Assembly: GCF_002214525.1 (NCBI RefSeq)
Contig: NZ_CP015104.1
Coordinates: 1,116,001-1,180,000, forward strand
Direction: 5' to 3'
DNA from: Thermococcus sp. P6
GTDB lineage: Archaea; Methanobacteriota_B; Thermococci; Thermococcales; Thermococcaceae
DNA: 64,000 bases
Shown here: positions 1 to 64,000 of the stretch, one piece after another
Position numbering within the stretch: the stretch's first letter is position 1
Layout: each line of letters starts with the position of its first letter
Program-made: the position numbers and the translations under genes
The notes under the pieces: generated by a model
The model's input: only the letters and a program-made list of their open reading frames with translations
Told to the model about the DNA's origin: nothing
The model's database searches: none

Positions 1-930
1 CCATGGGGTTCTCTGGTGGATTTCCATACCTTTGAGTTTTGAAGCCACCTCTTCCGCTTCCTCGGGGGTTACCCCCTCATCGACGCGGACGAGGGCGAGG
101 TATTCCTTTCTGTGTCTCCGGGTGAGGACTTTCCTTGCCTCGTCCCGGGAGATAAAGCTAAGGTCCGAAACCAGAACCTTTCCGGTTGAGTTTACCTCCT
201 TCGCCAGCTCTTCCAGATCGAGGTTTCTGCGTCTCGGACGTTTGATCTCAAGCACAAAGGGCCTTCCGTTGCCGAGCGTTCGAACGTCAACATCCTCCCT
301 CCCGGCGGCCTTGAAAACGCACTTCCCTTCGGATGCCCTTGAAAATGGGCCGCACACTATGGAAGCAACGCTCTCCTTAAAACCGGACAGGGGGGTCTGC
401 GGGATACCCCTTACGAGCTTCCTGTAGCGACCGTAAACGTAGAGGGAAGCTATCCGGAGCTCGATCTTATTTGAGTAGGGCTCGACGATAAAAACCACGT
501 CAGGGTCTCTGGAGAACTCCTTTCCCGTGGCCTTTTCAAAGGCCTTTCCGAGCTCCCGGTTGAACTCCCGGTTTATGGGCTCCGCACTTTCTATTCCAAA
601 CTCCCTCCAGATGGACTCTTCCCTCTCCACAACCTCCGGAGGAAACCGGGAGCCAACGAGGAAGGTCCCGAACTCTATTCCCGAGGAGGCTTTTTTCATG
701 TCCTCAACGAGCCGGGGGATCCTCTCGAAGACGTTGCCACACAGCCCGCAGGTCTCAGGCTCGGGGATGGGATCCAGTCCTCTGGCGGAGCGCTCCATGT
801 TGAGGACGAACCTTATGGCTCTACCCCTGTTCTCGTTGGTGCCCTTCCCCAGCTTTCCGAAGAGTCTTCCCAGACAGTGGTCGCAGAGACCGTAGACTTC
901 CAGCACCTTTTCCGCCCTTTCGATTATCAT
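1..930 (-). CDS. pus10: tRNA pseudouridine synthase Pus10 (3' end outside window)
   Basis: Archaeal Pus10 makes pseudouridine at positions 54 and 55 of the tRNA T-arm. The first 310 codons are visible; the C-terminal part lies beyond the left edge. Two CxxC pairs (Cys16/19 and Cys61/64) form the N-terminal zinc site that precedes the THUMP region. A YGRYRKL segment lies near residue 166. The catalytic-domain motif GREDVDVR at about residues 210-217 contains the expected nucleophilic Asp and is followed by TLGNGRP. The start is the ATG at 930, preceded by GGGGTGAAAGG. The gene diverges from the zinc-ribbon regulator at 978 across 47 bp. The truncation is only the window boundary. Confidence 0.9.
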   Translation of the reverse strand, partial: MIIERAEKVLEVYGLCDHCLGRLFGKLGKGTNENRGRAIRFVLNMERSARGLDPIPEPETCGLCGNVFERIPRLVEDMKKASSGIEFGTFLVGSRFPPEVVEREESIWREFGIESAEPINREFNRELGKAFEKATGKEFSRDPDVVFIVEPYSNKIELRIASLYVYGRYRKLVRGIPQTPLSGFKESVASIVCGPFSRASEGKCVFKAAGREDVDVRTLGNGRPFVLEIKRPRRRNLDLEELAKEVNSTGKVLVSDLSFISRDEARKVLTRRHRKEYLALVRVDEGVTPEEAEEVASKLKGMEIHQRTPW

Positions 931-977
931 CCTTTCACCCCAAGTTTTATATTCCCCGGACCAGAAATTCCCGCGCG

Positions 978-1271
978 ATGATGAGTCGCAGGCAGAGGAT
1001 AATAAAACTTTTGGAGGAGCGGGACTACAGCGTGAGCGAGCTTGCGAGGGCCCTCGAGCTTCGTGGCAGGGGCTCGGGGAAGGTAATCCTCGAGGATCTT
1101 AAGGTCATCCGAAGGACGCTCAAGCATCAGGGCAGGGTGCTCCTCATAAAGCCCGCGGAATGCAGGAAGTGTGGCTTCGTCTTCAGACCGGAGATACGCG
1201 TTCCCTCGCGCTGTCCAAGGTGTGGCTCGGAGTGGATAGAGGAGCCGAGGTTTAAGATCGAAACCCGGTAG
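978..1271 (+). CDS. HTH plus zinc-ribbon predicted transcriptional regulator
   Basis: A 97-residue protein with an N-terminal helix-turn-helix-like half (residues 4-50, with RIIKLLEER and SVSELARALELRG) followed by a zinc ribbon with ligands Cys62/Cys65 and Cys79/Cys82. This architecture matches the small archaeal predicted regulators with an HTH fused to a Zn ribbon (COG3357 type). The target is unknown. The start is at one of two adjacent ATG codons (978 or 981). A TATA element (tttatatt, about 944-951) sits 26-34 nt upstream, so the mRNA is probably leaderless. The gene is monocistronic and divergent from pus10. Confidence 0.75.
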   Translation: MMSRRQRIIKLLEERDYSVSELARALELRGRGSGKVILEDLKVIRRTLKHQGRVLLIKPAECRKCGFVFRPEIRVPSRCPRCGSEWIEEPRFKIETR

Positions 1272-1330
1272 CCGTCATTCAGACAACATAACCCCGAAAT
1301 TCTGGCCGGATTTCGTCACCCGTCCAGCCC

Positions 1331-1344
1331 CAAGGTTTATATTA
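1331..1344 (+). promoter_or_regulatory. TATA promoter of gatDE
   Basis: caaggtttatatta is a good archaeal BRE-plus-TATA element 32 nt upstream of the gatD ATG. A GGAGGGTGGG ribosome binding site lies between them at about 1364-1373. Confidence 0.6.
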
Positions 1345-1375
1345 AAGGAAAAGCACCTTCTCCGGAGGGTGGGTC

Positions 1376-2695
1376 ATGCGTAAAGTGGAGAGGTTTATGA
1401 GGGATAAGGACCTCAGGGTCGGAGATCGCGTCCGGATAATCGAAAAGGAGGACGGAAAAACGAGCACCTATGAGGGCATCGTGATGAACCCCTACGAGCT
1501 TTCCAGTGGGGAAACGCTCACGCTGAAGCTCGACAACGGCTACAACATCGGGATACTGATAGACCAGATAGAATCCGTCGAGGTGGTTGAGAGGGCGTCT
1601 CAAAAGGAGGGGCCAACCTTCAGGGAAGTTCTCCCAAAGAAGCCCGGCCTCCCGGGCGTTGCGATAATCGGAACAGGCGGGACCATAGCGAGCAGGATAG
1701 ACTACAAGACCGGGGCCGTTCACGCGGCCTTCACCGCCGAGGAGCTCGCAATGGCCGTTCCGGAGATATTCGAGGTAGCCAACGTAACACCGAAGCTTCT
1801 CTTCAACATAATGAGCGAGGATATGAGCCCCAAACACTGGGTTAAAATAGCCCACGAGGTTGCAAAAGCCCTGAACGACGGCGAGGACGGTGTCGTGGTG
1901 GCCCACGGAACGGACACGATGGGATACACCGCGGCAGCCCTCAGCTTCATGCTCCGCGATCTCGGTAAGCCGGTTATCCTCGTCGGTTCTCAGAGGAGTT
2001 CGGACAGGCCGAGCAGCGACGCGGCGATGAACCTGATATGCTCCGTCAGAATGGCGACCGCCGATTTCGGGGAGGTCGCTGTAGTCATGCACGGTGAGAC
2101 GGGCGATACCTACTGTCTGGCCCACAGGGGGACCAAAGTCAGAAAGATGCACACGAGCCGGAGGGATGCCTTCAGGAGCATAAACGACATCCCGGTGGCC
2201 AGAATATGGGCGGATGGCAAAATTGAATTCCTGAGGGACGACTACCGGAGGAGAAGGGATAGTGAGGTCTGGGTGGACGATGAGATGGAAGAAAAAGTCG
2301 CCCTTGTCAAGGCCTTCCCCGGGATCCAGCCTGAGGTGATAGACTTCTTCGTGGATAAGGGTTACAGGGGGCTCGTCATCGAGGGCACCGGGCTCGGGCA
2401 TGTTCCCAACCACCTGCTGGACTCGATAGGCCGTGCCACGGAGGAGGGCGTTACGGTTTGCATGACGAGCCAGTGCCTCTACGGAAGGGTTAACCTGAAC
2501 GTCTACTCCACGGGAAGAAGGCTCCTTAAAGCCGGGGTCATACCGTGCGAGGACATGCTCCCTGAGACGGCCTACGTGAAACTCATGTGGGTGCTCGGCC
2601 ACACCCACGATCCTGAAGAGGTGCGGGCGATGATGCTTACGAATTACGCGGGCGAGATAACACCCTACACGAGGTTCGATACCTTCCTGAGGTGA
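1376..2695 (+). CDS. gatD: Glu-tRNA(Gln) amidotransferase subunit D
   Basis: GatD is the asparaginase-like subunit of the archaeal GatDE amidotransferase. It releases ammonia from Gln or Asn, which GatE uses to convert Glu-tRNA(Gln) to Gln-tRNA(Gln). The 439-residue protein has the family length. An N-terminal barrel-like domain (about 1-85) precedes the asparaginase domain. The first catalytic Thr is in GTGGTIAS (about residues 99-106) and the second in [12 protein letters not shown] (about 177-188). The start ATG follows a strong SD. The stop codon is within 10 nt of the gatE start, so the two subunits are translated as a coupled pair. No glutaminyl-tRNA synthetase is seen in the window, consistent with the indirect route. 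Confidence 0.95.
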
Positions 2696-2700
2696 GGAGG

Positions 2701-4578
2701 ATGGATTACGAAAAACTCGGTCTCAAAGTTGGTCTTGAGATCCACAGACAGCTTAACACGAAGAAACTCTTCTCCCCCGTTCCGGGTGAGTTCAGCGATG
2801 AGGTTGACTTCACCTTCAGGAGGAGGCTCAGGCCGACGATAAGCGAGCTCGGTGAGATCGACCCCGCTGCTCTCGAGGAGTTCAAGAAGGGCAGGAGCTA
2901 CGTTTACGAGGGGAATTACAGGCTTACAGACCTCGTTTACATGGACGAGGAGCCCCCCCATATGCCCGACGAAGAGGCCCTAAGGGTGTCCCTCCAGATC
3001 TCCTACCTTCTGAACGCCACCCCTGTTGACGAGATCCACTTCATGCGCAAGATAGTCATAGACGGTTCGAACGTTTCGGGCTTCCAGAGGACGGCCATAG
3101 TGGCGATGAACGGAAGGGTTGAGACGCCCTGGGGAAGCGTTGGAATACCTACGATATGCCTCGAGGAGGACGCGTGCAGGATCGTCGAGAGGAAGGATGG
3201 GGAGGTTATCTACCGCCTCGATCGTCTCGGCATCCCGCTCGTGGAGATAGCCACTACTCCAGATATACACCACCCGGAACAGGCGAAGGTCGTGGCGAAG
3301 TACATAGGTGATGCCCTGAGGGCCACGAGAAAGGTAAAGCGCGGTCTCGGAACCATCAGGCAGGATCTCAACGTCTCGATAAAAGGCGGGGCGAGGGTGG
3401 AGATAAAGGGCGTTCAGGAGCTGGATATGATTCCAGTGATCATAGAGCGCGAGGTCGAGAGGCAGCTGAAACTCCTCGAGATAAGGGACGAACTCGCGAG
3501 GAGGGGGGTTAAAGAGGAGGATCTGAAGGAGGACTTCCGGGACGTGACCGGGATCTTCACGAACACCGGTTCGAGGATAATCCGGAAGGCGATAGAAGGG
3601 GGCGGCAAAGTCCTCGCGGTCAAACTCCCGGGGTTCAGGGGTCTCATAGGAAGGGAGATAGAGCCGGGAAGGAGACTGGGAACTGAGATGGCCGACAGGG
3701 CAAAGAAGTACGTTAGGGGCATCTTCCACATCGACGAATTGCCGAATTATGGAATTACCGAAGGTGAGGTTAGGGCGGTTGTTGAAGAACTCGGGCTTGG
3801 AGAGGAGGATGCCTTCGTTCTCGTGGCCGGGGAGGAAGAGGTCTGCAGGAAGGCCCTCAGTGAGGTCGTCAAAAGGGCAAGGGAAGCGCTTCACGGAGTT
3901 CCGGAAGAAACGAGGAGGGCCCTGCCGGACGGAAACACCCAGTACATGCGCCCGCTCCCGGGGAAGGCGAGGATGTACCCCGAAACCGACATCCCGCCGA
4001 TACAGGTAACCCCCGAAATGAAGGAAGAAATTCTGGCGAACCTTCCGGAGCTCCCTCAGGAGCGCGTTGAACGCTACGTGAGGGAATATAAAATAGACAG
4101 GAGCCTCGCCGAGACCCTCGTCAACGAGGAGCGCGATGAGCTCTTCGAGGAGCTCGTGGAGATGGGTGTCAAACCCTCTTTAGCGGCTTCGATCCTCGTG
4201 GTGGTGCTCCGGGGGCTGAGGAAGGAGGTTCCAATCGAGAATATCACGGACGACCACATAAGGGAGGCGTTTGACCTCTACCTCCGCGGAAGGATAGCGA
4301 AGGAAGCCTTCGAGGAGATATTCAAGGAGCTCGCCAGGAATCCGGAAAAATCGGCATCCCGGGTGGCGGAGGAGAAGGGCCTGACGCTCCTGAGCGAAGC
4401 TGAAGTGGAAAGCATAGTGGACGAGGTGATAGCGGCCAACATTGAGGTCATAAAGGCGAAGGGAATGGGAGCGATGGGCATGATAATGGGACGGGCAATG
4501 GCCAGACTCCGCGGCAGGGCGGATGGAAAGCTGGTGAATCAGCTCGTGAGGAAGAAGATTCGGGAGATTTCCTCCTGA
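2701..4578 (+). CDS. gatE: Glu-tRNA(Gln) amidotransferase subunit E
   Basis: GatE binds and phosphorylates Glu-tRNA(Gln) and completes the transamidation with ammonia from GatD. The roughly 625-residue protein shows the GatB-like cradle ([16 protein letters not shown] near the N-terminus, EDACRIVER and RQDLNVSI further on), then the AspRS-like insertion ([12 protein letters not shown]) and the C-terminal helical tail domain (about 470-625). I chose ATG 2701 because GGTGAGG lies just upstream. A GTG at 2692 overlaps the gatD stop as GTGA but has no SD of its own; it would add three residues. A T-run at 4589-4593 may terminate the operon. Confidence 0.95.
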
Positions 4579-4621
4579 ATACCGATACTTTTTCGATTTC
4601 CTTGAAAATTATAGGGATGGC

Positions 4622-4662
4622 GTTTAAATGTCCTGCAGGCACTTTTAGGAATCCCCGGGATT
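4622..4662 (+). promoter_or_regulatory. Putative promoter and operator of the small ORF
   Basis: A TATA-like element (gtttaaat, 4622-4629) is followed by a perfect 13-bp palindrome, aatccccgggatt, at 4650-4662. The palindrome sits where transcription should begin, about 25 nt after the TATA box. A repressor site over the start point is one reading; a chance palindrome is the alternative. Confidence 0.35.
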
Positions 4663-4692
4663 TTCCTTGCATATGTCGGAGGTATCATGCAT

Positions 4693-4779
4693 ATGCCAGC
4701 CATTCTGGCCCTTACCTTTGCCATGACACTTCTCGTGCAAAGCCTGAAAAAAAGCTACGGGGAAAGCGAGTTCGATTAG
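4693..4779 (+). CDS. Possible small single-span membrane peptide (28 aa)
   Basis: This short reading frame lies between gatE and hmgA and would otherwise be left as empty DNA. It encodes a hydrophobic stretch (PAILALTFAMTLLVQ) followed by KKSYGESEFD, the pattern of a single membrane helix with a basic then acidic tail. A clear SD (GGAGGT, 4678-4683) has good spacing to ATG 4693; an ATG at 4687 would add two residues. A TATA-like box lies upstream. The TAG ends 1 nt before the convergent hmgA stop codon. I know no family for it, and so short a frame can occur by chance. Confidence 0.4.
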   Translation: MPAILALTFAMTLLVQSLKKSYGESEFD

Positions 4780-4780
4780 C

Positions 4781-6007
4781 TCACCTTCCAAGCTCCTTAT
4801 GGGCCCTCGCGAGGTGCTTCGCCGCTATGGCCGCTAAAAGCGAAACCTCCCCGGCCAGAACCGCTCCCGCAACTATCTCGGCGAACTTCTTGGCGTTGGT
4901 TCCCGGCGGGTCCCCCCCACCGGCAACGCCCATTATGCTCAGGGCTTCCCTCTGGGTTGGCACGCGCGTTCCACCGCCCACGGTCCCTATCTCAAGGCTC
5001 GGCATCGTGACGCTTACGTATAGATCCCCCTCCGGGGTCACTTCGGCCAGGGTTATGCCGTGCGAGCCTTCCGTAATCTGGGCCTCATCTTGGCCAGTTG
5101 CAAGGAATATGGCACCTACTATGTTGCCGAAGTGGGCGTTGAATCCGTAAGAGGCGGCCTGAGCCGAGCCGACGAGGTTCTTCCTGTAGTTCACCTCGGC
5201 TATGAGCTCCGGCGTTGTCTTCAGCTTCCGCTCCACGATCTCCCTCGGTATAACGGCCTCGGCTATGACCCTCTTGCCCCTTCCGTTGATGAAGTTCATG
5301 GCGTTTGGCTTCTTGTCGACGCAGAGGTTACCCGATAGGGCGAGGTACTTAACGTCGGGAAACTTCTCCTCGATGAGCTTCATTATCTCCTCGCTCGCTA
5401 TCGTCACCATGTTCATGCCCATCGCATCGCCTGTCTCGAACTCGAAGCGGAGGTAGAGGTTGTTGCCGACTATGTACGGTTTAACTCCTCTCAGCCTTCC
5501 GTGCCGGGTAACCCTGCTCACGGCCTTTTCCTGGAGGTAGTCGAGGTTCTCCCGCACCCATTCCGCAACCTCTCTCGCCCTCCTCGCATCGGGGCATTTC
5601 AAAAGGGGCGCCCTCGTCATCTTGTCGTCTATGAGGGTTGTCTTAACACCGCCAGCTTCCGTTAGGGCCGAGCAGCCCCTGTTCACGCTCGCAACGAGTG
5701 CCCCTTCCGTGGTCGCCAGCGGGACGTAGAACTCTCCCCTGGCGTACTCCCCGTTTATCTTAAGAGGTCCGGCCACGCCCATCGGGATCTGGACGACGCC
5801 TATCATGTTCTCTATGTTCCTCCCTATCAAAAGATCCGGGTCGATTGAGTAGTGCCCTATGTTATCGAGCTTTACTCCAAGCTTCCTCTCCAGAGCCTTC
5901 CTCCTTATTTCAGTTGCCAGTCTCTTATCGCCGTTGGTGTACTTCTCAACGAGGTGAAGCTTTATCTCCCCCTTTGCCACCTTATCCACGAGCTCTTCCA
6001 CGTTCAT
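4781..6007 (-). CDS. hmgA: Hydroxymethylglutaryl-CoA reductase (NADPH)
   Basis: Class I HMG-CoA reductase reduces HMG-CoA to mevalonate, the committed step toward archaeal isoprenoid membrane lipids. The 408 residues are the usual archaeal length, with no membrane anchor. Visible signatures are ENMIGVVQIPMGVAGPL and TTEGALVAS (substrate domain), GDAMGMNMV (cofactor loop), NLCVDKKPNAMN (catalytic Lys), ATGQDEAQ (Asp) and a C-terminal KHLARAH with the expected His. It is the second gene of a minus-strand pair, starting 15 nt after the MinD-like ATPase stops. The window also carries a UbiD-type decarboxylase and UppS, both plausible isoprenoid enzymes. Confidence 0.97.
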   Translation of the reverse strand: MNVEELVDKVAKGEIKLHLVEKYTNGDKRLATEIRRKALERKLGVKLDNIGHYSIDPDLLIGRNIENMIGVVQIPMGVAGPLKINGEYARGEFYVPLATTEGALVASVNRGCSALTEAGGVKTTLIDDKMTRAPLLKCPDARRAREVAEWVRENLDYLQEKAVSRVTRHGRLRGVKPYIVGNNLYLRFEFETGDAMGMNMVTIASEEIMKLIEEKFPDVKYLALSGNLCVDKKPNAMNFINGRGKRVIAEAVIPREIVERKLKTTPELIAEVNYRKNLVGSAQAASYGFNAHFGNIVGAIFLATGQDEAQITEGSHGITLAEVTPEGDLYVSVTMPSLEIGTVGGGTRVPTQREALSIMGVAGGGDPPGTNAKKFAEIVAGAVLAGEVSLLAAIAAKHLARAHKELGR

Positions 6008-6022
6008 AACACCACCCCACGA

Positions 6023-6766
6023 TCAGCCGAATATCCAGTCCTCGAGTACCTCCCCGGTTTCGCGGAAGGCCACCGCCGCATCGCTTTCCGGGAAGTACTT
6101 GATTATGGGAATGCCCGCGTTTATGGATTCCGGAACGTTGTAATCGAAGGGGATCCATCCGATAACCGGGACGTCCAGATCGTTCTCTATGGCCTCAATT
6201 ATGTGATTGACAACGTCGGCTGATTCCCTCACCTTGTTGAGCACAACGCCTATGTTGAGGTTGTACCTCTCACCGAGAACCTTCAGCTTCTCGATCTCGT
6301 TCTTAACCATCATCTCGAAGGAGTATATCGGAGAACGCTCGATCTCAACGACTATGATCTGATAATCGGCTATCTCAAAAGTCGGGAGGGTATCGAAGGG
6401 TACCCCGGTGGGAGAGTCAACGAAAACGACACCGAACTTGTATTTAACCCTCTCAAGGACCTCCACGAGCTTTGGGGGGGTAACACCCACGACATCCTGA
6501 AGCTTCGTGCTGCCCGGCATAACGTGAACCCCCGTCTGGGGGTGTCGGTATATGGCCCACTCCGGTTCAACTTCCGGGTCCCTCAGAACGGAGTGAAGGG
6601 TGTACTTCACCGTATCGAGTCCGAAGTGAAAGCCGAGGTTCGGGAGGTAGAGATCGCCGTCAACCGCCAGAACCCTGTATTCCTTCATAGCCAGATAAGT
6701 GCTCAGGTTGGCCGTCGTCGTTGTCTTTCCGGCGCCGCCCCTCCCCGTTACCACTATCACTGCCAT
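6023..6766 (-). CDS. MinD/ParA-family ATPase
   Basis: A 247-residue deviant-Walker P-loop ATPase. The N-terminal motif reads [10 protein letters not shown] (residues 8-17). MinD/ParA proteins normally carry KGG there, and the signature Lys is Arg here. Switch I ([10 protein letters not shown]), switch II (VFVDSPTG) and the LNKV base-recognition strand are present. There is no obvious C-terminal amphipathic membrane-targeting helix, so MinD-like membrane cycling is not supported directly. It probably shares a transcript with hmgA. A TATA-like element lies about 40 nt upstream (plus-strand agatataagg, 6805-6814). The client is unknown. Confidence 0.85.
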
Positions 6767-6835
6767 TGTTGGACCCCCTTACCGAAGTTAAAATACTCAA
6801 AGGGAGATATAAGGTTTCCGATGGGTGGGAAGCGC

Positions 6836-6849
6836 AAAAGGTTTATATC
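6836..6849 (+). promoter_or_regulatory. TATA promoter of tdh
   Basis: aaaaggtttatatc is a near-consensus BRE-TATA. It supports a start about 25 nt downstream and therefore the tdh ATG at 6893, preceded by AAGGAGATGAT. Confidence 0.65.
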
Positions 6850-6892
6850 ATCCTATTCAAACAGTCGTTGTAATGTTAAGGAGATGATTCCC

Positions 6893-7945
6893 ATGGCGGA
6901 GAAGATGGAAGCCATTATGAAAACCCGGCCCGCTTACGGCGCCGAGCTCGTTGAGGTCGACGTTCCGGAACCCGGCCCCGGGGAAGTTCTCATCAAAGTT
7001 CTCGCAACCACAATCTGCGGGACGGATCTCCACATTTACGAGTGGAACGAGTGGGCCCAGAGCAGGATCAAGCCCCCCCAGATAATGGGGCATGAGGTCG
7101 CGGGAGAGGTCGTAGAAGTCGGCCCTGGTGTGGATGATATCGAGGTTGGGGATTACATAAGCGCCGAGACTCACATCGTCTGCGGCAGGTGCTACGCCTG
7201 CAGGCACAACCGCTACCACGTCTGCCAGAACACGAAGATATTCGGTGTGGATATGGACGGCGTCTTTGCGGAGTACGCTATAGTTCCAGCCCGGAACGCC
7301 TGGAAGAACCCCCGGAACATGAAGCCGGAACATGCGGCCCTTCAGGAGCCCCTTGGAAACGCCGTTGACACCGTGCTGGCCGGTCCAATAGCGGGGAGGA
7401 GCACCCTGATTACCGGTGCCGGACCTCTCGGGCTTCTCGGGATAACGGTTGCCAAGGCATCGGGAGCCTACCCGGTCATAGTGAGCGAACCGAGCGATTT
7501 CAGGAGGGAACTTGCCAGAAAGGTCGGTGCCGATTACGTCGTTAACCCATTCGAGGAGGATCCGGTTAAGTTCGTGATGGATGTCACAGACGGAGCCGGC
7601 GTTGAGGTGTTCCTCGAGTTCAGCGGCGCCCCGAAGGCGCTTGAACAGGGTTTAAAGGCCACCACGCCCGGAGGGAGGGTTTCCCTGCTCGGGCTCTACC
7701 CGCGCGACGTTACCCTTGACGTCAACAACCTCATCATATTCAAGGCCCTCGAGGTTCACGGGATAACCGGAAGGCACCTCTGGGAGACGTGGTACACCGT
7801 GTCGAGCCTCATTCAGAGCGGAAAGTTAAACCTCGACCCTATAATCACCCACAGGTACAAAGGCTTTGAGAAGTTTGAAGAGGCCTTCGAGTTGATGAGG
7901 GCCGGGAAGACCGGGAAGGTCGTCTTCTTCCCCCACAGGGGCTGA
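6893..7945 (+). CDS. tdh: L-threonine 3-dehydrogenase
   Basis: A zinc-dependent medium-chain dehydrogenase that oxidises L-threonine with NAD+ to 2-amino-3-ketobutyrate. The 350 residues are the length of the characterised Thermococcales enzyme. Catalytic zinc ligands lie in [14 protein letters not shown] and GHEVAGEV. The structural zinc site is the four-Cys lobe in [18 protein letters not shown]. The Rossmann motif is [10 protein letters not shown]. The reading frame extends upstream to 6524, but that region is antisense to the MinD-like gene. The ATG at 6893 fits both the TATA box and the SD, so I use it. Confidence 0.97.
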
Positions 7946-8007
7946 TCTTTTCTTTCCACCACAATTTTTAAGTAACTCCTTCTCAAACCCCATCGGGAGG
8001 TGCCCCT

Positions 8008-9510
8008 ATGGAGTTAAGCTATCAGGAGAAACTCACGCTCCTAAAGCTCAACGAGGTTAAAAAGGCCAGATTCGAAGAGCTCGTCGAGAGAACCGGCCTC
8101 GATCAGGTTGCCGTAATGCGTTCAGTCCTTGGTCTGCAGAGTAAAGGACTGGCGAAGCTCCATGAGAGGAGCGAAAGGGTGGTGAGACTGACCGGGACGG
8201 GGAGGGAATACGTTAGAAGAGGCCTTCCCGAGTGGAGGGCCCTGAGGATCCTCAGGGAGCGGGGAAAGGTTACCCTCGACGACCTTAGAGGGGTCCTCAG
8301 CGATGAGGAGCTGAAGCCCATAGTCGGCCTTCTGAGGAGGGAAGGCTGGGCGTCCATCGGAAAGGAAGGGGGAAAGTTAACACTCGAAATAACGGAAAAA
8401 GGGATGAAAGCTGAGGAAAGGCCGATTGACAGGGCTTTAAAACTCCTCGCCGGGAGGGAAGCGGTCCCCGTAGCCGAGATCGAGAAAATAATCCCGGTTA
8501 AGGAGCTCAAGAGGAGAAAGGTTGGAGAGGAGGACACCCTGACCGAGAGGTTCGTTGAGATAACCCCCGAAGGAGAGGAGCTCGTAAGGAAGGGCATCGA
8601 GCTGAAGAAAGAGGTATCCAACCTCACCCCGGAGCTCATAAAGTCCGGAAAATGGCGGGAGGTCGAGTTCAAGCGCTTCAACATCCACGCCCCTGTCAGA
8701 AAGGTACATCCCGGCAAGAAGCAGCCCTACAGGGCCTTCCTCGACAGGCTGAGGAGAAGGCTCGTTGAGATGGGCTTCATAGAGATGACGGTCGACAGCC
8801 TCATAGAAACCCAGTTCTGGAACTTCGATGCCCTCTTCCAGCCCCAGAACCACCCGGCGAGGGACTGGACCGATACCTATCAGCTCAAATACCCGAAGAG
8901 CGGGCGGTTGCCCGGAAGGGAACTCGTGGAGAGGGTGAGGACGGCCCACGAGAGGGGACTCGCCGGTTCCAGAGGATGGGGCTACGTCTGGTCCCCGGAG
9001 AGGGCCATGCTGCTCATGCCCCGTGCCCACGGAACTGCGGTGGACGCGAGAAGGCTCTCCGAGGGCATCGAGATCCCCGGGAAGTACTTCACAATTCAGC
9101 GCGTCTTCAGACCGGATGTTCTTGATAGGACCCACCTGATAGAGTTCAACCAGATAGACGGCTTCGTTGCGGGTGAGGAACTCAACTTCAAACACCTGCT
9201 CGGCATACTCAGGCGCTTTGCGGTGGAGATAGCCGGGGCCCGGAAGGTAAAGTTTTTGCCCGATTACTATCCCTTCACGGAGCCGAGCGTTCAGATGAGC
9301 GCCTACCACGAGGAGCTTGGATGGGTTGAGTTCGGAGGTGCGGGCATCTTCAGGGAGGAGATGACGAGGGCCCTTGGAATAGACGTCCCGGTGATAGCGT
9401 GGGGAATAGGCATAGACAGACTGGCCATGTTCAAGCTTGGAATAGACGACATCAGGTACCTCTTCAGCTACGATTTGGGGTGGCTCAGAGAGGCGAAACT
9501 GGTCTGGTGA
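8008..9510 (+). CDS. pheS: Phenylalanyl-tRNA synthetase alpha subunit
   Basis: Catalytic subunit of the (alpha-beta)2 class II enzyme that charges tRNA(Phe). The 500 residues follow the archaeal plan: winged-helix DNA-binding-like repeats at the N-terminus (about 1-200), then the class II core with motif 2 in [16 protein letters not shown] and motif 3 in [21 protein letters not shown] segment for amino-acid binding is present. A TATA-like tttttaag (about 7965) and GGGAGGTG SD precede the ATG. The stop is followed at once by the SD of pheT, so the subunits form an operon. Confidence 0.97.
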
Positions 9511-9520
9511 GGTGATCGAA

Positions 9521-11227
9521 GTGCCGAAGTTCGAGGTTTCAAAGAGGGATCTTGAAGGGCTCGTCGGGAAGGAATTCAGGGTCGATGAGTGGGACGATCT
9601 CTTCCTCTACGCCAAATGTGAGATGGACGACGTCCGGGAGGAGGACGGCGAGGTCTATTTCAAGGTGGACTCAAAGGATACCAACAGGCCGGACCTCTGG
9701 AGTGCCGAGGGCATAGCGAGGCAGATCAGGTTCGCCCTCGGTCTGGAGAGGGGCCTTCCCGAATACCGGATGGAAAAGAGCAGGGTTACGGTTTACGTTG
9801 ACGAAAAACTGAGGGACATCCGACCCTACGGTGTCTACGCCGTCGTTGAGGGGCTGGAGCTGAGCGAGGAAGCCGTCAGACAGATGATAAACCTTCAGGA
9901 GAAGGTGGCGCTAACCTTCGGAAGGAGAAGGAGGGAGGTGGCGATAGGCATCTTCGACTTTGACAGGATAAAGCCACCCGTTTACTACCGGGCGGCCGAG
10001 AAGGACGAGAAGTTCGTCCCCCTCGGGTTCACGGAGGAGCTCACCCTCGAGGGGATCCTCGAGAGGCACGAGAAGGGAAGGGAGTACGGGCATCTGATTC
10101 GGGACAGGCCCCTTTACCCGCTCCTCGTTGACAGCGAGGGGAAGGTCCTTTCGATGCCACCGATCATAAACTCCGAGGTCACCGGAAGGGTGACCACCGA
10201 AACTCGGAACGTTTTCGTCGACGTTACCGGCTGGGATCTGAAAAAGATAATGCTGGCCCTGAACGTGGTTGTAACGGCCCTCGCGGAGCGTGGTGGGAGG
10301 ATAAAGAGCGTTAGGGTAATCTATCCCGACTTTGAGATAGAAACGCCCGATCTAACCCCAAAGGCCTTCGAGGTCGATCTGGAGTACATCAAAAGGCTCA
10401 GCGGGCTGGAGCTTGGTGATGGGGACATAAAGGACCTTCTGGAGCGCATGATGTACCGCGTTGAGCTGGAAGGGGGGAAGGCGAGGCTTCTCTACCCGGC
10501 CTTCCGCGACGACATAATGCACGCGAGGGACGTTCTCGAGGATGTCCTTATCGCCTACGGCTACAACGAGATCGAGCCCGAAGAGCCGGAGCTCGCGGTG
10601 CAGGGAAGGGCAGATAGGTTCGTTGAGTTCGAGGATGCCGTCAGGGAGCTCATGGTGGGCTTCGGCCTGCAGGAGGTGATGACCTTCAACCTCACGAACG
10701 CTGAGGCTCAGTACGGGAAGATGCGCCTCGAACCAGGGGAAGGTAACTCCCTCCACCCGCCTTCGGATCTGGTGGAGATAGAGAACCCGATAAGTCCCAA
10801 GTGGTCGGCCCTCAGGGTGTGGCTCACCCCCTCCCTGCTGGACTTCCTCAGCCAGAACACCCACGAGGAGTACCCCCAGAGGATCTTCGAGGTCGGTAAG
10901 GTCACCCTGATAGACGAGGAAAGGGAAACGAGGACCGTCAGCGAAAGCAAGCTGGCCGTGGCCTTAGCTCATCCGCGCGTGACCTTCACCGAGGCCAAGG
11001 AGATACTCGAGAGCGTAATGCGGCACCTCGGGTTCGAATACGAGCTCAGGGAACTCGATCACCCCAGCTTCATACCCGGGAGGGCTGGTAGAGTGGTCCT
11101 CAACGGCGAGGAAGCCGGGATTATAGGCGAGATCCACCCGGAGGTTCTGGAGAACTGGGGGATCGAAATGCCCGTGGCGGTCTTCGAGCTGTTTCTAAAA
11201 CCCCTCTACAGGGAACCCTACATCTGA
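9521..11227 (+). CDS. pheT: Phenylalanyl-tRNA synthetase beta subunit
   Basis: Beta subunit of PheRS, holding the B3/B4 editing site and a non-catalytic class II fold. About 568 residues in the short archaeal form, lacking the bacterial N-terminal EMAP-like domain. DSKDTNRPDLWSAEG near residue 50 is characteristic. I start it at GTG 9521 because a full SD, GAGGTGATC (9509-9517), lies 3 nt before it. The in-frame GTG at 9512 falls inside that SD. The coding end is followed by TGA and a T6 run. Confidence 0.95.
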   Translation: MPKFEVSKRDLEGLVGKEFRVDEWDDLFLYAKCEMDDVREEDGEVYFKVDSKDTNRPDLWSAEGIARQIRFALGLERGLPEYRMEKSRVTVYVDEKLRDIRPYGVYAVVEGLELSEEAVRQMINLQEKVALTFGRRRREVAIGIFDFDRIKPPVYYRAAEKDEKFVPLGFTEELTLEGILERHEKGREYGHLIRDRPLYPLLVDSEGKVLSMPPIINSEVTGRVTTETRNVFVDVTGWDLKKIMLALNVVVTALAERGGRIKSVRVIYPDFEIETPDLTPKAFEVDLEYIKRLSGLELGDGDIKDLLERMMYRVELEGGKARLLYPAFRDDIMHARDVLEDVLIAYGYNEIEPEEPELAVQGRADRFVEFEDAVRELMVGFGLQEVMTFNLTNAEAQYGKMRLEPGEGNSLHPPSDLVEIENPISPKWSALRVWLTPSLLDFLSQNTHEEYPQRIFEVGKVTLIDEERETRTVSESKLAVALAHPRVTFTEAKEILESVMRHLGFEYELRELDHPSFIPGRAGRVVLNGEEAGIIGEIHPEVLENWGIEMPVAVFELFLKPLYREPYI

Positions 11228-11230
11228 TCC

Positions 11231-11236
11231 TTTTTT
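11231..11236 (+). terminator. Oligo-T terminator of pheST
   Basis: Six T residues directly after the pheT stop, the usual intrinsic termination signal in Thermococcales. There is no obvious stem. Confidence 0.45.
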
Positions 11237-11322
11237 CCATCCCTTTGTACGGCACCCACGCCACCTCAAAGTTCGCGACGTTCGATGCAAAGCGTTTTAT
11301 ACCCCCCCGCGGATCGGTTAGC

Positions 11323-12126
11323 ATGAGGTTCGCACTCAGGGTGGCCTACGACGGCACGGCCTTCCACGGCTTTCAGAGGCAGCCCGATGTAAGAACCGTC
11401 GAGGGGGAACTCATAAGGGTCCTCTCAAAGCTCGGGATAATAAAAGACGCCAGGAGCTCGAACTTTATGGGGGCATCGAGAACCGACAGGGGTGTCTCGG
11501 CGCTCTTCAACGTCGTCTCCTTCGACGCTACCGAGAGGGCGGATCTGGTGAGGCCTGAGGTCCTCAACCACAACCTCAGGGACGTCTGGGTTCTTGGAGT
11601 TGCGGAGGTTCCCGAGGGGTTTCACCCGCGCTTTCAAGCGCTCTCCAAGACCTACAGGTACTACCTCGTGGACGAGGGCCTCGATCCCCCGGGAATGGAG
11701 GAATGCGCCTCCCTCTTCGTCGGAAGGCACGACTTCTCGGCCTTCGCGAGGCTGGAACCGGGGAAGGACAGGATCAGGGAGCTCCTGAGGGTCGACGTTG
11801 AAAAACGCCACGGCTACTACGTGATAGAGCTCGAAGGAAGGAGCTTCCTCTGGGAGATGGCGAGGAGAATAGTTAACGCCATCAGGTTATGCGGTCTCGG
11901 TCTGATGGAACCCGGTGAGATTAAGGGTATGCTTGAAGGTCGCTACGACAGAAAAGTACCCCCCGCTCCCCCGGAGGGGCTTATCCTCTGGAGAATAACC
12001 TACGACGGGATAGAGTTCCGGGGCGGGGGAAGGGGCATCGAGAAGGCGAAGCGGGAGATGTTCGAGCGCTACTCACGGGCCCTTACGAGGGCGGCCCTCT
12101 TCGGAGACGCCCTCCTTGAACTTTGA
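11323..12126 (+). CDS. truA: tRNA pseudouridine(38-40) synthase TruA
   Basis: Converts uridines 38-40 of the tRNA anticodon arm to pseudouridine. The 267 residues carry the N-terminal AYDGTAFHGFQRQP motif. The catalytic Asp is in ASRTDRGVSA, and GRSFLWEMARRIV lies in the C-terminal half. The frame extends upstream to 11245, but the ATG at 11323 is favoured by the TATA element gttttata at about 11294. The 3' end overlaps the end of the convergent helicase gene by 54 bp. Confidence 0.95.
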   Translation: MRFALRVAYDGTAFHGFQRQPDVRTVEGELIRVLSKLGIIKDARSSNFMGASRTDRGVSALFNVVSFDATERADLVRPEVLNHNLRDVWVLGVAEVPEGFHPRFQALSKTYRYYLVDEGLDPPGMEECASLFVGRHDFSAFARLEPGKDRIRELLRVDVEKRHGYYVIELEGRSFLWEMARRIVNAIRLCGLGLMEPGEIKGMLEGRYDRKVPPAPPEGLILWRITYDGIEFRGGGRGIEKAKREMFERYSRALTRAALFGDALLEL

Positions 12127-13458
12127 GTGGTCGTAGTACCTGCCGTAGTACTGCTTGAGGGCCTTCTGCCTCTCTATGAAGTGCGTGAAGAGAAGGGGAT
12201 CCTCATCCTGAACGTCCACTATAACCGCCTTCATTCTTTTTTTGGGCCTCAGGGCGCGTCCTATGGTCTGGATGGTCATTATGTCGCTCTTTCCTCCCCC
12301 CGCGAGGATTATGGCCGATATCTCGGGTATATCGACGCCCTCTTTGAGGAGCGTGGAGATGAGAACCGGAATCTTTCCCTCCTTGAATTCCTCCAGAACC
12401 TCCCACCTGTTGGGGCTCTGGGAACTCAGGAACTCGGCCTTTACGCCGGCTTTCTCGAGCATCCTCTTTAGTATCCTGCCGTGTTCTATGCGCTTCACGT
12501 CTATCAAAACGCGGTGGCCCTTCTTCACCAGTTCAAGGGCCTTTTCGACTATCGCCCCGTTCCTCTCGTCGTTGTTAATTATCGCATCCTCGTAGAGTTC
12601 TCTGTAGTGTTCACTTAACGAGGGCATTTTCGATTCGTACGTTATCACCTCGAATCTGGGCTTCGCGAGGAACTTCTCCCTTATCAGATCCTCGGCCCTG
12701 ATCTCCATCAGAATCGGGCCCACCACTGCCTCTATCTTCATTTCCTCTCCCCTGACGCGCCTCCACGGTGTCGCCGAGAGGCCGAAGCGGTAAACCTGCG
12801 GAAGGGATAGACCGAGGGTGTAGAACTTCTCGGCGGCCGAAGTTCTGTGGCACTCGTCGAACATGACGACACCGTAGTCCCTTTCCAGCTTCTCAACGCC
12901 ACGGGAGAGCAGCGTCTGGATCATCGCAACCGTAACCTCTCCCTCCTCCCACCTGTTGTCCCCGACCAGACCGGGCCTGATGTTCAGAACCTCCTCGATC
13001 TTCCCGGCCCACTGGTAGAGGAGCTCCTTGGTGTGGACCACAACGAGGGCCGAAAGGCCAAGCTCGTGGATTATACGCAGGCCAACAACGGTTTTGCCAC
13101 TGCCTACTGGAAGGGCGAGGACCCCCATTTTTCCCCTCAGGGCGCTCCTGACGGCACGCTGCTGGTATTTTCTCAGGAGGTAGTCCTCGTTCCAGCGTGA
13201 ATCGATCCTCGTCCCCCTGACCTTCCTTTCATCCCTGATCCTTACTCTATAGCCCGTGGAGTTGAGGAACTTCTTAACCCTCGGGAGGAGGCCCACCGGA
13301 AAGGTCCTCTCGTAGGGGTCGTAGAGGCTCTCGGGCTTTTCCCACTTCCCGAAACTTTTCCTGTAGGTCAGGAAGTCGTATATCCTGAAGTAAACCTTGG
13401 GATCGGCCTTCTCCACCCTGACCAGTGCCGAACTGTCGGGAATGCGAAAGGTTACCAT
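12073..13458 (-). CDS. XPB/Rad25-like DNA helicase (SF2)
   Basis: A 461-residue superfamily 2 DNA-dependent ATPase of the archaeal XPB type. An N-terminal damage-recognition-like region (about 1-130) precedes RecA lobe 1 with Walker A LPVGSGKT and DECH box MFDECHRT. Motif III is LSATPWR. Lobe 2 holds [12 protein letters not shown] and the motif VI segment QTIGRALRP. The archaeal partner nuclease Bax1 is not in the window. The open frame runs far upstream to 14451, antisense to the UbiD gene. The start must lie in the cluster of ATGs at 13458, 13464 or 13473 just after the shared promoter; I use 13458. The last 54 bp overlap truA. Confidence 0.9.
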
Positions 13459-13485
13459 GGGCATGCCAATCATCGGGGGTCTGGA

Positions 13486-13506
13486 AAAAGGATTTATAGA
13501 CCTTTT
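13486..13506. promoter_or_regulatory. Symmetrical bidirectional promoter
   Basis: A single TATA region (atttataga, 13492-13500) is flanked by inverted BRE-like arms, AAAAGG (13486-13491) and CCTTTT (13501-13506). The helicase ATG (13458) and the UbiD ATG (13531) lie about equally far on each side, so one element probably drives both genes. Confidence 0.55.
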
Positions 13507-13530
13507 GGAACACCGAGTGAAGGTGGTGGA

Positions 13531-14796
13531 ATGCTCGGGGAAATAGTTGAGAGTTTTGAGGATACGGTAGTCATCGAGAAGCCCGTGAAAAAGGAGCTTG
13601 AGATAACCCGGTACCTGCTGAAGTATCGCGATAGGCCCGTTCTCTTCAGGGACGTTGACGGCTGGGTCGTGGCCGGGAACGTGTGGAGCACCCGCGAGAG
13701 GATAGCCGGTTACCTCGGAACGGAGAGGGACAACCTTCCCCATTTCATAGCCGAAGCAATGGAGAACCCGGAACCGTGGAAAACCGTTGAACGGGCGCCT
13801 TTTACGAAGAACTCCACGGGGGACTTTTCCCTCAGAGAGCTTCCGATTCCAAAGTACTACCCGAAGGATGGGGGGCAGTACTTCACATCGGCCATGGTGA
13901 TAGCCCGGGACGAGAAGGGTTTCGTCAACACATCCTTCCACAGGATAATGGTGACGGATGAGAAGACCGGTACCATAAGGCTCGTTCCGAGGCATCTTTA
14001 CGCGATGTGGAATGCCAGAGCCGAACGCGGAGAGGAGCTGGATGTCAGGATAATCGTCGGCAGTCCGGTGCACCTTCTCCTTGCCGGGGCAACGAGCGTG
14101 CCCTATGGGGTGAGCGAGCTGGAGATTGCATCGGCCATGAGCAGAATGGCCTTTGGAAAGCCCCTTGAGGTCTTCAACATGAACGGAATTCCCGTTCCGG
14201 TGGAGACGGAGTTCGTCTTCGAGGCGAAGATCCTTCCCGAGCTTGACAGGGAAGGCCCCTTCGTCGACATAACCGGAACCTACGATCACATTAGAGAACA
14301 GCCGGTTGTGGTCTTTGAGAGGATGTATCACGTTGATGAGCCGGTTTTCCATGCGTTGCTTCCGGGGGGCTACGAGCACTACATGCTGATGGGCCTTCCA
14401 AAGGAACCGCAGATTTACAGGAGTGTTAAGCAGGTTGTTCCGAGGGTGCACGGCGTGAGACTAACGGAAGGCGGTGCCATGTGGCTCCATGCCATCGTTT
14501 CCATCACAAAGCAGCACGACGGCGATGGGAAAAACGCCATTCTGGCCGCCTTCGCCGGGCACCCGAGCCTTAAGCACGTTGTTGTGGTGGACGAGGACGT
14601 AAACATATACGACGACCGCGAGGTTGAATGGGCCATAGCCACCCGCTTTCAGGCGGATAGGGACCTCGTTGTGGTTCCCAACGCCCGGGGCAGTTCCCTC
14701 GATCCTTCCTCGGAGAAGAGCCTCACGACAAAGTGGGGCATCGACGCCACAAAGCCGCTGGATAGAAAGGAGGAGTTTGAGAGGGCCAGCGTTTAG
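13531..14796 (+). CDS. UbiD-family decarboxylase (anhydromevalonate phosphate decarboxylase candidate)
   Basis: A 421-residue UbiD-type decarboxylase, a family that uses prenylated FMN. Conserved blocks include [47 protein letters not shown] and [13 protein letters not shown], with the acidic residues in [14 protein letters not shown]. In most archaea a UbiD homologue decarboxylates trans-anhydromevalonate 5-phosphate in the archaeal mevalonate pathway, and the presence of HMG-CoA reductase in the window fits. The substrate is inferred, not shown. The SD is AGGTGGTGGA before ATG 13531. Other UbiD substrates are possible. Confidence 0.85.
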
Positions 14797-14806
14797 CCCC
14801 CCCCAA

Positions 14807-15724
14807 TTATTCCACCGTATTCAGGAATATCTCCTCGAGGCTGGGTTCCTTCACCTTCATGGAGAGTATCTTGGCTCCCTTTGAAACGATGAAGTCGTTT
14901 AGCTCTTCCCTGATGTCCTCAGCGGCCGTTATGCGGTACTTTCTGTCCCCAATGGAACTGACCTTCCACCCTGACCCCCCAAAGTCCACGGGAAGGTTCG
15001 TTTCTACGATTATGGTGTAGCCCGCCTTCCCGAGGAATTCCCGTTTGATGCTTTCTATTTTTCCCTCCATCACAAGCCTCCCCTTCACTATGACCCCAAC
15101 GGTGTCGCATATCTCCTCAACGTGAGCCAGTATGTGGCTCGAGAAGAAGACTGTTTTGCCGGCCTTCTTCTCCTCCCGGATTATCTCCTTGAACTCGGCT
15201 ATTCCCAGGGGATCGAGGCCGCTCATTGGCTCGTCGAGTATTAGAAGATCCGGATCGTTTATGAGCGCCTGGGCGAGAAGGAGGCGCTGTTCCATTCCCT
15301 TTGAGAACTTGCCCACCTTCCTGTTCCTCTCCTCCCACAGGTTAACCCGCTGAAGGAGTTCCCTGATGCGCTTCTCCCTCTCGGATTTTGGGATCCCGAA
15401 GGCGTCCGATATGATCTCGAGGGTCTGAACGGGCGTTAGGAAGTCCCAGAGGGCCGCCTGTTCGGGCATGTAACCTATCCTGAACTTGGCCCTTACGAGG
15501 TTTTTCTCGTCGAACCTTCCACCGTTGAAGACCTCGAGGTCAAAGAGCCTTATCCTGCCCTCCTGTGGGAAAATCAACCCCAGAGTGCTGAGTATGGTCG
15601 TGCTCTTACCAGCACCGTTCGGCCCAAGAAAGCCGTAGATCTGGCCAGCTCTAACCTCGAGGTTCAGACCATCCAGCGCACGGAAACCGTTGTAAGCCTT
15701 AACGAGGTTCTCTATCCTGATCAT
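14807..15724 (-). CDS. ABC transporter ATP-binding protein (ABC-2 exporter type)
   Basis: A 305-residue ABC ATPase with Walker A GPNGAGKST (about 34-42), signature FSKGMEQR in place of LSGGQ, Walker B LLILDEPMSGLDP and switch His in FFSSHI. A C-terminal tail of about 80 residues is typical of NatA/CcmA-type exporters. It pairs with the membrane protein directly upstream in the same transcript (4 nt apart). The substrate cannot be read from the sequence. It faces the UbiD gene tail to tail. Confidence 0.9.
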   Translation of the reverse strand: MIRIENLVKAYNGFRALDGLNLEVRAGQIYGFLGPNGAGKSTTILSTLGLIFPQEGRIRLFDLEVFNGGRFDEKNLVRAKFRIGYMPEQAALWDFLTPVQTLEIISDAFGIPKSEREKRIRELLQRVNLWEERNRKVGKFSKGMEQRLLLAQALINDPDLLILDEPMSGLDPLGIAEFKEIIREEKKAGKTVFFSSHILAHVEEICDTVGVIVKGRLVMEGKIESIKREFLGKAGYTIIVETNLPVDFGGSGWKVSSIGDRKYRITAAEDIREELNDFIVSKGAKILSMKVKEPSLEEIFLNTVE

Positions 15725-15728
15725 GTGA

Positions 15729-16598
15729 TCACCTCAGGTCCATACGGGTGAAGCGGTATAGGGAAGCGGCCAGATAAACGAAGGGAAGTCCGATGAGTAT
15801 ACCGAAGTTGATCGGATTCTTCGCTATGCCCCTTGAGATCCCAACGTATTCAACCTTCTCTCTGCCGGATTCACCGCTTACCTCCGTGGCATCGTTTACT
15901 ATGATGTTTATCTGCTCCAGTGGGTCGTAGAAAAGATACCTGGTCCTGTACTCCCGGCTCTTATCCCGGAAGGCGTTAAGATCGGGATTGTTGTTCAGTA
16001 CGGTGTCCTTGGCTGCCATGTACTGGACGATCGCCGGCATTATCATAAAGGCCACGAAGACGAGAACCAGCGCCACCCCGAGGGCCGTGCTTGAAGATCT
16101 GATGGTTGTTGAGAGTATGTATCCCAGGGCTATCAACTGCACCATCGCCAGCATCAGCAGGCCGTTGAGCAGGAGCGATTCTGTGATTAGCTTACCTTCT
16201 ATCGGGGCACCGAGCCACTTTAAGCCCGCTACCCCGACGAACGTCGTCAGGATAAGGGCCAGGAGCACGATCAACGTATGCGCGAGGAACTTACCGCCTA
16301 TGTAACTCAACCTCTTCACAGGTTTGCTCATGGCAACGCGGAGGGTACCCTTTTCTATCTCGCCGTTTATCGCCGTGGCCCCTATCAGGAGGGCGAGGAT
16401 GGCGATGAAAAAGCCGCCGAATCCAGTGACGCTTCCAACAAGGATCGAAACCGCCTCCTGAACGCTTTTCACCTCAACCCCGGTTGTTTTTTGGATGTAA
16501 AAGGTGGGTATGTAGAGCAACATCATGACCCCAAGTATTACCCAGAGCTTCTTGGTCCGAAGGCTCTGTTTGAACTCAAGTTCAAATCCCCATAGCAT
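15729..16598 (-). CDS. ABC-2 type transporter permease
   Basis: A 289-residue integral membrane protein with six predicted spans: one near residue 20, a long extracytoplasmic stretch, helices between about 65 and 180, and one near the C-terminus. It is the channel partner of the ATPase at 14807. The start is ATG 16598. AAGGAGG sits 8 nt before it, and the upstream ATG at 16616 lies above the expected transcription start. A TATA (ggtttatattt on the minus strand, 16625-16635) is 27 nt upstream. Confidence 0.88.
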   Translation of the reverse strand: MLWGFELEFKQSLRTKKLWVILGVMMLLYIPTFYIQKTTGVEVKSVQEAVSILVGSVTGFGGFFIAILALLIGATAINGEIEKGTLRVAMSKPVKRLSYIGGKFLAHTLIVLLALILTTFVGVAGLKWLGAPIEGKLITESLLLNGLLMLAMVQLIALGYILSTTIRSSSTALGVALVLVFVAFMIMPAIVQYMAAKDTVLNNNPDLNAFRDKSREYRTRYLFYDPLEQINIIVNDATEVSGESGREKVEYVGISRGIAKNPINFGILIGLPFVYLAASLYRFTRMDLR

Positions 16599-16624
16599 AG
16601 GCAACTCCTCCTTCATTACAGTTC

Positions 16625-16635
16625 AAATATAAACC
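16625..16635 (-). promoter_or_regulatory. TATA promoter of the ABC-2 exporter operon
   Basis: Minus-strand GGTTTATATTT, 27 nt before ATG 16598. It is used to choose the permease start. The roughly 100 bp between here and the AGOG stop hold no gene I can support. Confidence 0.5.
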
Positions 16636-16738
16636 AACGTTTGAGGTATAAAATCTTTTCCTTTTGATCGAAGGTAGTTGTTGGATGAGAAAACAGTCCC
16701 CATAAGTTCGTTCCCGTCGCTCCCCTTTCCACTCTTGA

Positions 16739-17521
16739 CTAAATTTCAGTTATCTCAAGAACGAGCCTCCATCTGGGACAGTGCCTTTTGAGGCGTGCCA
16801 TCACTTCGTCATTTTTCCCCAGTGCCGGCCACACGAGGGAATCAATGTGGAGCGGAGGGATTCCCGTCTGCCGTCCGATCCTGCCCCAGAAACTCCCGGG
16901 CGGTTCGGTGGTGAAGCGTTTCGTATACCTCAGTATCCGCACATCCTCCGGGATCGGAATCTCCATCGGGTACGGCTTAAACTTCTTAAAAGCTATCCTG
17001 GCGGCGTAGCCGAACATCTTAACCGCGAAGACGATTGTTTTGGCATCTTTCCCTGAGTTCAGCGCTTTTGCCAGATCATCCCTCAGCCTGAGCATATTAT
17101 CATAATATTCTTTAAGGTCATCGATGTTTAGTCCCCTGAGAAAGGGTTCAAGCCTTTCCAGGCGTTTGAGCTTGGCTCCCACCAGACGCCTGTTCGTCCG
17201 GGAGCTGGGTAAAAAGCTCGCATAAGCTTTTTTTATGCTTCCTACCTCTTTGTTTATGGAAAAGTGGCGGGAGAACTCCCACCACCAGTCCTCGCCCTTA
17301 CCGCTGAGCTGGTAGGAGACGATGGCATTGGCAAGCACGAGTTTGATGAAGAGCTCATCGTTGTTCAAATTCTCGTGAAGATTTTCCAGAGCGGAAAACT
17401 GCAGGTCAATTTTCTCCTCGATGGTTCTGGCGCATTCCAGCCCGAGGCTCCTCAGGGTTTCCACGAGGTGCCGGACCTTTTCATTCTCTTGGTTAATTCC
17501 GATGAAGCGGTCGATTCCCAT
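16739..17521 (-). CDS. Archaeal 8-oxoguanine DNA glycosylase/AP lyase AGOG
   Basis: AGOG removes 8-oxoguanine from DNA and nicks the abasic site, acting in base excision repair. The 260-residue sequence shows the AGOG-type helix-hairpin-helix core: LANAIVSYQLSGKGEDWW, then SRTNRRLVGAKLKRLERLEPFL. The catalytic Lys is in IVFAVKMFGYAARI and the Asp in MEIPIPEDVRI. It ends with TGIPPLHIDSLVWPALGK. ATG 17521 is preceded by GGAGGGG and overlaps the end of the RFAP-synthase-like gene by 29 bp. A longer frame begins at 17617, but this start fits the SD. Confidence 0.88.
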   Translation of the reverse strand: MGIDRFIGINQENEKVRHLVETLRSLGLECARTIEEKIDLQFSALENLHENLNNDELFIKLVLANAIVSYQLSGKGEDWWWEFSRHFSINKEVGSIKKAYASFLPSSRTNRRLVGAKLKRLERLEPFLRGLNIDDLKEYYDNMLRLRDDLAKALNSGKDAKTIVFAVKMFGYAARIAFKKFKPYPMEIPIPEDVRILRYTKRFTTEPPGSFWGRIGRQTGIPPLHIDSLVWPALGKNDEVMARLKRHCPRWRLVLEITEI

Positions 17522-18467
17522 CTCGCTCCCCTCCGGATTCTTCCATCGTGAAACCCCTGTTGTTCGGAATGCCGGCTTCAACCTTCGCCCTGAGGCCGTG
17601 CTCCCTGAGGAAATCAACCGCCTCTCCTCTGAGCCTTTCGAACTCTTTCAGGTGGATGAGGCCGTAGACGGTTGGGCCCCATGAACTCTGCCCGTATCCG
17701 TAGGAGTTCTCCCTCAGGAATTCGAGTAAAAGGCTCACGTCCTCCCTGAACTCCCCTCCCTGATAGCTCTCAAAGTGCTTCCCTACAAGCGTCTGTATGG
17801 CCGAGAGGTGTTTTCCAAACGTTCTGATGTCCCCTTCCCTCAGGGCCGGCAACAGACCGAGAAGTATCCTGTGGCTTATCTCCATGGCCGCCTCCCTGCT
17901 CCCCGTGACGCTCTCCATGACCGGTTTTTCCTCCTCCTCGTCAAAACCCGGCCTGAGTTCCGGGATGATCAGGAGAAAGCCCCATTCCTGTGGGAAGTCT
18001 TCCCTGAATATCAGCGGGGGGATGCCGTCCCTAACCCCTCCGTCGACGACGAAGCCGCCGTAGGCGAAGGAGTAGATACCCGCCCCGCTGTTCCGCCCCC
18101 TTCCGAGAGTCAGGGCGAGCTCTTCCACGGACGCGTTGAGACCACTGAGGCGGGCTATTCCGGTTGCCACCGCGAGGCTGAGCTGGGTCGTGGAGCCGAG
18201 GCCGACGTGCCGGGGGATGGCCTTTCTGACCTCAACGGTGTAACCCAGACCCGTTCCGTAGGCATGGTTCATCCTCTCCATTGTGAACCCTACGGTCTTC
18301 CTGTCCTCTCCCCGGGCCACTATTTTTCCCTCCCCGCTATTCTCTATCCTGACCTCGTAACCGCCTTCCAGTGCTACCCCGAGGCTTCCAAAGCGTCTCC
18401 CGAAAGTGCCTGACGGATCTATCAGACCGAGGTGGAGCCTTCGCGGAGTGCGGATTATCACGAACAT
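17493..18467 (-). CDS. Beta-ribofuranosylaminobenzene 5'-phosphate synthase family protein
   Basis: A GHMP-kinase-fold protein of about 324 residues resembling beta-RFAP synthase. That enzyme joins PRPP and 4-hydroxybenzoate or aminobenzoate at the first committed step of methanopterin biosynthesis; Thermococcales make a related modified folate. Features are TPRRLHLGLIDPSGTFGRRFG at the N-terminus (read in two parts, RRLHLGLID and GRRFGSLG), the glycine-rich IPRHVGLGSTTQLSLA and GRGRNSGAGIYSF. The start is ATG 18467; the upstream GTG at 18470 is less likely. A TATA (ggtataaaagg on the minus strand) lies at about 18492-18502. The coupled overlap with AGOG suggests co-transcription without an obvious functional link. 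Confidence 0.8.
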   Translation of the reverse strand: MFVIIRTPRRLHLGLIDPSGTFGRRFGSLGVALEGGYEVRIENSGEGKIVARGEDRKTVGFTMERMNHAYGTGLGYTVEVRKAIPRHVGLGSTTQLSLAVATGIARLSGLNASVEELALTLGRGRNSGAGIYSFAYGGFVVDGGVRDGIPPLIFREDFPQEWGFLLIIPELRPGFDEEEEKPVMESVTGSREAAMEISHRILLGLLPALREGDIRTFGKHLSAIQTLVGKHFESYQGGEFREDVSLLLEFLRENSYGYGQSSWGPTVYGLIHLKEFERLRGEAVDFLREHGLRAKVEAGIPNNRGFTMEESGGERDGNRPLHRN

Positions 18468-18509
18468 CACCGGAAGGGTAGGGGAGAGATCCCTTTTATA
18501 CCCAGCGGG

Positions 18510-19498
18510 TTACCCCCTCTCCTTGATATCCTTCCACTCGCCTATGAGGGTGGCAAGTAGAGAGAGGGCAACCGGGCCGATTATGATCCCCACGAACCCA
18601 AAGGCGAAGTAACCGCCGAAGATTCCAACGAGGGAGACGAGGGAGTTGACCCCCTTCCAGCGTTCCTTCAGCCTTGACCTGAGGATTACGTCGGGAAGGG
18701 GCGAGATGAAGGTGATCCCGTAGAGCGCAAAAAGGACCGCGCCGGGGACGTTACCGTTGCCTGCCATGTAAACCACTCCGGCGAGCCAGACGAGCCACCG
18801 CCCAGAACCGGAAGGAGCTCAAAGATGACGGTGAAGATACCCGCCGCTATGGCACCACCGGGACCGGAGAGGCCGAAGAGGAAGAACCCGACAGCTGTGA
18901 AGGAGCCCTTGATGATACTGATCGTCAGCCAGCCGCGGAGCAGGTTGTGAAGCGTCTCACCGGCGCTCTCAATGAGCTTTATGGCCAGCTTCCTGTTTTC
19001 CGGCGGGAGAAGGGAGTAAACTTCCCTTTTTATGCTCTTTGCGTTAACGAGGATGCCGTAGAAGGAGAAGAGCATGACTATCGCCTGAAGGGAGAGCTTC
19101 GGCAGGGAGTAGGTGTAGCCGAGCACGTATTCCTCAAAGCGCCTTGGAATATCCTCGGCAAGCCTCCGAAGGAGCTCGTAGACGGAATCGGGGAGGTTCC
19201 TGTGAAGGAGCCACCTGAATGAGACGTCGAGGTAATAAGCGAGGGAGCTCTTGACGTCGTTTATCCAGAGGGCAAAGCCTATCATGAAAAGAAAGGTGAG
19301 CAGGGTTAGAAGGCCCGTTATGATCAAGGCCGAGAGCCTGTTGCCCGTTTTTTCCGACAGTCCTTCGTGGAAGGGGTAGAGGATGTAGGCGAGCGTCACG
19401 GCCAGTATGATCGGAGATAGGACTGGACTGACCGTCTCCCACACGAGGTAGAGGACTATCAGGGAAACGACTATCCAGATCCCGGTTTCGATTCTCAT
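18510..19498 (-). pseudogene. AI-2E family (PerM-like) membrane transporter, broken by a frameshift
   Basis: Two overlapping minus-strand frames together give one AI-2E/PerM-type permease. The first (19498 to about 18800) reads normally through FTVIFELLPVLGG and then turns into GSSGSPEWFTW. The second resumes at VVYMAGNGNVPGAVLF and continues with ISPLPDVILRSRLK. Adding one base near 18797-18803 restores LPVLGGW and an uninterrupted protein of about 329 residues. About seven hydrophobic segments are spread over both parts. The start ATGA overlaps the sppA stop, so it is the second gene of that operon. This is a genuine mutation or a sequencing error; there is no classic slippery run. Confidence 0.85.
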
Positions 19499-20511
19499 CG
19501 CCCGTTCCCCGTTTTCAGGTATGCCTCAACGTACCTCGGGTCGAGGAGCAGGGCGGTGCTCCCGAACACCCCGAAGTCGTGGGAGGTGGAGCCTTCGTAG
19601 ATTACCACCCGCGGTCTGGTCACGTTCAGACTCTCCTCAAGGGATTTTATCGCGCGATCGAGGTCGCCGGTTTCGTCAACCAGACTCCCCGTAACGTTCA
19701 TGGCCAACCACGTCCTTCCAGTTGCGTATCTCTTCGTCTCGTTGATGTCCATTCCCCGTCCGCTGCTCACAGCCTGAAGGAAGCCCTGGAAGTAGGCATC
19801 AACAGTCTCCTTTATCATGGCCTTCTCCTCGTCGGTAAGACCGCGCCATTCGGCACCCATGTCCTTGTAGGGTCCTGTCTTGAAGACCTCAACCTCTATT
19901 CCGTTCTGCTGATAGTTCGTCTGGTAGTTGTAATGGACGTAGATGACGCCTATGCTCCCCACCTCCGCCAGAGGGTCGGCTATTATCCTCCCGGCACCGA
20001 CGGCTACGTAGTAACCGCCCGAAGCGGCGATTCCTCCGGTGTAGGCCACCACGGGCTTGATGAGATCGAGCTTTTTGACGGCGGAATATATCTCCCTCAC
20101 GGGCCCCACGTAGCCCCCGGGGCTTTCTATCCACAGCACGACACCCCCTATGGTATCGTTTCTGGCTATTTCCCTGAGGGTGGTGACGACCCTGAGCGCG
20201 GTGTAATCGTCTATGAGGCCAAAGATCGGGACCACAGCTATCGTGACGTTGCCCTCCGGAAGGTTCCGCTCCCTCAGCTGGGCCTTAAGGAAGTCCACCT
20301 GTCTCTGGAGTTCGTCTATCTGAATCCTGTATGGCGTTAAGTTACAGCTCACTACTGGAGGAGCCTTAGGCGTTACGTTACCCGTCAGGTTCCGGGGACT
20401 GCATCCGGCCAGCTCGGAGTTCTGCATGTAGAGCAGAACGACGGTTACGCTCGAAGCCGTCAGGAGGAGCGTGAGAACGAGAGCCACGTACTTCCAGATG
20501 TTCTCCCTCAT
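19495..20511 (-). CDS. sppA: Signal peptide peptidase SppA (S49)
   Basis: A membrane-anchored serine protease that degrades cleaved signal peptides and other hydrophobic segments. It has 338 residues: an N-terminal membrane helix (about 7-28), a linker with several NxT/S sites, and the S49 domain. The nucleophile Ser is in TGGIAASGGYYVAVGA (about residue 165) and the general-base Lys in VFKTGPYKDMGAEW (about 216), the Ser-Lys dyad of archaeal SppA. VGSIGVIYVHYN is also conserved. The SD is GGTGAGTGG. A minus-strand TATA (ggtttaaaag) lies at about 20543-20552. It overlaps the frameshifted permease by 4 nt. Confidence 0.93.
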   Translation of the reverse strand: MRENIWKYVALVLTLLLTASSVTVVLLYMQNSELAGCSPRNLTGNVTPKAPPVVSCNLTPYRIQIDELQRQVDFLKAQLRERNLPEGNVTIAVVPIFGLIDDYTALRVVTTLREIARNDTIGGVVLWIESPGGYVGPVREIYSAVKKLDLIKPVVAYTGGIAASGGYYVAVGAGRIIADPLAEVGSIGVIYVHYNYQTNYQQNGIEVEVFKTGPYKDMGAEWRGLTDEEKAMIKETVDAYFQGFLQAVSSGRGMDINETKRYATGRTWLAMNVTGSLVDETGDLDRAIKSLEESLNVTRPRVVIYEGSTSHDFGVFGSTALLLDPRYVEAYLKTGNGR

Positions 20512-20604
20512 CCACTCACCTGCATAAATCTATCCTCTGGACTTTTAAACCCTGCCCTCGGTAAGCTTTTATATTCCCCCGTCAATCCGGTGTGGGTGGT
20601 TGGT

Positions 20605-21411
20605 ATGGAGATAGGTATAACGATCTACCCGCACCTTGTTAACAGGAACAAAACCCTCGCCTCGGTGCTTGCGGACGTTAAGATAAAGAACTACGATTTC
20701 GTATCGATATTTCCCCACACGCTCGGGATTATACGAAACGGTGCCGTCGTTGAGAAAAATCTCAGGAACCTCGAGACGACACTCCGGGGGGTCGGTATAG
20801 ATTACATAGTCAGGATGCCAACATCCATGAACCTCAGGGACCACATCTACCACACCAGGCACTTCCGCGTTGCGAGGGCCATGGTCGATGTGGCCATAAA
20901 GCTCGGGTCAAAGGTAATAGTGATGCAGAGCGGGAGGACCGGGAGGCTGGACCTCGAGATAGAGGCCATCCAGCAGCTCGCGGAGATGGCGGCGCCCTTC
21001 GACATAAAACTGGCCCTCGAGAACACCTACAGCGTGAAGGACACTCTGTACGTGGTTGAGAACGTGGAGAGGGAAAACGTTGGTTTTGCCCTGGATGTGG
21101 CCCACGCCTTCCTGAGCGCTCAGGGTAACGCCGATAAGCTGCTCGAAGACCTGAAGCTCGGGACCGATAAGACGATCATACTTATGATACACGACAACTT
21201 CGGAAAGCTGTTTCCGCAGGTTGAACCCGAGGATGCCCTCGCCTACGGCGTCGGGGACCTCCACCTCCTGCCAGGGGAAGGAAGCATACCCTTCGGAAAG
21301 GTTCTCAGGCTCTTCGGCGACGTCCCGCTCCTCCTGAAGATCAAAGATCCAGAGAAGTTCTCAAAGGTTCCGACCAAGGACGGCCTGATAGAACTGCTGA
21401 CGAGCCTCTGA
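20605..21411 (+). CDS. Xylose-isomerase-like TIM-barrel protein (sugar phosphate isomerase/epimerase family)
   Basis: A 268-residue protein with the AP-endonuclease-2/xylose-isomerase TIM-barrel fold. Probable metal ligands are Glu in KLALENTY, Asp and His in GFALDVAHAF, His in MIHDNFG and a late Asp-x-His in GDLHLLPGEG. The substrate is unknown; members act as isomerases, epimerases or AP endonucleases. The start is ATG 20605, about 30 nt after the TATA cttttatatt (20566-20575). A GTG at 20590 in frame lies at or above the expected transcript start. It is divergent from sppA. Confidence 0.8.
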   Translation: MEIGITIYPHLVNRNKTLASVLADVKIKNYDFVSIFPHTLGIIRNGAVVEKNLRNLETTLRGVGIDYIVRMPTSMNLRDHIYHTRHFRVARAMVDVAIKLGSKVIVMQSGRTGRLDLEIEAIQQLAEMAAPFDIKLALENTYSVKDTLYVVENVERENVGFALDVAHAFLSAQGNADKLLEDLKLGTDKTIILMIHDNFGKLFPQVEPEDALAYGVGDLHLLPGEGSIPFGKVLRLFGDVPLLLKIKDPEKFSKVPTKDGLIELLTSL

Positions 21412-21413
21412 TT

Positions 21414-21800
21414 TTACAGGCCCAGCCTCTCGCCTATCACCCTGAAGACCCCGGCGAAGGCCCTGCCTACGATTTCCTTCTTCCGCGAGAAGTGGACGAC
21501 GTCGGGGGTGAAGTTCTCCCTCAGGATTCTGGTGGCTTCTTCGATGGATATCACGCCCTCGAGGTAGGCGTAGGCGAAGAGGGCCTCGGCTACGTCCCCC
21601 TTACCGTGCACGTCCGTCCTTGGAGGCACGAGCTTCCTCAACCCTGCGAGCTCGAGGGCCATACTGAGGGAGGAGTTGGGAACCCTCTCACCGGTGGGTT
21701 CGCCGAGGTACTCGCTCAGGGCGAGCGAAAAGACGAAATTTACCAGGGAGTCCCCGAACTTTGAGAGTCCCCTGTCCGTGAAGTTCCTCTCATACCTCAA
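21414..21800 (-). CDS. Ribonuclease III family protein (small archaeal type)
   Basis: A short protein (128 residues from the chosen start) with a RNase III-like signature, LSKFGDSLVNFVFSLALSEYLG, then PPRTDVHGKGDVAEALFAYAY, where Glu and Asp of the catalytic face would lie. There is no double-stranded-RNA-binding domain. I start it at TTG 21800, which is preceded by GGGAGGAAG; an ATG at 21848 in frame would overlap the rpo11 end. It closes an operon of RNA-related genes (csl4, DUF2067, rpo11), suggesting a role in RNA processing. Enzyme activity is inferred from the fold only. Confidence 0.7.
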   Translation of the reverse strand: MRYERNFTDRGLSKFGDSLVNFVFSLALSEYLGEPTGERVPNSSLSMALELAGLRKLVPPRTDVHGKGDVAEALFAYAYLEGVISIEEATRILRENFTPDVVHFSRKKEIVGRAFAGVFRVIGERLGL

Positions 21801-21823
21801 GCCTTCACTTCCTCCCGATCTGC

Positions 21824-22111
21824 TTACCCTTTTACGGTGGAGTTCCACGCCTCGAGGGTCTCCCTCGCCCTGTTGAATATCTTTTGGGCTGCATCTTCGA
21901 GGGCCTTTTCCGGGGTTACCTCGCCGTCGGTTACGATCTTGAACTTTGGCTTTCTGGCCATGAGGATGGGATGTTCGATGGTGTAGCCGGCAAAGGTAAC
22001 GTGCCCGTTCTCGTGGAGCACCTCGTTGAGCAGGTTGGCGAAGGTGTGATCCTCACCCTCAAGGTAGAACTCAAGGACGTTTCCCTCACGTTTGATGACC
22101 TCAATCTTCAT
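21824..22111 (-). CDS. rpo11: DNA-directed RNA polymerase subunit Rpo11 (L)
   Basis: Rpo11 pairs with Rpo3 to form the archaeal equivalent of the bacterial alpha dimer that nucleates RNA polymerase assembly. The 95 residues are the normal size. [16 protein letters not shown] and [12 protein letters not shown] are diagnostic. The ATG at 22111 overlaps the end of the DUF2067 gene by 11 nt and uses GGAGGGTGAG inside that gene as its SD. Confidence 0.95.
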
Positions 22112-22733
22112 CCTTCTCACCCTCCAGATACCCAAGGAGTTCCTCCATGGCCTGCTCCTTGTTCTTCACAAGTTCGTATTTAAACTTATCCTCCTTCCAT
22201 TCGGCGAGGTTGAGCCGAAGGAGTAGATCGATGACCTCAACGGGATCGAGGTTTTTGGCCAATGCTAAAGGAAGGATGACCTCCCTTATCTGTCTGGTGG
22301 TCTGGTGGGATATCTCCGCAAGGTATTCACCGAGCGTTCTCGTTATGGAAACCAGCTCCTCCCACGGCATGGAAGTCACCAGTTCGTTCCCCTTCAGCTC
22401 AACGCCCTCCCCGAGCAGTTCCAGCGTCTTCACCAGCACCGGGGTTGGAACGGAGCTTCCGGAGTTGCGGAGAAGGTCATCGATCGAGTACCGGTAAAGG
22501 CCCCTCCTGTTCGGATATAGCTTTGCCCTGACGCGGTTTTGTATCTCCCTTATCCTGCTGAGGGCTTCCCTGATCTCGTCCTTCGTCCCCTGAACGTTTA
22601 TCTTGAGGTCGTTGAGCTTCCCGTGAACGTATATGAAAGCCGGAAGGTTCAGCCTCTGGATCTCCCTCAGGAGCTCTTCCTTCTCCCGGTCATCGCGAAC
22701 GTGGATCGTTATTACCCTCTTGGCCCTCGCCAT
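22101..22733 (-). CDS. DUF2067 family protein
   Basis: A 210-residue archaeal protein of unknown function. The N-terminal third ([21 protein letters not shown]) looks like a small alpha-beta nucleic-acid-binding fold. The remainder is helical, with [13 protein letters not shown] and [17 protein letters not shown]. It lies between csl4 and rpo11 with overlapping ends, which ties it to transcription or exosome function. ATG 22733 is used; a GTG at 22739 overlaps the csl4 stop. The family name is from memory. Confidence 0.7.
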
Positions 22734-22735
22734 GT

Positions 22736-23323
22736 TCACACCTTCAGTTTCCTGTAGAGGGATGAGAGCTTCCTCGTCTCAACGTGGCCGCAGCTGGGAC
22801 AGATGAGCTTTTGCCCCCTTCTGACGAGGGGGGTTCTGCATCTGGAACAGAGGGCGTAAACCACGCCGAAATCGTTCCCCTTCGTTGAGAGCTGTATCGG
22901 GCTCTTCCCGTTGGCTATCACCCGGGCCCTTACGATGTCCCCTATCTTAAACTCCCGGGATACGTCCTCCACGTAGCCCTCCTTTATCTGGGAGACGTGG
23001 ATCCCGGCGAGCTTCGAGGTGGCTATCTCTCTTTCGTCCTCCCCCTCTATTTTAACGAGCTGGACGATGACCACCTGAGGCTTAACGTCCGTGACCTTTC
23101 CTATGACGACGTCCCCGACCTGTGGAAGGGGCGGTGTGTCCGTTACGGGTTCAACGCTTATTTCCATCCTCTCCGGATCTATCCTCACCCTCCCCGTCCT
23201 CATGGCGTAGAGTTCCCCGTTCTCTTCTCGAACGCCGTCACCGGGCAGGTATTCTTCAATAACCCCGAGGTAATCTCCGGGAAGAACGAGATCACCGTTT
23301 TTAATGGCCTTCTTTTCATCCAT
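22736..23323 (-). CDS. csl4: Exosome complex RNA-binding protein Csl4
   Basis: Csl4 is a cap subunit of the archaeal RNA exosome, feeding RNA to the Rrp41/42 core and binding DnaG. The 195 residues contain an N-terminal barrel (GDLVLPGDYLGVIEEYLPG), a central S1 domain (about 70-150; VGDVVIGKVTDV and FKIGDIVRARVIA) and a C-terminal zinc ribbon with Cys in ALCSRCRTPL and LICPSCGHVE. ATG 23323 follows GGAGGTGGGAGG. The upstream ATG at 23338 lies above the expected start for the minus-strand TATA ggcttaaaaaatc (about 23353-23365). It heads a four-gene operon. Confidence 0.93.
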   Translation of the reverse strand: MDEKKAIKNGDLVLPGDYLGVIEEYLPGDGVREENGELYAMRTGRVRIDPERMEISVEPVTDTPPLPQVGDVVIGKVTDVKPQVVIVQLVKIEGEDEREIATSKLAGIHVSQIKEGYVEDVSREFKIGDIVRARVIANGKSPIQLSTKGNDFGVVYALCSRCRTPLVRRGQKLICPSCGHVETRKLSSLYRKLKV

Positions 23324-23442
23324 TCCTCCCACCTCCATGAAAGTTCCCGTTCGGATTTTTTAAGCCTTTGCCATACGGGAGGGTTTATAAAGAAGGGGGA
23401 AAAGTTTTAGTGATCCGGATTGAAGTCAGGGTGGTGTTGAAA

Positions 23443-25317
23443 ATGAGGATGCTTCTGATACACAGCGACTACCTCGAGTACGAGGTGAAGGATAGGGCCA
23501 TTAGGAACCCCGAGCCCATAGGTGATGAGGAAAGGAAGGGCAGGCTCGACGAGGTTCTGGCGGTCTTCGTAAGCGTTGAGAAGGTGGATGAGGGCGGTCA
23601 GGAAGAGGTCGTGGAGAAGGCCTTAGCCGAGATAAAGGACGTGGCAGGCAGGGTGGGAACGAAAAAGGTCTTCGTGTACCCCTTCGCCCACCTGAGCAGT
23701 GAACTGGCGGAGCCGGGGACTGCCCTTGAGATACTCAGGATGATCGAGAAGCGCCTGAGGGAGGAGGGCTTTGAGGTCAAACGCGCTCCCTTCGGCTACT
23801 ACAAGGCCTTTAAGCTGAGCTGCAAGGGGCACCCGCTGGCGGAACTCAGCAGGACGATAGTCCCGGAGGGAAAGGTAAACGTTGAGGAGCGGAACGTGGC
23901 CCTCGAGAAGGAGGAGGAACTCAAGAGCTACTGGTACGTCCTCACCCCCGAAGGCGAGCTCGTGGAGGTGGAGAAGTTCGACTTCACCGGACACGAGAAC
24001 CTGAGGAAGTTCGCGAACTACGAGATAAACAAGAACAGGGCGGCCGATAAGGAACCGCCCCACGTCAGGATAATGCTCGAACACGAGCTTGCCGACTACG
24101 AACCCGGAAGCGACCCCGGAAACCTCAGGTACTATCCGAAGGGCAGGCTGATAAAGGGACTCCTCGAGCAGTACGTTACCGAGAAGGTCATCGAGTACGG
24201 GGCGATGGAGGTCGAGACGCCGATAATGTATGACTTTGAGCACCCGGCTCTCGAGAAGTACCTCAACAGGTTCCCCGCAAGGCAGTACGTAGTGAAGAGC
24301 GGGGACAAGAAGTTCTTCCTGAGGTTTGCGGCCTGCTTCGGTCAGTTCCTCATAAAGAAGGACGCCACGATAAGCTACCGGAACCTGCCCCTCAGGATGT
24401 ACGAGCTCACGCGCTACTCCTTCAGAAGGGAGAAGAGGGGGGAACTGTCTGGACTCAGGAGGCTGAGGGCCTTCACGATGCCGGACATGCATACCGTTGC
24501 CGGGGATCTGAGGCAGGCCATGGACGAGTTCAAGAAGCAGTACAGACTCAGTATGGAGGTCCTGAAAGGAGTGGGCTTAACTCCCGAGGACTACGAGGTG
24601 GCCATACGCTTTACAAGGGACTTCTGGGAAGCCCACAGGGATTTCATCGTCGAGCTGGCGAGGATAATCAACAAGCCGGTCCTCGTGGAGATGTGGGACC
24701 AGAGGTTCTTCTACTTCATCCTGAAGTTCGAGTTCAACTTCGTTGACAACCTCGACAAGGCCGCGGCCTTGAGCACGGTTCAGATAGACGTTGAGAACGC
24801 CGAGAGGTTCGGCATAACCTACTACGACGAGGAGGGGAAGGAGAGGTACCCGCTTATCCTCCACTGCTCCCCGAGCGGTGCCATAGAGCGCGTGATGTAC
24901 GCGATGCTTGAAAAGCAGGCTCGCCTTCAGGCAAAGGGCGTCAAGCCGGCCTTCCCGCTGTGGCTCAGCCCGATACAGGCGAGGGTCATTCCGGTTGATG
25001 AGGGGGTTCTGGATTACGCCCTCTACGTGGCAGGGAAGCTGGAGGGTGCAGGGATAAGGGTCGACGTTGACGACACGGGCGACAGGCTCGGCAAGAAGAT
25101 AAGGAAGGCCGAGAAGGAGTGGATACCCTACATAATCGTCGTCGGCGGCAGGGAGAAGGAGGGGAACACGATAACCGTCAGGAAGAGGAGCGGTGAAAAC
25201 CGCGAGATGCAGCTCGAGGACCTCATAAGGGAGATAAAGGGCCAGACGGAAGGATTTCCCTACAGGCCGAGGCCTTTACCCCTCCTCCTTTCGAGGAGGC
25301 CGAAGTTCAGGGGATGA
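23443..25317 (+). CDS. thrS: Threonyl-tRNA synthetase
   Basis: A class II enzyme charging tRNA(Thr). About 624 residues, with the archaeal N-terminal editing domain related to D-aminoacyl-tRNA deacylase ([13 protein letters not shown] to about 145). The catalytic core has motif 2 near [19 protein letters not shown] and motif 3 near [17 protein letters not shown]-like [13 protein letters not shown]. The C-terminal anticodon-binding domain begins near [13 protein letters not shown]. The frame extends to 23368, but ATG 23443 has GGTGGTG 6 nt before it. The last 42 bp overlap the convergent DUF257 gene. Confidence 0.96.
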
Positions 25318-26043
25318 ACGGGACATCCTCTTTACCCTTATCTTTTCCCTTCCCCTTCTCTTCGTAACGCTCAGGGAGTAAACCACGGGCTCGAAGTCAT
25401 CGTAAGGTGCGGATAGGAAGTAGAGCACCTCCCTGAACTCCGTCTCCTTCAACCAGGATCTGGCGAGGAGCAGGTAGTCGCTGATCTCCGAAACCCATGC
25501 CGTGAATCCGGTCGATACAACGTCGCTGTTCAGGGATAGAACCAGCACGGAATCCGGTAACCGCTGGTCTTTGGAGGTTATGGTCTGGTTGAGAAGCCTC
25601 AGGGTGGGGTCTTCTCCGAGCATGAGGGCAGTACCGTCGAGCGTGTGGATCAGCCTGAGAACGGGTCCCCCCTTCAGGTTCTCGCGGAGATGGGTATCGT
25701 AGATGCGATCTATCTTGGGGTTGATGGTCTGGGGATCGACACTATCCAGATAGAAAACGTTTGGAAGCGACGCCCTCGATCCGTACTTTGAGCCGAAGAC
25801 GTCTATGACCGCGAGTTTCCCCTCCTTTAAAGCGTTCTCCATGTCACAGCCGGAGACACGGGCCTTTCTTACGAGCGACCCGATGGTGCCGGAGTAGTTC
25901 GATACGATTCCAAAGTGCCCCTTCTGGACCCCGTGCATGAGCAGGAGGAGGGGGATCCTCCATGCGGAGGAATGGGCGTCGTAGATAACGCTGACTGTGG
26001 AACCGGGCAGGTACTTCTCCCTGAAGAGCCTCAGGACGTTCAT
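25276..26043 (-). CDS. DUF257 family protein (RecA/KaiC-like, no P-loop seen)
   Basis: A 255-residue protein that I match to the Thermococcales DUF257 family. Alternating beta strands and helices ([49 protein letters not shown]) suggest a RecA/KaiC-like fold, but no Walker A motif is visible at the expected first loop. No function is known. A basic tail ([13 protein letters not shown]) ends the protein. It follows the TIP26-like gene by 34 nt on the same strand and its 3' end overlaps thrS. Confidence 0.65.
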
Positions 26044-26077
26044 CGGGGTTCACCCGCACGGTCGGGAGGAGCTGGGA

Positions 26078-26758
26078 TCACCTTCCACCCATCCCGGCCT
26101 TTATCTCATCGAGGAACTCCTTCGCCTCTTCGCTGAACTCCCCGGAGGGGACCTCCTCGCCGTACTTGTTGTAGACCTTACCCTCCCGGAAGTTTATCTC
26201 GAAGACCTCGTAGAGCTCCTCGCTCCTCTCGTGTTGCTTTATCCCGTGCCACTTGAGGTGGTTCTCGAGGTTCTCAACGTCCACGTACTTCCCGCACACC
26301 TCACACCTTTGGAACTGCCAGAAGACGTAGTCCTGACCGGCGAGCATGTTGTCCTTTATGTGGTTGATCAGCGCCCCGCCGAGGTACTCGTAGAAATCCT
26401 CCTGAACCAGTTTTCCGTCCTTCTCGACCACCCTGAACCCGTTCCAGACTATGTGGTCGTTTATGTCCGAGAGGGTCGCCTTGAGGTAACGGTAGGTGAG
26501 TATGAAAACCCCGTTGTGGACGAAGAAAACGTTCCTGTCGGGAACGGCTATTATCCTGATTCCCTCGCCTCTTTTTTCCGCCATTTTCTCCGCTTCTTCC
26601 CTGTTACCGGCAACCTCGATGGTTATCTTAACGTTGCTCTTCTTGTGGACCCCGACGATCTCATCGCCGGTTATCTCCCAGTGGTAATCGTCCAGGTACC
26701 TGACCTGAGAGTACACCTTTTTGATCCGGGGGCTCAATCCATTGTAGTCCATCCTCAT
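26078..26758 (-). CDS. TBP-interacting protein (TIP26-like)
   Basis: A 226-residue protein resembling TIP26, a Thermococcales protein reported to bind TATA-binding protein and affect its promoter binding. The N-terminal half ([21 protein letters not shown]) is a mixed domain. The middle holds a C2H2-like zinc site in [15 protein letters not shown] and [12 protein letters not shown]. The C-terminus is acidic. A minus-strand TATA (agtttattaacg, about 26781-26792) places the transcript start close to ATG 26758, so the mRNA is nearly leaderless. An ATG at 26752 is an alternative. Confidence 0.75.
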
Positions 26759-26817
26759 CCCCCCGGAAGATCGTCCCGGGCGTTAATAAACTTTTAGAAA
26801 ATTTTAAAAAGGATGGC

Positions 26818-27612
26818 CTACCTTCCGAAGCGCCTCTGCCTCTTCTGGTACTCGCGGATTATCCTGAGGAAGTCTATCTTCCTGAACTCCGGGAAGTAAA
26901 CGTCCGCAAAGAACAGCTCGCTGTAGGCGATCTGGTAAAGCAGGAAGTTGCTTATCCTTACCTCCCCGCCTGTTCTTATGACCACGTCCGGATCGGGCAT
27001 GTTCGGGTAGTAGAGGTATTCCCTGATGAGGTCCTCATCCACATCCTCAGGTTTTATCCTCCCGGCCAGAGCGTCCTTCAGGATGTTCCTCACCGCATCA
27101 ACTATCTCGCTCCTCCCCCCGTAGGCGAGGGCTATGTTGAGGACGTAGTTTCTGTACTTCCTCGTGGCCCTCTCCGCCTCTTCCGCGGCTTTCCTCACGT
27201 TATCCGGAAGAAGCTCCTTCCTCCCGAGGACGTTTACCCTGATCCCGTACTTATGGACCCTCTCGTCTTTTATAAGCTCCCTGAACTTCTCCTCAAAGAG
27301 GTTCATGAGGGAGTTTACCTCCTCCTCGCTTCGCCTGAAGTTCTCGGTGGAGAAGGCGTAGACCGTGAGGGTCCTTATGTCAAGCTCGCGGCACCACTCC
27401 AGTATTTCCTCAAGCTTCCGGGAGCCGAAAAGGTGGCCGTACCACGGGGGCTTCTCCATCTTCCGCGCCCATCTCCTGTTCCCGTCCATTATTATGGCAA
27501 CGTGCCTCGGAACCTTTCCCGACTTAACCCTCTCGAGGAGGTAGTCCTCGTAGAGGTTGTAAACCGGCCTTAAAAGAAGGTGGGGAACGTGGGAGATGAG
27601 GCGGGAGATCAT
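26818..27612 (-). CDS. uppS: Cis-prenyltransferase, polyprenyl diphosphate synthase
   Basis: Builds the long-chain polyprenyl diphosphate that, as dolichyl phosphate, carries glycans for archaeal glycosylation. The 264 residues have the UPP synthase signatures: HVAIIMDGNRRWARK (catalytic Asp), YAFSTENFRRSEEEV, and the C-terminal RTGGEVRISNFLLYQ with AYSELFF. ATG 27612 is used; a GTG at 27621 overlapping the upstream stop is possible. It is co-transcribed with the gamma-carbonic-anhydrase-like gene. Confidence 0.93.
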   Translation of the reverse strand: MISRLISHVPHLLLRPVYNLYEDYLLERVKSGKVPRHVAIIMDGNRRWARKMEKPPWYGHLFGSRKLEEILEWCRELDIRTLTVYAFSTENFRRSEEEVNSLMNLFEEKFRELIKDERVHKYGIRVNVLGRKELLPDNVRKAAEEAERATRKYRNYVLNIALAYGGRSEIVDAVRNILKDALAGRIKPEDVDEDLIREYLYYPNMPDPDVVIRTGGEVRISNFLLYQIAYSELFFADVYFPEFRKIDFLRIIREYQKRQRRFGR

Positions 27613-27617
27613 TTTAA

Positions 27618-28148
27618 TCACTCGATCCTTTTCCTGCCGGAGAGATGCATCCCGGCAAGTTCGATGTAGATCTCGGCGTTCTTCCTCGTCCACTCGATCT
27701 CATCGTCTCTGAGCTCCCTTACCACCCTGCCCGGAACTCCAACGACGAGGCTGTAGTCCGGGATCTCCTTGCCCGGTGGAACGAGCGCCCCGGCACCTAT
27801 GACGACGTGCTTTCCTATCCTTGCACCGTCGAGCACCACGGCACCCATGCCTATTATGGTGTAGTCTCCTATCTCAGCCCCGTGGACGACCGCGTTGTGG
27901 CCGATGGTAACGTACCTTCCCACTATGGTGGGCTGTCCGTGGGAGGTGTGTATGCTGACGTTGTCCTGAACGTTCGAGCCCTCTCCGATGTGGATCCTCT
28001 CTATGTCTCCCCTCAGAACGGCACTCGGCCAGACGCTCGTTCTGGCCTCGAGAACCACGTCCCCTATGACAGAGGCACTCTCGTCAACGAAAGCCGTCTC
28101 GTGAATTACAGGCTTCTTTCCGGCCAGTTCGTAGATCGCCACATCCAT
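27618..28148 (-). CDS. Gamma-carbonic anhydrase family hexapeptide-repeat protein
   Basis: A 176-residue left-handed beta-helix protein. Metal-site histidines fit RIHIGEGSNVQDN, SIHTSHGQP and GHNAVVHGAEIG, as in gamma-carbonic anhydrases and their Cam/YrdA relatives. Carbonic anhydrase activity cannot be assumed, since many family members lack it. The frame runs upstream to 28214, but the minus-strand TATA at 28173-28182 puts the usable start at ATG 28148. It precedes uppS with an overlapping or adjacent junction. Confidence 0.88.
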   Translation of the reverse strand: MDVAIYELAGKKPVIHETAFVDESASVIGDVVLEARTSVWPSAVLRGDIERIHIGEGSNVQDNVSIHTSHGQPTIVGRYVTIGHNAVVHGAEIGDYTIIGMGAVVLDGARIGKHVVIGAGALVPPGKEIPDYSLVVGVPGRVVRELRDDEIEWTRKNAEIYIELAGMHLSGRKRIE

Positions 28149-28172
28149 CACCCGGCCTAACTCTTCAACATA

Positions 28173-28182
28173 GCTTATAAAC
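28173..28182. promoter_or_regulatory. Shared TATA region between gamma-CA-like gene and hjc
   Basis: gcttataaac contains the self-complementary core ttataa (28175-28180). The two divergent ATGs lie 27 nt (28148) and 34 nt (28214) away, so one TATA could serve both directions. Confidence 0.45.
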
Positions 28183-28213
28183 CTAACCGGAGAACCCATC
28201 ATGGGGTAGTTCA

Positions 28214-28615
28214 ATGGGCTACAGAATGGGAGCGAGCGCTGAGAGGGAACTTATAAAGATGCTCGAGAGGGCGGGTTTCGCCGTCGTGCGCTCCGCAGGA
28301 AGCAAGAAGGTGGACATCGTGGCGGGCAACGGGAGGCTCTACCTCTGCGTGGAGGTGAAGAGCACCCGCAGGGGGAGGCTGTACTTCACCGCCGAGGACC
28401 ACGAGAAGCTTGTCTCCTTCTCCAGAAGGTTCGGAGGAAAGCCGGTCATAGCCGTTAAGTTCGTGAACAACGGCTGGCGCTTCTTTCTCCCCGATAGCCT
28501 CAAAAGGGAAGGCAAGAGCTATAAGCTGGACCTCCAGAGCAGGGAATACCTGACCTTTGACGAGGTTATCGGGAGGCAGAAAACCCTCGAAGGGGTGGTG
28601 GGGGATGAAACCTAA
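28214..28615 (+). CDS. hjc: Holliday junction resolvase Hjc
   Basis: Hjc cuts four-way DNA junctions during recombinational repair. The 133 residues show the restriction-nuclease-like core: GASAERELIKMLERAGFAVVRSAGSKKVDIVAG (read as AERELIKMLE and RSAGSKKVDIV) with catalytic Glu and Asp, then LCVEVKSTRRGRLYF with the E-x-K pair, and FSRRFGGKPVIAVKF. The size matches Pyrococcus Hjc with about ten extra residues. The start ATG has only a weak SD. The 3' end overlaps the next gene by 11 nt. Confidence 0.94.
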   Translation: MGYRMGASAERELIKMLERAGFAVVRSAGSKKVDIVAGNGRLYLCVEVKSTRRGRLYFTAEDHEKLVSFSRRFGGKPVIAVKFVNNGWRFFLPDSLKREGKSYKLDLQSREYLTFDEVIGRQKTLEGVVGDET

Positions 28616-30152
28616 GGTCGTAATCCTGATAATCCTGCTGGTTCCCTTTTTCCTTCCGGAGGTTACCTCCCAGTCACCGCTCGTAATAGCTCCTCTCAAC
28701 GATAGCTTCACGGGTCTGCCCGGCGACACGATAATAATCCCGTTCCAGCTCAAAAACCTCGGAAACGTGACCCTGTCGAACGTCAGCGTTTACGTTACCG
28801 GCCCGGCGGAGGGCTTTCTCTACGGGGGTAAGGTCATAAGGGAGCCCGTTGAACCCAACGGGACTGTGGAGGACACGGTATCGATAAAGCTCCTCAACCT
28901 CAACCCCGGGGTCTACAACCTCACCCTCGTGGCAAGGGCCGGTTCGAGCTATTCCGAGGCGAGTATAAAAGTGCGCGTTGGAACGCTCGTTGACTATTCT
29001 CTGAGGATAGATGTGGGCGAAGAGTACACCTACGGTAGCAACGTTACGGCAGTGCTCAGGGTGAAGTCCGGGGCGAACGGCGTGATCATAGGCAGGCTGG
29101 GTTACACCATCTCTCGCGACGGAAGTCCGGTAAAAACCTTCACCACCTCGGTCTACCTCCTGCCCGGGGAGAGCTGGGTCATGGAGGTTAACCTGACGAG
29201 GCCGGAGGTGGGGGATTACTCCGTCTACCTCTGGGCCAACTTCGGCGGGAAGTTCAAGAGCACACGAAAGACCTTCAGGGTTTACCAGAGGAACCTGAAC
29301 TACGAAGCTTACTTCAGGGACGGGGCGATATACGTCCGTGTTTACGGGGAAAAGGGACAACCGGTGTCGGGTATACCCGTCACGATAGGGGGAGTGCCCT
29401 TCCAGACGGGGGATGACGGAACCGTCTCCTACCTCGTGGACAACCCCGGGACCTACGAGGTCGTTATGAACCTCGATGGAAGGATCGTTAAGACCTTTGT
29501 GGAGGTGAAAAAGCTCTTCCTGAGTGTAACCCGGGAAAACGAGACCCTTCTGGTCAGCGTCCTTGACTCGACGGGACAGCCTGTTCCTAACGTAACAGTT
29601 ACCGCCTCCGGGCCCCTTGGGACGGAATACTCAACCACCGACTCCCTCGGCGTGGCCCGGATAGATCTGGAGAAAACCGGCTACGGAACGGTTATGATAC
29701 GTGCCGAAAGCAGGAGGTACGTGGGCGGGGAAACGACGGTTAACGTGGCCCCTCCTGTCAGGCCAACGACGAGCACGAGCACGACCACCTCGGAGACTAA
29801 AGCCCCTGAAACCGTCACGATCACACCCACAACAACCCGGGCGAATCCCCCGAGGAACTACGGATCGCTGGCCGGGATACTCTTCCTTGCCGGTGTTATC
29901 TTCGCCGGAACCTCCTACGTGGCCTTCTTCCGCCCCATTGTTCAGGAGGAGATGCTGGACAGGTATTACTTCGTTAAGGTCAAAGCCCCGAGGCTCAGGG
30001 GCGTGGATGGATTCCACTTCGAGAGGGCCGTCAATGCCATAGAAGTTCGGGCCACGAAGGGAAGGGCGGAGGTCAAAGATGGGGTGGTGGTCTGGGAAGT
30101 GGAGCATCTTGAGCCCGAGGAGGAGGCCTACCTGCAGGTCATCCTCGGTTAA
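28605..30152 (+). CDS. Secreted, membrane-anchored Ig-like surface protein
   Basis: A 515-residue protein. It begins with a signal peptide (KPKVVILIILLVPFFLPEV), then a NEW3-like beta domain (PGDTIIIPFQLKNLGNVTLSNV). Two carboxypeptidase-regulatory or Ig-like domains follow (GQPVSGIPVTIGG and GQPVPNVTVTASG). A Thr/Ser/Pro-rich stalk (TSTSTTTSETK) and a membrane helix (SLAGILFLAGVIFAGTSYVA) come next, and about 70 cytoplasmic residues end it. Many NxT/S sites suit archaeal N-glycosylation. The binding partner is unknown. ATG 28605 overlaps the hjc end and follows GGTGGTG. Confidence 0.8.
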   Translation: MKPKVVILIILLVPFFLPEVTSQSPLVIAPLNDSFTGLPGDTIIIPFQLKNLGNVTLSNVSVYVTGPAEGFLYGGKVIREPVEPNGTVEDTVSIKLLNLNPGVYNLTLVARAGSSYSEASIKVRVGTLVDYSLRIDVGEEYTYGSNVTAVLRVKSGANGVIIGRLGYTISRDGSPVKTFTTSVYLLPGESWVMEVNLTRPEVGDYSVYLWANFGGKFKSTRKTFRVYQRNLNYEAYFRDGAIYVRVYGEKGQPVSGIPVTIGGVPFQTGDDGTVSYLVDNPGTYEVVMNLDGRIVKTFVEVKKLFLSVTRENETLLVSVLDSTGQPVPNVTVTASGPLGTEYSTTDSLGVARIDLEKTGYGTVMIRAESRRYVGGETTVNVAPPVRPTTSTSTTTSETKAPETVTITPTTTRANPPRNYGSLAGILFLAGVIFAGTSYVAFFRPIVQEEMLDRYYFVKVKAPRLRGVDGFHFERAVNAIEVRATKGRAEVKDGVVVWEVEHLEPEEEAYLQVILG

Positions 30153-30188
30153 CTTCCCTCGTAAACCTTATTAACCGGGATGGGGACA

Positions 30189-30206
30189 TTTAGATCAAAA
30201 TCTAAA
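30189..30206 (+). promoter_or_regulatory. Inverted repeat over the predicted transcript start of the TET gene
   Basis: TTTAGAT (30189-30195) and ATCTAAA (30200-30206) form a perfect 7-bp inverted repeat around CAAA. It lies about 20 nt after the TATA-like ccttattaac (30166-30175), and its right arm runs into the SD AAAGGAGG. It could be a repressor operator or an RNA hairpin near the ribosome binding site. Confidence 0.45.
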
Positions 30207-30218
30207 GGAGGCAAAACC

Positions 30219-31256
30219 ATGGTGGACATGGAGCTTTTAAGGAGAATAATCGAGGCACCGGGTGTTTCGGGCTACGAGTTCCTCGGAGTCAGGGATGTGG
30301 TCATCGAGGCCCTTAGGGATTACGTGGATGAAATAAAGGTGGACAAACTCGGCAACGTCATAGCCCATAAGAAGGGCGACGGTCCGAGGGTGATGTTCGC
30401 CGCCCACATGGACAAGATCGGCCTTATGGTGAACTACATCGATGAAAACGGTTACCTCCACATCGTTCCGATAGGGGGAGTCGATCCGAGGACTCTGGTG
30501 GCCCAGAGGGTAAGGTTCTTCACGGAGAAGGGCGAGCGGTTCGGCGTCGTCGGTCACATACCCCCCCACATCCAGAGGCCCGAGGACAGAAAAAAGGCCG
30601 CGGACTGGGACACGGTTGTGGTCGACGTCGGCGCGGATGGCAGGGAGGAGGCCGAGGAGATGGGCTTCCGCGTTGGAACGGTCGGGGAGTTCGCCCCGGC
30701 CTTCGTCCGGCTGAACGAGAACAGGATAGCCACTCCTTACCTCGACGACAGGGTCTGCCTCTACACCATGATAGAGGCCGCGAGGTCCGTTGAAGAACAC
30801 GAGGCCGATCTGTACCTCGTTGCCTCCGTTCAGGAGGAGGTTGGACTCAGGGGTGCCCGGGTGGCAAGCTACGCCATCGATCCCGAGATAGGTATCGCTA
30901 TGGACGTCACCTTCGCAAAGCAGGTCGGGGATAAGGACAGGATAGTCCCCAAACTCGGAGGGGGGCCTGTGATGGACGTTGGACCGAACATAAACCCGAA
31001 GCTCAGGGCTTTCGCCGGGGAGATCGCGAGGAAGTACGGGATCCCGCTTCAGGTTGAGGCCTCGCCGAGGCCAACGGGCACCGACGCCAACATAATGCAG
31101 ATCAACCGCGAGGGCGTTGCCACCGCGGTCCTCAGCGTACCCATACGCTACATGCACAGTCAGGTTGAGACCGCTGACATCAGGGACATCGACATGACGA
31201 TTAAACTCGCCAGAGGCCTCATGGAGGAGCTCCGGGAGATGGATCTGACTCCCTGA
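30219..31256 (+). CDS. M42 family aminopeptidase, TET3-like
   Basis: A large dodecameric tetrahedral aminopeptidase that degrades peptides released by other proteases. The 345 residues carry the M42 metal site: [12 protein letters not shown] (His-Asp), TPYLDDRVC (bridging Asp), [12 protein letters not shown] (catalytic Glu pair), AMDVTFA (Asp) and RYMHSQVE (His). The sequence resembles the lysine-preferring TET3 of Pyrococcus horikoshii more than TET1 or TET2, judged from memory. The start is ATG 30219 after AAAGGAGG; the frame to 30180 lies above it. Confidence 0.92.
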
Positions 31257-31316
31257 CGTTTCTTTACCTTCCCCCTTTAGGGAAAGGTTTATCTCCTCTC
31301 CCGATGAGATAAGTTC

Positions 31317-31348
31317 ATGGGAACCCTGCGGGGGAACCCATCGTTTTT
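31317..31348 (+). promoter_or_regulatory. Leader hairpin followed by T5 before the CYTH gene
   Basis: ATGGG (31317-31321) pairs with CCCAT (31337-31341), and an inner CCC/GGG pair closes the loop TGC. Five T residues follow at 31344-31348. The TATA-like ggtttatc lies at 31287-31294, so the hairpin would be at the very 5' end of the mRNA. It may act as an attenuator or be incidental. Confidence 0.3.
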
Positions 31349-31363
31349 ACGGGAGGAGGGCCA

Positions 31364-31915
31364 ATGATAGAGGTTGAGCTCAAGGGGTACGCGGACGAAG
31401 GGATTTTCGAGCGCGTTAGGAAGAGTTTCGAGTGCATACGCAGGGAGTACCATGAGGACACCTACTTCAACCATCCGTGCAGGGATTTCGGGAAGACGGA
31501 TGAAGCCCTTAGGATAAGGATAAAGCGTTTCGACGGTCATCTCGAGGCTTTTCTAACCTACAAGGGGCCCAGAATGGAGGAAACCTCGAAAACCCGGAAG
31601 GAACTTGAGGTCCAGATAAACGATCCGGAGGAACACGCGAGGGTGCTCAAAAGCCTCGGCTTCACGGAGGTCCTCACCGTCAGGAAGACCCGGGAAAGAT
31701 ACTACGTTGACAGGGGGATTACGATAGCCCTCGACGAGGTCAACGGCCTTGGGAAGTTCGTGGAGATCGAATACCTGACCGGGAAGGAGGACGAGGTTAA
31801 GAAGATCGTGGGGGAACTCAGGGAAATCCTTAAATCTCTTGGAGTCAAGAGATTTGAGAGGCGTTCTTACCTCGAGCTGATGCTTGAGAAGGGGGTGTCT
31901 AATGGGCATACTTGA
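31364..31915 (+). CDS. CYTH domain protein (class IV adenylate cyclase/triphosphatase fold)
   Basis: A 183-residue CYTH tunnel-fold protein with the N-terminal ExExK-type motif (IEVELKG), basic strands (RIRIKRFDG, VRKTRERY) and acidic strands (ITIALDEVNGLGKFVEIEY). Archaeal members may be triphosphatases or cyclases; the sequence cannot decide. SD GGGAGGAGGG precedes the ATG. The 3' end overlaps the next gene by 14 nt. Confidence 0.85.
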   Translation: MIEVELKGYADEGIFERVRKSFECIRREYHEDTYFNHPCRDFGKTDEALRIRIKRFDGHLEAFLTYKGPRMEETSKTRKELEVQINDPEEHARVLKSLGFTEVLTVRKTRERYYVDRGITIALDEVNGLGKFVEIEYLTGKEDEVKKIVGELREILKSLGVKRFERRSYLELMLEKGVSNGHT

Positions 31916-32705
31916 TAATCTCTTTAGCCCTTCGAAGAGGAGGAATAGATCCGACCTCGAGGTGCTCGATGACATCGAGAACGCCCTCAAGATCGGGGAA
32001 GTGGAGAGGGCTATCCGGCTTACCGATGAGGTTAAGAGCGAGCCGAATACCTTCCTCGCCCTTCGAATGATAATACGTTCGATAATCAAAATGATCTGGG
32101 AGCAAAAAGAGGATCCCGGAAGGGTAAGGGAACTCCTGCGCGGGCTTATCCCCCCGGCCAACTCGCTCTTCACCCCGCGTTACAGGGCCCTCGTCCTTGG
32201 CGATATGGCGGTTCTGTTCTACCTTCTGGGAGACGAGCTGAACGGGGATATAGCGCTGAAGACTGCGATAGAGTTCGCAGGGGACAATGCGGACACGATA
32301 AGGGACATCCTGATGAACCTCCTGAAGTACGGTCTTCTCGAGAAGGCGGGCTACGCCATGAAGAGGGTTCGGGAACCTGAAACGCTGGACGTTGTTCTGG
32401 TCAACCTTGCAAGACTCATTTACAGCCGGGGAGAGAAGGAGAAAGCGTGGCGCATAGTGGATCACATATCGACCCCCTTCCACCGGGCCATGGCGCTCTA
32501 CTATCTGGCGGAAATCGAGGGGGGAAGGAACAGGGAGGAGGCCCTCCGGATACTCAACGAGGCTTTCAGGGTTGTTGATGAGATAGAGGAACCCGAGGCC
32601 AAAGTAGAGGTGGCCTTCAAGCTCTACGATCTCAAACATCACCTGCTCGACAGCTCCCTCGATATCAGGGGGATCCTATCAGGGAAAGAAGCTCCTCCTC
32701 AGTAA
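31902..32705 (+). CDS. Helical-repeat (TPR-like) protein of unknown function
   Basis: A 267-residue protein made almost wholly of predicted helices in TPR-like pairs (IENALKIGEVERAIRLTDEV, YSRGEKEKAWRIVDHI, ALYYLAEIEG, EEALRILNEAF). I recognise no catalytic motif; a protein-interaction role is inferred. It starts at ATG 31902 inside the end of the CYTH gene with SD GGGGGTG. Its last 41 bp overlap the convergent ECF-type ATPase. Confidence 0.7.
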   Translation: MGILDNLFSPSKRRNRSDLEVLDDIENALKIGEVERAIRLTDEVKSEPNTFLALRMIIRSIIKMIWEQKEDPGRVRELLRGLIPPANSLFTPRYRALVLGDMAVLFYLLGDELNGDIALKTAIEFAGDNADTIRDILMNLLKYGLLEKAGYAMKRVREPETLDVVLVNLARLIYSRGEKEKAWRIVDHISTPFHRAMALYYLAEIEGGRNREEALRILNEAFRVVDEIEEPEAKVEVAFKLYDLKHHLLDSSLDIRGILSGKEAPPQ

Positions 32706-33519
32706 GGGCCGGGGTTTTGACGATTCCACGTTTTCTGAGCTCGTGGGAGATCTCGAGGCTCGGGGGCAGCTTCACGCCCAGTTCCTTCAGGGTTTCGACT
32801 TCCTCCGCGAGTTCTCGGGGGGTTCCTTCGAGGATCACCCTTCCCTCCTTCATAACAAGGACCCTGTCGGCGTGGCGGAGTATGTAATCGGTGTTGTGGT
32901 CCACAAGGATCACCGTAATCCCGTGTTCCTTTTTCAGGAGGGATACCACCCCCAGAACTTCCCTCCTCCCAACGGGATCGAGCTGGCTCGTGGGCTCATC
33001 AAGAACGAGAACCTCCGGCTTCATGGCGAGGATTGACGCTATGGCCAGCCTCTGCTTCTCGCCACCGCTTAGACCGGGCGGGAACTCCTTCTCGAGTCCT
33101 CTCAAGCCGGTTACTTCCAGAGCCCACTGGATGCGCCTGAGTATCTCGTCCCTCTCCAGTCCGAGGTTCTCAAGCCCGAAGGCCACCTCCTCCTCGACGG
33201 TCATGTTGAAAAGCTGGCTCTCCGGGTTCTGGAGGACGAGACCGACCAGAGTGGAGAGCTTCGAGACCGGAACTTCTCGGGTGTTGTATTCTTCCCCGGT
33301 TGCGGGGTCCCTTACCACGACATCACCCGAAAATTCTCCCTTTATCGAGCCGGGAATTATGCCGTTCAGGGTGAGGCAGAGCGTTGATTTACCGCTTCCG
33401 CTCGGCCCTATTATCCCCAGCAGCTCCCCCCGCTTCACCTCGAAGCTTACTTCCCTAAGGGAATACCTCCTGGCCCGCCGGTACCTGAAGCTGAGGTTCT
33501 CCACCCTTATGACCTTCAT
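32665..33519 (-). CDS. ABC ATPase of energy-coupling-factor (CbiO/EcfA) type
   Basis: A 284-residue ATPase with Walker A GPSGSGKST, a Q-loop in VLQNPESQLFNMTVEEEVAFG (the NPxxQ region typical of EcfA/CbiO), signature LSGGEKQR, Walker B VLVLDEPTSQLDP and switch His in LVDHN. Such ATPases work with an EcfT scaffold and a substrate-binding S component for vitamins or metals, but neither is visible nearby. The ATG overlaps the trkH stop as ATGA, so the only co-transcribed membrane protein is TrkH. Whether this is functional or accidental is unknown. Confidence 0.85.
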   Translation of the reverse strand: MKVIRVENLSFRYRRARRYSLREVSFEVKRGELLGIIGPSGSGKSTLCLTLNGIIPGSIKGEFSGDVVVRDPATGEEYNTREVPVSKLSTLVGLVLQNPESQLFNMTVEEEVAFGLENLGLERDEILRRIQWALEVTGLRGLEKEFPPGLSGGEKQRLAIASILAMKPEVLVLDEPTSQLDPVGRREVLGVVSLLKKEHGITVILVDHNTDYILRHADRVLVMKEGRVILEGTPRELAEEVETLKELGVKLPPSLEISHELRKRGIVKTPALTEEELLSLIGSP

Positions 33520-34997
33520 TTCCTTTTCACCATCCGTGGAGCGAGGAAAAACACGCTTATGATGAAGACGAGGGTTGAGAAGATCTCCAGCCTTCCGATC
33601 CACATGTGGAGCACGAGGAGGACCTTCATATCGACGGGCATGGAGGGGGAGGTTATGCCCACGCTGAGACCGACGTTGCCCTGAGCGGAGGCCACCTCAA
33701 AGAACGAATCCACGAGACCCGTTTTCATGCGGAGCATGGTGTAGACGGTCCCGAACAGAAGGAAGGCCAGATACGTTATTGTGAAGCCGGTGACCTCCTG
33801 AACGTCCTCCTCGGTGAAGATGTAGCTGCCCACCTTCCTCTTTATGACGGCGCCCCTTGGCAGGATGGCGCTTTGAATTGTCCATTTCAGGCTTTCGTAC
33901 ATCAAAACGACGCGTATCAGCTTTATGCCGCCGGCAGTGCTTCCGGCGCCACCCCCCACCACCATGAGGATTCCCAGGATGAACTTGGCAAGTTCGGGGT
34001 ATTTGCTCAGGTCGGCGATCCCGAACCCGGTGCACGTTATGGCCGAAACCGAGTGGAAAACAGCCCCCCTCAGGGCATCGGCAACGCTGCTTCCGGCCTG
34101 TGTGAGGTTGAAGGCCGTTATCCCCACGGCGGGGAGCAGGAAGACGAACATGTACCTGACCTGAACGTCCTCGAAGAAGGGCCTCAGATGCCTGCTCTTG
34201 AAGAGACGGTAGTGGACCGTGAAGTTTACGGCACCCATTATCATCAGGAAGATGGTAACGGCCTCTATGGCGGTGCTGTTGAAGTAACCGATGCTGAGGT
34301 CGTGGTTGCTCATACCACCCGTTCCAAGGCCGGTCATGGAGTGTATGAAGGCATCGAAGAGGGGCATTCCGTTTATGTAGTAGAGGTAGACACCCACGAG
34401 GGTGAGGAGGAGGTATATCTGGAAGATGACCTTGGAGGTGCTGACGAGATTGGGGAGTATCCTCTCGCTCCGCGCCTCGGCCCTGTAGAGCCTCGCGGCC
34501 GCGACCCCCGGGTGGATGAGAACGGTTAACGCGACGAGTACGATACCTATTCCCCCGAGCCACTGCATCCACGCACGCCAGAAGAGGAGGATGTGAGGGT
34601 AACTCTCCAGATTCCTCATCACGGTTAAACCCGTACCCGTCCATGCGCTCATGCTCTCGAAGTAGGAATCCACGAAGGACATTCCGGCCATGTACATGAA
34701 GGGTACGACACTTGCGAAGGACGCAAAGAGCCACGTAAAGGCCGCGGCCACCATTGCCTGCCTCAGGTTCACGTCCTCCACCTGTTCCTCATGTCTCCCG
34801 AGCCACGCTCCCAGAAGGATCAAAAGGGCTCCGGGAGCCGCGAAGTAGGGGGCGTAACCAATTTCATCCGGATAGAACCACAGGAGTAACACGGGGAAGA
34901 AGTAGGCGAGCCCCACGCCCTCAAGGATCGGCCCGATGAGGCTTTTGATGACGAAGGTATCGTTGGAGAGGTTGATGTACTTACGGCTCTGGAACAT
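33516..34997 (-). CDS. trkH: TrkH-family potassium transporter
   Basis: A 493-residue potassium uptake channel subunit built of four M1-P-M2 units. The four filter loops are visible: AWTGTGLTV, MTGLGTGGMSN, ITCTGFGIAD and SAQGNVGLSVG. About ten hydrophobic helices alternate with them. It normally works with a cytoplasmic TrkA/RCK regulator, which is not adjacent here. A TATA-like ccttttattc on the minus strand lies at about 35024-35033. It is followed by the ECF-type ATPase. Confidence 0.94.
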   Translation of the reverse strand: MFQSRKYINLSNDTFVIKSLIGPILEGVGLAYFFPVLLLWFYPDEIGYAPYFAAPGALLILLGAWLGRHEEQVEDVNLRQAMVAAAFTWLFASFASVVPFMYMAGMSFVDSYFESMSAWTGTGLTVMRNLESYPHILLFWRAWMQWLGGIGIVLVALTVLIHPGVAAARLYRAEARSERILPNLVSTSKVIFQIYLLLTLVGVYLYYINGMPLFDAFIHSMTGLGTGGMSNHDLSIGYFNSTAIEAVTIFLMIMGAVNFTVHYRLFKSRHLRPFFEDVQVRYMFVFLLPAVGITAFNLTQAGSSVADALRGAVFHSVSAITCTGFGIADLSKYPELAKFILGILMVVGGGAGSTAGGIKLIRVVLMYESLKWTIQSAILPRGAVIKRKVGSYIFTEEDVQEVTGFTITYLAFLLFGTVYTMLRMKTGLVDSFFEVASAQGNVGLSVGITSPSMPVDMKVLLVLHMWIGRLEIFSTLVFIISVFFLAPRMVKRK

Positions 34998-35093
34998 GGG
35001 TTCACCGGGGGATTGAAAGGGGGCATCGAATAAAAGGTTTTTCCCGGGATGGAAAGGTTTTAAGGAGTATTGCCTTCTTTATCCCGGTGGTAG

Positions 35094-35984
<891 letters not shown>

Positions 35985-35993
35985 GGAGAGAAG

Positions 35994-36080
35994 TGGCGCC
36001 GGGGCAGGGATTTGAACCCTGGTGGGCTAACGCCCACGGGATCTCGAGTCCCGCGCCTTCCCAGGCTAGGCTACCCCGGC
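35994..36080 (-). tRNA. tRNA-Ser (anticodon CGA)
   Basis: The 87-nt gene has acceptor stem GCCGGGG/CCCCGGC, discriminator G and an encoded CCA. The anticodon loop is CTCGAGA, giving CGA for codon UCG. The long variable arm (tgggcgttagccca) marks it as a class II tRNA, and with G73 supports serine. The T-arm loop reads TTCAAAT. No intron is seen. Confidence 0.95.
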
Positions 36081-36104
36081 GCGGTGGAATCTTCCCACGG
36101 CGGT

Positions 36105-36119
36105 CTTATAAACTTTTCC
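36105..36119 (-). promoter_or_regulatory. TATA promoter of tRNA-Ser
   Basis: Minus-strand gaaaagtttataaga places a TATA box about 25 nt before the tRNA 5' end at 36080, as expected for direct initiation just ahead of the mature end. Confidence 0.6.
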
Positions 36120-36213
36120 GCGATAGATTTATTAACCCAAATTAACTAAAAACTTCGGTTGCAAAGGTTTAAATCTTTGGCCACCGTATTAACTTTAGAA
36201 GGAGGTGACAGAA

Positions 36214-37389
36214 ATGGTCGGCATTCGCGTGGAGGAGGTTATGACCGACAGGTTCAGGAAGATAGACATCAACGCCCCGCTTTCTGAAGCGATTGGAATC
36301 TTTGAAAAGGAGGATCCCGACCTGATTCTGGTGTTCGATGGGGACACCTACAAGGGTGTTCTGACTCAGGACCTGATAATACGCTCCCACCTGAAGTGGG
36401 ACCCGACCCGGGCCAAGGTTAAGGACGCTTACAAGCCGGCCCCCGTAATCGAGCCCGATGAAGATCTCAGCAGGGCCGCCAAGCTCATGATAGAAACCGA
36501 CCTGCGTTCCCTTCCCGTGGGAAGGGACAGGACTAAAATCATGGGCGTCATAAGTGATCTGGAGCTGCTCAAAAGGATGACCATGGGGGAGTTCGGTAAG
36601 AGAAAGGTGGAGGAGTTCATGACCAAGGACGTCGTAACCCTCGGACCTGACGATACCGTTGCGAAGGCCTTCGCAACCATGCGCGACCACGCCATATCGA
36701 GGATACCCGTGGTAAACGAGAGGGGCAGACTCGAGGGGCTCGTTACCCTCCACGACCTCATCGTACGCTTCATAAAACCACGCTTCAGGGCCCAGTACGG
36801 TGAGGTCGCCGGCGAGAAGGTACCCCCCTTCAGCATGAAACTGAGGGAGGTCATGATAAGGGGCGTCATAACGACCTTTCCCGATTCAACGCTCAGGGAA
36901 GCCGTTGCCACCATGATAGATAACGACATCGACGGCCTGATAGTGGTTGATAAGGAGGACAGGGTTAAGGGCGTTCTCACGGTAAAGGACGTGCTGCTTC
37001 CGATCTCGAGGATGGTCGAGAAGGAAGCCCGCTTCTACCTCCAGCTGGGCGGTGACGCTTCAGTGCTCAGCGACTTCACGAGGGAAAGGATAGTAGAAGA
37101 TGTAAGGGATTTCGTTGACGGTTACGAGGATCTGCTCGGGCAGGAGGGCATAATATACCTCTACATCAGGCGCTTCAACGAACGCTTCAGGGGCGTTCAC
37201 CTCTATCAGGCAAGGATGCGCGTCGCGACGGACAGAGGGGTTTTCGTGGCCACGGGAGAAAGCTGGGGTGCAATACAGGCCGTCCACGACGCCCTCAGGG
37301 CCATAGAGAGGCAGATACTGCAGAAGGCGAAGCTCGAGAAGGACCCCCATTACTACAGGCGCTTCCTCCAGAAAATGGGACTGGGTTGA
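36214..37389 (+). CDS. Four-CBS protein with C-terminal HPF/S30AE-like domain
   Basis: A 391-residue protein. Four CBS motifs lie at about 1-60, 62-125, 130-190 and 205-265 (VEEVMTDRFRKID, PAPVIEPDEDLSRAAKLM, VEEFMTKDVVTLGPDDT, LREVMIRGVITTF). The final 110 residues (IIYLYIRRFNERFRG, RMRVATDRGVFVATGESW, AIQAVHDALRAIERQI) resemble the ribosome hibernation promoting factor fold. CBS domains bind adenosine nucleotides, so it may couple energy state to ribosome dormancy; this is inference. A very strong SD, GAAGGAGGTGA (36198-36208), and TATA ggtttaaatc (about 36167) suggest high expression. Confidence 0.8.
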   Translation: MVGIRVEEVMTDRFRKIDINAPLSEAIGIFEKEDPDLILVFDGDTYKGVLTQDLIIRSHLKWDPTRAKVKDAYKPAPVIEPDEDLSRAAKLMIETDLRSLPVGRDRTKIMGVISDLELLKRMTMGEFGKRKVEEFMTKDVVTLGPDDTVAKAFATMRDHAISRIPVVNERGRLEGLVTLHDLIVRFIKPRFRAQYGEVAGEKVPPFSMKLREVMIRGVITTFPDSTLREAVATMIDNDIDGLIVVDKEDRVKGVLTVKDVLLPISRMVEKEARFYLQLGGDASVLSDFTRERIVEDVRDFVDGYEDLLGQEGIIYLYIRRFNERFRGVHLYQARMRVATDRGVFVATGESWGAIQAVHDALRAIERQILQKAKLEKDPHYYRRFLQKMGLG

Positions 37390-37395
37390 GGGGGA

Positions 37396-38508
37396 TCATC
37401 CCCCCTGAAATTCCCTCTCCAGTATCCTTCTCTGCGACGGTTTCAGGGCCTCCGGGTCAACTATGAGGACCATGGTGCCGTTCGCAACGAGCACGCGGTC
37501 CTTCACGTTGAGGAGGAACTTCAGGGTGCTCTCGAAGCCGTTCTCCACCACCAGGTACTCGAGGGCGTCAACGTACAGGACGCGGTAGCCCCTGTCAATG
37601 GCCTTTGCCACCAGATCCGTCAGTATGTCGATCCTCGTGGGGCTTATTGCATAAACCCTCGGGGAGGAAAGTACCTCCCCCTCGGCTATCCTTGTGACCC
37701 AGAACACGAGGGCATTGGGATGCAGTTTTTCCTTAACGGCCTCTGCTCCTTCCCGGGTTATCAAAACGAGATTTGGAACGTCTCTTGTATCCCCGAGCAG
37801 GTCGTCCAGTCCCTCTCTGGGAGAGCGTATAAAGGCCCCGGGCATTATCGTTGTCGGCGCTCTTGCGACCTTTTCCTCCGGAATCGGGATAAAGACGAAC
37901 TTAAGGGCCCCAACGGTCGCGCTCAGTCTGAAGAGGGCGGCGAGGAAAAAGGCCGCTCTGGCCAGTTCCTCAACGTTCCTTATGAAGGGGTAGGTGAAGT
38001 TGAGCAGTCCAAGGAGCATCATCCCCCACGGGAAGAGGGACTCAATACCCCTGCCCGATATCTCCCTCTCCCTGAGGACCTTTCCGAAGTAAACGAGGCC
38101 AGAACTGTAGGCGAATAGGGGAAAAGAGGTTTTGAGTGCGAAGTTGTCCTGAAAAACGCCGGCTGCCACGAGGAACATCCAGACGTAGGATTCTACCACG
38201 AACGTCGAGAGGAGTACGGTATCCATGAGCCTGCTCGTGCCGTACTTGAGGTGGAGGGCACCCCAGAAGAGTAAAACGGCTATGTAGAAGTTGGGGAGCT
38301 GGGAGACGACGTCGTAAACCTCACCGGTTATCTGGATCCCGAGGGGGGAGAGGATGTAGCTCTCAACGTCCAGTGCGTTTATGAAGAGGGCCGCGCTCAG
38401 CAGAACCCACGCTTTATCCCTCGTCTGATAGGCCTTGTAGGCAACCGCTATGAAAAGGTACCACCTTGAGACGAAGTTGAGGTAGGAGATGAACAGGTCC
38501 CAGTTCAT
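37396..38508 (-). CDS. Membrane protein with C-terminal DUF835 domain
   Basis: A 370-residue protein. About seven membrane helices fill residues 1-215. A soluble DUF835 domain follows (about 235-365; LVLITREGAEAVKEKL, YRVLYVDALEYLVVENGF, VLVANGTMVLIVDPEAL), a P-loop-less RecA/KaiC-like fold common in Thermococcales. A sensory role is plausible but unproved. Its ATG overlaps the glmU stop by 4 nt, so it belongs to the uppP-like-glmU operon. Confidence 0.82.
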   Translation of the reverse strand: MNWDLFISYLNFVSRWYLFIAVAYKAYQTRDKAWVLLSAALFINALDVESYILSPLGIQITGEVYDVVSQLPNFYIAVLLFWGALHLKYGTSRLMDTVLLSTFVVESYVWMFLVAAGVFQDNFALKTSFPLFAYSSGLVYFGKVLREREISGRGIESLFPWGMMLLGLLNFTYPFIRNVEELARAAFFLAALFRLSATVGALKFVFIPIPEEKVARAPTTIMPGAFIRSPREGLDDLLGDTRDVPNLVLITREGAEAVKEKLHPNALVFWVTRIAEGEVLSSPRVYAISPTRIDILTDLVAKAIDRGYRVLYVDALEYLVVENGFESTLKFLLNVKDRVLVANGTMVLIVDPEALKPSQRRILEREFQGG

Positions 38509-39758
38509 GCCTTCACCACCTTTTCCTGCTTTACCACCACGAGGCTTCCCTCCGGGATGTTACGATCAACTACAACGCCGGGTCCGACGAGGGAGTTGCT
38601 CCCTATCTTCCTGCCGGGGTAGATGCTGACGTTTATGCCCACCTTGACGTTGTGGCCGATTATGGCCCCGAGCTTCTTCCTTCCAGAGCTCTCAAGCTTA
38701 CCCTTCACCTCTACTTTTACCGCCTTTCCGTCGTGCCTCAGGTTTGCGGTGATCGTGCCCGCACCGAGGTTCGTGTTCTCTCCGATTATGGAGTCCCCGA
38801 CGTAGTTGAGGTGGGGGGCGTTGCTGTGGTCCATGATTATCGAGTTCTTGACCTCGACGGCGTTGCCCACGTGGCAGTTGTCCCCTATGCTCGTGTAGGG
38901 CCTTATGAAGCAGTTGGGACCTATGCGGGAGTTCCTGCCTATCTTCACGGGGCCGATTATGTAGGCTCCGCTCCTAACAACCGTGCCCTCGCCGATTTCA
39001 ACGGGTGGAACCAGTACCGCTCCCTCCTCGACCTTTCCCCTGACGCTGTGCCGCAGTTTGGTCTTCAGGAGGTACTCGTTCAGTTCAAGAAGGTTCCAGG
39101 GTCTCCCAACATCGTTCCAGTAGCCGGAGTAAAGGGCGTAGACAACCTTCTTCCCGGCTTCCACCATGAGGTTTATCGTGTCCGTTACCTCGTACTCCCC
39201 GCGCCCGCTGAGGGGGGTCCTCTCGAGGAACTCAAAGACCTCCGGTTTGAAGGCGTAGAGGCCGAGGTTGGCGTAACCGGAAACCCCCCCCGGTTTCTCC
39301 CTTATTCCGGAGACAAGGTTCCCCCGGGTATCAACCTTTCCAAAATGGCTCAAATCGTCGAGTTCTTTCACGAGGACGGCGGCATCGGCCTTCTCCCTTC
39401 TGAAGGTCCCCACGAGCTCCTTCAGGCCATCCACCTCGAGATAGACGTCGCCGTTCGCCACTATGAACTCCTCATCGATCAGATCGCGGGCCGACTCTAT
39501 GGCCTTCGCGGTGCCTTCCCCGGGCAGCTGATCGATGTAGGTTATGGGTTTTCCGTTGAACTCGTCCCCAAGGGCTTTGATTAGCTTTTCCTTCTCGTAG
39601 CGGACGATTATCACGAACTCGTCCACGAAGGGATCGAGGTTCTCGAGTACGTACTCGATTATTGGCCTGTTTGCAACTTTGAGCAACACCTTTGGCCTGT
39701 CATCGGTTAGAGGTTGCAGCCTTTCGCCCTTTCCGGCTGCGAGAACGACTCCTTTCAA
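38505..39758 (-). CDS. glmU: Bifunctional sugar-1-phosphate nucleotidylyltransferase/acetyltransferase (archaeal GlmU type)
   Basis: A 417-residue enzyme. The N-terminal nucleotidyltransferase domain has VVLAAGKGERLQPLTDDRPKVLL (in part GKGERLQPLT), IVANGDVYLEV and YWNDVGRPWNLLE. A left-handed beta-helix acetyltransferase domain (about 240-410) has many hexapeptide repeats. It should make UDP-GlcNAc or a related sugar nucleotide for glycans. The start is TTG 39758, with the full SD GGAGGTGATC just upstream, overlapping the uppP-like stop as TTGA. Confidence 0.92.
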   Translation of the reverse strand: MKGVVLAAGKGERLQPLTDDRPKVLLKVANRPIIEYVLENLDPFVDEFVIIVRYEKEKLIKALGDEFNGKPITYIDQLPGEGTAKAIESARDLIDEEFIVANGDVYLEVDGLKELVGTFRREKADAAVLVKELDDLSHFGKVDTRGNLVSGIREKPGGVSGYANLGLYAFKPEVFEFLERTPLSGRGEYEVTDTINLMVEAGKKVVYALYSGYWNDVGRPWNLLELNEYLLKTKLRHSVRGKVEEGAVLVPPVEIGEGTVVRSGAYIIGPVKIGRNSRIGPNCFIRPYTSIGDNCHVGNAVEVKNSIIMDHSNAPHLNYVGDSIIGENTNLGAGTITANLRHDGKAVKVEVKGKLESSGRKKLGAIIGHNVKVGINVSIYPGRKIGSNSLVGPGVVVDRNIPEGSLVVVKQEKVVKA

Positions 39759-40531
39759 AGGATCACCTCCATCAGGTACACTATGACGGGTAACGAGCCG
39801 AAGAGGATCAGGAACCCCCTTTCTCCGAGAACGTCAACGGCCCTGAACAGGGCTTTTATGGTCACCATACCCGTTAGAAAGGCCGTCAGGAAGGCCGTAA
39901 AGAGGAGTGGGACCGGAAGCTTCAATTGCCAGCCGACAAAAGCCAGCTTCAGTACGAAGTAGGTCGGGGCCGTGAGGAAGCTCAGTTTGAGGGCCTTCTT
40001 AACCGGGATCCCGGTAACGAGGAGACCGAGGAAGGTCAGTCCGCTCCTGGAAAGGGCCCCGATGAGGGCACCCCCCTGAAGTGAACCTGAGACGATCGAG
40101 CCCACAAGAGTTTTCTCTTCCTCCCCCCATTCGGTCTTCCTGCCGGGGCGACCCATCAGGGAGAGGATTAGGGCCCCGGTTACGGCGTTGATGAGGTCTG
40201 CGGTTCGGGGGGAGAGGGGTATCCCGTTGTTGGTAAGCAGGGGGTAGCCTATCAGAAGGGTGAAAACGGTGGAGTAGAGGAGATACCGCATATCCGGATC
40301 GGGTATTCCCCGCAGGACCCTCTGAGACCCGGATCCGATCTCGTTCCTGAAGTTGAAGAGAAGGGCAAAGGTCACGCCGAGGTACGCGGAGACGATGTAA
40401 TCACCGCAGGCTGGAGTTAAGGCCTCGAGGGACTTCAGGACGGAATAGCCTTCCGGGCTAATCGGGAAAAGTGATGACAGTGCAACGACAACGCCCGAGA
40501 CCGCGGGGGTTAAGTAATCAAGGACATTCAT
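39755..40531 (-). CDS. UppP/BacA-like polyprenyl diphosphate phosphatase
   Basis: A 258-residue membrane protein with seven to eight helices. Two family motifs are recognisable but altered: SLFPISPEGYSVL (bacterial E-F-L-P-I-S-S-T-G-H-L form) and GALIGALSRSGLTFLG (PGTSRSG form), with the SRSG part intact. UppP enzymes recycle the lipid carrier after glycan transfer, and the glmU neighbour supports a glycan role. The changed first motif makes the exact substrate uncertain. ATG 40531 is preferred to the GTG at 40540. Confidence 0.8.
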   Translation of the reverse strand: MNVLDYLTPAVSGVVVALSSLFPISPEGYSVLKSLEALTPACGDYIVSAYLGVTFALLFNFRNEIGSGSQRVLRGIPDPDMRYLLYSTVFTLLIGYPLLTNNGIPLSPRTADLINAVTGALILSLMGRPGRKTEWGEEEKTLVGSIVSGSLQGGALIGALSRSGLTFLGLLVTGIPVKKALKLSFLTAPTYFVLKLAFVGWQLKLPVPLLFTAFLTAFLTGMVTIKALFRAVDVLGERGFLILFGSLPVIVYLMEVIL

Positions 40532-40643
40532 TGAGACCACACGGGCACTTTTGGACTTTCCGAAACATAAACCTTTCGAAGGGGGCGAACATTTAAATAC
40601 CCGGCCGGAAAGCTAACCCCCGCGAGAGAAAAAGGTGAGTGAG

Positions 40644-41723
40644 ATGAAGAATCCCTTTGAAAAGATGCCGACTGTGCTTACGGCCGATGAACTCATCGAT
40701 AAAGCTTTCAGGAGGGCCGAGAAGGCCGCTTCAGCCGCCACTCCGAGGGGGGGCCCGAGGGCCAGGGCGAGATGGAGGGAGGAGCTCCGCGTTAGAACGG
40801 TCTCGAACGTTATCAGGGACAACCTCGAAAAACTCCTGAGGAGAACGCCCGGGGTTTCGGAACTGCCCACCTTCTACAGGGAACTCGTTGATACCCTCGT
40901 GGAGAGGGACCAGTTCCACCGTTCCCTCGCGAGGGTCAACTGGGCGATAAAGACGGTAAGGAACCTTGAAGCGAGGCACGCCCTAAAGATACGCTATTCT
41001 CGGGATCCTGAAGAGATGGCCCGGCTCAGAAGGGCCTTTTACGGAAGGGTTGCGGACGTTCTGAGGGACATAGCTAACGACCTCGAATACCTCAACAGGG
41101 CCAGAAACGTGCTCAAAGACCTTCCCGTCGTGGACCTTGAGCTCCCCACCGTTGTGATAGCCGGCCATCCTAACGTGGGTAAGAGCACGATCTTACGGGC
41201 CCTCACGAACGCGAAGCCCGAGGTGGCAAGCTACCCCTTCACCACGAAGGGCATAAACGTCGGTCAGTTCGAGGAGCACTACCTCAGGTATCAGGTCATA
41301 GACACCCCCGGATTGCTCGACAGACCGCTGAGCGAGAGGAACGAGGTGGAGAGGCAGGCCATTCTGGCTCTAAAGCATCTCGGCGACGTTATCCTTTACG
41401 TCTTCGATCCCAGCGAGTACTGCGGTTATCCTGTGGAGGAGCAGCTCCACCTCTTCGAGGAAATCCACAGGGAGTTTGGGGAGCTTCCCTTCGTGGTCGT
41501 CCTTAACAAGGCGGACGTGGCTGAAGAGGGGAATATGAGAACCGTTGAGGAGTTCGTCAGGGAGAAGGGCTTTGAACCCATCAGGGTTTCGGCGCTGAAG
41601 GGCGAGGGTCTCGACGTGCTCAGGAAGAGGGTCATCGAACTGGTGAGACCGATGGTCGAGGAGCACGCCAGAAGGATAATGGAAGCGGAGCTGGAGAGAT
41701 ACCGGGAAGAACCCGGACTTTGA
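40644..41723 (+). CDS. NOG1-type GTPase (OBG-HflX superfamily)
   Basis: A 359-residue GTPase with a long N-terminal helical domain (about 1-165) as in Nog1, then G1 GHPNVGKST, G3 DTPGLLD, G4 VLNKAD and G5 SALKGEG. Eukaryotic Nog1 assembles the large ribosomal subunit, and the archaeal homologue is presumed to do the same. The start is ATG 40644 with AAAAAGGTGAG upstream; a GTG at 40635 lies in that SD. Confidence 0.9.
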   Translation: MKNPFEKMPTVLTADELIDKAFRRAEKAASAATPRGGPRARARWREELRVRTVSNVIRDNLEKLLRRTPGVSELPTFYRELVDTLVERDQFHRSLARVNWAIKTVRNLEARHALKIRYSRDPEEMARLRRAFYGRVADVLRDIANDLEYLNRARNVLKDLPVVDLELPTVVIAGHPNVGKSTILRALTNAKPEVASYPFTTKGINVGQFEEHYLRYQVIDTPGLLDRPLSERNEVERQAILALKHLGDVILYVFDPSEYCGYPVEEQLHLFEEIHREFGELPFVVVLNKADVAEEGNMRTVEEFVREKGFEPIRVSALKGEGLDVLRKRVIELVRPMVEEHARRIMEAELERYREEPGL

Positions 41724-41776
41724 TCCCTTCTTAACTTCCGGCGGAACTAAAAAGGAGAGGCCCCAAAGGGAAAGGT

Positions 41777-42172
41777 TCAGGCGTTCTTCTCTTCCTTGAT
41801 GAGAACGGCGTTAACGACGCCATCCTGACCGGGCCTTGAGGTAACCAGCGCCCTGCCTGCCTCGGTCTCAATCACAGCGCCCCGCGTTATGACGTCCCTT
41901 CTGACGTACTGCCTGTTGGCCGGGTTCTCAACCACACCGATTATCCTGACCTTCCTGCCCTTTCCGTTCTCGAAGACGTTGGCGTACACGGCTTCGATGA
42001 GCCTGACCTTCTCGTTCCCGCCGTGGGTTCTGATGATCTTCTTCTTTTCCCTTCCTTCACCGACCCTCGTGAGGGCTGGCTCCCTTCCGAGCTCCCTCTT
42101 CCTCTTCTTTCGGGCGAGGATAATCCTTCCACCTGAGGGTTTTCTGAGTGATCTTCCTTGCCATACGGTCAT
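41777..42172 (-). CDS. rps8e: 30S ribosomal protein S8e
   Basis: Small-subunit ribosomal protein of archaea and eukaryotes. The 131-residue basic protein begins [16 protein letters not shown] and contains [22 protein letters not shown] and [15 protein letters not shown]-like ends typical of the family (read as [14 protein letters not shown] and RPGQDG). The SD GAGGTGAGAT precedes the ATG. It stands alone, with its own promoter and a leader of about 30 nt. Confidence 0.96.
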
Positions 42173-42223
42173 TTATCTCACCTCATAAGCCTGATGCTCA
42201 ACCTATCGCCACTTTGGGGGGTT

Positions 42224-42240
42224 CGTTTATAAGCTTTTCC
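42224..42240 (-). promoter_or_regulatory. TATA promoter of rps8e
   Basis: Minus-strand GGAAAAGCTTATAAACG is a strong BRE-TATA 52 nt before the ATG. The rest of the 150-bp gap to pyrG holds no gene I can support. Confidence 0.6.
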
Positions 42241-42325
42241 AAAGGGCTTAAAAACATGCGTTTGTTACTCCTTCCGGTGGTTACTCTGAGAGCGGGGGAA
42301 AGAGAGAAGGGTTCCGGGAGGGGGT

Positions 42326-44005
<1,680 letters not shown>

Positions 44006-44395
44006 TCAGGCCTCGTCTCCATCAAAGTGCAAACCTTCCTCCTTACTTCCATTTTCAATCTCTTTAATCTCAAAAACCTTCAGCGGAACCTTTTTGAGGG
44101 CCTTTCCGATGACGGCCTTCGCTATCCTCTCGGCGTGCTCGATGGTCTGGGCGTTGTAAACCTTGATCGTGAGGTAAATCCCGACCAGACCGACGGAGCC
44201 TATGACGAAGGCGCTCTCGAAGTGGGCCCCGCAGACGGGACACTGGGAATAGCCTATCTCAACCCTCACGAAGTCGAGCTTCTCCCTGTTGAGTGCCCTC
44301 GCGACCTTACTCACGGCGACGTTTACCGCGTCCTCGCTCGTTTCAACGTCCCTCACTATAATCGGTGCTTCCAAAACGACCACGTAGTCTCCCAT
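44006..44395 (-). CDS. DUF555 (UPF0212) family protein
   Basis: A 129-residue archaeal protein of unknown function. It contains a possible zinc knuckle (QCPVCGAHFESAF) inside a beta-rich domain (DYVVVLEAPIIVRDVET, FVRVEIGY) and an acidic tail. It follows the DUF357 gene by 11 nt, and the two are probably co-transcribed. Confidence 0.85.
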   Translation of the reverse strand: MGDYVVVLEAPIIVRDVETSEDAVNVAVSKVARALNREKLDFVRVEIGYSQCPVCGAHFESAFVIGSVGLVGIYLTIKVYNAQTIEHAERIAKAVIGKALKKVPLKVFEIKEIENGSKEEGLHFDGDEA

Positions 44396-44406
44396 CGTCT
44401 CCCACC

Positions 44407-44694
44407 TCAGCCAAAGGCAAACAGTCTGTTGTCTTCTCCTTTAAAGACCCCCAGCCTTACGCCGGCATCGATAAAACCGTGGGCGTAGTTGAGCGCGGCA
44501 AAGGCCGTCACGTAGTCCCCCTTCCCGTAGTAATACCGGGCGTCCTCAAAATAGCTCCTCGCCATGGTGAGGAAGTCCTCGGCAACGCTTCTTAAAAGGC
44601 TTTTTTCGTGGACCGCTATTTCGAGGGTCTTCAGGGCCTCGCCGGTTATTTTAAAATACTTCTGGAGCCTTTCTTCCGTGATCTCCCGTTCCAC
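44407..44694 (-). CDS. DUF357 family helical protein
   Basis: A 95-residue all-helical protein (ERLQKYFKITGEALKTLEIA, ARSYFEDARYYYGKGDYVTAFAALNYAHGFIDAG in part) matching archaeal DUF357. It resembles HEPN-like or TPR-like helical bundles; no catalytic residue is seen. The start codon is GTG 44694. A minus-strand TATA (aaatttataagcc, about 44727-44739) lies upstream. Confidence 0.82.
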   Translation of the reverse strand: MEREITEERLQKYFKITGEALKTLEIAVHEKSLLRSVAEDFLTMARSYFEDARYYYGKGDYVTAFAALNYAHGFIDAGVRLGVFKGEDNRLFAFG

Positions 44695-44757
44695 CGGTCT
44701 CGCCTCAGCACCCCTTGGGGATGTGGCTTATAAATTTTGCCTCAGAAGAGATCTTTC

Positions 44758-44835
44758 TGGTGGGCCCGCGGGGATTCGAACCCCGGACCTCCACCGTGTC
44801 AGGGTGGCGTCATAACCAGTCTAGACCACGGGCCC
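44758..44835 (-). tRNA. tRNA-Val (anticodon GAC)
   Basis: A 78-nt gene with acceptor GGGCCCG/CGGGCCC, discriminator A and encoded CCA. The anticodon stem CCACC/GGTGG encloses loop CTGACAC, giving GAC for codon GUC. The T-loop is TTCGAAT. It lies 10 nt downstream of tRNA-Ala on the same strand. No intron. Confidence 0.95.
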
Positions 44836-44845
44836 AACCCAGGGA

Positions 44846-44923
44846 TGGTGGACCGGGCGGGATTTGAACCCGCGGCCTCCGCCTTGCCAAGGCGGCGCTC
44901 ATACCAGGCTGAGCTACCGGCCC
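44846..44923 (-). tRNA. tRNA-Ala (anticodon GGC)
   Basis: A 78-nt gene with acceptor GGGCCGG/CCGGTCC, which has a G3-U70 wobble pair, the alanine identity element. Discriminator A and encoded CCA follow. The anticodon stem CCGCC/GGCGG encloses TTGGCAA, giving GGC. First gene of a two-tRNA transcript. Confidence 0.96.
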
Positions 44924-44967
44924 ACTCCTCCACGGCCTCCGGTGAGGCCGTAATCACCTACCGGGGC

Positions 44968-44981
44968 AGGTTTATAAATCT
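44968..44981 (-). promoter_or_regulatory. TATA promoter of the tRNA-Ala/tRNA-Val operon
   Basis: Minus-strand agatttataaacct lies about 46 nt before the tRNA-Ala 5' end, giving a short 5' leader to be removed by RNase P. Confidence 0.55.
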
Positions 44982-45056
44982 TGCGGTTGGTAACTCCATT
45001 AAGACCGCCATCGAAAAGTTAATTTAGTCCCTCAGGCAATTTTCCCCGGTGGTACC

Positions 45057-46205
45057 ATGAACCCGCTCGAAGAAGCTTTAGCGATTAAGGATAGGATAGT
45101 GGAGTGGAGGCGGGACTTCCACATGCACCCCGAACTGAAGTACGAGGAGGAGAGGACCTCAGGGATAGTGGAGGAACACCTCCGCGAATGGGGTTACCGC
45201 GTGAAGCGGGTCGGAACGGGATTGATAGCTGATATCGGGGATGGAGAGAGGACGATAGCCCTGAGGGCCGATATGGACGCCCTGCCCATTCAGGAGGAGA
45301 ACGAGGTCCCCTACAGGTCGAGGATTCCCGGAAAAATGCACGCCTGCGGGCACGATGCCCACACGGCAATGCTCCTCGGAGCGGCCAGTATAATCTCCGA
45401 CCACATCGATGAGTTCCATGGAAGGGTAAGGCTCATCTTCCAGCCGGCTGAAGAAGGCGGCAACGGAGCGGTGAGGATGATCGAGGGCGGGGCGCTCCAT
45501 GGGGTGGACGCTATCTTCGGCCTCCACGTCTGGGCCGACCTTCCGAGCGGGATCATAGGGATACGGGACGGTCCACTTCTGGCCGGGGCCGGGATCTTCA
45601 GGGGGAGGATAATCGGAAAGGGCGGCCACGGTGCCTCACCCCACCAGACCGTCGATCCGATACCCGTGGCGGCCGAGACGGTGCTCGCCCTCCAGACCAT
45701 CGTGAGCAGAAACGTCCCGCCCATAGAAACCGGGGTGGTTAGCGTTACCTCGATAAACGCCGGAAAGGCCTTCAACGTGATTCCCGTGGAGGTTGAGATG
45801 AAAGGAACCGTGAGGTTCTTCAAGGATGAAATAGGAGCGCTCATCAGAAGGCGCATGGAGGAGATATTCGATGGAATAACGAGGGCACACGGGGCTTCTT
45901 ACGAGCTGTCCATAGAGGAGCTCACTCCCCCGACGGTTAACGATCCGAAGATGAGCGCTTTCGCCAGAAGGGTGGCCGAGAAGTACAACCTTAGATATGG
46001 TGACGTTGAGCCGACTATGGGGGCGGAGGACTTCGCCTTTTACCTCCAGAGGGTTCCGGGAGCTTTCTTGACCCTTGGAATATACAACGAGGAGAAGGGG
46101 ATAATCTACCCCCACCACCACCCGCGCTTCGACGTTGACGAGGACGTCCTCCCCATCGGCACCGCCATGGAGGTCGCCCTCGCCAGGGAGTTCCTGAGGG
46201 GGTAA
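45057..46205 (+). CDS. M20 family amidohydrolase/carboxypeptidase
   Basis: A 382-residue M20D metal hydrolase. Metal and catalytic residues appear in LRADMDALPIQEEN, MHACGHDAHTAML, IFQPAEEGGNGA (Glu pair), FGLHVWADLP and MGAEDFAFYL. The dimerisation domain lies at about 185-300. Thermococcales homologues act as carboxypeptidases or aminoacylases; the preference cannot be read. The SD is CCGGTGG before ATG 45057. Confidence 0.92.
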   Translation: MNPLEEALAIKDRIVEWRRDFHMHPELKYEEERTSGIVEEHLREWGYRVKRVGTGLIADIGDGERTIALRADMDALPIQEENEVPYRSRIPGKMHACGHDAHTAMLLGAASIISDHIDEFHGRVRLIFQPAEEGGNGAVRMIEGGALHGVDAIFGLHVWADLPSGIIGIRDGPLLAGAGIFRGRIIGKGGHGASPHQTVDPIPVAAETVLALQTIVSRNVPPIETGVVSVTSINAGKAFNVIPVEVEMKGTVRFFKDEIGALIRRRMEEIFDGITRAHGASYELSIEELTPPTVNDPKMSAFARRVAEKYNLRYGDVEPTMGAEDFAFYLQRVPGAFLTLGIYNEEKGIIYPHHHPRFDVDEDVLPIGTAMEVALAREFLRG

Positions 46206-46216
46206 AAGCTTTTTCC

Positions 46217-46936
46217 TTATTTATTCCGCTCGAGGTAGCCGAACTTCCTAAGGATGTGCAGGATTCCCTCGGCGCCTCCCTCTCCGTAGGTCCTCTCCGT
46301 CACGTAATCGGCCTTATCCTTGAGGCTTTTGGGTGCTTGACCCACCGCAACGCGGTAGCCGACGGCCTGAAAGGCGTCGAGATCGTTCTCCCCGTCCCCG
46401 ATGTGGGCGACCTCTTCCGGATCCACGCCGATACTCTCGCAGGCCTTTTTTATACCCGTCCCCTTGTTTATCCACGGTTTTTTCACGTGTATGGCGAAGC
46501 CCGAATCGACGGCGACGAGGTTCAGCCCGAGCTCCTCAATCAGCTCCCTGACGGCCTCTACCGGAACAGTCCTCATTATAACGAGCCCGGCCTTTCGCTC
46601 CGGCATTGAGAAGCTCAAAACGGCTTCGGGATAGCGTTTCTTTACCTCGCTCCAGAGGATCCACTCCTCCTCCATGCCCGTGAGGTAGATCCTCTTTCTG
46701 AGCTTTCCATCCCTTAAGGAGAGGGCCCCCCCGTCCTCGGCCACCACCGGACCCGTTGTGCCTATCATCACCCCCACCGCCTCGGCGAAGGGAACGGAGT
46801 TGCCCGTGACCAGCATGACCGGAACCCCGAGGTCCTCGGCGAGCCTTATCGCCTTCAGGGCATCCTCGTGAAGTCTCCTGTCGGGATACGTTATCGTTCC
46901 GTCTATATCAAGGGATATCGCCCTTACCCTTTTCAT
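46217..46936 (-). CDS. Phosphoglycolate phosphatase (archaeal HAD type)
   Basis: A 239-residue HAD type IIB phosphatase. Motif I is [10 protein letters not shown], motif [13 protein letters not shown], the Lys is in [11 protein letters not shown] and motif IV is [12 protein letters not shown]. It dephosphorylates 2-phosphoglycolate, a product of damaged DNA ends. It faces the M20 gene convergently, with 11 bp between them. Confidence 0.92.
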
Positions 46937-46979
46937 CTTCCTCGCCCGTGGGGTGATGGAAAAAGGGGATAAAAGCTTT

Positions 46980-48227
46980 TCAGTGGTCCTTCATTATCTC
47001 CCTGAGCACGCTCGTCGCGTAGACGCCCTTCGGAAGGAAGAAGCGGAAGCACATGCCCTCCCCGGGTACGTAGCCGTAGGTCATCCCGAGGGGCCTGATG
47101 AGCAACTCCCTCCTCCCCCCCGGTTCCTGCATGGGCTTTGGAAGCCTCCTGAAGGCGTTAAGGTCGATACCTTCTTCCTCCAGAATTTCCTCCTCGAGCT
47201 CCCCCGGAAGTCCCCGGGCCCTTCTCATGGCGAAGCCGAAGAGCGGTCCCGAAACCATGGCATTATTTCTCTCTATCTTCTCCCTGACGAAGTTGAGGTT
47301 GGTCTCCGTGACCCGGTAGGTCCTGTCCCTCAGGGGTATCCCCCCTTTAACCTGAACCACGATGTCCCCGGGGAGGGCCTCGTTAAGGGGCATCTCCTCG
47401 ATGCGCCTCGAGAGGTAGAGGTTGAAGAGGTAGCTCTGGTAGGAGTGTATGAAGATGCGCATTATGGGGAGGGGGAGGCTTAGAAACGCCCGCTTCCAGC
47501 TTCCCGTCTCTTTATAGCGGTGCAGGAGCGTTCTCTCGTAGCGCAGGAAGTTCGGGAACTCCCTCAGGGCCCTCTCGACATCCCCACTCTCCCAGAAGTT
47601 CTTCCTCGCATCGTCTCCCATCATATCGTCTCCGTGGGCCCCGAGGAAGAGCCTTGCGGCCTCCTCGAACTTCCCCTCAAGGAGTAGCTTCCCTATGATG
47701 TGGTTCGTAACGCGCCTTTCACCGAAGCGCTGGTAACCAAAGTAGTTTGGAAACCCTCCCTTCTCCCTGAGCTCCCGCAGGATGTCCCTCGAAAGCTCGA
47801 AGGCCCTTTCGTCGACGTCCCTGACGATTATCCGGAACCTGTTTCCGCGGAGGTGGCCGAGCTTTATGAAGCGCCCGTAGGAGACGAACCTCAGCTCAAC
47901 GTCCCTTATCCTGACCCTCTCAACTGCCTCCTTCGCCCGGGACGGGACGCTCACGTACTGATACGTAACCGCGTGCCTGTCCTTCGTTCCGGCGAAGCCC
48001 ACTTTCCTGTGGCTGATTCCGGCACGCTTCGCTATCTCCTTGATAACACCCATCGTGTCCCAGTTGCGCTTTTTGAGGAGGAAGATGGCGTGTTCCTTCC
48101 CCTCGAATATCCCCTTCAGGGGGTCCTCGATGACCGTGAAGTCCTCGGGCCGGACCTTTATCCTGCCGCCTATGCCGGGCCTTTCGCTCAGGTGGCGGAA
48201 CCTTGAGAAGAACTCCCTGTAGTCCAT
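46980..48227 (-). CDS. truD: tRNA pseudouridine(13) synthase TruD
   Basis: Makes pseudouridine 13 in tRNA. The 415 residues contain the TruD signature with the catalytic Asp in [29 protein letters not shown], and a central insertion domain (about 155-300). It starts 3 nt after pth2 stops, so the two tRNA-related genes form an operon. Confidence 0.95.
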
Positions 48228-48230
48228 GGA

Positions 48231-48587
48231 TCACACCAGTTTTAAGTGACCTGTAACTTTATCAACCAGCTCTTCTGGGGCGGGTCCAACGGCCAGAACC
48301 GTTATCGTCCCCGGAGGGATCTCCGTCAGACCGGCGTCCCTGATGAGGGCGACGGGAATACCGAGCTTTTCAGCCCGGGCCTTGAGCTCGAAGAGTTCCC
48401 CCTCGTTCTCGGCCTTCACCACCACCTTCTTCTGCCCCTCGTGGAACCACGCTTTGAACCAGTCCGGTTTCTCCTTCTGGGCCTTGAGGGCGGCCGTAAC
48501 GGCCCCATGGGCGACTTGAACCGCGAACTTACCCCTGCTGAGCTTCAGATCCTTCCTCGTGACCATGACCTGTTTGTACCTGAACAT
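48231..48587 (-). CDS. pth2: Peptidyl-tRNA hydrolase Pth2
   Basis: Recycles peptidyl-tRNAs that fall off the ribosome. The 118 residues show YKQVMVTRKDLKLSRGKFAVQVAHGA (KLSRGKFAVQVAHGA as the active-site block), VVKAENEGEL and AGLTEIPPGTITVLAVGPAP. A TATA (aactttataagcc on the minus strand) lies at about 48616-48628. Confidence 0.96.
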   Translation of the reverse strand: MFRYKQVMVTRKDLKLSRGKFAVQVAHGAVTAALKAQKEKPDWFKAWFHEGQKKVVVKAENEGELFELKARAEKLGIPVALIRDAGLTEIPPGTITVLAVGPAPEELVDKVTGHLKLV

Positions 48588-48636
48588 GGCCCATCCCGGG
48601 AAGGCTGAGAAAAGGGGCTTATAAAGTTAAGCAAGG

Positions 48637-48642
48637 AAAAAA
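48637..48642 (-). terminator. Oligo-T terminator of the surface-protein gene
   Basis: Six T residues on the minus strand 2 nt after the stop codon of the gene at 48645. Confidence 0.4.
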
Positions 48643-48644
48643 GC

Positions 48645-50696
48645 TCAGAGCTCGTGGATCTCTTCGCTGGATTCCTCCTCTTCAGACTTCTTGGGCAGTC
48701 CTCCGGGACGGCTGCTCCTCTTCTTCTCGAGCTTCTCCCTGAGCTTTCTGGACTCGTCCCAGTACTTGTAAGCCGCACCCACGAGCACGAGGGTTGTTAG
48801 GATGAAGAGTATCGCGAGCGGTTTCCACGGATTGCCCGTCGGGCTGTAGGCTTCCACCACCCCTTTGATTTCCCCTGCAAGAACACCCGAATCGTTCCTC
48901 TCGGCGAGGGTTTTGTTGATGTAGGCCGGAAGCTCCTCTGGTGCTGGCCACACCTTTATCGTGGTGTTCTTAACGATGACCTTCGGCGGGATGCTGTCAA
49001 TGGTAACGAGGTTGCCGAGCTGGAGTTCCCTCTCGTTTCCGAGGGGGTCGAGGTAGACGAGGGTTGCCCGCACGTTTGTAAGGTTCTCGCTCAGAACCTT
49101 CAGGTCCACCTGAACCGTCTTGGTCTCCCCCGCCTTTATGGTTCCCACGCTGATGTAGGAGGGACCGTCCACGCTCGGGGGGAGGTCAAGGAGAAGGGTG
49201 GCGTTGGTTACGAACTCGTAGTCCGGAACCCCCTCACCAGCGGAGAGCGTGAACCTGAGCTTTACGCTATCACCGACCTTTGAGCCAACGTAGTTGCCCC
49301 ATGTTCCGTTGTAGGCCCGGGCGGTGACGTCTATGCTGGGCACGGCGTAGACCTCTATACCCTCAAGTGCCGGGGAGTAAACCGTCCTCTTCTCCCCCGT
49401 CTCGAGGCTCTGATCGTCGTAGAAGGTAACGATGGCCTTGCCGATGTCGAATTTACCCATCCCCGTCGGTTTGAGGACGTATATGAGGGCGGGCATGCTC
49501 GTGAAGGCCGGGAAGTTCTTGAGCGTCCACGTTCTGGTCATGCTCACGAGCTCAAAGCCATCGGGTATGGGAGCTGCAACGTTCACATCGTAGGCGTCTC
49601 CCCTTCCGAGGTTCTGGACGTTTATCGTGACCACGAGGATGTCTCCAAGGAGCATTTTCCGGGGAACGGCATCGATTTTAGCCATCAGGTTGGCCCTTCT
49701 CAGTATGGGGGTAACCTGCGCGTCCGCCGGACCGTAAACCCTCAGGATGGCCCTCTTGTAGTCCGGCTCAACGTTCTGGACGGAGAGCTTGAGGGGTGCG
49801 CCGGGAGCTTCCTTCGGCTCGTCACCGGCCTCGAGGAGCATCGTGCCGAGGCTTTCGTCTCCCTTAAGAACTTCGACCTTAACAACGTCGGGTATGGTGG
49901 AGACCAGCTTAACGTAGTAAGTGCTGCCGTCGACCTTAACGGGCAGTTTCTCGTTGACGTAAAGGAGGTCGTTGTAGAGCAGAACCTTCTCGACGGTTTC
50001 GTTGCTTTCCTGGCTGGAGGTGCCTCCTTTTTTAACGATCTGGAAGTCCGTAGAGGCTACCTTCGGGAGATAAACGTTCACGGTTGCACCGTTGTTGACC
50101 GTGTTAGTAACCTCCAGCGTGAGATAATCCGAGTAGGAGTGCTTATCATCGAGTTTGTAAGATACCCTTCCCGCGGATCCTTTGTCTACGGCGAGGGTGT
50201 AAGTGCTCCCGTAGGGCATGGTGACCTTAAAGGTGGCCGTGCTGCCTGAAACGGAGGTCAGCTTTATCTTAATCGCGGGAAAGCCCTCGGGCAGGGTTAT
50301 CTCGTCCCCGACGACCATGTTCTTCTCTGAAAGAATCTTCTGGATGGGAGAACTGATCTCCAGAAGTATGGAGTTGGTATCGTGTCTTATCCACACCAGA
50401 CTCACGTTCAGGTAAACGTTGTCCCCCGATGGATAGAGGAGGTGGTCACCTTCGCCGAGGACGTAGCTCCTGGAACCCTGAGGGCCGTCCACCTGGAGGT
50501 AGACCTGAGTCCAGTCCTTGTCGAAGTCAACGAACTGCACCTTAAAGGGTCCCAGAACGGCCTTATCTCCGGCACCAAGGGAGACACCGGATATGCTGGC
50601 TGATTCAGGCACGCCTGCGGCCCCCACGGCATGGAAGGAGGGTATCAATGAAAAGATCATCATTCCCAGCAGGATTAAAGCGGTTACCTTTCCCAT
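48645..50696 (-). CDS. Large secreted, C-terminally anchored surface protein (COG1361-like)
   Basis: A 683-residue protein. It has a signal peptide (VTALILLGMMIFSLIPSFHA), several beta-sandwich domains, and a CARDB/APHP-like segment near residues 340-400 (PRKMLLGDILVVTINVQNLG, with APIPDGFELV). A membrane helix (WKPLAILFILTTLVLVGAA) at about 620-640 and a basic then acidic cytoplasmic tail end it. It resembles the S-layer-like COG1361 proteins but not, as far as I recall, the main Thermococcales S-layer protein. SD GGAGG lies before ATG 50696. Role and ligand are unknown. Confidence 0.8.
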   Translation of the reverse strand: MGKVTALILLGMMIFSLIPSFHAVGAAGVPESASISGVSLGAGDKAVLGPFKVQFVDFDKDWTQVYLQVDGPQGSRSYVLGEGDHLLYPSGDNVYLNVSLVWIRHDTNSILLEISSPIQKILSEKNMVVGDEITLPEGFPAIKIKLTSVSGSTATFKVTMPYGSTYTLAVDKGSAGRVSYKLDDKHSYSDYLTLEVTNTVNNGATVNVYLPKVASTDFQIVKKGGTSSQESNETVEKVLLYNDLLYVNEKLPVKVDGSTYYVKLVSTIPDVVKVEVLKGDESLGTMLLEAGDEPKEAPGAPLKLSVQNVEPDYKRAILRVYGPADAQVTPILRRANLMAKIDAVPRKMLLGDILVVTINVQNLGRGDAYDVNVAAPIPDGFELVSMTRTWTLKNFPAFTSMPALIYVLKPTGMGKFDIGKAIVTFYDDQSLETGEKRTVYSPALEGIEVYAVPSIDVTARAYNGTWGNYVGSKVGDSVKLRFTLSAGEGVPDYEFVTNATLLLDLPPSVDGPSYISVGTIKAGETKTVQVDLKVLSENLTNVRATLVYLDPLGNERELQLGNLVTIDSIPPKVIVKNTTIKVWPAPEELPAYINKTLAERNDSGVLAGEIKGVVEAYSPTGNPWKPLAILFILTTLVLVGAAYKYWDESRKLREKLEKKRSSRPGGLPKKSEEEESSEEIHEL

Positions 50697-50751
50697 TCTT
50701 TCAGCCTCCGGTTGTTTAACAAAACCAGAAGGGGGAGGTGATATAAAGGTG

Positions 50752-52068
50752 TTACGGTGTTAGTCTCCTCCTGTCCCTCGGGAAGAGGATGACCTCCCTG
50801 ATGTTGTTCAGGTTCAGCATCTGCTTTATCAGCCTCTCCGCCCCGAGGCCAAAGCCGCCGTGGGGGGGCATCCCGTAGCGAAAGGCCTTAAGGTAGAACT
50901 CGAAGCTCCCCGGATCGAGGCCCTTCTCCCTGATCTGCTCGACGAGGACGTCAACCCTGTGCTCCCTCTGGCCGCCGGAGGTTATCTCCACCCCCCTGTA
51001 CTCGAGGTCAAAGGAGCGGCTTATCTCCGGCCGGTCGTCGTACTTCATTATGTAGAAGGGCTTTGCCTCGCTGGGGTACCCGTGGATGAAGTAGAGGGGT
51101 GCGTCTTCGTTCTCCATCATGTACTTCCCGAGCAGTTTCTCGCCCTCGGTGTCTATGTCCTCGCCCCACTCAATTTTCTTTCCGAGGTCCGAGAGGACTT
51201 CGAGGGCCTCCCCGTACGATACCCTGGGGAAGGGCAGCCTCGGCTCCTCGAGTTCAAAGTTCAGGATTTCCAGTTCCTTCTCGTTGTGCTCGAGGACGTG
51301 TTTGATGACACTTCCAACCATCATTTCGAGTAGGTTCATAACCTCTTCCTCGTTTTCTATGAAGGCCATCTCGGCATCTACGCTCCACGCCTCGTTCAAG
51401 TGCCTCGTCGTGTTGTGCTCCTCGGCCCGGAAGATGGGGGCCACCTCGTAAACCCTGTCGAGGCCCGTGGCCATCATTATCTGTTTGTAGAGCTGCGGGG
51501 ACTGGGCCAGAAAGGCGTCCCTCTCGAAGTATTTCAGGGGGAAAAGCTCGGTCCCGCCTTCCGTGGCCGTGGCGATTATTTTCGGGGTGTGAACCTCGAC
51601 GAAGCCCTCGCTGTGGAAGAAGTCCCTGATGGCCCTGAAGACGCTGGAGCGTATTTTGAAGATCGCCATTACCTCCGGCCTTCTGAGGTCCATGAAGCGG
51701 TTGTCCAGCCTCGTGTCGAGTTCGGCCTTCACCTTCCCCGTGGGGTCGAGGGGCAGCGGGGATTGGGCGACGTTGAGGACCTCAATCCTCTCTGGAAGAA
51801 CCTCAAATCCCAGCCTCGCCTTGGGCGTGAAGCTGACGACTCCCTCAACGGCCACAACGTCCTCGGCGTTGAGCTTCGGTATGAGCCCGAAGATCTCGGG
51901 ACTTACCTTCTTCTTCGGGGCGGTGACCTGAATTATGCCCTCCCTGTCCCTTATCCAGAGGAACTTTATTCCACCGAGGTCCTTTACCTCCTGAACCCAT
52001 CCCGCGATCCTGACCCTCTTACCGTTCAGCTCCTCGGTTATCTGGGCTGAGTAGTGCGTTCTGTACAT
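50752..52068 (-). CDS. aspS: Aspartyl-tRNA synthetase
   Basis: A class IIb enzyme charging tRNA(Asp). The 438 residues equal the length of the Thermococcus kodakarensis enzyme. The N-terminal OB fold ([18 protein letters not shown]) binds the anticodon. Motif 2 is in [17 protein letters not shown] and motif 3 in [15 protein letters not shown]. The start is ATG 52068, the third of a run of possible starts, with GGGTGATGATC just upstream. No Asn-tRNA route gene is adjacent. Confidence 0.96.
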
Positions 52069-52091
52069 GATCATCACCCGATGAAGGAAGA

Positions 52092-52604
52092 TCAGATGAA
52101 GTTTATCCTTACCTCCGCACCGGCTATCTGGGAGATTATGCTCTCGAGCACTTCCCTCCTTCCGGGGATCTTCTTCCTGTCCCTGTCCGGCACGAGAATC
52201 CTGTAGTAATTATCTCCGCTGGGCTTGTAAACGACGTTGACCCCGAAGACCCCCGCGGGGTAGAGTAAATCGGTGGCGATCTTCTTAACGTCCTCGGGTT
52301 TTCTCACCTCAACCGCCTCGATGACGCGTATCCTCTTTCCAAGCTCCCTCGTAAGGATCTTCACGTTTTTACCGCCTTTTCCGATGGTCAGCGGAACGTC
52401 ACCCTCCCCGACCACGATGACAACCAGATCACCGGCCTCGACGGCCTTCTTGAACTCCACATCCGAGTCACCGATGAGCCTGTAGAGAAGTCTCGCAACC
52501 TTAACGTCCAGCTCGGATATGATCCCTTCCTGAAGTTTTTTCTCGTCGGCCGGGCACAGAATACCATCGGTCTTCAAACACACCTCACAGATCGGTGCCT
52601 TCAT
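52092..52604 (-). CDS. NusA-like KH-domain protein with zinc knuckle
   Basis: A 170-residue protein. The N-terminus has Cys ligands (PICEVCLKTDGILCP). Two KH-like domains follow, the first with the GxxG loop in LTIGKGGKNVKIL and the second near IPGRREVLESIISQI. Archaeal proteins of this kind are called NusA-like, but an elongation role is not proven. A minus-strand TATA (ggtttttaaacgg, about 52651-52663) lies upstream. Confidence 0.8.
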   Translation of the reverse strand: MKAPICEVCLKTDGILCPADEKKLQEGIISELDVKVARLLYRLIGDSDVEFKKAVEAGDLVVIVVGEGDVPLTIGKGGKNVKILTRELGKRIRVIEAVEVRKPEDVKKIATDLLYPAGVFGVNVVYKPSGDNYYRILVPDRDRKKIPGRREVLESIISQIAGAEVRINFI

Positions 52605-52678
52605 CTTCTCACCTCCTCCGTCCGAAGAATGAACCTGAGGGCTAACCTAAATTCCGGAGCCCGTTTAAAAACCTTATG

Positions 52679-52684
52679 AAAAAA
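52679..52684 (-). terminator. Oligo-T terminator of the HPS-PHI/FtsZ-like operon
   Basis: Six T residues on the minus strand, 8 nt after the HD gene stop. It marks the likely end of the six-gene transcript that begins with hxlAB. Confidence 0.45.
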
Positions 52685-52692
52685 GGGTAAGC

Positions 52693-53313
52693 TCAGGCTT
52701 TCCCCTCTATCTCCAGCCTGATGCGCTCGATGAACCTAAGTGTAAAGGCGTGTCTCTCCTCCGCCATGCTTCTGGCCGTTTCGGTGTACATGGTATCCCT
52801 GAGCTTCAGTATCTTCTCCTCGAAGTGCCTCAGCGAGGCTTCTATGTCCCTCCCGTGCTCTCCGGAGTACATGAAAACCCTCGCAATGCCTATCGCACCG
52901 ATGGCGTCGAGCTTGTCTGCATCGCTCAGGATCTTTGCTTCCAGAGTTTCGGGCTCGGGACCACGGGAAAAGCGGTGGGATTCAATGGCCCGGGCAACCG
53001 CACGGGCCTTTTCCTCGGGGTAGCCGAGGCTTCTTAAATAGTCCTCCGCAATCCTCGCCCCCTCGATGGCGTGATCTTCTACCTTCCCCGCGTCTTCCAG
53101 AGGGCGGGCAACGTCATGGAGAAGGGCCGCAAGCGCCAGAACCTCAAGATCCGCGCCTTCTTTTTTCCCGATGTGCATGCACAGGTTGAAGACGCGCTCA
53201 ACATGGCTGAAACCGTGGGTTCCTTCCCTTTCGAAGAACTTCCTCGCGTACTCCCGGGTCCTCTCTATGAGCCTGAGGGTTTCCTCGTCGGCTATGAACT
53301 CCTTCAGGTTCAT
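52693..53313 (-). CDS. HD-domain phosphohydrolase
   Basis: A 206-residue HD-superfamily hydrolase. Metal ligands are in GTHGFSHVERVFNL (first His), AALLHDVARPLED (HD pair), RAIESHRFSR and LSDADKLDAIGAIG (final Asp). This is the YedJ-like subgroup with nucleotide-phosphate substrates in some relatives. It is the last gene of the operon and starts directly after the DUF4392 stop. Confidence 0.88.
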   Translation of the reverse strand: MNLKEFIADEETLRLIERTREYARKFFEREGTHGFSHVERVFNLCMHIGKKEGADLEVLALAALLHDVARPLEDAGKVEDHAIEGARIAEDYLRSLGYPEEKARAVARAIESHRFSRGPEPETLEAKILSDADKLDAIGAIGIARVFMYSGEHGRDIEASLRHFEEKILKLRDTMYTETARSMAEERHAFTLRFIERIRLEIEGKA

Positions 53314-54126
53314 TCAACCACCCATCGATTCCTCCAGCAGGGCGTTTAAAAGTTCAACGATCCCCTCGTGTATCCTCAGGCTTATACCGTCCACCGTGGG
53401 GGTCTGGTTCCGGGTTACCCCGTCTATGAGCCCGGACCTTGAGATGGTCCTTATGACCTCCCCCTCCTTCCAGTCGGGGATCAGTTTTCGACCGAACTCC
53501 AGAGAGGCCTGGGCTACGAGCCCGTAGGCGCCCCAGTTTGAGACCGCCGAAAGAACGAGTCCGTCGGTTTCAACGGTGCTCGCTATTTTCCTCCCGCGGG
53601 GGACGTGCCTCTCAACGAGCTCCCTGATCTTTCCCATCCCCGCCTCGTTTCCCCCGTCGCCTATTCCAATCGTGGGTATGCCAGCATCTCTCGCCTCGAG
53701 GATCGCACGGTCAAAGGTCCCCCGGGTTATCTCCGCCCCCGTCATCGAGTAGTACCTTCCGTCCTTCCCCCTGCCGGGGGTTTCCACGGCCACGACGAGG
53801 GAGTAATCGCTAACATCCGGCCCTTCCACGAAGCTCAGGTGAAACCGGTCGAGGGCTTCCCTCACCTCCTGGTAGGTGAGCACCTCCGCCCTTCCGCCGA
53901 GGTTCTCCACGGCCCTCGCTATGGCAAGCGCCCCCGGTGGTCCGTCGGTTTCCGCCCTCATCGTCGGGGGTATGGGAAAACCCGTTATGATCAAAACCCT
54001 CTCGTAATTGTCGAGGAGCATCTTCGCGGAATCGCGTAAGAAATCGGGATTATTTCTCCGGTAGTCGAGGTAAACCCTGAGTGTCCCTCGGTTACCGGCG
54101 TCCGTGTTGATGAGATGGGCTATCAT
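53314..54126 (-). CDS. DUF4392 / D-glutamate cyclase-like protein
   Basis: A 270-residue protein resembling the C-terminal domain of mammalian D-glutamate cyclase, which turns D-glutamate into 5-oxo-D-proline. Conserved blocks are RVLIITGFPIPP, AETDGPPGALAIARA, GIPTIGIGDGGNEAGMGK and ASTVETDGLVLSAVSNWG. The archaeal substrate is unknown. It starts 2 nt after the 58-residue gene ends. Confidence 0.82.
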   Translation of the reverse strand: MIAHLINTDAGNRGTLRVYLDYRRNNPDFLRDSAKMLLDNYERVLIITGFPIPPTMRAETDGPPGALAIARAVENLGGRAEVLTYQEVREALDRFHLSFVEGPDVSDYSLVVAVETPGRGKDGRYYSMTGAEITRGTFDRAILEARDAGIPTIGIGDGGNEAGMGKIRELVERHVPRGRKIASTVETDGLVLSAVSNWGAYGLVAQASLEFGRKLIPDWKEGEVIRTISRSGLIDGVTRNQTPTVDGISLRIHEGIVELLNALLEESMGG

Positions 54127-54128
54127 GC

Positions 54129-54305
54129 CTACTCAACCTCGTAGACCACTACCCTGACCTTCTTGCCCTTCAGGGCCTCCTTGAGCTTCCACCAGAGCTC
54201 CGTGGGTTCTTCACTCCTGTGGGTCAGCTCGTGGCCGTTTTCGAGCCTGACCTTTTTCTCCCCGTACCTCACGAAAACGCCTTCCTCATCGAACACCTTC
54301 CTCAT
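54129..54305 (-). CDS. Small operon protein (58 aa), unknown function
   Basis: A short gene in the gap between the HAD phosphatase and DUF4392. The protein begins RKVFDEEGVFVRYGEKKV, has LTHRSEEPTELWWKLKEAL in the middle and ends in a beta-like KKVRVVVYEVE. Its ATG overlaps the HAD stop as ATGA, and 2 nt separate it from the next start, so translation is coupled on both sides. No family is recognised. Confidence 0.75.
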   Translation of the reverse strand: MRKVFDEEGVFVRYGEKKVRLENGHELTHRSEEPTELWWKLKEALKGKKVRVVVYEVE

Positions 54306-54946
54306 GTTGCCCCCTCCACTATTTTTCTAAGCTCATGAAGGGTTCTAACCTCGTAATCGGCCATGTTGTAGCCCCTTTCTCCCTCCCGGTTTACCCATAC
54401 GGCCGTCATCCCGAGGTTCTTGGCCCCGTAAACGTCCTGACTGAGGGAATCTCCCACCATAATGGCCTCTTCGGGCTTCAATCCGAGGGCCTCAAGGGCG
54501 TACAGGAATATCTTCGGCTCCGGCTTTACGGAGTTGACGTCATCCCGGGTAACAACGACGTCGAAGTAATCCATCAGTCCGGTGAGTCTGAGCTTCAGCC
54601 TCTGGTATTCGGGCCCGCTGGTAACGACGCCGAGTCCGTATTCCTCCTCCCTGAGCCATTTCAGGACCGGAATCGTATCGGGGTAAACGTGGAGCTTCTG
54701 CGGGTAAGCCCTGAGCAGTTCCTCGTACCTGAGGTCCACCCCGAAGAGTTCGAAGAAGAAGTTCCAGTCGTGCCACTCGTAGGTGTCCCTCCTTCCAAGG
54801 AGCTCCCCGAGGAACCGCTTCCTCGCCTCTTCCCTGCTGATTCCAAACTTCCGGGATATCCTGTCGTAAACCTGTGGAAGGAAGAGCTGTATGAGAGGTA
54901 TCTCCGTCAGCAGTGTTCCGTCCACGTCGAAGAGAACCGCCTTCAT
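54302..54946 (-). CDS. HAD-superfamily hydrolase
   Basis: A 214-residue HAD phosphatase with a helical cap. Motif I is LFDVDGTLLTE, motif II VVTSGPEYQ, the Lys is in VNSVKPEPKIFLY and motif IV is VGDSLSQDVYGAKN. It belongs to the TIGR02253-like group; the substrate is unknown. It starts 1 nt after the FtsZ-like gene stops. Confidence 0.88.
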   Translation of the reverse strand: MKAVLFDVDGTLLTEIPLIQLFLPQVYDRISRKFGISREEARKRFLGELLGRRDTYEWHDWNFFFELFGVDLRYEELLRAYPQKLHVYPDTIPVLKWLREEEYGLGVVTSGPEYQRLKLRLTGLMDYFDVVVTRDDVNSVKPEPKIFLYALEALGLKPEEAIMVGDSLSQDVYGAKNLGMTAVWVNREGERGYNMADYEVRTLHELRKIVEGAT

Positions 54947-54947
54947 C

Positions 54948-55700
54948 CTACCATCTCCTTACGAGGAGGGCCAGTATCTCGACCCCTCTCCCCATGTCCT
55001 CGTCCGTTATTACGCCCCAGATGACGTCCTTCTCGGAGAGTATCTCCTGAAACCTCCCGAGGATCGAGTGGGCGTCCTTCAGGGGAAAGCTCGTTCCCAC
55101 CAGAATCCCCACGAGTCCCCGCTCCCAGATCCCCCAGTGCCACCTGAAGTCCACCTTCCTGAGGAGCCTGAGAATGCCCACGTTGCCGCCTTTTATGATG
55201 TTGAAGAGATCCGCGTAGTCGATGTTGACGAGCATCCGGGTTTCGAGGTAGTAGTGGAGCCGGGAGAACATCTCCGCGATGCTCTTTGAGGCCCCATCGA
55301 AGGCCTCCGACAGGGAAGCGTTTTCATCGATAAGGAAATCCCACAGGGAGTCATAAAACACCGTTTCAAAATCCCCGGCCCACGGAGGTTTCTTCTCGAC
55401 TACAAGTTCTTTCCCGGGGGTCAAAACGTAGGCGAGCTTTATCACTCCTGCCGGAACGCTCTCGACTATCAGCCTCTCGAGCTCGCGGTTCACTTCCGTG
55501 TCCTCGAAGACCAGCCAGAGGAAGCTCCCATCCGGAAGGCCTGAGATGAAGTTCCTCAGGCGATCCCCGTAGGTATCGGGCCGGAGGAGGTAATAGGCGG
55601 GGTTCACGGTTACCCTGACCACTCCATCGGCCCTTATGCCGTTGACCACGCGAGCGCCATTGTTCCCTATGCCCACAAAAATATGGGTAAAAGATCCCAT
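54948..55700 (-). CDS. Degenerate FtsZ/tubulin-superfamily protein
   Basis: A 250-residue protein I read as a shortened, divergent FtsZ relative. The N-terminus IFVGIGNNGARVVNG matches the first nucleotide-binding loop region. LVNIDYADLFNIIKGGNVGIL (key residues Asn159, Asp161, Asp164) matches the T7 synergy loop and following helix. GILVGTSFPLKDA and VIWGVITDEDMGRGVEI (about 199-241) match the C-terminal FtsZ domain. The GGGTGTG T4 loop is absent; its place, about residue 65, reads FEDTEVN. GTP binding as in FtsZ is therefore doubtful. ATG 55700 follows GGGGGG. It is second in the hxlAB operon. This assignment comes from motif reading only. Confidence 0.65.
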   Translation of the reverse strand: MGSFTHIFVGIGNNGARVVNGIRADGVVRVTVNPAYYLLRPDTYGDRLRNFISGLPDGSFLWLVFEDTEVNRELERLIVESVPAGVIKLAYVLTPGKELVVEKKPPWAGDFETVFYDSLWDFLIDENASLSEAFDGASKSIAEMFSRLHYYLETRMLVNIDYADLFNIIKGGNVGILRLLRKVDFRWHWGIWERGLVGILVGTSFPLKDAHSILGRFQEILSEKDVIWGVITDEDMGRGVEILALLVRRW

Positions 55701-55710
55701 GATGCCCCCC

Positions 55711-56931
55711 TTACTCGAGGGTCGCATGCTTCTTCCTCATATCCTTTTCGGTCTTCTGAAACGTTGCCATAAGGAGGGCTATGACGCCGTCCATGAACAC
55801 CATCGTGGAGTCCTCAAAGAGCGTCCCCATGGGGGCTATCCATTTGTATCTTGTGAGCATCTGGCGGGCTATGTAGTCGGTTGGAACATCTGATTTGGCC
55901 CTTCCGGGTATCTCCACCACGACATCGGCGAGCTTTCCAAGGGTTGAGTTCGAGTAGGAGGTTATCGCCACGACCTTTCCACCCTCCTTTTTGGCTATCT
56001 TCGCGGCGTCAACGATGCTGGTTGTTTCGCCCGAACCGCTGATGGCTATTAACAGGTCTCCCGCCTCAAAGGCCGGCGTTATGGTCTCGCCGACGACGTA
56101 AACGTTGAAGTCGAGGTGCATGAGACGCATCGCGAAGGCCTTACCCACGAGACCGCTTCTCCCGGCACCGTAAACGAATATCTTGTTCGCCCCTATCATA
56201 GCGTCGACGAAGCCGCGAACCTGTTCCATCTTTAACTTCTCGGCAACGCCCGCCACGTGCTCCGTTATGTCCCTCATGGCCTTCCTTATGGCCATCATGT
56301 ACTCCTCCCAGAACAGGTCTATTATCCTCCTGGTTACCTCCTCGGGATCCTTGGCCTTCGTTATGGCCCCGCCGACGATTATTATCGTTGCCCCGAGCTC
56401 GATGACCTTCGGGATGGTCTCAAGGTTCAACCCGCCGGCAACCGCAACCGGGACGTTAACCTCTTTGATTACCTTTTCGAGGTCTTCCAGCGGGTTTTTG
56501 CCCTGAGCCTGCTCGTCTATGCCCGTGTGGACGAGGATGTAGTGAACCCCCATCCTCTCGAGTTCCTTCGCCCTTTTGACCTTGTCCTTAACCCCGATGA
56601 GGTCCACCATAACCCTGATGCCGTACTTTCTGGCTACCTCAACGGCGTCCTTTATCGTCTTGTCATCTGCCACACCAAGGATCGATACAACGTCCGCACC
56701 GTGCCTCGCCGCCATTTCCACCTCGAGCGCTCCTGTATCCATCGTCTTCAGATCTGCGACGATCTTTCTGTCCGGAAAGCGTCTCTTGAGAAGCTCAACA
56801 GCACGCATGCCCTCCTTCTTAACCAGTGGGGTCCCGACCTCCAGCCAGTGAGCTCCACCACGGGCGGCTTTTTCCGCTATAGAAATGGCCTCCTCAACAT
56901 CGGTAAGGTCAAGGGCAACCTGAAGTATCAT
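55711..56931 (-). CDS. Bifunctional 3-hexulose-6-phosphate synthase / 6-phospho-3-hexuloisomerase
   Basis: A fused HPS-PHI enzyme of the ribulose monophosphate pathway. In Thermococcales it runs in reverse to make ribulose 5-phosphate from fructose 6-phosphate, releasing formaldehyde, and replaces the pentose phosphate pathway. The HPS part (about 1-210) has LQVALDLTDVEEA, IVADLKTMDTGALE and VAVAGGLNLETI. The PHI part (about 220-406) has the SIS fold with VYGAGRSGLVGKAFAMRL and LIAISGSGETTSIV. The 406 residues equal the characterised T. kodakarensis fusion. The frame extends to 57243, but ATG 56931 has GGAGGCGAGGAG before it. It heads the six-gene operon. Confidence 0.95.
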   Translation of the reverse strand: MILQVALDLTDVEEAISIAEKAARGGAHWLEVGTPLVKKEGMRAVELLKRRFPDRKIVADLKTMDTGALEVEMAARHGADVVSILGVADDKTIKDAVEVARKYGIRVMVDLIGVKDKVKRAKELERMGVHYILVHTGIDEQAQGKNPLEDLEKVIKEVNVPVAVAGGLNLETIPKVIELGATIIIVGGAITKAKDPEEVTRRIIDLFWEEYMMAIRKAMRDITEHVAGVAEKLKMEQVRGFVDAMIGANKIFVYGAGRSGLVGKAFAMRLMHLDFNVYVVGETITPAFEAGDLLIAISGSGETTSIVDAAKIAKKEGGKVVAITSYSNSTLGKLADVVVEIPGRAKSDVPTDYIARQMLTRYKWIAPMGTLFEDSTMVFMDGVIALLMATFQKTEKDMRKKHATLE

Positions 56932-56973
56932 CTCCTCGCCTCCGAAGGGTTTTCGTTTTAGCCTTAAGGGCCT

Positions 56974-56986
56974 ACTTTTTAAAGTT
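56974..56986 (-). promoter_or_regulatory. TATA promoter of the HPS-PHI operon
   Basis: Minus-strand aaactttaaaaag-type element about 44 nt before ATG 56931, leaving a leader of about 20 nt. The remaining gap to 57070 holds only the divergent promoter. Confidence 0.45.
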
Positions 56987-57028
56987 TGGTGTTGAAATTT
57001 AACAGGAACATGGCAATAACACCGGCCA

Positions 57029-57040
57029 AGGTTTAAAAAA
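57029..57040 (+). promoter_or_regulatory. TATA promoter of the ureohydrolase-like operon
   Basis: aggtttaaaaaa lies 30 nt before ATG 57070, followed by the SD GGGAGGTGGGATC. Confidence 0.5.
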
Positions 57041-57069
57041 CGGGGGGACAACTCCCGGGAGGTGGGATC

Positions 57070-57795
57070 ATGGTAACCTTCATTCCCTTCGGCGAGAAGC
57101 CCAACAGGGAGGGCGTCCTTTACGTCCTCAGTCTCCTCAAGAGGAACAAGCTCATCGACGATTACATCATAGTCGAATCGAGCCGGGTTGAACTGCTGCC
57201 CGAGCGGATACCGGCCGATAAAGCCTACGTAATCGGGGAGCACGTGGCAACTTACGGCATAGTCGATAAGTTACGTCCTCCTTCCCTCCTCAGCGTTGAT
57301 GCCCACACCGATCTCATGCATGACTACCTTGACCACGGCTCGTGGCTCGCCTACGCCCTCGAGGAACGGAAGGTGAATCGAGCGGCGGTTCTGGCTCCCG
57401 TTCTGATGATACCCACGACCGAAAGGACGAAGCTCTGGAACAGGAGGGTCAAGATATTCCCCGCCCTGCTCAGGAGCAGGAAAGTCCGGGGGAAGTGGAG
57501 GGCCTACCGGAACCTCCAGACGAACTCCCTCGATGAGATAATCCGGGAGGCAAAGGGCTATCTGGGTGACGAAGTGTACCTGACGGTTGACCTCGACGTG
57601 CTCCGGCCGGAGTACAGGATAGCACGCTTCCAGCACGGCGAACTTACTCTGGAAGAGCTTCTCGAGATCCTCGAAGAGGTGAAGAAGAACTTCAGGATAG
57701 TGTCCTTTGACATAGCCGAAGTTTCCGACAGGATCCGTCACTCAAGGCTTGGAAGGAAGGCTTTCGTCGAGGTTTTCCAGCTGCTGGCGGGGTGA
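57070..57795 (+). CDS. Divergent arginase/agmatinase-fold protein
   Basis: A 241-residue protein with an abbreviated ureohydrolase pattern. The metal motif VDAHTD (Asp77, His79, Asp81) is intact, as is VDLDVL (Asp174, Asp176). IGEHVAT (His58) may replace the usual GGDHS. SFDIAEVSDRIRHSRLGRK ends the core. The usual SxDxDxxDP terminus is changed (no Pro after the second Asp block), so the substrate may not be arginine or agmatine. It leads an operon with a zinc-ribbon protein and a small regulator. Confidence 0.75.
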   Translation: MVTFIPFGEKPNREGVLYVLSLLKRNKLIDDYIIVESSRVELLPERIPADKAYVIGEHVATYGIVDKLRPPSLLSVDAHTDLMHDYLDHGSWLAYALEERKVNRAAVLAPVLMIPTTERTKLWNRRVKIFPALLRSRKVRGKWRAYRNLQTNSLDEIIREAKGYLGDEVYLTVDLDVLRPEYRIARFQHGELTLEELLEILEEVKKNFRIVSFDIAEVSDRIRHSRLGRKAFVEVFQLLAG

Positions 57796-57800
57796 TCGCT

Positions 57801-58124
57801 TTGAAGGGTCCGACGGAGGAGGAGATGAGAACCGTCATCATGCCCCTGATGCTCTCCGGGGCGAAGATGCTCGACAGGCACTGCCCGGTGTGCGGCTCAC
57901 CGCTCTTCGAGAAGAACGGCAGGGTCTTCTGCCCCGTGTGCGAGCACAGGAAGAATATGGAAAAGGCCAGCAGGAAGGGGGTCGAGGAACGGCTGATCGA
58001 GAAGCTGGAGGATCTGGCAAACTCCCTGCCGGAGGATCTGGAGGAGCTCGAGAAACACTTAAAGGTGATGGAGAGGATAGTTGAACTGCTGGAACGTTAC
58101 AGGAAACTGGAGGGAGAGGTATGA
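57801..58124 (+). CDS. Sjogren's autoantigen-1-like zinc-ribbon protein (UPF0148)
   Basis: A protein of about 107 residues with zinc ligands in DRHCPVCGSPLF and RVFCPVCEHRK, followed by a long charged helix (about 60-105) that is probably a coiled coil. The family is archaeal and related to human SSSCA1; its function is unknown. I start it at TTG 57801 because GGGGTGATC ends 3 nt before it, the arrangement also seen at pheT. GTG 57792 overlaps the previous stop and is the alternative. Confidence 0.82.
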   Translation: MKGPTEEEMRTVIMPLMLSGAKMLDRHCPVCGSPLFEKNGRVFCPVCEHRKNMEKASRKGVEERLIEKLEDLANSLPEDLEELEKHLKVMERIVELLERYRKLEGEV

Positions 58125-58333
58125 AGAACGTCAGGGTTTTGAAGGCCCTTGAGGATGGACCAAAGACTATAGAGGAGATAAGCGAAATCACAGCCATAAG
58201 CCCCATGGAGGTCAGGAGGTACCTCCTCCGCTTTGTGGAGCAGGGAAAGGTCGAGAGCTACCAGAGGGAAGGAAAGATCTTCTGGAAGATCAGGGAGACG
58301 AGTGAGGAAGAGGAGGAGTTCAGGTACGTCTAA
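58121..58333 (+). CDS. Small winged-helix DNA-binding protein
   Basis: A 70-residue protein that is one HTH domain: VLKALEDGPKTIEEISEIT, then SPMEVRRYLLRFVEQGKV as recognition helix and EGKIFWKI as wing, with an acidic tail. It overlaps the preceding gene by 4 nt (ATGA) and may regulate its own operon; the target is not known. Confidence 0.78.
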   Translation: MKNVRVLKALEDGPKTIEEISEITAISPMEVRRYLLRFVEQGKVESYQREGKIFWKIRETSEEEEEFRYV

Positions 58334-58386
58334 CTCCTCCCCACGTCTCCCCGTCAGGGATACGGAAGAAGGAAAATCGAAAGGGA

Positions 58387-59181
58387 TCAGGCCTTCCGGG
58401 CCTTCTCCCAGTACTCGTTGAACCTGCCCTCAAAGAGCGCCTTAACGCGCGGGTCCTTGATCCATATCTGAGTCTCGTAGTTGAAGTACCTTGCCGCCAT
58501 GTCCTCGAGGGCGAAGAAGACCTCGTCGTCGCAGATGAGCATCGGGAGCTCGAGCTTGTCGATTATCCTGAGTTCGAGCTTTCCGTCCTTATAGTAGTCG
58601 AGTATCTTGGAGTCGCTGAGCCTGTTGTAGACGTTTTCGGTGACGATTATCCTGGCCTCGGCACCGTTGTCGATGGCCTTCAGGATGTCTTTCTCGAGGT
58701 TTATGGCAATGTAGCCGTCGTCGGCAAGCAGTATCTTCTCCCTGACCCCTTCGAACATCTCCCTGGTCTTGAGGGTGGCGTTCCTGATGCCCCTCACAAC
58801 CCAGACCTTCTCGACGCCGTACTTGGGAATCTCCGTCTCTATGAGCGGGCTCATCAGCTCCAGGAGTTCCTCCTTGGCCTTCTTTTTGGCCTCGAGCTCT
58901 TCCTTAACGCGCTCCTGCCACCTCTCGATGAAGCTCTCGAGGATGTTCTCAGGGCGAACCGGCCTGTACTTGTTGACCTTTCCGGGCTGGCTTATGGCGA
59001 AGCCCTTCTTCTCGAGGCTCCTGAGGACGTCGTAGGTTCTCGGAGCCGGAACCTCCGAAACGCTGGCCAGTTCCGCAGGGGTGAGGACGCCGAAGCCGAC
59101 CAGTGCCACATACGCCCTTGCCTCGTACAGGTTCAACTCAAAGTGCTCCTGAAGGAGCTCAACCATCCTATCTTTTACCAT
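58387..59181 (-). CDS. trmBL2: TrmB-family chromatin protein/regulator TrmBL2
   Basis: A 264-residue protein matching TrmBL2 in length and sequence as I recall it. The N-terminal winged HTH has LNLYEARAYVALVGFG and PAELASVSEVPAPRTYDVL. A coiled-coil linker rich in Lys/Glu follows (about 85-110), then a TrmB-like effector domain without an obvious sugar site. TrmBL2 coats DNA into thick filaments in T. kodakarensis. ATG 59181 has GGTGGTGG upstream; the frame to 59223 lies above the likely transcript start. It lies just downstream of reverse gyrase. Confidence 0.92.
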   Translation of the reverse strand: MVKDRMVELLQEHFELNLYEARAYVALVGFGVLTPAELASVSEVPAPRTYDVLRSLEKKGFAISQPGKVNKYRPVRPENILESFIERWQERVKEELEAKKKAKEELLELMSPLIETEIPKYGVEKVWVVRGIRNATLKTREMFEGVREKILLADDGYIAINLEKDILKAIDNGAEARIIVTENVYNRLSDSKILDYYKDGKLELRIIDKLELPMLICDDEVFFALEDMAARYFNYETQIWIKDPRVKALFEGRFNEYWEKARKA

Positions 59182-59225
59182 TCTTACCACCACCGTATTT
59201 CCTATCTGTCCTTTGGGGTTCATCC

Positions 59226-59239
59226 CCTATAAATTTTTT
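59226..59239 (-). promoter_or_regulatory. TATA promoter of trmBL2
   Basis: Minus-strand AAAAAATTTATAGG is a strong BRE-TATA 45 nt before ATG 59181, giving a leader of about 23 nt. A second AT-rich element, ttttaaaa at 59349-59356, could start a longer leader. Confidence 0.6.
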
Positions 59240-59258
59240 CCCCGTGTCATTAGTGTCT

Positions 59259-59299
59259 CCGGTTATGCTACCGGGGTTACCCCGGGATAACTCTACCGG
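59259..59299. repeat. Nested inverted repeats upstream of trmBL2
   Basis: CCGGGG (59271-59276) and CCCCGG (59280-59285) flank TTA. Outside them GTTAT (59262-59266) pairs with ATAAC (59287-59291), and CCGG occurs at both ends (59259-59262, 59296-59299). The 41 nt could form a hairpin or a dimeric protein site. Confidence 0.5.
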
Positions 59300-59312
59300 A
59301 TGTTACTGTCGT

Positions 59313-59326
59313 TGTATAGCTATACA
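59313..59326. promoter_or_regulatory. Perfect 14-bp palindrome upstream of trmBL2
   Basis: tgtatagctataca is exactly self-complementary, 74 bp above the trmBL2 TATA box. It is a candidate binding site for a dimeric regulator. No gene that I can support lies in the 293 bp between trmBL2 and reverse gyrase. Confidence 0.45.
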
Positions 59327-59474
59327 TTTGGATTACCACTAAAAAGGTTTTAAAAGTTTTGGTTTTACCGATGAGCAAACCTACAACCCAACATAAAGGC
59401 ATGAAAACCGGATAAAAAGAAGGGATAAATGTAACCTCAGGCAATCCATTGCCGGATCTTTTAACACAACGATA

Positions 59475-62400
59475 TCATGTTAGGAACTTCTGTATCTCCT
59501 CGTAGAGCCCTCCGAGAACCTCCTCGTAATCCGCCTTCCCCTCTTCGATTCGATCCATTATTTCCTCAAGCTCCCTCGTCTTTTCCTCGCTAACGAGGTC
59601 TCTGTACTTACTAACGAGGTAGTGGTAGACCTTCACCCCCTGTTCGGTGGGGACGAGCTTCTTCCTCCCGCGGGTCTCGATGACGTAGTAGCGTTTTATG
59701 AGCGTCTCCACTATCTTGGCGTAGGTCGAGGGGCGTCCTATCTTTCTTTCCTTCATCAGTGCAATCACGTCTCCCTGGGTGTAAAGGGAAACCTTGGGCG
59801 CCTTCCATTTTCTGGATTCAACGACCCTGAGCCTCGCCCCGGCTTCGAGTCTCGGCAGCTGTCTGAAGGGGGGTGAGCGGAGCTTCGTCCAGCCATCCTC
59901 GATAACCTCAACGTAGCCCTCGAGCTCTGCCTTTCCGGCGATGGCGTTGATGACGGCCCTCTCCATGATGAGCTTCGCCGCCTTCATCTGACCCGTCATG
60001 AAACGGCGGAATATCATGTCGTAAAGGCGATAGTGGTCCCGCGTGAGGTTTTTGGGGAGCTGGATCACGCCGTCGCGGACGAGACTCATCAGCCTTCCGG
60101 TATCTATGGGTCTGGTGGGTCTTATGGCCTCGTGGGTTCCCTCCTTCCCCCACGGCCGCGGTTTGAAGTATTCCTCGCCGATTTCCCCCGTAATGTACTC
60201 CTTGGCCACTTCTATTCCGGTGTTGCTCACGTGGGTGCTGTCCGTTCTGTGGTAGGTGATCAAACCCATCTCGAAGAGGTCCTGGGCTATGCGCATTGTC
60301 TGGGGGGCCGAAAGCTTCAGGAAGGTTGAGGCGTCCTTAAGCATCGTGTCCGTGGTGTAGGGTGGAAGCGGGTTGATCTCCCTCTCCTCAAGCTGAACGT
60401 CCTCAACGATCACCTCTTCCGGAACCTTGACGTCCTTACCGTCCTTTCCAAGCTCTATCGTCAATTTGAGGCCGTTTTCAAGGGTTAACCCGAGGAAGTA
60501 AACTTCGCTCTCCGTGAACTCCTTGTAGCGTTCTATTATCCATCCCAGAACGGGCGTCTGAACCCTTCCGGCGGAGAGGTTGTGGTTCTCGAAAACCCTC
60601 TGGAGCCTCTGGCTCAGCTCGAAGCCTATCCATCTGTCCTCTATGCGCCTTACTATCTGGGCATTGACGCGCCCCTCGTTAACCTCCCTCGCCTCCGAGA
60701 TGGCCTTCATTATGGCCGGTCTCGTTACCTCGTGAAACTCTATGCGCTTGATGTTCGGTGCGTAGGGAGAGAGCACGTTCCTTATGTCCCACGCTATCTT
60801 CTCTCCCTCCGTATCGGGATCCGTGGCTATCAGTATCTCGTCCACCTCTCCGGCTATCTCGCGCATTGCTTTCACGTTCTGGGTGGCATCGTAGACGTTC
60901 CTGCTTCCGCATCTCGGGCATACGCCCTTCTCCTCCCAGTCAACGAACTGATGACCGCAGTCCCTGCAGCGCTTGATGGTGTCGTAGACCGGAATGAACT
61001 TCATCCGGTCGGCTTCACCCTCCAGCAGAACACCGTGGTAACCCTCGTTCGTTACGAGATCGAACATGTGCCCGCCGCTCGCGAGGATGGTCAGCATCAT
61101 GTCCCCTATGCTCACCTCGTAGGCAACCAGATCGCCTATCCTCGTCTTGCTGGGCCTGCCGAAGAAACCGGCTATGGTTCTGGCCTTGTTCGGGCTCTCC
61201 ACTATCATGAGGGCGGACTTCACGAGATCTTTGGCCTTCGAGCTTATTTTACCCTCCATCAGGAGCCTTATCTTTTCCCTGTCCTCGTCTATTCTCCTGA
61301 GAACCTCATCGAGGTCGAGCTCCTCAAAGGGTACCATCCTGAACTCCGTGAAGCGCCAGCGCATCTGCCTCAGAAGGCCGTTGAAGACCTTCTCGTTGTC
61401 CACTATCAGGACGCTGAGTCCCTGACTTATTCCCCCCGCAAAGAGCCTGCTCGTCCTTCCGGTGGCCTGTATGTAGGTCCTCACATCGGGGATCTCGATG
61501 TACCATTTGCCCCCTTCTTCCTTAAGGCTTACGAAGGGGTCTTCGGCGAGCTTCCTGAGCACCTCTTCGTCCTTTAAGACCCTCCTGAGGAACTCGACCG
61601 TCTTCCTGAAAACACCGAGGACGTGGTTGTGGAACCCGTCTTCCAGAGGCAGGCCTTCCGCCAGTGCCTCCTCTATCTTGAGGATCTGGAAGCTTGGAAT
61701 GTTGCGGATTAGGCGCCTCAATCTTGCGTGGAGCCTCTCGGCTTCTTTCCTGTCTTCGTCGCTCAGGAAGTCCATTACCTCGTTCAGCAAACCGAGGGTG
61801 CGGTATATGGTCGGCCTTTCGAGGTCCACGCTGAAGCGGAACTTTGGAACGCCCGTAAAGACCGCATAGCGTATGAGGTGGGGGAGGTCGAGTCCCCTCA
61901 CGAGGGAACCGTAGTAGGCGGCCGAGCCTATGAGGTAATCCGCCTCCCCCTTCTCAAACCGTTCTATGGCATTTTTGTTCTTCGAGCTAACGACTTCGAT
62001 TTTGAAGCCCTTCCCGCGAAGGTACTCCGCCAGCTCTTCGGCGTAGCCGAGCCCCTGATCGATGGGGGTGAATACCAGCCCTCCCCTTCCGAGTCGCTGG
62101 AGGAGCTCCTCGACGTGTTCCTTTATGTCCTTCTCCGGCTTCAGGTAGGTGTCAACGACGTTCCTCAGGGACGAACGGCCGCTTCCGACCTCGAAACCGA
62201 GGAGCTCGCGGTAGAGCTTTATTCTATCCCCCCTCGCGGAGCCGGTGGCCGAGGCGATGACCATCGCCCCGACGTTGTTTTTGTTCCTGAACTCCTCGAT
62301 CTCCAGCTGGAGCTTTGAGATCCTATCGTTCAGCTCCCTGAGTTTTTCCTCCCTGTCACTGGCACGGCCGTTTAGGTAGCGACTCATCTCCTTTTTGAGG

Positions 62401-63140
62401 CGGACTATCTCCCAGGCCTTCCCTATGATTTCCTCGTTGAAGCCGAGCAGGAAAAGGGAGCGGTCTATGTTCCTGCTCGCCTTCAGAAACGCGTCAACGT
62501 CATCGACGAAGATGAAGTCAAAACGCCTCCCGGCGAGAACCTCGTCGAACTTCCTCGCGAGCCACTGGGAGCTGGTTACGAGTACATCGTAATCCCCCTT
62601 CTGGATAAGGGCCAGCATCTCCTCCCTTTCCTTTTTTCGGAGGTTGCCGTGGTAATAAGCCACCCTCACCTCGAGGCCCGAGTTGTCAATTATCGTCCGG
62701 AGCTTCTTCACCGTCTGGAGGACGAGGGGTGTTGTCGGGACGACTATGTAGCTTTTCTTTCCCCGGCTGGCGTACCACACGGCCATGAAAGCTCCGAAGG
62801 TGCTCTTGCCCATTCCGGTGGGGGCTATGATGGAGAAGCTCCTCCCCTTGAGGAGACGCTTTACCCACGTTCTCTGGGCACTCCAGAAGGTGAACCCCGT
62901 GGCCCGGCGGAAGAACTCCTCGATCTCTCTGAGGTCCTTCTCCAGAGAATAGATCCTCTCCCACTCTTTGAGGGTCCCCCTGAGTTTAAGGGCGTTTCTA
63001 ACCGCAGAAACGAGATCGAAGTAGGAGTCAGCGTGAAGGGGTTCATCGAGGCATTCCTTACACGGATTCTTCATGTAGAGCCTCTCATCGGAGATCCTGT
63101 CGAGGCAGTTCGGGCACATTCCGCGGTAGATGGCCTTCAT
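59475..63140 (-). CDS. rgy: Reverse gyrase
   Basis: Introduces positive supercoils into DNA with ATP and is the marker enzyme of hyperthermophiles. The 1221 residues hold an N-terminal zinc finger (Cys9/12 and Cys27/30), SF2 helicase lobes with Walker [11 protein letters not shown] and box [10 protein letters not shown], and the latch region. The topoisomerase IA part begins at [15 protein letters not shown], has a second zinc finger (RCRDCGHQF and VCPRCGSRN) and the active-site Tyr in [12 protein letters not shown]. No intein interrupts it, unlike some Pyrococcus homologues. It begins 4 nt after the SWIM gene stops. Confidence 0.97.
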
Positions 63141-63144
63141 TTTC

Positions 63145-63720
63145 TCACCCTCTGAACGTCCGATTGCCTCTTCGGGATTTATAAGGGTTTTCGAGCGATG
63201 CCTTAAGCTCCCTCAGTTCAGCCTCAAGCTTCTCCGAAAGCTCGTAGTCGCTGAAGACGTGTCTGTAATCCTCGAGGGCTTCCTCGAGAACGTGCAGGGC
63301 TTCTCTCCTCCCGGTCATCCTCACGAGCTTCAGGGCCCTGCGGAAGAGTCTTGCAGACTCGCTCCCGCTCTCGTCCGTGCTCAGGGAAAAGGAAAGCTCC
63401 TTGAGGGTAACGTCGAGCGCCAACTCGGGCACTTCGGCCAGAAACTCCATGGCAACCGCTTCCGGAAACAGTTCCGCGTGTCCGTCCAGAGCTTCGAAGT
63501 AGAAACCCTCTTCATAGGCCTTCAAAACGGCCCCCACGTGCTTGCAGTCCCCCCCGAGCGGGCAGGTGCATCTGTTCTCCCCGGTTTCGACGTTCAGTTC
63601 CACGTAATAGGGGTACCTCCCCAGAACCTTGGAGAAGAGCCTGTTTCCAACCTTGACCACCCAGAGGACCTTTCCGGCCCTGTAATAGCGCTCCCCTTTC
63701 TTCAGCGTCTTCTCGTCCAT
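63145..63720 (-). CDS. SWIM zinc-finger protein
   Basis: A 191-residue protein with a SWIM motif, [18 protein letters not shown] (CxC then CxH), at about residues 52-69, after a [10 protein letters not shown] segment typical of this domain. The C-terminal half is helical. SWIM domains bind DNA or protein. It is the first gene of the reverse gyrase transcript, so a role with supercoiling or repair is possible but unproved. Confidence 0.82.
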
Positions 63721-63806
63721 GGCACCCCTTACTTTGGTGGCTAATCTTTAAGCCTTTCGACCGCAACCGTTTTATTCCCTCGCGCGTAATTACACCGGTG
63801 ATGGTC

Positions 63807-64000
63807 ATGGACGTTTTTGAACTCGCGAGACGCTACCACGATGAGCTCGGCGTGAAGGAGGCCAGCATGGCGACCATGGCGGCTGAGCTCTATGGGGATC
63901 TCGGTCTAAAGATGGCCGAGTTCCTGAGAGGCGAAGGCTACAACATTCTAAGCACGAAGTTCGTGGACTACGACAGAAGCCTCGTCCTCGAGGTAACAAA
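63807..64000 (+). CDS. Unidentified protein, N-terminal part only
   Basis: The frame runs off the right edge; 64 residues are visible. It begins DVFELARRYHDELGVKEAS and continues MAAELYGDLGLKMAEFLRGE, then STKFVDYDRSLVLEV. Two helices followed by a beta strand are suggested; I do not recognise the family. ATG 63807 has CCGGTGATG upstream; ATG 63801 is in frame and possible. A TATA-like cgttttatt lies at about 63767-63775. It is divergent from the SWIM-reverse gyrase operon. Confidence 0.6.
   Translation, partial: MDVFELARRYHDELGVKEASMATMAAELYGDLGLKMAEFLRGEGYNILSTKFVDYDRSLVLEVT

Follow-up and report, generated by a model that had tools for sequence, protein, structure and literature searches.

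What can a protein with only one half of an FtsZ active site do in a genome that also encodes FtsZ1, FtsZ2, CetZ, and SepF? The question is raised by a gene on the reverse strand of the window analyzed here, a 64,000-nucleotide stretch of the 1.52 Mb genome of Thermococcus sp. P6, a member of the Thermococcales, an order of heat-loving archaea. The sequence-only reading of this stretch had described the gene product as a degenerate FtsZ/tubulin-like protein of 250 residues that keeps the T7 loop and has lost the T4 nucleotide loop. The open reading frame (positions 54948 to 55700, stop codon included) bears out that length, and we refer to the protein as FZL. Its ATG, at 55700, is preceded by a G-rich stretch and lies 10 nt beyond the stop codon of the upstream HPS/PHI gene; a longer call from 55727 is unlikely, since most orthologs align from the methionine at 55700. 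In the alignment, the C terminus falls at strand S10 or just beyond it. The features of the locus are collected in Table 1.

Table 1. The FZL gene, its conserved or altered sites, and its neighbors in the window
Feature	Position in window	Strand	Basis
FZL gene, FtsZ-derived, without nucleotide pocket	54948..55700	-	ORF; FtsZ matches by profile, predicted structure, and fold search; conservation in Thermococcales
Residues 10-15 (GIGNNG), T1 remnant; G10 and G12 invariant, G15 in 47/48	55656..55673	-	Alignment, conservation
Residues 65-71 (FEDTEVN) in place of FtsZ T4 GGGTGTG; N71 invariant, residue 66 always E/D	55488..55508	-	Alignment, conservation
Residues 90-118 (AYVLTPGKEL...PWAGDFETVFYDS), S5/T5/S6/T6 positions	55347..55433	-	Conservation
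Residues 154-165, T7 loop; N159, D161, A163, and D164 invariant in 48/48	55206..55241	-	Conservation, both models
Residues 185-195, nearly invariant Trp-rich loop FxWHWGIWxRG replacing FtsZ helix H9	55116..55148	-	Alignment
Residues 225-233 (DVIWGVITD), FtsZ strand S9 motif (archaeal IWG)	55002..55028	-	Profile, alignment
HPS/PHI fusion (3-hexulose-6-phosphate synthase/6-phospho-3-hexuloisomerase), upstream of FZL	55711..56931	-	Pfam OMPdecase/HUMPS 7e-44, SIS 2e-21; synteny
HAD-superfamily phosphatase, downstream, about 1 nt after FZL stop	54302..54946	-	Pfam HAD 2e-31; synteny in all loci examined
D-glutamate-cyclase-like gene (GLUCM-like_C), beside HAD in most loci	53314..54126	-	Pfam 2e-66

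Searched as a single sequence, FZL hit the FtsZ2 of its own genome (E = 5e-5) and, more strongly, FtsZ proteins from other Thermococcales (best E = 1.9e-8). A profile of 48 nonredundant orthologs matched FtsZ in the PDB, with Methanocaldococcus FtsZ as the best hit (MjFtsZ1, E = 7.9e-8), and a search for placement in any other family left FtsZ as the only significant one. Compared by hhalign, the FZL family scored 97% against FtsZ2 (7e-11) and 91% against FtsZ1 (1.5e-7), with no similarity to CetZ detected, and a CetZ origin was rejected on this basis. Divergence is nonetheless large: identity to the FtsZ2 consensus is only about 19% over aligned columns, a Pfam search with the window protein returned zero matches, and the same protein fails the curated ftsZ model in NCBIfam (TIGR00065; 16.9 bits versus a cutoff of 295). 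Weak matches to TIGR00065 were found in 47 of the 48 family members and to the FtsZ_C domain in 32. DotB, ILEI, DUF4962, and other Pfam/NCBIfam hits lay below cutoff in a few members only and were set aside as chance.

Structure prediction agreed with these profiles. The AlphaFold model of the window protein (pLDDT 86, pTM 0.86) and that of a 47%-identical ortholog (pLDDT 88; pTM of the two models, 0.86 to 0.87), which were built from nearly one alignment and thus are not independent, both contain all major elements in FtsZ order: a Rossmann-like N-terminal domain, the long helix H7, and the C-terminal domain. When the models were searched against the PDB with Foldseek, every one of the best 50 matches for each was an FtsZ, with E values between about 1e-11 and 1e-9 and TM 0.64 to 0.77. 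The rmsd to these structures was 5 to 6 Å, and therefore loops or domain placement differ from FtsZ. Together, the profiles and the predicted models, in which the tubulin fold is present, place FZL in the FtsZ/tubulin superfamily. The three FtsZ-matching blocks on which the sequence-only reading rested are present as it described them, with GIGNNG corresponding to T1, VNIDYAD to T7, and the C-terminal block VIWGVITDEDMG to S9-T10 in the alignment. The first of these holds up through the full-length alignment and the structure model, but alone it is a weak match (1.4 bits).

FZL is colinear with FtsZ1 and FtsZ2 through S1-H1-S2, S4-H4-S5-S6, H7, T7, H8, S7-S8, H10, and S9-S10, and it shares the IWG motif in S9. 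In contrast to these proteins, it lacks T3, T4, the T5/H5 Glu and Arg, the guanine Asp, H9, and the tail, and its 250 residues compare with about 410. When FZL is aligned to FtsZ2, the N-terminal extension is missing, as are S3-T3, T4, part of T5-H5, H9, and the entire C-terminal tail, so that the linker and tail through which FtsZ binds SepF/FtsA are not present. Loss of the T4 motif GGGTGTG, already apparent in the window protein, extends throughout the 48 orthologs; the losses of T3, the T5/H5 contact residues, H9, and the whole tail had gone unmentioned. The T5/H5 Glu and Arg are deleted or replaced, and S/A/T/G stand in for the guanine-binding Asp in H7 throughout the family. In Staphylococcus aureus FtsZ, key interface residues are N208, D210, and D213 in T7 and D46, Q48, and R143 on the nucleotide side (PMC8936486). 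The D46 position of FZL is occupied by A/G/T/S and the Q48 position by Tyr (46/48) or Leu; the positions of R143 and of T3 (G72) are deleted, and that of the H1 Asn (N25) is Arg or Lys in most members. Contacts made by T2, T3, T4, and H5 on the upper face of FtsZ are thus gone or changed. From the alignment and both models we infer that FZL neither binds GTP in the FtsZ manner nor forms filaments of its own.

Such losses could mean that FZL is a duplicated FtsZ gene decaying without function. The missing nucleotide signature would fit that idea, as would a second, broken copy in one genome (G069:C2:360947-361698), which has an in-frame TGA and falls into two overlapping pieces while an intact copy resides on another contig. 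However, our search tally found FZL in 91 of 94 Thermococcales genomes and in 73 of 74 high-quality ones, 48 residues are invariant across the order, and dN/dS values of 0.02 to 0.15 between close species indicate purifying selection, by which the pseudogene explanation is refuted and decay becomes scarcely credible. The word "degenerate" consequently suits the nucleotide pocket but not the remainder of the protein, which is under strong purifying selection, is near-universal in the order, and carries new invariant sites. The tally of 91 includes two genomes (G056 and G061) that give only a weak FtsZ match. Apparent absences look like assembly gaps in fragmented assemblies: in G063 and G061 a contig end truncates HPS/PHI, in G056 the neighboring HAD gene is truncated likewise, and in G049 and G035 neither neighbor gene was closely matched either. 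Among the matches listed from 396 archaeal genomes in 216 genera, a broad but not exhaustive sampling beyond the order, no full-length FZL occurred outside Thermococcales; all full-length matches listed, plus two partial copies, belonged to that order, and matches listed elsewhere were all weak, covered the C-terminal part only, and lay within FtsZ-sized frames. Profile similarity alone suggests an origin from FtsZ2. In a FastTree phylogeny (231 columns), FZL sits near the base on a long branch of 2.2 substitutions per site (support, 0.84), and a position beside FtsZ2 is not firmly indicated.

In contrast to the nucleotide side, T7, the loop by which FtsZ acts on the GTP of an adjoining subunit, has been kept. 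FZL residues N159, D161, and D164 are the equivalents of S. aureus N208, D210, and D213, and the sequence-only reading had singled out exactly these three for a conservation check. The motif NxDxxD proved invariant in 48 of 48 nonredundant Thermococcales orthologs; with 48 of 250 positions invariant in total, the chance that three positions named in advance would all be invariant is about 0.7%. FZL VNIDYAD aligns with FtsZ2 VNIDFAD and is FtsZ2-like in having A163 and I/V160, where FtsZ1 has mostly N, and L, respectively. Because T7 is among the least confident stretches in both models, the constraint on it is more likely functional than structural. Comparison with the tubulins (alpha, LNVDLTE; beta, LNADLRK, with Lys at the third position) points in the same direction. 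The T7 loop of beta-tubulin faces GTP that is not hydrolyzed, whereas that of alpha-tubulin acts on GTP that is. Every FZL sequence retains Asp where beta-tubulin has Lys, which favors a catalytic role.

We therefore considered what a protein with T7 alone might bind. In our preferred reading, to which we assign a probability of about 0.45, FZL would be a dead-end cap at the minus end of FtsZ filaments, docking by its T7 loop on a genuine FtsZ subunit at the nucleotide face and acting as a GTPase-activating protein (GAP) in trans. The most likely partner would be FtsZ2, since FZL copies its T7. The nucleotide face is exposed only at the minus (top) end of a filament, and FZL would accordingly cap there as a terminal subunit. 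With D161 and D164 kept, it would be expected to complete the GTPase site of the subunit on which it docks. FtsZ filaments are taken to grow at the end that exposes T7 (PMC11938149, PMC8936486), which makes the face available to FZL that of the minus end, and a binder of this N-terminal face is expected to promote nucleation and stabilization (PMC11938149). A capping FZL may thus nucleate or stabilize FtsZ filaments at the minus end. The T7-only anatomy also argues for docking on the nucleotide face over severing, which the sequence-only reading had entertained along with capping and pairing. Several points weigh on the proposal. Conservation of N159 and D161 might reflect a need to shape T7 or to cap helix H8, and contacts outside T7 need not be preserved, given that FZL and FtsZ2 share only about 19% identity and differ in H9 and the S7-S8 region. 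We know of no measurement of the kinetic polarity of archaeal FtsZ.

The same contact surface could have the opposite outcome. FZL might sequester free FtsZ, its T7 binding GTP-FtsZ monomers, triggering hydrolysis, and releasing FtsZ-GDP, thereby lowering the amount of polymerizable FtsZ; this would be SulA-like in effect although exerted on the other face. The anatomy is identical to that expected of a cap, FZL has no C-terminal tail to hold it at the membrane, and a binder of the N-terminal face inhibits only when it sequesters (PMC11938149). Such a mechanism requires tight binding and a high copy number, however, whereas the T7 contact of FtsZ is weak and cooperative, and we consider it unlikely.

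The opposite face of FZL is, judging from its conservation, rebuilt rather than blank, since 13 of the 29 residues at positions 90 to 118 are invariant and a Trp-rich loop stands in the place of H9. In FtsZ, S5-T5-S6-T6 borders the nucleotide; the same positions in FZL carry the family pattern AYVLTPxKEL, PxWA, and FETVFYDS. Conservation on both faces would be expected if FZL were a minority subunit inside FtsZ filaments, where it would introduce one nucleotide-free interface and change curvature or stability. Yet with the contacts of T2, T3, T4, and H5 lost or changed, the known docking mode would be closed to a second FtsZ, and we regard incorporation within the filament as very unlikely. 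Since the top-face residues are as conserved as T7, the main function of FZL could also lie there. Under the capping proposal, FZL would be controlled by an additional partner or ligand bound at residues 90 to 118 and the Trp-rich loop.

The genomic context of FZL is metabolic, not divisional. HPS/PHI, FZL, and the HAD phosphatase occur in the same order and on the same strand in each of the six genera, in most cases with almost no gap between them; at two loci (L060 and L065), about 855 to 866 bp separate HPS/PHI from FZL, which are nearly adjacent elsewhere. With the HPS/PHI start taken as the ATG at 56931, a stretch resembling an archaeal TATA box (TTTAAAAAG, window positions 56970 to 57000, reverse strand) lies about 50 nt upstream of where HPS coding begins, and this putative promoter element could drive the HPS/PHI-FZL-HAD unit. 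This arrangement, together with the invariant residues of the 90-118 region, is what would be expected if FZL had left cell division to become a ligand-binding or enzyme-regulating protein on an FtsZ fold, linked to HPS/PHI and the HAD phosphatase in ribose/hexulose phosphate metabolism, with the rebuilt cleft as its active site. But such a role leaves the invariant T7 trio, in a loop poorly ordered in the models, without explanation, and in genomes this compact, conserved gene order also extends to apparently unrelated genes (HD domain, nusA-like, and aspS). We therefore hold a purely metabolic function to be improbable, to about the same degree as sequestration.

For the capping proposal, coexpression with HPS/PHI would tie the action of FZL to sugar-phosphate supply. 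In its fullest form, FZL would be a dedicated minus-end cap and trans GAP, controlled through its top face and coexpressed with HPS/PHI, and a prokaryotic counterpart in role of gamma-tubulin. The combination is doubtful, if a little less so than either sequestration or a metabolic role. Gamma-tubulin, a tubulin-fold protein dedicated to minus-end capping and nucleation, operates within a ring complex and binds GTP, for which FZL lacks a pocket; the likeness would be a functional analogy only.

FZL differs from the tubulin-superfamily members and FtsZ regulators already described. CetZ belongs to the same superfamily and is present in FZL-bearing genomes but keeps T4, and its T7 reads TLDASD. 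FtsZl1 and FtsZl2 (Makarova and Koonin 2010; PMC2875224) are, like FZL, divergent relatives of FtsZ. They keep the GGGTG(S/T)G loop, the T4 motif by which they were sought, and the T6-H7 region of FtsZl1 was not confidently identified (PMC2875224). FZL is the reverse case, with T7 kept and T4 lost, and a search by that motif would miss it because T4 is gone. Its 250 residues, absent T4, and metabolic context likewise speak against assigning it to FtsZl1 or FtsZl2, which keep T4, FtsZl1 being a large coiled-coil protein or found in a vWA/PK context. Two Thermococcales genomes do contain FtsZl1-like frames of about 1130 amino acids (L149 in G004 and L150 in G037; length by tubulin-profile search, of which 770 to 840 amino acids lie in the sequence retrieved). 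They contain GLGGGTGSG and extended coiled-coil-like helical regions. These sporadic proteins are distinct from FZL and may correspond to an additional divergent protein noted in T. gammatolerans and AM4 (PMC9856176). The archaeal tubulin superfamily in Thermococcales has been described as comprising FtsZ, CetZ, and occasional divergent members (PMC9856176). Chloroplast ARC3 is partly of FtsZ origin, binds FtsZ, and inhibits its assembly (PMC5855766); it would be comparable to FZL in these respects but is a plant fusion protein with a MORN region. The antagonists MciZ, SulA, MinC, and MipZ cap or sequester FtsZ at a polymerization face (PMC11938149). These proteins, none of them FtsZ derived, act on the C-terminal (plus, T7/H10) face, whereas FZL has the FtsZ fold and would target the N-terminal (minus) face.

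No published description of FZL was found in the open-access journal papers searched, and an arCOG covering the protein may well exist. We regard FZL as an undescribed, order-specific paralog and as a fourth, previously unlisted tubulin-superfamily protein in Thermococcales. To our knowledge, few FtsZ regulators are known in archaea that divide with FtsZ. Structurally known bacterial FtsZ antagonists act on the plus-end (T7) face, and a protein with a T7 face only would act at the other end of the filament. With FZL, a natural protein presents one half of the FtsZ active site apart from the other, so that the GAP role of T7 becomes testable in trans, in an order that includes genetically tractable species.
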